In this document: one piece after another, positions 1 through 22,618 of the stretch
Position numbering within the stretch: the first letter of the stretch is position 1
How the letters are laid out: each line of letters starts with the position of its first letter
Origin: a virus
Strand: one strand, 5' to 3'
IMG/VR virus record: IMGVR_UViG_3300044614_001201
Coordinates: 1 to 22,618 of that record
Length of the DNA stretch: 22,618 bases
Made by a program: the position numbers and the translations under genes
The notes under the pieces: generated by a model
The model's database searches: none
What the model saw: the letters and a program-made list of their open reading frames with translations, nothing else
Told to the model about the DNA's origin: nothing

Positions 1-67
1 AATACATGAGGACAATAATTGAACCTCTATTGTACCAGACGTATCTAGCATCAATTCTATACTTCAT
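1..67 (-). CDS. Small unknown protein, 3' end cut by window edge
   Basis: An ATG at 67 opens a frame that stays open for 22 codons to the window edge (it begins MKYRIDARYVWYNRG). An AAGGTGG Shine-Dalgarno-like stretch lies about 10 bases upstream, and the gene follows the last complete gene of the tail operon by 24 bases on the same strand. I do not recognise the protein, and too little is visible to assign a domain. It is called because the start signal is good and the operon is otherwise gapless; a chance short frame remains possible. Confidence 0.5.
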   Translation of the reverse strand, partial: MKYRIDARYVWYNRGSIIVLMY

Positions 68-91
68 AGAATCAGTCCCACCTTTGTGTAT

Positions 92-298
92 TTATTGGGT
101 ATAAGTGGGTGGATGATATTTCACATATTCAAAGAAAGTGAGTTTCATTTCTTTTTGACTCATCCCACAATGCTTAGCTGCCTGGGGAAGATTCCATTTT
201 GCGCGAAACAAGTTTTCATTTGCTTCATTCACATTCTCTGGAGTTGTCTTGTTTGGTTCCTCTTTGAGGACCTTATAACTGATCTTATAAGGATTCAT
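92..298 (-). CDS. Small conserved-type unknown protein (68 aa)
   Basis: A 68-residue basic protein with no signal peptide or membrane segment. Residues about 36-62 (LPQAAKHCGMSQKEMKLTFF and the following YVKYHPP) have the spacing of a small helix-turn-helix-like unit: the pattern AAxxCGMSxxEM resembles recognition-helix segments of small regulators. That reading is inference only. It starts six bases after the stop of the preceding gene, in the run of small genes at the distal end of the tail operon. No clear Shine-Dalgarno is visible before the ATG, so it may depend on translational coupling. I recall similar small proteins in cyanomyoviruses but know no function. Confidence 0.65.
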   Translation of the reverse strand: MNPYKISYKVLKEEPNKTTPENVNEANENLFRAKWNLPQAAKHCGMSQKEMKLTFFEYVKYHPPTYTQ

Positions 299-304
299 AG
301 AACT

Positions 305-487
305 TCAGAGTGGGTTTGCGTAAGAAAGAACACTCTCATCAAGTGTGGCGCGAACAAATTCTAGAACATTCATAAATTCATCTACGGTATCACAGACGAC
401 TTCTTTTTCTCCACCCTCATTTGAATAAAGATAAACAGTTCGCTTGATGGGATCAACAACGCACCGTGAAAGGAATTCGTCTTGCAT
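305..487 (-). CDS. Small conserved-type unknown protein (60 aa)
   Basis: A 60-residue acidic protein that begins MQDEFLSRCVVDPIKRTVYL. Its first half looks like two beta strands (CVVDP, RTVYLYS, EKEVVCDT) and its second half like a helix (VDEFMNVLEFVRATLDE). It has no membrane segment and no recognised catalytic motif. It lies between two other short genes on the same strand, 14 bases after the upstream stop and 6 bases before the next start, so it is probably co-transcribed with the tail genes. Function unknown. Confidence 0.7.
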   Translation of the reverse strand: MQDEFLSRCVVDPIKRTVYLYSNEGGEKEVVCDTVDEFMNVLEFVRATLDESVLSYANPL

Positions 488-501
488 TAGATGGTTTTGG
501 A

Positions 502-708
502 TTACTCCGTAATCATAGCATCCCCTTCCCCACTAGTCAAGGGTGATGAAGATTCTTTATGTTTTGAAAAGATAACCATAAATTTCTCAAATTCATTCGG
601 ATCTTCAATGGACTTGTTTAAAGTCACATCGGGATGATCTAAAGGAAAATCGTAAAGTGGTGGTGACTCTTGTAATTCATGTTCGTATCTGGGAAATTCT
701 TCTTCCAT
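502..708 (-). CDS. Small acidic unknown protein (68 aa)
   Basis: An acidic, proline-rich 68-residue protein (begins MEEEFPRYEHELQESPPLYD). The frame could start further upstream at 735, but that would overlap the previous gene by 25 bases. The ATG at 708 lies two bases after that gene's stop and has GAGAGG about eight bases upstream, so I chose 708. The acidic N-terminus, a central helix candidate (DPNEFEKFMVIFSKH) and a Ser/Gly-rich tail suggest a partly disordered small protein. No domain recognised. Confidence 0.65.
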   Translation of the reverse strand: MEEEFPRYEHELQESPPLYDFPLDHPDVTLNKSIEDPNEFEKFMVIFSKHKESSSPLTSGEGDAMITE

Positions 709-710
709 TA

Positions 711-1385
711 TTAGTACCTCTCTAGATCTAACCACTGTGATGTATGTGGAATTGATTGTGAAATTTGATAGTGTTTAGGTTTCAATGTGATTTTAATATC
801 ACCAGCAATAACATAACTAGTTTCTGTGGTATCTTGATTTAATTCCATATCAACTTTCAATGGTGATGGGAACATCAATAAACTACCTTCTGTTGGTGGT
901 ATCGCATATCCAACACAATTATATTTGTTTATATTTTTAAACATACCACCATCATTTGAAAAGTTAAATATTCCTTCAAAAAGTTCATTCTGATAATTTT
1001 CGGATTCAAAGCAAACTACATCTGGTTTATCTTTAGAAGTTTTTAAGTAATATCTAAAAGAAAGATCACTAGACCTATTATTATGGTGATTGGTCCATCC
1101 AGTGTTAGTATCATAAGATTCTACCCAAGAACGAACGACGTGCAAATTTACAACGTCTGGATTAACACCAAGAAGAATTAAATAATTTTCTATAGAATTT
1201 TTAAGAGATTTAAAAAATTCTAGATACTTAACATTTAAGTGTAAAAAATATAGATCGGGAAGACTATTATCTCTTTGTCTTTCCCTTATTAATTTAAGTT
1301 CTTCAAAATTATTTGATTTAAACTCTTCGTGAGATTCAAATAAATCTTGCCCAATTACAATGGGAAAAATTTGATGTACTTTCAT
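711..1385 (-). CDS. 2OG-Fe(II) oxygenase-like protein, probably catalytically dead
   Basis: A 224-residue protein clearly paralogous to the neighbour at 1587-2255. Both begin MKVH(Q/E)(I/V)FPIV, share a D(I/L)SF(C/R)YY strand and share YVIAGDIK near the end. In the neighbour, this fold carries the 2OG-Fe(II) dioxygenase ligands. Here the N-terminal cluster reads NHHNNRSSD (H100, H101), but the distal metal histidine is replaced in FPSPLKVD and the 2OG-binding arginine is replaced by serine (TETSYVIAGD). Metal- and cosubstrate-dependent chemistry is therefore unlikely. A structural or binding role in the virion would fit its place after the baseplate genes, but this is inference. The pair flanks a 58-residue gene. 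Confidence 0.7.
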   Translation of the reverse strand: MKVHQIFPIVIGQDLFESHEEFKSNNFEELKLIRERQRDNSLPDLYFLHLNVKYLEFFKSLKNSIENYLILLGVNPDVVNLHVVRSWVESYDTNTGWTNHHNNRSSDLSFRYYLKTSKDKPDVVCFESENYQNELFEGIFNFSNDGGMFKNINKYNCVGYAIPPTEGSLLMFPSPLKVDMELNQDTTETSYVIAGDIKITLKPKHYQISQSIPHTSQWLDLERY

Positions 1386-1397
1386 TAGTTTTCTTTT

Positions 1398-1574
1398 TTA
1401 ACCTCTAACGTCATAATTATAACCTGAAATTGAATATTGTTGAGAACTTCCTGGATAATCTGGAGTAACTGATTTAACAATATAATCAAATGCCGCAGAT
1501 TTTGTTCCATTAACAGAACCATCTTGGCAATTTGGTTTAAAATTAGGTTCCCATCCTGTGGTATCTATAGCCAT
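1398..1574 (-). CDS. Small protein with a DYPG tail motif (58 aa)
   Basis: A 58-codon frame from ATG at 1574 to TAA at 1398 fills the gap between the two oxygenase-like paralogues, leaving 12 bases on each side. GGAGAAA lies about six bases before the start. The protein (begins MAIDTTGWEPNFKPN, ends GYNYDVRG) contains TPDYPGSSQQYSI. This resembles the C-terminal TPSDYPGDNSEYNI of the structural protein at 2257-3045. The shared tail suggests a related virion-associated peptide or a detached tail domain. No function is known to me. Confidence 0.7.
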   Translation of the reverse strand: MAIDTTGWEPNFKPNCQDGSVNGTKSAAFDYIVKSVTPDYPGSSQQYSISGYNYDVRG

Positions 1575-1586
1575 TATTATTTCTCC

Positions 1587-2255
1587 TTAAAATGAAATCC
1601 AAAGTTTTGGGTTAGGCATACTTTGATGATGAAGATTATATTCTTCCTTTAAACATAATTTAATATCTCCAGCAATAACATATCTATCACTTAGATTATC
1701 TCTCTTTAAAGTAGAATGCATTAAACTGCTTGGAAACAATACAACCGTTCCTTCATGGGGAGTTATTGTATAATGTTCGCAATTATATCTATTAAATTTT
1801 TTTAATAGATTAAAACGATCCCCCGTTTCAAACATTCCTTTAGAAAGTTCATTTAAATTATTTGTATTGTGAACGCAAAATTTATCTGAGGATTCGTCAG
1901 ATTGAATATAATAACAAAAAGAAATATCTGCTCCATTATGTATATGAGGTTTAAGTTGAGGAATATCTTCATTGTGATACCCAACCCATGCCTTTGTAAT
2001 ATTAATATCTAGTTTTTCGTGTTGAATTTCTAGAAGATCAAGATACTTGCGAACACATTTAACTAATGAGTTAAAAAGTGGATAGTAATCTTTATTTAAA
2101 TGAAGAGAACATCTTCCAGAATTTTCTGGTGTTTCATTCTCATATCCATTAAACCATAATGTTTTTAGTTCGTTGAAATATTTTTCTTTAAATTCATCAT
2201 GAATATCAATAGTGTCTTGTGCGACTACTATTGGAAAGACCTCATGCACCTTCAT
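1587..2255 (-). CDS. 2OG-Fe(II) oxygenase-like protein with intact active-site motifs
   Basis: A 222-residue protein with the layout of the phage 2OG-Fe(II) oxygenase superfamily: a histidine cluster PHIHNGAD (H104, H106, D110), a following strand (DISFCYYI), then FPSSLMHST with distal H180 and R191 eleven residues later (DRYVIAGDI). H180 and R191 match the positions of the distal metal ligand and the arginine that holds 2-oxoglutarate. Which of H104, H106 and D110 bind iron cannot be decided by reading. It starts one base after the stop of the structural gene at 2257-3045 (TAATATG), so translation is probably coupled. The substrate is unknown; tail-operon placement suggests protein modification or a virion role. 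Confidence 0.75.
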   Translation of the reverse strand: MKVHEVFPIVVAQDTIDIHDEFKEKYFNELKTLWFNGYENETPENSGRCSLHLNKDYYPLFNSLVKCVRKYLDLLEIQHEKLDINITKAWVGYHNEDIPQLKPHIHNGADISFCYYIQSDESSDKFCVHNTNNLNELSKGMFETGDRFNLLKKFNRYNCEHYTITPHEGTVVLFPSSLMHSTLKRDNLSDRYVIAGDIKLCLKEEYNLHHQSMPNPKLWISF

Positions 2256-2256
2256 A

Positions 2257-3045
2257 TTATTTGTTTATGTTATATTCACTATTATCTCCTGGATAATCAC
2301 TAGGTGTCAACCCTTTATATTCCGGAATCAGTCTTTCACCATCTAATCTTTCTCCAAAGATCATATAATGACAGTGAATTGGCATACCACCTTTTGCTTG
2401 AAGATAAATTCTATTTTCATCGATTCTTTTAACAATTACATCTTGATGCGCCCCAATTTCCGTCAATGAAACTGTAATGGAGTCAATATCTACAAACTCT
2501 TTCCAGTATTGTGGTAGTTCAATATAGTTTTTATTTTTAACCTTTCCCCTAAAATAGACATCATTAGATGGACCTTCTGGGCAAGTATGCCTTAGTCTCC
2601 AACCTTCTTTAATTGGGTGAGGAATGTCAAAGTTTTTCTTTGCTGAAAGTCTATGCACACCACAAAATGAAAGCACATCACCTTGAGCAACTATATTTCC
2701 ACCTGCATTAATATTTCCACCTGCTACAATGCCCAAATTTACATCAAGAAAATTAAAAACAAAGGCATTTCCCCTAACACAAAGTGAATATGGAGAATGA
2801 TTAAATGCACCACAAGCAACAAGAACACCTGGAATAAATGGTGGTGGTGAATCTGAATTGGTCATTGGACCAACCATCAAAGATGCCTGAATTGTAGGAA
2901 AGGGAATCGGATTTCCAACAATCATAGGAGATTCTATGAATGCAGAACCTCTAATTTCTGTTGGACCAATTCCTAATGAAAGTGGCAATCCAACACCACA
3001 AAAAATTCTTTTGCCTACAGCAATATCATCAAATTTAAAAGACAT
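2257..3045 (-). CDS. Putative virion structural (tail) protein
   Basis: A 262-residue protein. Residues 1-125 are glycine- and proline-rich beta repeats (GLPLSLGIGPTEIRG; GGNINAGGNIVAQGDV), suggesting a fibrous or beta-helical part. Residues about 135-235 contain a module beginning FDIPHPIKEGWRLRHTCPEG and including VYFRGKV, IELPQYW and MIFGERLDGE. I recall this module from tail fibre and other structural proteins of many phages. The tail ends TPSDYPGDNSEYNI. The start overlaps the previous stop by one base (TAATG) with an AGGA just upstream. Its place after gp5 and the spike-like protein supports a baseplate or tail role. The exact position in the virion is unknown. Confidence 0.65.
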   Translation of the reverse strand: MSFKFDDIAVGKRIFCGVGLPLSLGIGPTEIRGSAFIESPMIVGNPIPFPTIQASLMVGPMTNSDSPPPFIPGVLVACGAFNHSPYSLCVRGNAFVFNFLDVNLGIVAGGNINAGGNIVAQGDVLSFCGVHRLSAKKNFDIPHPIKEGWRLRHTCPEGPSNDVYFRGKVKNKNYIELPQYWKEFVDIDSITVSLTEIGAHQDVIVKRIDENRIYLQAKGGMPIHCHYMIFGERLDGERLIPEYKGLTPSDYPGDNSEYNINK

Positions 3046-3632
3046 TATCCTAACCTCGTATTTTCTCTTATTTCAACTGTCGAAGGATATTTGGACTTTT
3101 TAAGTTTGGTTGCCCCAGTAGCACAGTCCGCAAGACCAGCAAACATTTCTAAAGTACCATCACCCACAACCTGGAGAACACCGGAGCAGAAGAATCTAGC
3201 AACAGCAGATCCATTCATCTCAATGTTTTTTGCCTTGACTTCAAATTTTTCATCAGCTTCAAAACTGATTACTCCATTCTTATTATTTTTACCAAGAGCA
3301 ATACCTTGGATATTCTCTGCCTCCATTATGATTCTACCTTTATGCGCTTTGATGAATATATCACCGCGAAGTGCTTCTAATACAAGCGCATTTGTATCAT
3401 CACTGACATCATCTCCAGTTTTTATTTGAGTGACGCCAGGAGCACGCATTATCGTCCATCCTGGTCTTGTCGCATCGGAATCCATTTGGACATAATGAAG
3501 TTCATCATATCCACTTCTTATTACATAACAAGATAAGACTTCATCATCAGATATGTGACCTCTACGAGTTTCACTATCTTTGGTGCCGTCTCTTACTGTT
3601 TGATAATTTTTTTTCTTGCCTTTTCCCGCCAT
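3045..3632 (-). CDS. Putative baseplate spike-like structural protein
   Basis: A 195-residue protein with a lysine-rich start (MAGKGKKKNYQTVRDGTKDS), then beta-rich sequence. Residues 85-160 alternate short strands (ALRGDIFIKAHKGRIIMEA; IAL; ISFEADEKFEVKAKNIEMNG) in the way seen in the C-terminal beta-prism or VgrG-like spikes that follow OB-fold hub proteins. It lies directly downstream of gp5, whose own C-terminus lacks such a spike, so it may supply the puncturing needle. That is inference from order and strand pattern. There is a 28-base gap after gp5 and no clear Shine-Dalgarno. Confidence 0.55.
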   Translation of the reverse strand: MAGKGKKKNYQTVRDGTKDSETRRGHISDDEVLSCYVIRSGYDELHYVQMDSDATRPGWTIMRAPGVTQIKTGDDVSDDTNALVLEALRGDIFIKAHKGRIIMEAENIQGIALGKNNKNGVISFEADEKFEVKAKNIEMNGSAVARFFCSGVLQVVGDGTLEMFAGLADCATGATKLKKSKYPSTVEIRENTRLG

Positions 3633-3660
3633 TAATCAAAAAGTCAATTTATAATATTTA

Positions 3661-6117
3661 TTAGGATTGTTGGGATAAAGATATCTTTCCAACACAGTCT
3701 ACCACAGAAATTATTTTTGTTCCAGCTGGTGGTGGTGCCTCTGGATCAACTTGTATAACTTTAAATACAGGAATCAACTCTGCATTATATCCACTATCAC
3801 TATCAACAAATATTCTTGGTCTTGCATCAAATCCATTCGCAGTTTTTTCAATATTAACTCCGACCACTGCACCATTTCTTATAATGGGTTTAAGAACAGC
3901 ACCTCTATCTGGTTCTATTATGATAGTATCATTTTCAGTATAATTAAATCCAGGATCCTTAACATAAACATCTTCAAGTTCTAAAATAATCGGATATGCT
4001 GCTGGAGACAATTGATTAATTAGTTCTGGCGATAATTGAGCAATTAGTTCTGGTGATAATTGAGCAATTTCTTCGGGTGTTAATTCGGATAAATTATTAA
4101 AACGATTAAATGCATCCAAGGCACTTGGAGGTGCTGTAATTGTAATTGGTTGAGTTATTGGAAATTCTACTCCAGCAGGAATAGTTATAGTATTAGTTCT
4201 TACTGGTGATGGAACTTTAACAAAATCTCCAGGATTTAACTCAATAATAGTTCCTGGATTAACTGGAGGGAAATAAGTTCCATCGGCACCTTTTTTATAA
4301 GACTGCCCAGGTTTTTTCCAAACTCTACCAGATCCACCTTCAGATCCATTAGGTGCAATTAAGTAATCAGTTCCCGAGTCAATAATGGCAATATTTTCAA
4401 TACTCTTGATTGATTCTCCAGCACTATTTTTAGAAGTACTCTTACTCATAATGGGAACAGCTGCTGCACCCGTTCCTGTTCCACAAGAATCATTAATAGA
4501 AACGGTTGGATCTCCAGTAAATCCACTTCCACCACTAACTAGATCAACAGCAAGCACCTCACCAACTGCTCCAACAACCACATTTCCTATAGCACCACTG
4601 CCACCAGATCCAAAAATACTTAATGCTGGAGCACCACACTCAATCGGTCCAATGTTACAATCACTTGCAAGAGATGAAAGAGTACTACCAGCACCACCAA
4701 CTAATCCACCAATGTCAAGATTGCTTGGATTAAATGCTCCAGAAAGATCTGTTGCTGCTTGTGCTGCTGATTGACCGATTGATTGTGCTTGATTAAAAAC
4801 GGATTCAATGCTAACTGGTCCACCACGATTATCACCAGCGCCTTTCCATGTACTCCACTGATCTAATGTTTGGCAAGATAATTCTTCTTCACAACTGAAA
4901 AGACCAAAAATCTTTTTGATAATTGAAAGAATTTGACCTGCCAAATTAGCAGCTGCTCCTACAGTTTGAAGTAATGCATTGACTGGTTTTAAAATGGAAT
5001 CTATCAATCCAGAAATAAACCCAGCAACCTTCCCAACAATATCTGATGCAACACCTTCTGCCAAACAGATGGGGACATTGACTGCTTTATTAACTAAGTT
5101 TTTTATTTGATTTCCAACTAGTTCTAACAACCCTTGAATAATTTTATTGATAGCGCAAGAAAGAAGATCTAAAGTTTTATTCTGTGCTTCCTTTACTGCT
5201 GGTCTAAGATTTGGGAAAAACAGGAAGTGAGCATTTTTAACAGTATCATTAACTTTTTCTATAATTGATTTTCTAACTGCCTCTACAATATTTTTAATCT
5301 TTGATGTTACAAATGTGATCGCATCAGTAACAGCATTTTCAATTCTCTTTTGTATTTTATCAATACGACCTGTCAATTGGGTACTAAAATCTCCGCTGAG
5401 TTTTGTTAGGTTCTCAACTATCAAAATCAATTTTTCAATATCTGCCGAAATACCTTTAACATCATTCCTACCACATCTGGTAAGTTTTGCCATCGGGGTT
5501 GCTATATTACCATCTTTCTTCTGCTGCTCAGATGCCAGATCTTTTAATCCAGAAGTTGTACCTTCAACAGAACTAATTACACCCTTTTCTTGAACTTCAG
5601 TCGTTCCGGGTGGTTTTACTTGAACAGCTTTATTTCCTTCGTTTGATGTTTTAATATTTGTAACTGCTATTTTATTATCTACAGTGTATCCACTGAAGGG
5701 TAAAAATCCAATCTTAGGTATCTTTTTTTCTAATGATGTTTGTGCGTTATTACCAAGCACACCCATAATAACAGGTTGTTGAGCATCTTCACCATCAATA
5801 AAAAATCCAAATACAAATGATCCTTGACGAAGTTGTGCAGAAGTAGACGCACTAGCTCCACCAGATCCGGCAGTAACTGGATACATAACAGTTGCCCAGG
5901 GCAGTTCATCATCGCTCAAATCTTCAAGATTGGCGGTATGATACCCCATTATTCTCACTTTGTATCTTTCACCAAATCCAGGAATAGCATCCGTAGACGC
6001 TACTCTTCTACCGTTAATATTATCTCTCCACTTGGTTTCGTCAACAACTTGACCAATCCACCAAACGAAACCGTCTCTTCCTACAAAGTGTTTTTGAAAT
6101 AACTGTTCTTCAATCAT
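3661..6117 (-). CDS. 5: Baseplate hub protein gp5 (OB-fold; no lysozyme domain seen)
   Basis: An 818-residue protein. Residues 17-122 match the T4 gp5 N-terminal OB fold: FVWWIGQVVDE, RYKVRIMGYH, LPWATVMYPVT, then LRQGSFVFGFFIDG and QQPVIMGVLGN. The T4 lysozyme domain that should follow is not recognisable. Residues 210-410 are instead long amphipathic helices, with a Cys-containing segment (LFSCEEELSC) after them. Residues 495-600 and 715-790 contain glycine-rich beta units (SGGSGFTGDPTVSI; KDPGFNYTENDTIII; DSDSGYNAELIPVF). An octapeptide repeat lies at about 675-705. The start overlaps the end of cp12 by eight bases, so translation is probably coupled. With the gp27-like gene upstream it should form the central hub. 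Confidence 0.8.
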   Translation of the reverse strand: MIEEQLFQKHFVGRDGFVWWIGQVVDETKWRDNINGRRVASTDAIPGFGERYKVRIMGYHTANLEDLSDDELPWATVMYPVTAGSGGASASTSAQLRQGSFVFGFFIDGEDAQQPVIMGVLGNNAQTSLEKKIPKIGFLPFSGYTVDNKIAVTNIKTSNEGNKAVQVKPPGTTEVQEKGVISSVEGTTSGLKDLASEQQKKDGNIATPMAKLTRCGRNDVKGISADIEKLILIVENLTKLSGDFSTQLTGRIDKIQKRIENAVTDAITFVTSKIKNIVEAVRKSIIEKVNDTVKNAHFLFFPNLRPAVKEAQNKTLDLLSCAINKIIQGLLELVGNQIKNLVNKAVNVPICLAEGVASDIVGKVAGFISGLIDSILKPVNALLQTVGAAANLAGQILSIIKKIFGLFSCEEELSCQTLDQWSTWKGAGDNRGGPVSIESVFNQAQSIGQSAAQAATDLSGAFNPSNLDIGGLVGGAGSTLSSLASDCNIGPIECGAPALSIFGSGGSGAIGNVVVGAVGEVLAVDLVSGGSGFTGDPTVSINDSCGTGTGAAAVPIMSKSTSKNSAGESIKSIENIAIIDSGTDYLIAPNGSEGGSGRVWKKPGQSYKKGADGTYFPPVNPGTIIELNPGDFVKVPSPVRTNTITIPAGVEFPITQPITITAPPSALDAFNRFNNLSELTPEEIAQLSPELIAQLSPELINQLSPAAYPIILELEDVYVKDPGFNYTENDTIIIEPDRGAVLKPIIRNGAVVGVNIEKTANGFDARPRIFVDSDSGYNAELIPVFKVIQVDPEAPPPAGTKIISVVDCVGKISLSQQS
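4008..4084 (-). repeat. 24-base tandem repeat encoding an LSPELIAQ octapeptide
   Basis: About three copies of a 24-base unit occur in gp5. They encode LTPEEIAQ, LSPELIAQ and LSPELINQ, followed by a partial LSP. The DNA copies are nearly identical (gataattgagcaattagttc occurs almost unchanged in adjacent units), which points to recent slippage expansion. The peptide probably forms a helical linker between the hub's Pro/Thr-rich region and its C-terminal beta units. Confidence 0.8.
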
Positions 6118-6322
6118 CGTAGATTCTACACTCTAATGCGTTTGGGTTGTCATTACAATAAAGTTCAAGGGGGGATGGATCATGATTATCATCCGGATGA
6201 GATACTTGATATCTCTCCAATGATTCTAGTTCTTCTTCAGCATGTCTTCTTGATTGTGAAGATGCCATTGGATCTTCAATTATTCTCTTATCATGATCAA
6301 TGTGCTTTTGGATGTTTTCCAT
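6110..6322 (-). CDS. cp12: CP12-like Calvin-cycle regulator (auxiliary metabolic gene)
   Basis: A 70-residue acidic protein. Its C-terminus, SPLELYCNDNPNALECRIYD, closely matches the C-terminal GAPDH-binding end of CP12, including two cysteines eight residues apart and the terminal YDD. In cyanobacteria, CP12 ties GAPDH and phosphoribulokinase into an inactive complex and so slows carbon fixation. Phage CP12 is known as an auxiliary gene that should favour pentose-phosphate flux. Residues 1-45 are helical and lack the N-terminal cysteine pair and the AWD-VEEL core of plant and host CP12; I recall the phage forms being similarly reduced. It starts immediately after the gp27-like stop and overlaps gp5 by eight bases, so it should be made late along with the tail hub. 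Confidence 0.8.
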   Translation of the reverse strand: MENIQKHIDHDKRIIEDPMASSQSRRHAEEELESLERYQVSHPDDNHDPSPLELYCNDNPNALECRIYDD

Positions 6323-7612
6323 TTAACTTACCTTACCTGAAAATGAATCTCTTACGAGAGTAAGACTTGTAAAAGTGTCTTTTGGAGTAATTCTATGACA
6401 TAAACTAGCAATCATATACTTTCCTTTAGTTTGCATATTTGGTTTTTTATTTTCAATTTTTGCAAGATCTGGGAAATCACACTCAATCATATCCCCCGCA
6501 TGAAGACTGAAATCTCCTGGAATCATAATATGAGTCTTAATGCTATATAGCTGATTATATCTCATAATTGATTGGACCATTGTGTTTGGTGCATCAAAAT
6601 TAGGATCTGTTGGTTTTGCTTTCCAATTTTTTAATTGCTCTTTAGCATCTTTTCCCGATGGTAGTGTTCCTAAATCTAATACGTGATTCATAAATCTAGT
6701 CGGAAGTTTAGTAAATTCTTTATCAACAAATAGAATATTATCGGCAGCGATTTCAATTTTAGATTTTTGATCATTCTCTAAAGAATAAGTTCTCACTTGA
6801 TAATCCATAGCATAAAAATCAAAGAAAATACTACGGTTATGATACATTCCCAATGACATGTTTTGCTGCAAATCTATATTCCTATCAATTTTTACATTGA
6901 TAATTTTTCCATCATATCCTTCTGGTGTTTTTGTGGAATTTGTATAAACATATTTTTTCTTTGGTTCTTGCTTTAAAAGAACATCAATTGATTTAAACTT
7001 AAATGCTTCACTTGTTTCATACATAAAATAACCTGCAGCACCACCAATCCCCTTTTCCGGAACTGCCTTTGATGCTAACCAAGTACAGACATATAATGGT
7101 TTTCTATCATTTCCTATAAAATTATAATTAACACCTGTCTTATCAATATCTAATTTCTTTTTAACTTGTAATCCTTTTGGATCGGTAAGTATTTTCCTAA
7201 CTGATTCTGAAATATCTCTTTCAAATCTAGTAACGACTCTTGATTGTTCATTCGCAATGAATTCTTTAGTGCAAAAATCTAACATATAAACATCATTTGA
7301 AGTTCCTGGTGATGAACTATTCACACGATTTACATATAAATCTAAATCAAGTTTATTTGGTTTAGATTGATTATCCTCGATAATCAACTTTACAAACTCA
7401 CCACCACGAATTGGAAGACCATCCAACAATCCTATCATTTCTTTTTGATTTGGTTCTAAACCACCAGATTCAGCAATAATAGCAGTTGCTGAAATTGTAT
7501 TTGAAAGTACATTTTCATAATATTTAATCTCAGGTGAAACCTGACTAATATCTTTTGACTTAACTTCAAACTTTTTTATATTGCCCGATAAGGCGGCTTC
7601 ATTACTTGCCAT
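6323..7612 (-). CDS. 27: Baseplate hub protein, gp27-like
   Basis: A 429-residue protein (T4 gp27 is about 390). The C-terminal part reads IMIPGDFSLHAGDMIECDFPD and then KGKYMIASLCHRI, ending SLTLVRDSFSG. This follows the pattern of gp27/gpD hub proteins, where a beta domain closes with 'kG-Y-I--v-H' and a final 'L-l-RD'. An N-terminal segment (GGEFVKLII, LYVNRV, VYMLDFCT) fits the tail-tube-like first domain. It lies between the tape-measure genes and gp5, the usual hub position, and overlaps the upstream stop by one base (TAATG). The assignment rests on pattern and position. Confidence 0.6.
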   Translation of the reverse strand: MASNEAALSGNIKKFEVKSKDISQVSPEIKYYENVLSNTISATAIIAESGGLEPNQKEMIGLLDGLPIRGGEFVKLIIEDNQSKPNKLDLDLYVNRVNSSSPGTSNDVYMLDFCTKEFIANEQSRVVTRFERDISESVRKILTDPKGLQVKKKLDIDKTGVNYNFIGNDRKPLYVCTWLASKAVPEKGIGGAAGYFMYETSEAFKFKSIDVLLKQEPKKKYVYTNSTKTPEGYDGKIINVKIDRNIDLQQNMSLGMYHNRSIFFDFYAMDYQVRTYSLENDQKSKIEIAADNILFVDKEFTKLPTRFMNHVLDLGTLPSGKDAKEQLKNWKAKPTDPNFDAPNTMVQSIMRYNQLYSIKTHIMIPGDFSLHAGDMIECDFPDLAKIENKKPNMQTKGKYMIASLCHRITPKDTFTSLTLVRDSFSGKVS

Positions 7613-10600
7613 TAGATTTTGTACATTGAAGATGAGATTAATTGTCTGGAGACCATTCCATAACTATTTACCATACCATCAACAAAAGATGGTTTATACC
7701 CACTACCATTCTTTCTTACTGGTTGTGCAGATTGTCCGCCAGGACTTTGGACAAGCATAATCATTCCATTTGATTTATCATAAGATGCTGTTTGACTTAA
7801 GTCGGGTATTGTTGATTTAATTGCAGGATCCCCAAGAACTTTGTAGTTCAATGCAAAGTCTGATATTTGTGCTGCTGGTGGAGCACCTGGAGCAGATCCA
7901 GAACCTGGCGCTGATAAATCTGTTCCAGATGGTGCTAAACCAGCACCTTTAAATTCAAAGTGTCCTCCGTGGCTTCCTGGATAATCATTAGCAACCCAAC
8001 CATAATTTCTACCATTCTTTCTAATCCAAGAATTAGAACCACCATGAATATCCATTGCAATTCCAGACATATGGAGTGATCCACTCGCTCCCCCAACTGC
8101 TCTATTTTTTTCTGGACTTCTCTTACTGCTTGAAACATCTGATGCTTTAACTTTTCCACCAGAATCTTTCATCATTTTATAGAAAGCTTCAGCAGCACCC
8201 TTACTAAAGACTACAGGTCTTCCTTGCTCATCTTTGGCACCTTGAATGGTATATCCAGGTCCAGTATCCCAAATACCTTTTGTGGAAACAATTCCACTTC
8301 CACCACCTCTACCACCTTTAGCTGCTGCAGGATCCCCAAGAACTTTATAGTTTGCTGCGAAATCTGATATTTGAACTCCTTCGGATGGTGCTGATGGGGC
8401 ACCTGGCGATCCCGAAGATCCTGGAGAAGATGCACCTGCAATTGATGGATCTGGTTGTATAGATCCACCGAAAGGAGATTCCTTATTATATTTTGATAAA
8501 GGATTGAATCTAGAAAGAACTGCTGATTTTGGCATTCCATTATCTCTTGGATTCGTTGCTGCTTCCCAATGCAGGTGAGGTCCACTAGAAAGTCCAGTGC
8601 TCCCCAGTGGACCCAAAATAGTTCCTTTCTTAATTTTTTGACCACGCTTAACATACGCGGGTTTATCCATGTGTGCATAAAAATGCCCAATTCCCGTATT
8701 ATCAATCCAATTGACCCAATTACCATAATTACCTTGATTTCCAGTTGCTTCAACAACACCATCGGTAAATGCTTGTAGTGGTTCTCCTCTTGTTCCCGAA
8801 ATATCAACACCCATATGCATTCCAGGAGACAATGCAAAATTTCGCATTCCCATATCTGATGTGACTTGATGATTTCCACCCATTGCTAGGAACGGAACTT
8901 TGTGGCGCTTCACTCCATTAACACCACCGCCTCCAGCAGATTTATATTTTGAAATATTAGCGTTAAACCTTGCAACAAAAGTCTTAGATGATGTGTTCTG
9001 CTGACTTCCTCCTGGAAGAGATGGCCAAGTTCCTCGTAATTTTGCAGATGCTGATAGAGGATCTTTTTGTGCATCTTTAACAAGTTGTGCCTCACCACCA
9101 GGATAAACACTTGCCATTAGCATCCTGGCAATTTTTGTTTGATTTTCTGGATTAAATTTATCTTTGTCTGGATTTAATCCAGAACTTTTTGCTCTTCCTA
9201 TAATAAATTCTGGCATTTGTTGCCATTTACCCATCGCTCCAGAACCACCTAAAGCATAACCTTTTTGCATTGCAGCTCTTCTAGCATCTGCAATGGTCAT
9301 ATTGCTCAATCCTGGAACGGTTGTTGAAGGATTGACAGAATCCCAACTTCCTTCACCACCAGAAATAGCTTCCAACATTGCCTTCACTTCTGGAGAAGCA
9401 TTGCCTGGAAGCATACCACCGCCTGCCCCACCAGCTGCTGGTTGATCTCCAGGTCCTCCTGGTGTAGGTTGCGCTTCTTCTTTCTTTTCCTGTAATAATT
9501 TAAATTGATTTTCTTGAGATTTTACATCAACGAATATTTTTCTCTTTGCCCAATCTGTTAAGTTCTTACTAAATTGTCCGATTATTCTTTTATTAAATCC
9601 TGGAACACTAAATTCATCATTTTTCAAAGCAATACCAATTGAGGAACCAATAGATTCTGCAATTGCATCTGTTCTTGGTTTAGATACTTTTTCGCCTAAA
9701 CTAATATCCAAACCAAGTTTCATTGCCTCACCGATGAATGGTATAGCACCATAAGTTGAAGAAAGATTTGCAAATCTCTTTGCACTCTCTTCATCTTTTA
9801 AAATGGTTCCTTTTGCTTTTTTCAGTGTTTGTGGAGATATTGCAGATGAACCAGTTGTTTTTCTTTGAATACTTGTAGATCTTGATAAAGTTCTTTTTGA
9901 TCCTCCACCTCTGATATTTACTTGACCGCCATATGCTCTTCCTTCAATTGGATTTTCCTTATCTGCTTCAGCAACTCTTCCAGTTAAATTTTTATAAATT
10001 TCTTTGCCAGCCCAATCACCAATACCAGCACCGACAGATCCGCCTATAAAAGCACCAAGTCCTGGTATTGGAATCAAACCTTGTCCTATTGCGCCACCAA
10101 TACCAGCACCTAGAGTTGCTCCTATTGCTCCAACTATAGCACGATCTAGTTTTTCTCCCAGTGCTAAATCAATACCGATACCAATTAAAGCACCAACTAC
10201 AGGAACTCTTTTGAAAATTTTAGAGAATGATTTAAATCTTTTTATAATATTTGCTGTCGTTTTTACTCCACCTTTACCGGCAATAGATAATACCGCTCTT
10301 GTTCCCGCTCTACCAACACCCCTCTTTAAAATATTTCCAGCTGCACCAGCAACCCCCCTAGCACCTTGCTCTAATACCTCACCTCCAACCCTTTTAACTA
10401 AGGATGCTAGTGGTCCTTTAACCAGATTAAAGATTACTCCACCTGCTTTTTTGAATAAATTTCCAGCAATTCTCCCAGCTTTGAATAATAATTTACCAAT
10501 CAGTTTGGCGGGAGGTCCAATAATTTTTGAAGTTAATTTTGCAATAAACTTAACTTGTTTAGGAAATACTGTCGTTAATGTAATAATTCCAAGTTTTAAT

Positions 10601-11298
10601 ACATTCCAAGTATTAGTGAGACCTTCACCAATTTCCTTAAACATCCTAAGAATCGTTGGACCATTCTTAAGCAAAATATTAAGTAGACTTCCTATTAAAA
10701 CATTTAATAGGAATCTCTTAATCATATCAAAGAGACCAACCTTAGGTGCAGTTATTCCTAACTTTTTCTTCTTCTTAGTATCTTTCTTTTCTTCTAAATT
10801 TTTTTCTTGCTCCTCTGCCTTTTTCTTTCTACCTTCTATAAAGTTGAGACGACTTTCTTGTTTTTGATTAAGAAGTTTCTGTGTTGATATCTCTTTAACT
10901 TTTATAAAATCAACTTTTATTTCATCAAGTTCTTTTAAAATTTCTCCACGAACACCATCAGATTTAACTAATGCTCCACCTGGTTTCTTATCTTCAGTCT
11001 TAACTAAAGCACCAGATGAACTTTTAACTATTGCTGAAGATTTTCTTAAAACTAATGCACCACCTTTCTTAATTTTATTTCCAAAAGTTTTAGTTTTGGA
11101 AAGAAGTTTTTCAGTAGATATTGTTTTTTTCTTTCCTTTTGCTTTTTCTTTTACAATTGATAAGGCTTTGTCTTTTGCGCTATCAATTGCTTTTTGTTTA
11201 AAAGTATTTGCAATTGCCCCACGAATACCTCCTCCAGCAGCTGCACGAGCGCCACCAGACAAAAGCATTCTTCCTGCAGTTAGAAGTAAAGGAAGCAT
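7612..11298 (-). CDS. Tape-measure-like tail protein with three cell-wall hydrolase domains
   Basis: A 1228-residue protein. Residues 30-185 are Lys-rich helices. Residues 186-211 (FDMIKRFLLNVLIGSLLNIL) match the preceding large tail protein. Residues 360-445 are Gly/Ala/Ile-rich hydrophobic helices, duplicated in degenerate form at 515-590. Residues 638-790 look like a lysozyme or muramidase fold (ISGGEGSWDSVN with E649; GAMGKWQQMP; NPENQTKIARMLM). Residues 808-915 are an M23 endopeptidase (HMGVD with H828 and D832; FYAHMD with H876; GPHLHWE with H908 and H910). Residues 1065-1117 are an M15-like peptidase (SLHMSGIAMDI with H1076 and D1083; HGGHFEF with H1113). It probably sets tail length and cuts peptidoglycan during DNA entry. 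Pro/Ser/Gly linkers separate the domains, and two ISDFA motifs lie in or beside them. Confidence 0.75.
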   Translation of the reverse strand: MLPLLLTAGRMLLSGGARAAAGGGIRGAIANTFKQKAIDSAKDKALSIVKEKAKGKKKTISTEKLLSKTKTFGNKIKKGGALVLRKSSAIVKSSSGALVKTEDKKPGGALVKSDGVRGEILKELDEIKVDFIKVKEISTQKLLNQKQESRLNFIEGRKKKAEEQEKNLEEKKDTKKKKKLGITAPKVGLFDMIKRFLLNVLIGSLLNILLKNGPTILRMFKEIGEGLTNTWNVLKLGIITLTTVFPKQVKFIAKLTSKIIGPPAKLIGKLLFKAGRIAGNLFKKAGGVIFNLVKGPLASLVKRVGGEVLEQGARGVAGAAGNILKRGVGRAGTRAVLSIAGKGGVKTTANIIKRFKSFSKIFKRVPVVGALIGIGIDLALGEKLDRAIVGAIGATLGAGIGGAIGQGLIPIPGLGAFIGGSVGAGIGDWAGKEIYKNLTGRVAEADKENPIEGRAYGGQVNIRGGGSKRTLSRSTSIQRKTTGSSAISPQTLKKAKGTILKDEESAKRFANLSSTYGAIPFIGEAMKLGLDISLGEKVSKPRTDAIAESIGSSIGIALKNDEFSVPGFNKRIIGQFSKNLTDWAKRKIFVDVKSQENQFKLLQEKKEEAQPTPGGPGDQPAAGGAGGGMLPGNASPEVKAMLEAISGGEGSWDSVNPSTTVPGLSNMTIADARRAAMQKGYALGGSGAMGKWQQMPEFIIGRAKSSGLNPDKDKFNPENQTKIARMLMASVYPGGEAQLVKDAQKDPLSASAKLRGTWPSLPGGSQQNTSSKTFVARFNANISKYKSAGGGGVNGVKRHKVPFLAMGGNHQVTSDMGMRNFALSPGMHMGVDISGTRGEPLQAFTDGVVEATGNQGNYGNWVNWIDNTGIGHFYAHMDKPAYVKRGQKIKKGTILGPLGSTGLSSGPHLHWEAATNPRDNGMPKSAVLSRFNPLSKYNKESPFGGSIQPDPSIAGASSPGSSGSPGAPSAPSEGVQISDFAANYKVLGDPAAAKGGRGGGSGIVSTKGIWDTGPGYTIQGAKDEQGRPVVFSKGAAEAFYKMMKDSGGKVKASDVSSSKRSPEKNRAVGGASGSLHMSGIAMDIHGGSNSWIRKNGRNYGWVANDYPGSHGGHFEFKGAGLAPSGTDLSAPGSGSAPGAPPAAQISDFALNYKVLGDPAIKSTIPDLSQTASYDKSNGMIMLVQSPGGQSAQPVRKNGSGYKPSFVDGMVNSYGMVSRQLISSSMYKI
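7822..7866 (-). repeat. ISDFA motif, copy C (in 1228-aa tail protein)
   Basis: Encodes ISDFALNYKVLGDPA, near the C-terminus of the tape-measure-like protein and directly after a Pro/Ala/Gly linker. It differs from the other two copies by A to L at one position. Confidence 0.9.
8326..8370 (-). repeat. ISDFA motif, copy B (in 1228-aa tail protein)
   Basis: Encodes ISDFAANYKVLGDPA between the M23 and M15 domains, after a Ser/Pro/Gly linker (residues 951-974). It is identical in protein to the copy in the neighbouring 818-aa gene, with several synonymous base differences. Confidence 0.9.
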
Positions 11299-11301
11299 TT
11301 C

Positions 11302-13758
11302 TTATAAACCTCCCCACATATTATAGATTGAAGCAACAACTGCTAATGTTGCTTCATCTTCTCGGAATGAACTAAACACTGTCTGGTTATTACTTCCACC
11401 ATTTGAAGAACCTGTCATCATAGGTGTTTGATTTTTTGCCGGCAATGGTAACGCTGCTATTGTTGGTTTGTTTGATGGTGGTTGTGGTATGTTTTGCTTT
11501 GGTTTATCTGGGGGCATAACCATTGCGGGAGATGTGCCAACTGCCATCACTTTTTCAGCAACAAATTTATCTTTTGCTGCTCCAGATAATCCTAATTTAT
11601 CTGGTCTCTGTCCAGGTGCTAATGCTCCAGGAGGATTCCCTGTCCCCGACTTATTATCAAGAATAGATTTTGCTAAATTTCCAGATTCTTTTTTTGATTC
11701 ATCTTTTTTAGATCCTGGAGGAACATATCCTGCTCTTGCAGGATCTCCAAGAACTTTATAATTTGCTGCAAAGTCTGATATTCCTACTGATGATGGTGCT
11801 GCTGATGAAGAACTTGAGTAAGATGAAGATCCTCCCGGAACATCAACCTGTTTTAGAGCAACATCTAATCCTTCTTTAGATCCTGGTAACTGAGAAGCAC
11901 CTTTTCTTGCAATAGCAAAATCTGCTCCTGCTCTTCTTGCATATTCTCTCGCTTTTTCAGGAGGAGCACCTTGTTTCATCCACTTCTCGTAAGTGGTATT
12001 ATATGCTTGCTTATATGCCCAATAGATATCTGCTTGAGGATCTACATTTACTTTTATAGGACCTACAAGTTTTCCAATGTTTCCACCAGACTCACTCTTA
12101 AAATGTTGAGATAGTGCAACAGAATTAATAACCATTTTGCCTTCTTGGCTACTTGGTTTAACCCCTGTTAATTGATCTCTAGCACCAAGTAGCATAGATA
12201 ATCCACCCAATCCAGCACCTTGAACTACTTTATTAATTTGTTTAACTGTGAAGTTTCCTGATCCTTCTTTTTTATAAGCAACCGTATATCTTTTAGATGC
12301 TGCACCTGAACCAACATTTATTGATGTTTGATTTGATCCTTTAATGTATAGGTCGGGGTCAAATCCTATAGTTCCACCTTCATTTGCGGCTTGAATCTTT
12401 ACATCTCCAAGAGAAGCAACATTTCTTTTAGATGATCCTCCAAACATTTTATTGATGCTATCTAAGTATGCAGGACCGCCCAACCAGTCTGCAGCACCAC
12501 CTTTTAATACATATTCACCATCTGATAGTGCAGTTAGACGCTTATCTTGGCCAAGACCCTCAATATCATAAGCGGCTGTTTGCGAATTTACAATACCACC
12601 TTCAGATGAAACTTTATCATTAAATGACAACTTCTTAGATTCGGAAGATTTTATAGGAGTGATTGGTCCTCCACCAAATTTTAATTGAATTGGTGGTCCT
12701 GATGGTGCTTGTTGTTGCTTTTTCTCACCAGTAATATCAGGACTTTGTATTTGTGGAGGTTCTGGTATATTTGGTGCTTGTGGTGCTGCCAGTTGAGGAG
12801 ATCCTGGGAGCATTTTTAATGCACCATTTAGAATATCAATAAACCCTTTCAGTGCAGAGTTAATCATATCAATAAAACTTCTGACTGGTTGAACCACCAT
12901 AAAATCAATAAATTTTATGACATTATTAAAGAATCCTACAATACCATCAACCAATCCTTGAATTGGTTTTAATAGAATCATTGGGTTTTTTATAACCTTC
13001 AACAACCACATAACAATAGATCCTAACAGCACATTCAATAAGAAATTTCTAATCGTATCAAAAATGCTAGTGAAAGGTTTTGTTATTTTCTCAAGTATTC
13101 CAGATCCCTTATCTTTTTCTTGTTTTTCTAGATCTTTTTCTTCCTGTTTTGCCTTTGTTTTTTCACCTTCTTTTCTCCTATTTTCGGCATTCTTTCTATC
13201 AACTCCAAGTTGCTTATTCAGAATACCAACCAAATCTTTAACAACAGATCCAATACCTTTAAGTGAATCAAGTAAATTTTTAAAGAAATCTGATAGATCT
13301 TCTTTAGATTCTTTCTCTTTATTTTCTTCTTGTTCTGGTTTGGGAGTCTCTGATTTTATCTTTTTATATGGTTGTATTGCACCACCAGAACCTGGTAATA
13401 ATTTAGATGCATCTGTAATGGGTTTTGCTTTTGAGGTCTTTGATTTATTAACTACCTTTTCTGCTTTTACTGCTTTTGATTTTAACTTGAACTTTCCTTT
13501 ATTTCTTTTTACTCTCTTGAATTCATCTATTAATACTGCTTGATTTTGAGATGTCTTTTTATCAGCAGGTTTCTGAGCTGCTTTCATATCAAGCTCAGTT
13601 AATTTTTCTCTGATTAGAGTTTTATATTCTCCATATTCAAAGTCAAAGACATCCTCCAGACCCAAGAGTTTTAAAATTCTTGGGTCAATATCCTCCTCGA
13701 CTAACTCCTCATCATTAGCAGTTTGTTCGTATTGAGATTTGGAGGTGTCTGTTTCCAT
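11302..13758 (-). CDS. Tape-measure-like tail protein, first of tandem pair
   Basis: An 818-residue protein. Residues 60-225 are highly charged and Lys/Glu-rich (helical or coiled-coil). Residues 227-310 are hydrophobic helices starting FTSIFDTIRNFLLNVLLGSI, matching the downstream 1228-aa protein. Residues 395-445 contain a segment typical of tape-measure proteins (LTALSDGEYVLKGGAADWLG, then YLDSINKMFGG). Residues 560-640 include a soluble helical unit (ADIYWAYKQAYNTTYEKWM). The rest is Pro/Ser/Gly-rich, with one ISDFAANYKVLGDPA motif. It starts one base after the small frameshift-partner ORF, exactly where a tape-measure gene sits after its chaperones in other long-tailed phages. No enzyme motif seen. 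The T4 counterpart may be gp29, but I cannot prove homology. Confidence 0.65.
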   Translation of the reverse strand: METDTSKSQYEQTANDEELVEEDIDPRILKLLGLEDVFDFEYGEYKTLIREKLTELDMKAAQKPADKKTSQNQAVLIDEFKRVKRNKGKFKLKSKAVKAEKVVNKSKTSKAKPITDASKLLPGSGGAIQPYKKIKSETPKPEQEENKEKESKEDLSDFFKNLLDSLKGIGSVVKDLVGILNKQLGVDRKNAENRRKEGEKTKAKQEEKDLEKQEKDKGSGILEKITKPFTSIFDTIRNFLLNVLLGSIVMWLLKVIKNPMILLKPIQGLVDGIVGFFNNVIKFIDFMVVQPVRSFIDMINSALKGFIDILNGALKMLPGSPQLAAPQAPNIPEPPQIQSPDITGEKKQQQAPSGPPIQLKFGGGPITPIKSSESKKLSFNDKVSSEGGIVNSQTAAYDIEGLGQDKRLTALSDGEYVLKGGAADWLGGPAYLDSINKMFGGSSKRNVASLGDVKIQAANEGGTIGFDPDLYIKGSNQTSINVGSGAASKRYTVAYKKEGSGNFTVKQINKVVQGAGLGGLSMLLGARDQLTGVKPSSQEGKMVINSVALSQHFKSESGGNIGKLVGPIKVNVDPQADIYWAYKQAYNTTYEKWMKQGAPPEKAREYARRAGADFAIARKGASQLPGSKEGLDVALKQVDVPGGSSSYSSSSSAAPSSVGISDFAANYKVLGDPARAGYVPPGSKKDESKKESGNLAKSILDNKSGTGNPPGALAPGQRPDKLGLSGAAKDKFVAEKVMAVGTSPAMVMPPDKPKQNIPQPPSNKPTIAALPLPAKNQTPMMTGSSNGGSNNQTVFSSFREDEATLAVVASIYNMWGGL
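11737..11781 (-). repeat. ISDFA motif, copy A (in 818-aa tape-measure-like protein)
   Basis: Encodes ISDFAANYKVLGDPA directly after a serine-rich linker (residues 643-657). It is the third copy of this 15-residue motif, and lies in a separate gene from copies B and C. Confidence 0.9.
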
Positions 13759-13759
13759 T

Positions 13760-13921
13760 CTACTGCTGTGCTTGTTTTGCCCTTTCTTCTTCTAGATGCT
13801 GTTGAAGTAGAGTCACATAAATGTCCCTTTCCCAAGGAAGCATATTTTCAATCTCTGTTAATGAATATTTATGATACTGCATCAAGGCAAAATTAAGCTT
13901 ATAGTAGTTCTCAAGGTCCAT
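13760..13921 (-). CDS. Small tail-assembly ORF, likely -1 frameshift partner of gp26
   Basis: A 53-codon frame from ATG 13921 to TAG 13760, with an in-frame alternative ATG at 13930. The protein starts MDLENYYKLNFALMQYHKYS and contains ENMLPWERDIYVTLL, ending in charged helix. This is the profile of the short 'T' half of tail assembly chaperones in long-tailed phages: a PWERD-type motif in a small helical protein just before the tape measure. It lies in the -1 frame relative to gp26 and is open back through the slippery site, so a gp26 fusion of 297 residues could be made. AGGA nine bases before ATG 13921 also permits independent initiation. It ends one base before the tape-measure start. Confidence 0.75.
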   Translation of the reverse strand: MDLENYYKLNFALMQYHKYSLTEIENMLPWERDIYVTLLQQHLEEERAKQAQQ

Positions 13922-13958
13922 ATGGACCATTCCTATCCGAAAAAACTGGATAATCCTT
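13915..13958 (-). other. Candidate programmed -1 ribosomal frameshift signal
   Basis: Reading the minus strand, AAGGA (13958-13954) lies eight bases before the heptamer T TTT TTC (13945-13939), which is in the X-XXY-YYZ register of the gp26 frame, two codons before its TAG. Ten bases later comes the perfect palindrome GGTCCATATGGACC (13928-13915), able to form a five-pair stem with an AUAU loop. An upstream SD-like element, slippery heptamer and downstream hairpin are the three elements of bacterial -1 signals such as dnaX. A slip continues as CGG ATA GGA ATG into the small ORF with no stop. Confidence 0.7.
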
Positions 13959-14652
13959 CAAGAACTACAGTGCTTTCAACTTCAGTCTTTGGATTTGTCA
14001 ACTTAACTTCATGAGAAAGTTTTGGCATTGTTTCAAAGAACTTTTCAATTTGTTTGAATTGTTGAGAATTCATCTGATCCAAGAACTCACTGAGTTCTTT
14101 CTTTGTCACATCAGCAGTGTCCCAAACTTCTTCTTCATTATAAATTTTATCAATACAAGATGCAATCAAATCAAAAGATTGATCCATAGTATTATTCGAA
14201 TTAAAGTCGAAGTTTGATTTAATAAACTGATCCAATGAAGGATACTTCATTTCCATCATTAAATTGTTATCAATTTTAATCTTTGTTGTGTGCTCTTCAT
14301 TCTTCTTGACTTTAATATCATCAATTAAAATCTTAACTTCAACGGGAGTTTCTCCATCATCAGGTGCAATCAAATTAACTTCAATTTCTTCCCCAACAGA
14401 TTTTCCACGAATGTTAAGGAACAGATATTCAATATCAAAGGTTGGCAAGTTTTCAACCTTGATACTTTTAGATTGAATGCAATTCTTAATTACAGTCTTA
14501 ATAGCAGTTGTAATTTGCTTCATATCCTCACTTTCCAAAGCAAGAACAAGAAGTTTTTCTTCTCTAACTAAAAACGGTCTATACTTGATCGTTTCTCCAG
14601 TTGATGGCAATTCCAACTCATATGTTGGTGTAGAAATCTTTGGTAAAGGCAT
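13933..14652 (-). CDS. 26: Baseplate hub assembly protein gp26 (T4_baseplate family)
   Basis: A 239-residue protein (T4 gp26 is 208). It begins MPLPKISTPTYELELPSTGE with KYRPFLVREEKLLVLALES, then EYLFLNIRGKSVGE; these are hallmarks of the T4 gp26 baseplate-hub family. The centre is a beta-rich domain (VEVKILIDDIKVKK; HTTKIKIDNNLMMEMKYP). The C-terminus is helical (ELSEFLDQMNSQQFKQIEKF). T4 gp26 is needed for hub assembly but is not a final structural part, which is compatible with a tape-measure chaperone. AGGA lies five bases before the ATG, and a late-promoter-like AATAAATA lies 27 bases upstream. The gene ends in a slippery sequence that may send ribosomes into the next ORF. Confidence 0.8.
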   Translation of the reverse strand: MPLPKISTPTYELELPSTGETIKYRPFLVREEKLLVLALESEDMKQITTAIKTVIKNCIQSKSIKVENLPTFDIEYLFLNIRGKSVGEEIEVNLIAPDDGETPVEVKILIDDIKVKKNEEHTTKIKIDNNLMMEMKYPSLDQFIKSNFDFNSNNTMDQSFDLIASCIDKIYNEEEVWDTADVTKKELSEFLDQMNSQQFKQIEKFFETMPKLSHEVKLTNPKTEVESTVVLEGLSSFFG

Positions 14653-14679
14653 AATGTCCTATGGAAATTTCAGTATGAT

Positions 14680-14687
14680 TATTTATT
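14680..14687 (-). promoter_or_regulatory. Probable T4-type late promoter box before gp26
   Basis: AATAAATA on the minus strand, one base from the T4 late consensus TATAAATA. It lies 27 bases before the gp26 start, in a 62-base intergenic gap, a spacing similar to the perfect box before gp4. Confidence 0.5.
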
Positions 14688-14714
14688 GCAGTATTAGAAT
14701 GGTGTAAAACCACC

Positions 14715-15566
14715 TTAAGGTGCTTGTCCTGATATTTGAGCTAAACGCTCCTGATTAATTGCGTTTGAAATTTCAGCACTAGTAAAAGTCGGTTGACTTG
14801 CTGGACTAAAGACTGTTGCTGGATCGACCTGTGTTGTTTCTGGAAGACCGAAAGTATTCTTAAACGCTGTGGTTCCATTATTATAGATTGCTTGTTCAGT
14901 TGGAGTTGTTGGAACTGAAGAATTTGGTGCTTGTCCAAAAACATTTGTTCTAACATATCTCAGATATGTGAAAGAAACTGTCACCTTAAGAAGATCACTT
15001 GATTCGTATGAAACTGGAATAGAAACTAAATTTGTTGGGAATGCACCAATAAATTGATATTTTAAACTTATATTTGATCCGCTTTTTGTTCCGTAATCTT
15101 TTTCAAATTTAGTTAAGTAAATATCATTTCTATAATCTTTTGGCCAATTCATTCTATAAAATGCACTAAGATCTTTATATTGCTCAGTGTTCAAGAAACT
15201 TCCTTCACCAACAACATAATTCATCCAAGAATTTAAATATTCTATTACTTTATATTGATGATCCACATAAAATGTTAGGTCAATACTATCGTCATAAATT
15301 CTACGGTATGCCATCTTTTCGGTCACACCGTGATAATCATTAGTGACTTCGTGCGTTGCTAAACTAGATCCGGGTAAAGATGCTTCACAGCAAGAAATAT
15401 TAATAAGTTCACCATCGGTGGCAAGATTTAATCCACGCTGCGCAGCGAATCTTGAAAGTCCTCCACCAGTGGTGATATCCACCATATAAACAGAAGTTTG
15501 TGCTGGTCGAAGTAATTTTTGCTTCAACTCAGACATTCTAAATTGCTTTGGGCCTGGTGCTGCCAT
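14715..15566 (-). CDS. 54: Tail-tube-fold baseplate protein, probably gp54
   Basis: A 283-residue protein (T4 gp54 is 320). Residues 50-205 follow the tail-tube protein pattern: SCCEASLPGSSLATHEVTND, then YRRIYDDSIDLTFYVD, an internal helix (EYLNSWMNYVVG), ISLKYQFIGAFPTNL, and finally a closing beta strand pair (LLKVTVSFTYLRYV). Residues 215-283 are a Thr/Pro/Gln-rich tail without recognised domain. In T4 both gp48 and gp54 have tube folds and nucleate the tube on the baseplate. gp48 is encoded on the other strand here, so gp54 is the best remaining match; a gp19-type tube paralogue is the alternative. The gene opens the minus-strand tail operon, divergent from gp4. Confidence 0.5.
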   Translation of the reverse strand: MAAPGPKQFRMSELKQKLLRPAQTSVYMVDITTGGGLSRFAAQRGLNLATDGELINISCCEASLPGSSLATHEVTNDYHGVTEKMAYRRIYDDSIDLTFYVDHQYKVIEYLNSWMNYVVGEGSFLNTEQYKDLSAFYRMNWPKDYRNDIYLTKFEKDYGTKSGSNISLKYQFIGAFPTNLVSIPVSYESSDLLKVTVSFTYLRYVRTNVFGQAPNSSVPTTPTEQAIYNNGTTAFKNTFGLPETTQVDPATVFSPASQPTFTSAEISNAINQERLAQISGQAP

Positions 15567-15567
15567 T

Positions 15568-15575
15568 TATAAATA
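15568..15575 (+). promoter_or_regulatory. T4-type late promoter (perfect TATAAATA)
   Basis: A perfect match to the T4 late consensus in the 41-base divergent gap, 32 bases before the gp4 ATG. It should respond to the late sigma factor gp55 with coactivator gp33 and the sliding clamp, and drive gp4 to gp53. Confidence 0.75.
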
Positions 15576-15607
15576 TTCTTGACTTTATATATTATGTAGC
15601 AGGGATA

Positions 15608-16051
15608 ATGGCGGAAAGTATTAAAAGCAAATATAAACCATCATACCCCCAAAAATACAAAGGTGATCCCAACAATATAATATGCAGAAGTAGTTGGGAA
15701 AGAAAGTTTTGTCATTGGTGTGATCTAAATGAAAATATTTTAGAATGGGGATCTGAAGAGTTTTGGATACCTTATCGTTCTCCCGTAGATAATAGAGTTC
15801 ATCGATATTTCCCAGATTTTATTATTAAGGTCAGGGAAAAATCTGGAGAAATAAAAAAGTATGTGATTGAAGTGAAACCAAAAAGACAAACTGTGGCACC
15901 AAAACAAAAATCAAGAGTGACTAAATCATATCTTCACGAATGTAAAACATATGCCGTTAATCAAGCAAAGTGGAAAGCAGCAGAAGAATGGTGTGCTGAT
16001 AGATTATTAGAATTTAAGGTAATCACAGAAAACGAACTAGGTATCAAGTAA
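15608..16051 (+). CDS. 4: Head completion protein gp4
   Basis: A 147-residue protein, close to the roughly 150 of T4 gp4. It has the family's conserved core: PQKYKGDPNNIICRSSWERK, then ILEWGSEEFWIPYRSP, HRYFPDFIIKV and YVIEVKPKRQT. The YFPDF and IEVKPK segments form a PD-(D/E)XK, TnsA-like nuclease signature. In T4, gp4 finishes packaged heads so that tails can join. The frame is open further upstream (15548), but that would run over the late promoter. ATG 15608 follows AGCAGGG and gives the family length, so I chose it. The stop overlaps the next start (TAATG). Confidence 0.85.
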   Translation: MAESIKSKYKPSYPQKYKGDPNNIICRSSWERKFCHWCDLNENILEWGSEEFWIPYRSPVDNRVHRYFPDFIIKVREKSGEIKKYVIEVKPKRQTVAPKQKSRVTKSYLHECKTYAVNQAKWKAAEEWCADRLLEFKVITENELGIK

Positions 16052-16668
16052 TGAAAACTCTATTTGAAGAGGTTAAAGAGGAACTAAAATTTGAATCTGG
16101 ACAAAGTGGATTTTTCTATCGGAGAGCACTAAGAAGTATAGCAGCAAGATATTCTTCAGATCCTAAAAGAATTATCTTTGATGAATCAAAAGATATGATC
16201 GATAAAGAGCATCAAGATAGGAATGTAATAAGAACTTTCCCAAAACCTGGTCATTTACTCTTTTTTGATTATCAACCAAAATCAAAGTACGCAAAATTTG
16301 CTGATAAGTTTCCTTGTGCCTATGTAATGTCTTTGGAAGAAGGTGTATTCACTGCAGCAAATTTACATTTTATAGAACCAAATAAAAGAAAAGTAGTTAT
16401 AGAACAACTTCAAAAGAATAGAATATTATTTCCCCAAGAATCTATTGCTAAATATAGTATAAAACAAGTTCAAGGTCTATACTTAGACATTGCTACTGAA
16501 GAGTGGAATACTGCAGCATTTCTCCCCGTTGAAAATTTTGTATCTATAAAGGGTGGGAAAGAAAGACCTGTTAATGTTGTTGATGTTTGGAAAGAAACCG
16601 ACAGGAAATCTAAAGAGATGTTTGGAGCAACAAGAACAACAAGACAATATTCTACTGGAGAATTCTGA
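16051..16668 (+). CDS. Conserved-type unknown protein between gp4 and gp48
   Basis: A 205-residue protein. It starts with amphipathic helices (MKTLFEEVKEELKFESGQSG; FFYRRALRSIAARY). A central beta domain follows with PGHLLFFDYQPKSK, DKFPCAYVMS and GVFTAANLHFIEPNKR, then a helix (KVVIEQLQKNRIL) and IATEEWNTAAFLPVENFVSI. The 'LLFF-Y-PK---yaDkFP----l----g---a-NLHf' pattern recurs in my memory among T4-like phage proteins without a firm function. It lies between one-base overlaps on both sides, so it is tightly coupled to gp4 and gp48. T4 places gp2, a DNA-end protector, beside gp4, but I cannot see gp2 homology and leave the name open. Confidence 0.75.
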   Translation: MKTLFEEVKEELKFESGQSGFFYRRALRSIAARYSSDPKRIIFDESKDMIDKEHQDRNVIRTFPKPGHLLFFDYQPKSKYAKFADKFPCAYVMSLEEGVFTAANLHFIEPNKRKVVIEQLQKNRILFPQESIAKYSIKQVQGLYLDIATEEWNTAAFLPVENFVSIKGGKERPVNVVDVWKETDRKSKEMFGATRTTRQYSTGEF

Positions 16669-18074
16669 TGGCAAGACCTCAAGTTCCTGGTTGGAATAAT
16701 ATTAACCTTAACAAACCAGATGAATACTCTTCTGAGTTTACTGTGGATAGAAATAGGTATGCAAACGTCACAAATGTTGTAACTGGACAAAGACAATTAT
16801 TTTTAGTTTCAGGTTTTGGAGGAACTCCACTTACACAAAGAACATTAATAACCTCAACAACAGCGAGTGGGGCAATTACTAAAGGCGAAGGTTATGATGA
16901 CTTTATAAGAGTTTATGGTCAAGATAAACTCATAAACGCAGAAATCAATAATAAAAAACAATCTCAATTTGTTATATCACAAGCGTCAACCGCATCTGAA
17001 AAAGTAGATTTAGCAAAAACTTCACAATATAAAAGTTCTTCTGGAAATACTGCACCTCAACAAGATTCTCTAGGAACAAATCCAGCAGCTGCACCCACAC
17101 CAGGAGCATCAACAACCGTATCACAAGAAACAATTGCTTCTGGGCAAGAGGCTCAACAATCTGTTACTAGAGATATTTCTAGCGAAAAAAGCGATGAACT
17201 TCTAAGATATCCAATAAACAATGTATATCAAGGAGATTTTATTGAAATAGAAATGAGGACATATCAAAAGTCCGGATTTCAAACTGGAACAGATACCTTA
17301 ACTGTGACAAGAATGGAGGATAGAGAATATAGACCATTGAGAAGAATCTATCTTCCAATTCAATCTGGTATTGTTGATTCAATCTCTGTTGATTGGGGAA
17401 ATGGTGAATTAAATCCCATTACCGCACAATTCGCAAATGTTGCATATGGAACATTAACACAAGCTGGAACGGGAGATGGATTTGCTGCTGCTAAAACCTT
17501 TGGATTTGGAATTCAAGAAGTTGCTGATAAAATTTTAAAGGGTAATACCAATGCCGATATGCAAAAATTATTAGTGAATTATTTTACAGAACAAGCAGTT
17601 GGAACACCAGGACTATTATCTCGTTCAATTGGTGGTGCAATTAATAATAACTTAGAACTTCTTTTCAATGGTCCAACGCTCAGAAGTTTTACATTTAATT
17701 TTAAATTGACACCAAGAGAACCACTAGAAGCTCAAGCAATAAAAAAAATTATTAGAGTTTTTAAACAAGGAATGTCTCCACAATTATCCAAATCTGGATT
17801 ATTCTTAAGTGCTCCAAATGTATTCAAATTAAGATATGTTTATACTGGAAAGGGTAGTCTTACTCAAGGTCATCCTTACTTAAATAAGATTAAGGTTGCT
17901 GCTCTTCGTGATTTTTCCGTGAATTATACTCCCGATGGAAACTATATGACCTATAACGGAGAAGGTTCTATGACTCAATACGATTTAAGTATGACATTTG
18001 GTGAGATTGATCCAGTATACGCTGATGATTATACTGATCAAGATAAACAAGGTAAAGAAGGTATGGGGTGGTAA
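16668..18074 (+). CDS. 48: Baseplate tail-tube cap protein gp48
   Basis: A 468-residue protein (T4 gp48 is 364). The N-terminus begins MARPQVPGWNNINLNKPDEY. Residues 185-330 include YQGDFIEIEMRTYQKSG, YLPIQSGIVDSISVDWGNG and NLELLFNGPTLRSFTFNFKL. The C-terminus has the typical closing GSMTQYDLSMTFGEIDPVY. Residues 105-180 are a Ser/Thr/Ala/Gln/Pro-rich low-complexity insertion, which explains the extra length. gp48 has a tail-tube-like fold and binds the baseplate so that the tube can polymerise. Start overlaps the previous stop (TGATG); gp53 follows after three bases. Confidence 0.8.
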   Translation: MARPQVPGWNNINLNKPDEYSSEFTVDRNRYANVTNVVTGQRQLFLVSGFGGTPLTQRTLITSTTASGAITKGEGYDDFIRVYGQDKLINAEINNKKQSQFVISQASTASEKVDLAKTSQYKSSSGNTAPQQDSLGTNPAAAPTPGASTTVSQETIASGQEAQQSVTRDISSEKSDELLRYPINNVYQGDFIEIEMRTYQKSGFQTGTDTLTVTRMEDREYRPLRRIYLPIQSGIVDSISVDWGNGELNPITAQFANVAYGTLTQAGTGDGFAAAKTFGFGIQEVADKILKGNTNADMQKLLVNYFTEQAVGTPGLLSRSIGGAINNNLELLFNGPTLRSFTFNFKLTPREPLEAQAIKKIIRVFKQGMSPQLSKSGLFLSAPNVFKLRYVYTGKGSLTQGHPYLNKIKVAALRDFSVNYTPDGNYMTYNGEGSMTQYDLSMTFGEIDPVYADDYTDQDKQGKEGMGW

Positions 18075-18077
18075 GTT

Positions 18078-18821
18078 ATGTCCTCTTATTTTAGACTAGT
18101 TCCAAATATAGATTATATCAATAGAAATCGTGAATCGGCATCATCGATTAATCAATTTATAACAACAAAAAATCTCTTTAAGAGAGTTAAACTAAGAGAT
18201 GACATCTTTGGAAATGTAAACTTTTTTGAAAAATATAAAATTATTGGAGATGAAAGACCTGATAATGTGGCATTCAAAGTTTATGGAGATGAAGTTCTTG
18301 ATTGGATAATATTATTATCAAATAATATACTCAGTATTCAGACCGAATGGCCATTAACACAAACTTCTTTCGATAAGTATATCACTGAAAAATATGGGTC
18401 TGGTATTGATAATCTAGATGATATTTACAATATAGTATACAATGGTGTTCATCACTACGAAACAATTGAAATAAAAGATTCTAGAGATGTAGTTCAATTA
18501 AAAGAAGGTATCGTTTTTACACCAAGTTATGCAGATGACCCAACAACAGAACGATTTCCAACATTTAAATTAGAATACTTTGATCCTTCAGAACAGAAAA
18601 AAAATGTGACAAAAAGTGGTTCTCAAATATTCAGAACAGTTACTAATTATGAATATGAATCAAAACTTGAAAACGATAAAAGAAATATCTTTGTATTAAA
18701 ACCTCAATATTTAAATATCATATTCAACGATCTTGAAAAAGTTCTACCATACACCGAAGGTGGTTCTCAGTATATCAGTCCATTCTTGAAGAGAGTTGAC
18801 GATATTAGAATTTATCAATAA
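18078..18821 (+). CDS. 53: Baseplate wedge protein gp53
   Basis: A 247-residue protein (T4 gp53 is 196). It begins with a beta segment (SSYFRLVPNIDYINRNRE), then GDERPDNVAFKVYGDEVLDW and IILLSNNILSIQTEWPLTQT. This is the gp53 signature in which a wedge subunit is 'priced' by the pattern yGd--ldWiiLl-Nni---eWPl. Residues 95-185 carry an extra beta-rich stretch (HHYETIEIKD; EGIVFTPSY). The C-terminus is NIIFNDLEKVLPYTEG. gp53 locks baseplate wedges together during assembly. It ends the plus-strand operon, and its stop codon lies at the edge of the gp32 terminator. Confidence 0.85.
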   Translation: MSSYFRLVPNIDYINRNRESASSINQFITTKNLFKRVKLRDDIFGNVNFFEKYKIIGDERPDNVAFKVYGDEVLDWIILLSNNILSIQTEWPLTQTSFDKYITEKYGSGIDNLDDIYNIVYNGVHHYETIEIKDSRDVVQLKEGIVFTPSYADDPTTERFPTFKLEYFDPSEQKKNVTKSGSQIFRTVTNYEYESKLENDKRNIFVLKPQYLNIIFNDLEKVLPYTEGGSQYISPFLKRVDDIRIYQ

Positions 18822-18842
18822 AAAAGGAGGGTTTCCCCTCCT
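18820..18842 (-). terminator. Intrinsic terminator of the gp32 operon
   Basis: On the minus strand, AGGAGGG pairs with CCCTCCT across a four-base loop (7-bp stem), followed at once by six T. It lies seven bases past the gp32 stop. On the plus strand the same hairpin has no U tract, so it should terminate mainly leftward transcription. Confidence 0.9.
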
Positions 18843-18848
18843 CAAGAA

Positions 18849-19817
18849 TCAGAAATCTGCTAGTTTCTGGAAGTAAGATAGAGCATCATCCTCATCTTCA
18901 TCATCAGAACTTGAAGAAAGATTGTTTAGTTCTTTCTTCATAGCATCTGGAACTGGAGGTGCTGCTTTGCTACGAGCATAAGACTCTTCCAGTTCATCCT
19001 GGATTCGGGACTCTACAGTCTCTCGTGGAGTATAGCGTTCATACTCATCTTCCTCAGCAACTTGCGTCTTAGCAGCACCCTTTTGTCCAAGAACATACTT
19101 CAGACGCTTTTCAAGATCCTCATAGGATTTGAATTGGTCAGGAGCAGTTACAGCAGCAAGAGAATACTCCTTTTTCCAAAGTGCTTCTAGAGCATCATCG
19201 TCATCTAGAAGAGGGGCAACACGATCAAACTCAGACTTATCGTAGTTCCAATAACCATCCTTCTTGACCAACTTCAGTTTGAAGTTAGCACCTTGCCAGA
19301 AGTCAAAGGGATTGATAGGAGTTTCATCTTCAAACTCAGGTTGCATTGCTTCCATAATCTTATCAAAGATCTTCTTACCATACTTAAAGAGGAAGACTTT
19401 ACCTTCATTTGCAGGATTAGCAGGATCCTTTACAACATAGATGTTGCTGAAATAAGATAGTTTACGCTTCTGCTTGCGGACAGTTTCTTTATCTTTATCA
19501 CTACCACTGTTCCACAGTTCGCGATTGTGCTCACTTACAGGATCTTTTTGTCCGATAGTGGTTAGGGAATTTTCAATATACCAACCACCAGGACCCTGGA
19601 AAGCGTGGGTATAAAGTTTTGCCCAAGGAAGTTCTTCACTCTCAGGTGCGGGGAGGAAACGAATAACAGCATAACCGTTTCCTGTTTTATCCATTTCTGG
19701 TTTCCACAGACGCTCATCAGCGCCTCCAGAAGTTGTGCTCATCTTCTCAACTTCTTTTACCAGTTTTTGAGTCAGAGAACCAAGTTTGGATTGTTTTTTT
19801 AGATCTGAAAAGGACAT
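18849..19817 (-). CDS. 32: Single-stranded DNA-binding protein gp32
   Basis: A 322-residue protein (T4 gp32 is 301). The N-terminal basic segment (MSFSDLKKQSKLGSLTQKL) corresponds to the cooperativity domain. The OB-fold core includes NGYAVIRFLPAPESEELPWA, FQGPGGWYIENSL, SYFSNIYVVKDP and GKVFLFKYGKKIFDKI. The C-terminus is acidic (SSSSDDEDEDDALSYFQ), as expected for the tail that recruits gp59 and polymerase. The whole protein contains no cysteine, so the His-Cys3 zinc site of T4 gp32 is absent. A GAGGT Shine-Dalgarno lies eight bases before the start. The gene is last in the replication operon and is followed by a strong terminator. Confidence 0.9.
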   Translation of the reverse strand: MSFSDLKKQSKLGSLTQKLVKEVEKMSTTSGGADERLWKPEMDKTGNGYAVIRFLPAPESEELPWAKLYTHAFQGPGGWYIENSLTTIGQKDPVSEHNRELWNSGSDKDKETVRKQKRKLSYFSNIYVVKDPANPANEGKVFLFKYGKKIFDKIMEAMQPEFEDETPINPFDFWQGANFKLKLVKKDGYWNYDKSEFDRVAPLLDDDDALEALWKKEYSLAAVTAPDQFKSYEDLEKRLKYVLGQKGAAKTQVAEEDEYERYTPRETVESRIQDELEESYARSKAAPPVPDAMKKELNNLSSSSDDEDEDDALSYFQKLADF

Positions 19818-19866
19818 TAAGTTACCTCGGATTTAGTTGGATTTGGCTTTTGTGTACCCCGATATT

Positions 19867-20211
19867 CTACAGGTCGGAACCTGCTTTGTCAATCTGGTTT
19901 CTCATGGAATCAAGCAACTTGGACATACTACCGAAAATGGTGTTCATATCAGTGTTTGGTGGCATACCCATCATCACAGCAGATTCCATAATTCGGTTCT
20001 TCATTACCTTCGCTTCTGGATCATCAGACAAACTCAATCGTGTATACAGAACCATCTGCTTGTCGAGAAGTTTTTGTAGAACATCTACATGACGAACTTT
20101 TTGTTCTTTACTCATAGAAGGAAATTTAAAAACATTCTCATAAATTTCTTCTTGGAGTTCGGATATTTCAGTCATCTCTGCTCTGACGACTTCTGATTCA
20201 AAAAAACTCAT
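19867..20211 (-). CDS. DUF1825-family protein
   Basis: A 114-residue all-helical protein. It begins MSFFESEVVRAEMTEISELQ and continues FPSMSKEQKVRHVDVLQKLL, LYTRLSLSDDPEA, then GMPPNTDMNTIFGSMSKLLD. This pattern (an FF-SE-v start, a 'k--h---l--LldK---y-R--LSdD' centre and a 'f-qM---l--M' end) matches the DUF1825 family of cyanobacteria as I remember it. Function is unknown in hosts and phages. The start overlaps the gp59 stop by four bases (ATGA) with GGAG just upstream, and gp32 follows, so it is made together with the gp32-gp59 replication pair. It has been confused with gp33, but the real gp33 lies at 21369-21626. Confidence 0.75.
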   Translation of the reverse strand: MSFFESEVVRAEMTEISELQEEIYENVFKFPSMSKEQKVRHVDVLQKLLDKQMVLYTRLSLSDDPEAKVMKNRIMESAVMMGMPPNTDMNTIFGSMSKLLDSMRNQIDKAGSDL

Positions 20212-20807
20212 TTTTCTCCTACAACTACTTCTTTTAGTATTTTTTTGTATCGGAATACATCTGTATTTAGAAAGGGTGAGTATTTTTTCATCCTCATTGA
20301 TGTGAACTCCCAGATAGGATCTTTCAGTTTTACGTCAAAATCTTTCTTGTATGCAAGAATCCTATCAAGAATTAACATTGTCTCTATGGAGACTGTACCT
20401 TCTAAATGAAGTTTAAGAATCTTCGGGTGCCTATTTCCATCAATCTTAAACATATCATCAAAATTTTTTGAGGAAAAAATAGATCCAACCTCTTCTTTAA
20501 ACAAGTAAGAAAGAGATTGGATCCTACGCTGCCATTCTGTATAACGCAATTCACCTTCTTTGATAATTTCTCCAATCCATAATGATTGGGGATCATTACA
20601 AGAGACGAAATTTGCAACAAAAAACTTTTCTATTTCATCATCAGTTTTGTTTCTTGCGATTTTTTCAAACCAAAAACGATCTTTACGATTATAAAAAGTT
20701 TTTATAGTTGCTCTACTTTTACCGCAGTATTTGTGGTAATCGTAACTGTTCTTGGTGAAGTGATTTTTAATCGCAAGATATACTTTATAAGCGTCAAAGG
20801 GCATCAT
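20208..20807 (-). CDS. 59: Helicase loader gp59
   Basis: A 199-residue basic protein (T4 gp59 is 217). It shows the family's features: MPFDAYKVYLAIKNHFTKNS at the start, TIKTFYNRKDRFWFEKIARN, FFVANFVSCNDPQSLWIGEI, and in the C-terminal half LHLEGTVSIETMLILDRILA with DPIWEFTSMRMKKYSPFLN. In T4, gp59 binds gp32-coated forked DNA and loads the gp41 helicase. The start overlaps the previous stop by 14 bases with two candidate ATGs (20807, 20804), and it is tightly coupled with the DUF1825 gene. Its place between gp33 and gp32 matches T4. Confidence 0.85.
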   Translation of the reverse strand: MMPFDAYKVYLAIKNHFTKNSYDYHKYCGKSRATIKTFYNRKDRFWFEKIARNKTDDEIEKFFVANFVSCNDPQSLWIGEIIKEGELRYTEWQRRIQSLSYLFKEEVGSIFSSKNFDDMFKIDGNRHPKILKLHLEGTVSIETMLILDRILAYKKDFDVKLKDPIWEFTSMRMKKYSPFLNTDVFRYKKILKEVVVGEK

Positions 20808-21312
20808 TCAAATCAAAATTAAAGGCAATAATAGTTTTTCTAGTATTCGTAAAGTTTTTTGGAGACTCGTGAAATACGCTTGATTTAAAAATTAACAAAT
20901 CTCCTTCATTAGCTCTTGGTGTTACTTTCTTACCAGTTACGGGATCTACTAGCACTGTTCTCAATAGTCTAGTTTTTAGTTCAACATAATATATGCACGC
21001 TATAGTGCTATCGGGATGATTGTGAAGTGCGTGATGCGATCCTGAGTTTGGTTCATATTGATTAAACCAATAATTGAGGATAATTGGTTTTTTCTTATAT
21101 TTGTTGTCAATAAATTTTAAAAAGCGATCCTTATCACGATCTGAAAACCCAAAGTCAAACCAGTTAGTTTCAAAAACATTCCAGTCCGTTTTACTTATGT
21201 TGTAATCAAATGAATACTTATGAGTTAGTATTTTTGACAGGATCTTTTCTTTTTGTTTTTTATGATCTTTTACTTTAAAAATGTAAAAATTTTTTTCACT
21301 AAAAAACATCAT
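20794..21312 (-). CDS. 2OG-Fe(II) oxygenase-like protein
   Basis: A 172-residue protein. The C-terminal half has the jelly-roll 2OG-Fe(II) signature: HHALHNHPDSTIACIYYVEL (H97 and H99), the loop EGDLLIFKSSVFHESPKN with distal H148, and R158 ten residues later (NTRKTIIAFNFD). It resembles the short CHP02466-type phage oxygenases more than the pair in the tail operon. The substrate is unknown; candidates are DNA bases or host or phage proteins. The N-terminal 45 residues are Lys-rich. It is the only gene in this operon with a real upstream gap (56 bases), which holds an inverted repeat and no good Shine-Dalgarno. Confidence 0.75.
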   Translation of the reverse strand: MMFFSEKNFYIFKVKDHKKQKEKILSKILTHKYSFDYNISKTDWNVFETNWFDFGFSDRDKDRFLKFIDNKYKKKPIILNYWFNQYEPNSGSHHALHNHPDSTIACIYYVELKTRLLRTVLVDPVTGKKVTPRANEGDLLIFKSSVFHESPKNFTNTRKTIIAFNFDLNDAL

Positions 21313-21334
21313 TCAAAAAAGTAACATGTATAAT

Positions 21335-21364
21335 TTTTTGCCGGGAAAATTTCCCTACCAAAAA
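21335..21364. repeat. Imperfect 30-base inverted repeat between gp33 and the oxygenase gene
   Basis: Outer arms TTTTTG and CAAAAA enclose inner arms GGGAAA and TTTCCC around one base. On both strands T precedes and A follows, so it lacks the U tract of a terminator. It may be an operator, an RNA processing site, or a hairpin in the leader of the oxygenase gene. Confidence 0.6.
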
Positions 21365-21368
21365 TGAA

Positions 21369-21626
21369 TTAAAAAAGTAATTTTGCTCTAGAAGTCTTTT
21401 TCAGGAAGTTTAATTCCATTGCTTCACACTTGATCTTTTCTTTCAATGGTTTTGAAAGAAGTTTGGGCACGGATTCAACATCAATATTATTTCTTTCACA
21501 GAAATAAATTATGGCATCAATATAACCCATCTCTGGATTGGTTTGGACTATTTTTTCTACCTCTTGGGCGAACCTAGAAGGACAAAAAAACTTTGACTTG
21601 AGAACTTCTTCTAATTCATTCTTCAT
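21369..21626 (-). CDS. 33: Late promoter coactivator gp33
   Basis: An 85-residue protein (T4 gp33 is 112). The core VEKIVQTNPEMGYIDAIIYF, CERNNIDVESVPKLLSKPLK and EKIKCEAMELNFL aligns by eye with the T4 gp33 segment around GMSYLEATTAFLEENSI and IIEKIQSEAIDENLL. The hydrophobic C-terminus (AKLLF) is in the place of the T4 clamp-binding tail. gp33 links RNA polymerase to the sliding clamp at late promoters. The frame also has a TTG at 21650; I chose ATG 21626, which reduces the overlap with the upstream nuclease gene to 11 bases. The order 33, 59, 32 is as in T4. Confidence 0.8.
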   Translation of the reverse strand: MKNELEEVLKSKFFCPSRFAQEVEKIVQTNPEMGYIDAIIYFCERNNIDVESVPKLLSKPLKEKIKCEAMELNFLKKTSRAKLLF

Positions 21627-22296
21627 TTCTAATTGAACTATTGGTGACAAATTCTTTTATATAACGAACTAGTAATTTAATATAGTCGTTTTTGTTCCTT
21701 TTGTCAAATACCTTCACTTCACCACCTGGCGTGACCATAATGGTGATCAATTTGGTAATAGGGATTTGAGTCATTTCATAATATGCGGATGCGTAAAACA
21801 TCTCCTGGACGAAATAATTCTCAATCCACTTTTCAGGTTTAATTTTTTCTGATGTTTTAAAGTCAATTACTGCGAGTTCACCCTCATACTCTGCGATACA
21901 ATCTACTCTTCCCGCTAATCCAAAGTATTCGGAATATAAAGTTCTTTCAATTGCATGAATATTATTTATCTTGTCAAGTTCATTTTTAGCGTGATAAAAC
22001 ATAAACTTTGTTAAGGGTTGGTAATTATTCCAATTTACCTCCTTATTTTCAAGATAGTCTTGACACACTTCGTGAAAGTCTGTTCCTCTTGTTGTTGCTT
22101 TTTTGGTGATTCTATTTGCTTCCTCAATTCCAACACGCTTCCTCCAATCAATAAAGATTTGGCGATTATAAAATGATGTGACTGAAGTGATAGAAGGCAC
22201 CCACTCGCCATTTGGTAGATGGTACAAGCGGATGCCGTTTGCTTCTTTCTTTTCTAATTCAATGTCACCTAGAAAATTACAATGATTAAAAGACAT
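21616..22296 (-). CDS. RecB/Cas4-like PD-(D/E)XK exonuclease
   Basis: A 226-residue protein. Motifs run in the RecB-nuclease order: TRGTDFHEV (H75), AGRVDCIAEYEG (D132), then the catalytic AVIDFKTS (D145, K147) and the helix FVQEMFYASAYYEM (Q164 and tyrosine). This is the Cas4/AddB-type nuclease family, which cuts DNA ends and, in some phages, acts in recombination or host DNA breakdown. The frame extends upstream to 22323, overlapping phoH. ATG 22296, one base after the phoH stop (TAATATG), is more likely. No Fe-S cysteine cluster is visible, unlike Cas4. It is common at this place in cyanophages to my memory. Confidence 0.8.
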   Translation of the reverse strand: MSFNHCNFLGDIELEKKEANGIRLYHLPNGEWVPSITSVTSFYNRQIFIDWRKRVGIEEANRITKKATTRGTDFHEVCQDYLENKEVNWNNYQPLTKFMFYHAKNELDKINNIHAIERTLYSEYFGLAGRVDCIAEYEGELAVIDFKTSEKIKPEKWIENYFVQEMFYASAYYEMTQIPITKLITIMVTPGGEVKVFDKRNKNDYIKLLVRYIKEFVTNSSIRNEE

Positions 22297-22297
22297 A

Positions 22298-22618
22298 TTA
22301 TGGATTGAGTTGTGTTTTAGCAATAATGTATTCTTTGACTAGTCCTGAACGAACAATATCCTCTACTCCAAATTCAATTACATCAAACGATGGCATAATA
22401 CGAAGAATTCTCATAAAGTCAATGATTCCATTCTTTTCATTGGTCTTGATAAGATCTGATTGAGTGGCATCACCACAGAACATAATCTTAGAGTTCTCAC
22501 CTACACGAGTGATAATAGAATCTAGTTCGTGGAAGTTAAGATTCTGGAATTCATCTACGATAATGATAGCATTATCCAGAGTAGTTCCCCGAATAAAAGA
22601 AGTGCTCCAAAAACTAAT
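22298..22618 (-). CDS. phoH: PhoH-family ATPase, 5' end cut by window edge
   Basis: The last 106 codons of the gene. The visible part begins before SFIRGTTLDN and has Walker B (AIIIVDEFQNLN), then the motif-III-like VGENSKIMFCGDATQSDLI, and ends FGVEDIVRSGLVKEYIIAKT. These match the C-terminal half of PhoH, an RNA-helicase-like ATPase often carried by marine phages. Walker A lies outside the window. The frame is open without stop to the edge, so the ATG at 22483 is internal, not a start. In hosts PhoH is linked to phosphate stress; its role in phages is unproven. Confidence 0.9.
   Translation of the reverse strand: MSFWSTSFIRGTTLDNAIIIVDEFQNLNFHELDSIITRVGENSKIMFCGDATQSDLIKTNEKNGIIDFMRILRIMPSFDVIEFGVEDIVRSGLVKEYIIAKTQLNP

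Follow-up and report, generated by a model that had tools for sequence, protein, structure and literature searches.

Among the genes that terminate the minus-strand baseplate operon of a marine cyanophage-like virus is one, here called A, whose product is probably a PF13759 protein under selection that no longer performs canonical 2OG/Fe catalysis and that most likely owes its retention to a non-catalytic role, for instance in binding or scaffolding. A second gene of the same operon, B, encodes a relative in which the expected active-site residues are complete. The window, by which we mean the whole stretch of DNA analyzed, is the complete 22,618-base virus record IMGVR_UViG_3300044614_001201; the genes recognized in it (baseplate hub/tail lysozyme, tail tube, baseplate cap, ssDNA-binding protein and helicase loader) are those of a T4-like phage. 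X, Y, B, a 58-codon open reading frame (z) and A together form the end of the operon (Table 1). In phage S-SCSM2R the gene at the place of X is annotated 'membrane puncturing device'.

Table 1. Features of the window that bear on the A and B genes.
Feature	Position	Strand	Remarks
77-codon ORF	502..735	-	overlaps the 3' end of A; also in L001/L002, 70% aa identity
A	711..1385	-	divergent PF13759/phrog_81 protein, 224 aa
z (58-codon ORF)	1398..1574	-	between B and A
B	1587..2255	-	PF13759/phrog_81 2OG-Fe(II) oxygenase, complete HxH...H...R set, 222 aa
Y	2257..3045	-	262 aa, phrog_17490 (unknown function), C-terminal NFDIPHP domain
X	3045..3632	-	195 aa, phrog_26118, between hub gene and Y
Baseplate hub subunit / gp5-like tail lysozyme	3661..6117	-	phrog_1922, E 1.8e-118
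Third PF13759 gene	20794..21312	-	172 aa, overlaps helicase-loader gene

A and B are 36% identical over 222 aligned positions (BLASTP, E 4e-46) and have in common an MKVH..FPIV start and the sequence YVIAGDIK, as expected of the two paralogues with shared start and end that a preliminary description had proposed. Both are assigned to phrog_81, '2OG-Fe(II) oxygenase'. Against the PF13759 profile (cut-off 27 bits) B scores 46.5 and the A protein of the window 24.4; because this falls below the cut-off we file the latter as a divergent homologue and not as a full member of the family. The A proteins of two further contigs, L001 and L002, score 30.4 and 30.2 bits. B carries H104-I-H106, H180 and R191, that is, the HxH motif, the distal His and the 2OG-binding Arg. 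The equivalent residues of A are H101-N102-N103, V178 (followed by D179) and S190, so that the Val and Ser reported earlier opposite His180 and Arg191 are indeed there. The histidine cluster, which had also been described as altered, is altered in part: the second His is lost (N103) and the first (H101) is retained.

Both proteins are predicted to adopt the 2OG-Fe(II) oxygenase (double-stranded beta-helix) fold. AlphaFold models of moderate confidence (pLDDT 75.7 and pTM 0.79 for A, pLDDT 79.5 for B) find their best matches in the PF13759-like structures 2rg4 and 3bvc, with Z scores of 16.7 and 16.2 for A and 18.2 and 18.1 for B; against 2rg4 the rmsd is 4.0 over 180 aligned residues for A and 3.1 over 182 for B. 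Prolyl hydroxylases and other 2OG enzymes are the next structural matches. These matches rule out a different fold, which had been named as a possible objection. A and B thus share family and predicted fold with PF13759 (2OG-FeII_Oxy_5; TIGR02466-like) and phrog_81, and in the HxH...H-(11)-R layout, spacing included, B agrees with 2rg4 and 3bvc; the metal-binding residues of the family are assigned here by homology. A sequence search of the PDB with B returned one chance hit and nothing else.

Relatives gathered from IMG/VR and from phage isolates amount to 60 distinct proteins. Each of the 57 distinct homologues that fall outside the A clade keeps all four of H104, H106, H180 and R191, which places the losses seen in A far from chance. 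Within the clade, which effectively amounts to two independent sequences (the window, and L001 with L002), the four residues read HNVS in the window and HHVR in L001 and L002. The latter are 99.6% identical to each other at the amino acid level and, at 82–83%, are the only known close relatives of A: scans with different peptide patterns and a DNA motif, including a search of IMG/VR for FPSPLKVD, yielded these two alone, and no relatives of A were found in bacterial genomes. The best match among phage isolates, S-SCSM2R, has one intact copy.

The distal His is absent from all three A sequences, and since its loss is common to A, L001 and L002 it is inherited. By comparison, the window alone lacks the second His and the Arg: N103 is encoded by a codon two bases away from the His codon of L001, and S190 by AGT, one base from the CGT of R190 in L001 and L002. 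The degeneration extends beyond these ligands. A keeps 34 of 53 positions that are invariant in the other family members, mostly in the core; 14 of the 53, among them W34, G92, Y93, H94, N107, H180 and H210, are missing from each A sequence examined, and a further five, such as H106 and R191, are lost in the window copy alone. The motifs WFNGY..PE.SG and GYH are gone.

In the 2OG fold, metal binding can survive replacement of the distal ligand, PHF2 being an example. D179, next to V178, might conceivably serve as a ligand, and A might still be an active metalloenzyme whose metal site has changed (to H101/H103 plus D179, for example, or to an incomplete triad), perhaps along with its reaction. 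L001 and L002 keep both H-N-H and the 2OG-binding Arg, and D179 is conserved throughout the three A sequences; its distance from the Arg position, 11 residues, is exactly that of the distal His from the Arg in B, 2rg4 and 3bvc. JmjC proteins likewise show substitutions of the distal ligand, and the triad of Epe1 has a natural His-to-Tyr change (PMC7192584). Whether V178 or D179 occupies the place of the distal His depends on the alignment, but V178 is favored by the alignment, which has no gaps from FPS onward, and by the strand register of the predicted models; H103 and R190 are gone from the window copy, and other residues surrounding the active site have been lost as well. We regard continued metalloenzyme activity as very unlikely. 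A related, and also unlikely, view is that in the A lineage as a whole the 2OG fold, encoded after a tail NFDIxHP-domain protein, became a non-catalytic part of the virion or of its assembly, or else took up a carboxylate ligand at the distal position (H-x-H...D, as in L001 and L002).

Purifying selection acts on the reading frame of A. A comparison of the window with L001 gives 44 synonymous differences at 141 sites and 48 nonsynonymous differences at 531 sites, which departs strongly from neutrality (Fisher p 4e-10). The resulting dN/dS of 0.24 is indistinguishable from that of Y (0.23, p 0.68) and of the hub gene, gp5 (0.20, p 0.25), in the same comparison. For B, compared with its counterpart in L003, dN/dS is 0.115; A is perhaps under somewhat weaker constraint than B, the difference being not significant (p 0.17). 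An intact frame with a dN/dS similar to that of its neighbors marks A as a maintained protein and not a decaying pseudogene. That A became redundant upon the arrival of B, its active site now eroding toward deletion, would account for the five additional invariant residues, including second His and Arg, lost in the window copy only, and for the gutting of the neighboring Z gene (see below). The selection data speak against such decay, as does the fact that the distal His is lost also in L001 and L002, fragments from which B is absent; we consider it unlikely.

The notion that the left-hand copy is a pseudoenzyme, conserved in its dead state, accordingly survives in part: loss of the distal His is inherited, shared with L001 and L002, and accompanied by purifying selection, but the second His and the Arg are missing only in the window. 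The ancestor of A lost the distal metal-binding His together with much of the invariant substrate and active-site surround (the WFNGY..PE.SG motif, GYH, N107 and H210) while keeping the core-strand residues; in the window copy the second His is gone as well, and so is the Arg that binds 2OG. Under the reading that we prefer, namely a selected protein without canonical catalysis, A, which occupies an accessory position where the baseplate-hub operon ends, would have been retained for binding or scaffolding. Structural reuse of the oxygenase fold by A is possible. We found no virion-proteomics paper naming a protein of the A or B type.

The preliminary description treated A and B as products of duplication. 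They are not strictly adjacent, z lying between them, and their phylogeny points elsewhere. A groups with its counterparts in L001 and L002 (support 100/100), and the stem of this clade, 2.84 changes per column in length, lies between two canonical subfamilies, while B groups with L003 and relatives (100/97). A thus appears on the tree, which is used for topology and in which the placement of the A clade involves a long branch, as a deep, fast-evolving lineage, with B nested elsewhere. In L001 and L002 the gene order is X-Y-Z-A, with no B on either fragment (32.6 and 44.2 kb). Other loci read X-Y-B or X-Y-Z-oxygenase, each with a single copy, and in these loci, which number dozens, the B type occurs without A. 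A and B are found together in the window only.

Y is a mosaic: its first ~105 columns are mostly 96–100% identical at the nucleotide level to L001, and toward its 3' end the identity is 83–92% with B-type phages and about 60% with L001. In L001 and L002, A is preceded by Z, a gene for 215 aa, to which the C-terminal end of z corresponds; in the final 72 nt of Z, z and the Z of L001 are 94% identical at the nucleotide level, and z is an in-frame remnant of Z, apparently without its NFDIxHP domain. The tree and the Y mosaic together speak against local tandem duplication. They also suggest that recombination probably brought B to its place next to A, the simplest account of both: a segment comprising the 3' end of Y and B, derived from a B-type phage, would have recombined into a genome already possessing A, and the Z gene between B and A would have been cut to 58 codons.

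The arrangement is known from one assembled metagenomic contig, and its B/z junction occurs in no other viral contig. Together with the position of the identity switch in Y, which falls inside a conserved domain, this is what would be seen if the assembly had joined an A-type and a B-type phage through the NFDIxHP domain. Such a chimera would need two independent junctions, at Y/B and at B-z-A; moreover, z is in frame with a start of its own and its 5' end is not identical to the Z of L001. T4-like phages recombine freely, which also counts against an artifact. We judge a chimera distinctly unlikely; it would concern the arrangement only and is compatible with any reading of A.

The separate occurrence of A and B, together with the apparent import of B by recombination, leaves the suggestion of a catalytic/pseudoenzyme pair, perhaps a heterodimer, unsupported. 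The precedent for such a pair is fungal TlxI/TlxJ (PDB 7VBQ), in which TlxI, a subunit lacking the 2OG-binding Arg, stimulates its catalytic partner (PMC12141560). The likeness lies in a degenerate subunit without this Arg (as in the window copy of A) beside an active paralogue (as B probably is) within one gene cluster (PMC12141560); A and B share one operon in the window, and 7vbq is among the structural matches of B. Unlike TlxI and TlxJ, A and B do not form an obligate pair when genomes are compared, a complete and a degenerate copy co-occurring in the window and nowhere else. Two contigs carry A but no B, and every other locus examined has B but no A, so that the relatives of B must function without A; the A proteins of L001 and L002 retain the Arg; and B probably reached its position by recombination. 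These points speak against a heterodimer, which we rate as highly improbable.

Both A and B are accessory genes of the baseplate operon. Of 100 oxygenase ORFs (64 distinct neighborhoods), 98 begin within 12 nt of the end of a preceding Y/Z-type gene, the A gene of the window being counted as following the Z remnant. In the two exceptions (L038, 920–1579; L039, 3810–4469) a B-type oxygenase has moved away from Y/Z to a place between unrelated genes. The gene preceding the oxygenase has a conserved C-terminal domain, NFDIxHP...RLRHxCxEGP, and belongs to phrog_17490 (Y of the window and loci L003–L104). The NFDIxHP domain is also present in Flavobacterium phages. That the oxygenase gene is accessory follows from the isolates Bellamy, S-SM2, S-SCSM1 and SynMITS9220M01, which have X-Y-Z and no annotated oxygenase at that site. 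From its residues B is a likely active oxygenase, and since it starts within 12 nt of a gene for an NFDIxHP-domain protein in nearly all loci, it plausibly hydroxylates this co-encoded tail protein; the NFDIxHP-domain protein is possibly a substrate or a partner of the oxygenase.

The PF13759 family is represented in a baseplate operon, where almost every locus places it beside the same tail-type gene. One of its branches has lost canonical catalytic residues yet is under selection. The idea that some such proteins modify or build the virion becomes directly testable, and for annotation there is a warning: a hit to PF13759 does not necessarily denote an active enzyme. A is probably a modest example of an enzyme fold reused without its chemistry. 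Epe1 and JARID2, in which an altered 2OG fold is reused non-enzymatically (PMC7192584), resemble A in combining the 2OG-oxygenase fold with changed iron ligands; these JmjC pseudoenzymes differ in being eukaryotic chromatin proteins with no close homology to A, which belongs to a phage baseplate operon. The 2OG oxygenases of cyanophages have mostly been described as metabolic genes (PMC3037559, PMC9602691), S-SCSM1 alone having 24 2OG-Fe(II) oxygenases (PMC9602691), and in the cyanophage papers we found no description of degenerate 2OG oxygenase copies in the baseplate operon.

In L001 another 2OG-Fe(II) oxygenase, of the phrog_61 type (6831–7457), is located about 1.2 kb downstream of A. In the third PF13759 gene of the window the HxH motif, distal His and Arg are apparently intact. 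The window also encodes, on the minus strand at 7612–11298, a tail protein of 1228 aa in which M23 and M15 peptidase domains are both present.

Follow-up and report, generated by a model that had tools for sequence, protein, structure and literature searches.

A G/GT-type -1 frameshift very probably makes short and long tail-assembly chaperones from a single gene in the window (the whole stretch of DNA analysed here, 22,618 nucleotides of IMG/VR record IMGVR_UViG_3300044614_001201, from a T4-like marine virus), as judged from comparison of its sequence with those of relatives. According to this reading gp26 and the -1 ORF that follows it would be one tail-assembly-chaperone gene read two ways. 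The majority of ribosomes would terminate at the TAG at 13933 and release gp26, the short form, and a minority would shift into the -1 frame on T TTT TTC and read on to 13760, giving a 297-aa long form with a T domain. The slip would be helped by an SD-like contact (AAGGA) behind the ribosome and by a stem-loop ahead of it. If the pair works as G/GT does in lambda, the tape measure would be coated by many short and few long molecules, which would bring in tail-tube subunits. T4 and its near relatives encode the long form as a separate gene (51). The slippage itself, the slip rate, the stimulation by the flanks and the role in assembly are what we infer. The elements of the locus are as follows.

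13933..14652, minus strand: gp26, 239 aa; candidate short chaperone (TAC-N, gpG-like), the proposed product of non-slipping ribosomes
13954..13958, minus strand: SD-like element AAGGA, upstream of the heptamer at a distance of 8 nt; putative stimulator of the slip
13939..13945, minus strand: slippery heptamer T TTT TTC, in gp26 register, read (AG)T TTT TTC
13933..13935, minus strand: gp26 stop TAG, with a single codon (GGA) between heptamer and stop
13915..13928, minus strand: stem-loop GGTCC-ATAT-GGACC, starting 10 nt past the heptamer; putative stimulator of the slip
13760..13939, minus strand: T domain in the -1 frame, 59 post-slip codons and a TAG; would form the C-terminal part of the predicted fusion (TAC-NC, gpGT-like)
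13928..13930, minus strand: first possible internal start, ATG; candidate start of a stand-alone T protein
13919-13921, minus strand: second internal ATG of the T ORF
11302..13758, minus strand: ORF of 818 aa that directly follows the T domain; candidate tape measure

Organization of the locus

On the minus strand of the window the 3' end of gp26 reads ...AAGGA TTATCCAG T TTT TTC GGA TAG, and the stem-loop that follows contains the perfect palindrome GGTCCATATGGACC (13928-13915), which overlaps both internal ATGs of the T ORF. The -1 frame is open to the TAG ending at 13760, so that the virtual fusion of gp26 with this frame comprises 297 aa. As in G/GT genes, the short ORF is overlapped by the -1 ORF and the slip site is close to the stop of the former. 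A preliminary description of this DNA had named the heptamer, the AAGGA, the palindrome, the -1 frame and the 297-residue fusion, and every one of these parts was recovered from the sequence with its coordinates.

The same description had placed the T ORF before the tape-measure gene. An 818-aa ORF does directly follow it, but the identity of this ORF as tape measure is weak, with E values of 0.003 and 0.0046 to phrog tape-measure profiles. In blastp comparisons T4 gp29 did not match the 818-aa ORF even at a cutoff of E 10, none of the ORFs in the corresponding position of KVP40, Cr30 and Ah1 matched it convincingly, and one weak stretch of similarity to S-PM2 was seen (79 aa, E 3.6e-5). We noted that the 818-aa ORF (11302-13758) and the 1228-aa ORF beyond it (7612-11298), which has an M23 peptidase domain, share a 111-aa stretch that is 35% identical around a hydrophobic segment, together with a 19-aa motif of 89% identity, so that either of the two may be the tape measure. 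Elsewhere in the window, the ORFs at 711-1385 (224 aa) and 1587-2255 (222 aa), which we take to be possible 2OG-Fe(II) oxygenases, have similar beginnings and look like tandem paralogues.

Taken alone, the window carries the frameshift claim only partly. Across 24 ORFs chosen by hand from its ORF list there are 64 in-register XXXYYYN heptamers (Y = A or T) among 7167 codon positions; three of the 64 are T6N, and the sole heptamer within six codons of a stop is that of gp26. Palindrome frequency and hairpin energy are ordinary: the window has two perfect 14-nt palindromes, where 50 mononucleotide shuffles average 2.08, and the 45 nt after the heptamer have a fold z of -0.74, with 45 of 200 shuffles equally or more stable. 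The case for the frameshift is a comparative one, and among relatives the signal goes far beyond chance.

Conservation of the slip site

We assembled 213 loci, comprising 80 from IMG/VR identified with the gp26 query of the window, 117 identified with five other queries, 15 regions of named phages, and the window itself; scans of IMG/VR with gp26 of Cr30 and of KVP40 gave two loci each. In the phage collection 671 records match gp26, and those examined were the named ones. Slip sites were counted in 209 of the 213 loci, one (L211) being without a match and three (L142, L202 and L206) running off the contig. The entry for L210 in this count is a gp51-type copy, and the gp26 ends of L210 and L211 were inspected separately. 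The loci are redundant, with 169 unique junctions, and 88 of the 198 described below are nonredundant at 85% identity over 110 nt.

T TTT TTN is present in register, at most four codons from the gp26 stop, in 198 of the 209 loci, as TTTTTTC (156), TTTTTTA (27) or TTTTTTT (15). The remaining 11 comprise nine T4-type loci (which carry the gene twice or are close relatives of such loci), L193, in which inspection by eye found a T6 run in register but ten codons upstream, and the locus of Vibrio phage K452, which lacks the heptamer. Of four named records added afterwards, three (LPCS28, PC-Liy1 and OLIVR6) carry T TTT TTC, and SFP10 has no canonical heptamer. Both SFP10 (L215, near 1944) and K452 (L090, near 2223) have a T-like ORF in the -1 frame after gp26 without the canonical heptamer, and this ORF may be expressed by another slip or by reinitiation. 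The -1 frame extends 155-203 nt beyond the gp26 stop in every one of the 195 non-T4-type loci that end within the contig. The heptamer and the -1 register had been proposed as features that relatives should share, and with T TTT TTN kept in 198 of 209 loci that claim stands.

Conservation of the heptamer was also examined codon by codon in the 64 unique sequences among the 81 loci of the window clade. Both heptamer codons (TTT and TTC) are invariant in 64 of 64, whereas none of 122 other degenerate columns is (columns with at least 90% amino-acid conservation, the last ten codons left out); third positions vary around the heptamer but not in it. The codon before the heptamer encodes Ser in 60 of the 64 and is then solely AGT or TCT. 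Elsewhere in 171 unique genes we counted 175 Phe-Phe pairs, of which eight are written T TTT TTT and none T TTT TTC. In 27 loci the second heptamer residue is Leu rather than Phe, and the slip run is kept as T TTT TTA. These comparisons show a slippery heptamer conserved in register under constraint at the nucleotide level.

Flanking signals

Predicted folding around the slip site was measured in the 88 nonredundant loci. Mean fold z reaches its minimum, -1.83, in the 50-nt segment starting right after the heptamer; the two neighbouring 50-nt segments have -1.30 and -1.23, and the rest of the range from -400 to +120 stays within -0.75 to +0.42. The controls behind these values take no account of kinship among the loci. 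The segment after the heptamer has a fold z below -1.5 in 55% of the loci, and 45% do not reach that value; in some of the 88 there is no clear stem after the heptamer. Stem types follow clades, with GGTCC/GGACC in the window clade and GCCCTC/GAGGGC in the relatives of P-HM2. An A/T-rich stem of 14 predicted pairs was observed just after the gp26 stop in S-PM2 (L082).

For the window clade, covariation was assessed in 52 unique 40-mers from the 81 loci, with the stem taken from the window's own sequence. The five stem pairs are paired in 90.4% of cases against a shuffle mean of 80.9% and maximum of 84.6%, and there are 35 double-change cells against a mean of 8.1 and a maximum of 24, kinship among the sequences being ignored in both comparisons. 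When the stem partners are slid, at most 54% pair. On the upstream side, pairing to the anti-SD peaks in the 8-mer starting 15 nt before the heptamer, where it averages -6.68 over the 88 loci against -5.47 under synonymous randomisation (z -8.3, kinship again ignored). Constraint on the SD-like element exceeds that imposed by the amino-acid sequence. SD-like element and stem-loop are each constrained across relatives, and both are putative stimulators of the slip.

These flanks bear on a different source for the fusion. Homopolymer runs can cause transcriptional slippage, and RNA polymerase rather than the ribosome might slip on the T6 run. We regard this as extremely improbable: transcriptional slippage needs no reading register, and the kept register, together with the conserved SD-like and stem-loop flanks, is a feature of ribosomal frameshifting. 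Slippage of transcription at such runs is among the subjects treated in PMC5009743.

It is also conceivable that the stem-loop hides or exposes the start of a stand-alone T protein instead of stimulating a slip, which would be compatible with a frameshift. The overlap of the window stem-loop with both internal ATGs speaks for such a role, but the relatives of P-HM2 have their stem (GCCCTC..GAGGGC) at the same place and most of them have their first ATG at the tenth codon, and we hold masking of a start to be highly unlikely as the function of the stem.

Expression of the T ORF

A further alternative treats the T ORF as a small gene in its own right (gp51), expressed by reinitiation or coupling at the ATG just after the gp26 stop, the poly-T run being driven by protein sequence or composition. 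An ATG does occur in the first nine post-slip codons in 43 of the 88 nonredundant loci, the window included, and many of 60 among 584 matched records carry a separate 'baseplate hub assembly catalyst' annotation. The other 45 loci lack an ATG in these nine codons: in 14 the first one falls in codons ten to fifteen, and 31 are without one up to codon fifteen, a stretch in which conserved T residues are already found. If GTG and TTG are allowed as well, 27 of the 88 still lack any start in these fifteen codons. In the loci without an early start the conserved T residues begin before any start codon. The annotations themselves are uneven: the T-domain gene is absent from the records of ACG-2014d, Ah1 and LPCS28 and shortened in those of P-HM2 (a stub of 30 aa), Melnitz (47 aa) and C48C1 (34 aa), and the cases of P-HM2 and ACG-2014d count against a separate gene. 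So do the heptamer codons, invariant where other codons vary, and T4 gp51, which has N and T domains in one chain. We consequently give a separate T gene little probability beside the frameshift. Since the window has early ATGs, an additional stand-alone T product may be made there alongside the fusion.

Relationship to T4 gp26 and gp51

The gp26 of the window belongs to PF12322 (E 9.5e-75) and phrog_150 (E 1.6e-79). Its T ORF, taken as the 56 aa from the first ATG, matches phrog_634, 'baseplate hub assembly catalyst' (E 4.4e-28), and also the C-terminal end of phrog_150, positions 240-281 of 282 (E 1.6e-6). T4 gp51 covers positions 13 to 280 of phrog_150, which means that this profile itself contains the fused form.

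We compared a profile of 87 virtual fusions (one of the 88 was dropped by length) with T4 sets of seven homologues each, using hhalign. Against T4 gp51 the fusion profile gave a probability of 99.7 and an E value of 3.9e-26 at 18% identity in a one-to-one comparison, with columns 1-288 aligned to 1-249, that is, end to end through the junction. Against T4 gp26 the probability was 99.8, and only columns 12-241 were aligned. The T part alone matched the C-terminus of gp51 with a probability of 95.4 (E 5.7e-9). The end-to-end alignment supports the earlier proposal that gp26 and its neighbour are a G/T pair, and the fold of the gp26 N-domain, described below, lends it weak support.

PF12322 occurs in two copies in six genomes, namely T4, RB43 and four T4-type genomes from IMG/VR, and none of their six gp26-type ends has T6N within 30 nt of the stop. 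The other 18 named records that were searched whole have a single copy, and 16 of them have the heptamer, the exceptions being K452 and SFP10. Within the 22.6-kb fragment of its genome that the window represents, PF12322 was found once, and there is no T4-type two-gene pair (two PF12322 genes, the long form in one piece); the rest of that genome may hold a second copy. Genes 26 and 51 of T4 are separate and divergent, on opposite strands. In RB43 (L218, 1501-2794) we observed a gp51-type gene in tandem directly before the gp26-type gene, whose end, inspected by eye, has T TTA AAG in register. The Straboviridae are split, with the frameshift layout in Ah1, KVP40, PC-Liy1 and LPCS28 and the two-gene layout in T4 and RB43.

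We lean slightly towards a history in which the frameshift is ancestral across the T4 superfamily and was replaced in the T4 lineage by a duplication that froze gene 51, with RB43 as an intermediate. At the same modest strength, a little better than even, the ancestral frameshift would extend to phages of cyanobacteria, Caulobacter, Rhizobiales, Stenotrophomonas and Pseudomonas putida and to the KVP40, Ah1 and LPCS28 genera of the Straboviridae.

Fold and function of gp26

The AlphaFold2 model of gp26 has a mean pLDDT of 86. A Foldseek search of the model against the PDB returned no match at E 0.001 or better; the second match was 2ob9, the HK97 tail assembly chaperone (E 1.1, probability 0.75). 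VIA alignment to 614 chains placed 3fgx (Z 8.0), 2ob9 (Z 7.7) and 3klu (Z 7.2) first, values that the tool calls common, followed by Z values of 5.3 and 2.8, and the top three matches all lie within residues 1-96 of the model. In the text of PMC9603447, as far as the part available to us goes, these three are phage tail assembly chaperones, two of them being uncharacterised in its table. In favour of the resemblance of gp26 to chaperones, the three best matches are all of one kind, and the model weakly suggests a chaperone-like fold for the N-domain.

Sections of a T4 review (PMC3004832) present gp26 and gp51 as hub assembly chaperones, gp51 being required yet absent from the particle, and cite genetic work that placed gp26 in the baseplate hub, the latter being a point against the present reading. 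For lambda, according to the relevant portion of PMC5009743, G and GT attach to the tape measure, and T attaches to tube subunits, which it may also recruit. By analogy, we infer that the gp26/fusion pair would do the same job as lambda G/GT.

Relation to known systems and implications

The locus resembles lambda G/GT in having a short ORF and a -1 ORF before the tail-length gene, here a candidate one, a slip site near the stop and, as predicted here, two forms per locus. It differs in that the slip run here is T6, from which the lambda slip heptamer departs, and in that the N-protein belongs to the family of T4 gp26 and has an additional C-terminal half. The comparison with T4 runs along other lines: gp26 of T4 aligns to the short part and gp51 to the whole of the predicted fusion, but T4 has two genes on opposite strands, no T6 at the gp26 end, and two PF12322 copies. 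A 2022 paper by Vladimirov, Gautam and Davidson deals with T4-like tail assembly chaperones, and its title reportedly stresses a mechanism other than frameshifting.

The sources for the -1 frameshift of tail chaperones are Levin 1993 and Xu, Hendrix and Duda 2004, both cited in PMC5009743, where the passage concerned describes the G-T frameshift as widely conserved, T4 excepted. In the Vandenendeviridae and Andersonviridae, which are other phage families than those of the gp26 phages, a GTTTTT that is invariant close to the end of TAC-N, together with an open -1 frame, likewise led to the proposal of a -1 frameshift, and the downstream ORF was likewise annotated as a separate gene, as reported in the relevant part of PMC12846349. 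Passages in two papers cite Vladimirov 2022: PRFect (PMC10885494) in connection with T4-like phages that have both a short gene and a longer, fused one, and PMC12846349 in connection with poly-T slip signals in TAC-N genes of T4-like phages. Frameshifting in some phages of this group may therefore have been published before. The preliminary remark that T4-like phages are rarely annotated with a frameshift fits the records examined, and needs qualifying in view of that 2022 paper, cited as it is for poly-T slips. The portions of PMC5009743, PMC10885494 and PMC12846349 available to us contain neither the breadth, nor the constraint on three signals, nor the contrast between one and two copies. 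Searches of the literature collection used here on cyanophage and T4-like frameshifting and tail chaperones returned no title on the gp26/T locus, which does not prove absence, and a search on cyanophage ribosome profiling found no title on that subject.

The frameshift reading would bring a large part of the T4 superfamily, ocean cyanophages included, under the recoding rule of other long-tailed phages, and would explain T4 gp51 as a hard-wired long form. It also has a consequence for annotation, T-domain genes being missing or shortened in several phage records, and it would allow the proportion of short to long form to be tested directly in cultured cyanophages. If the ancestral frameshift did give way to gene 51, the T4 lineage would constitute a natural experiment in which recoding was traded for duplication.
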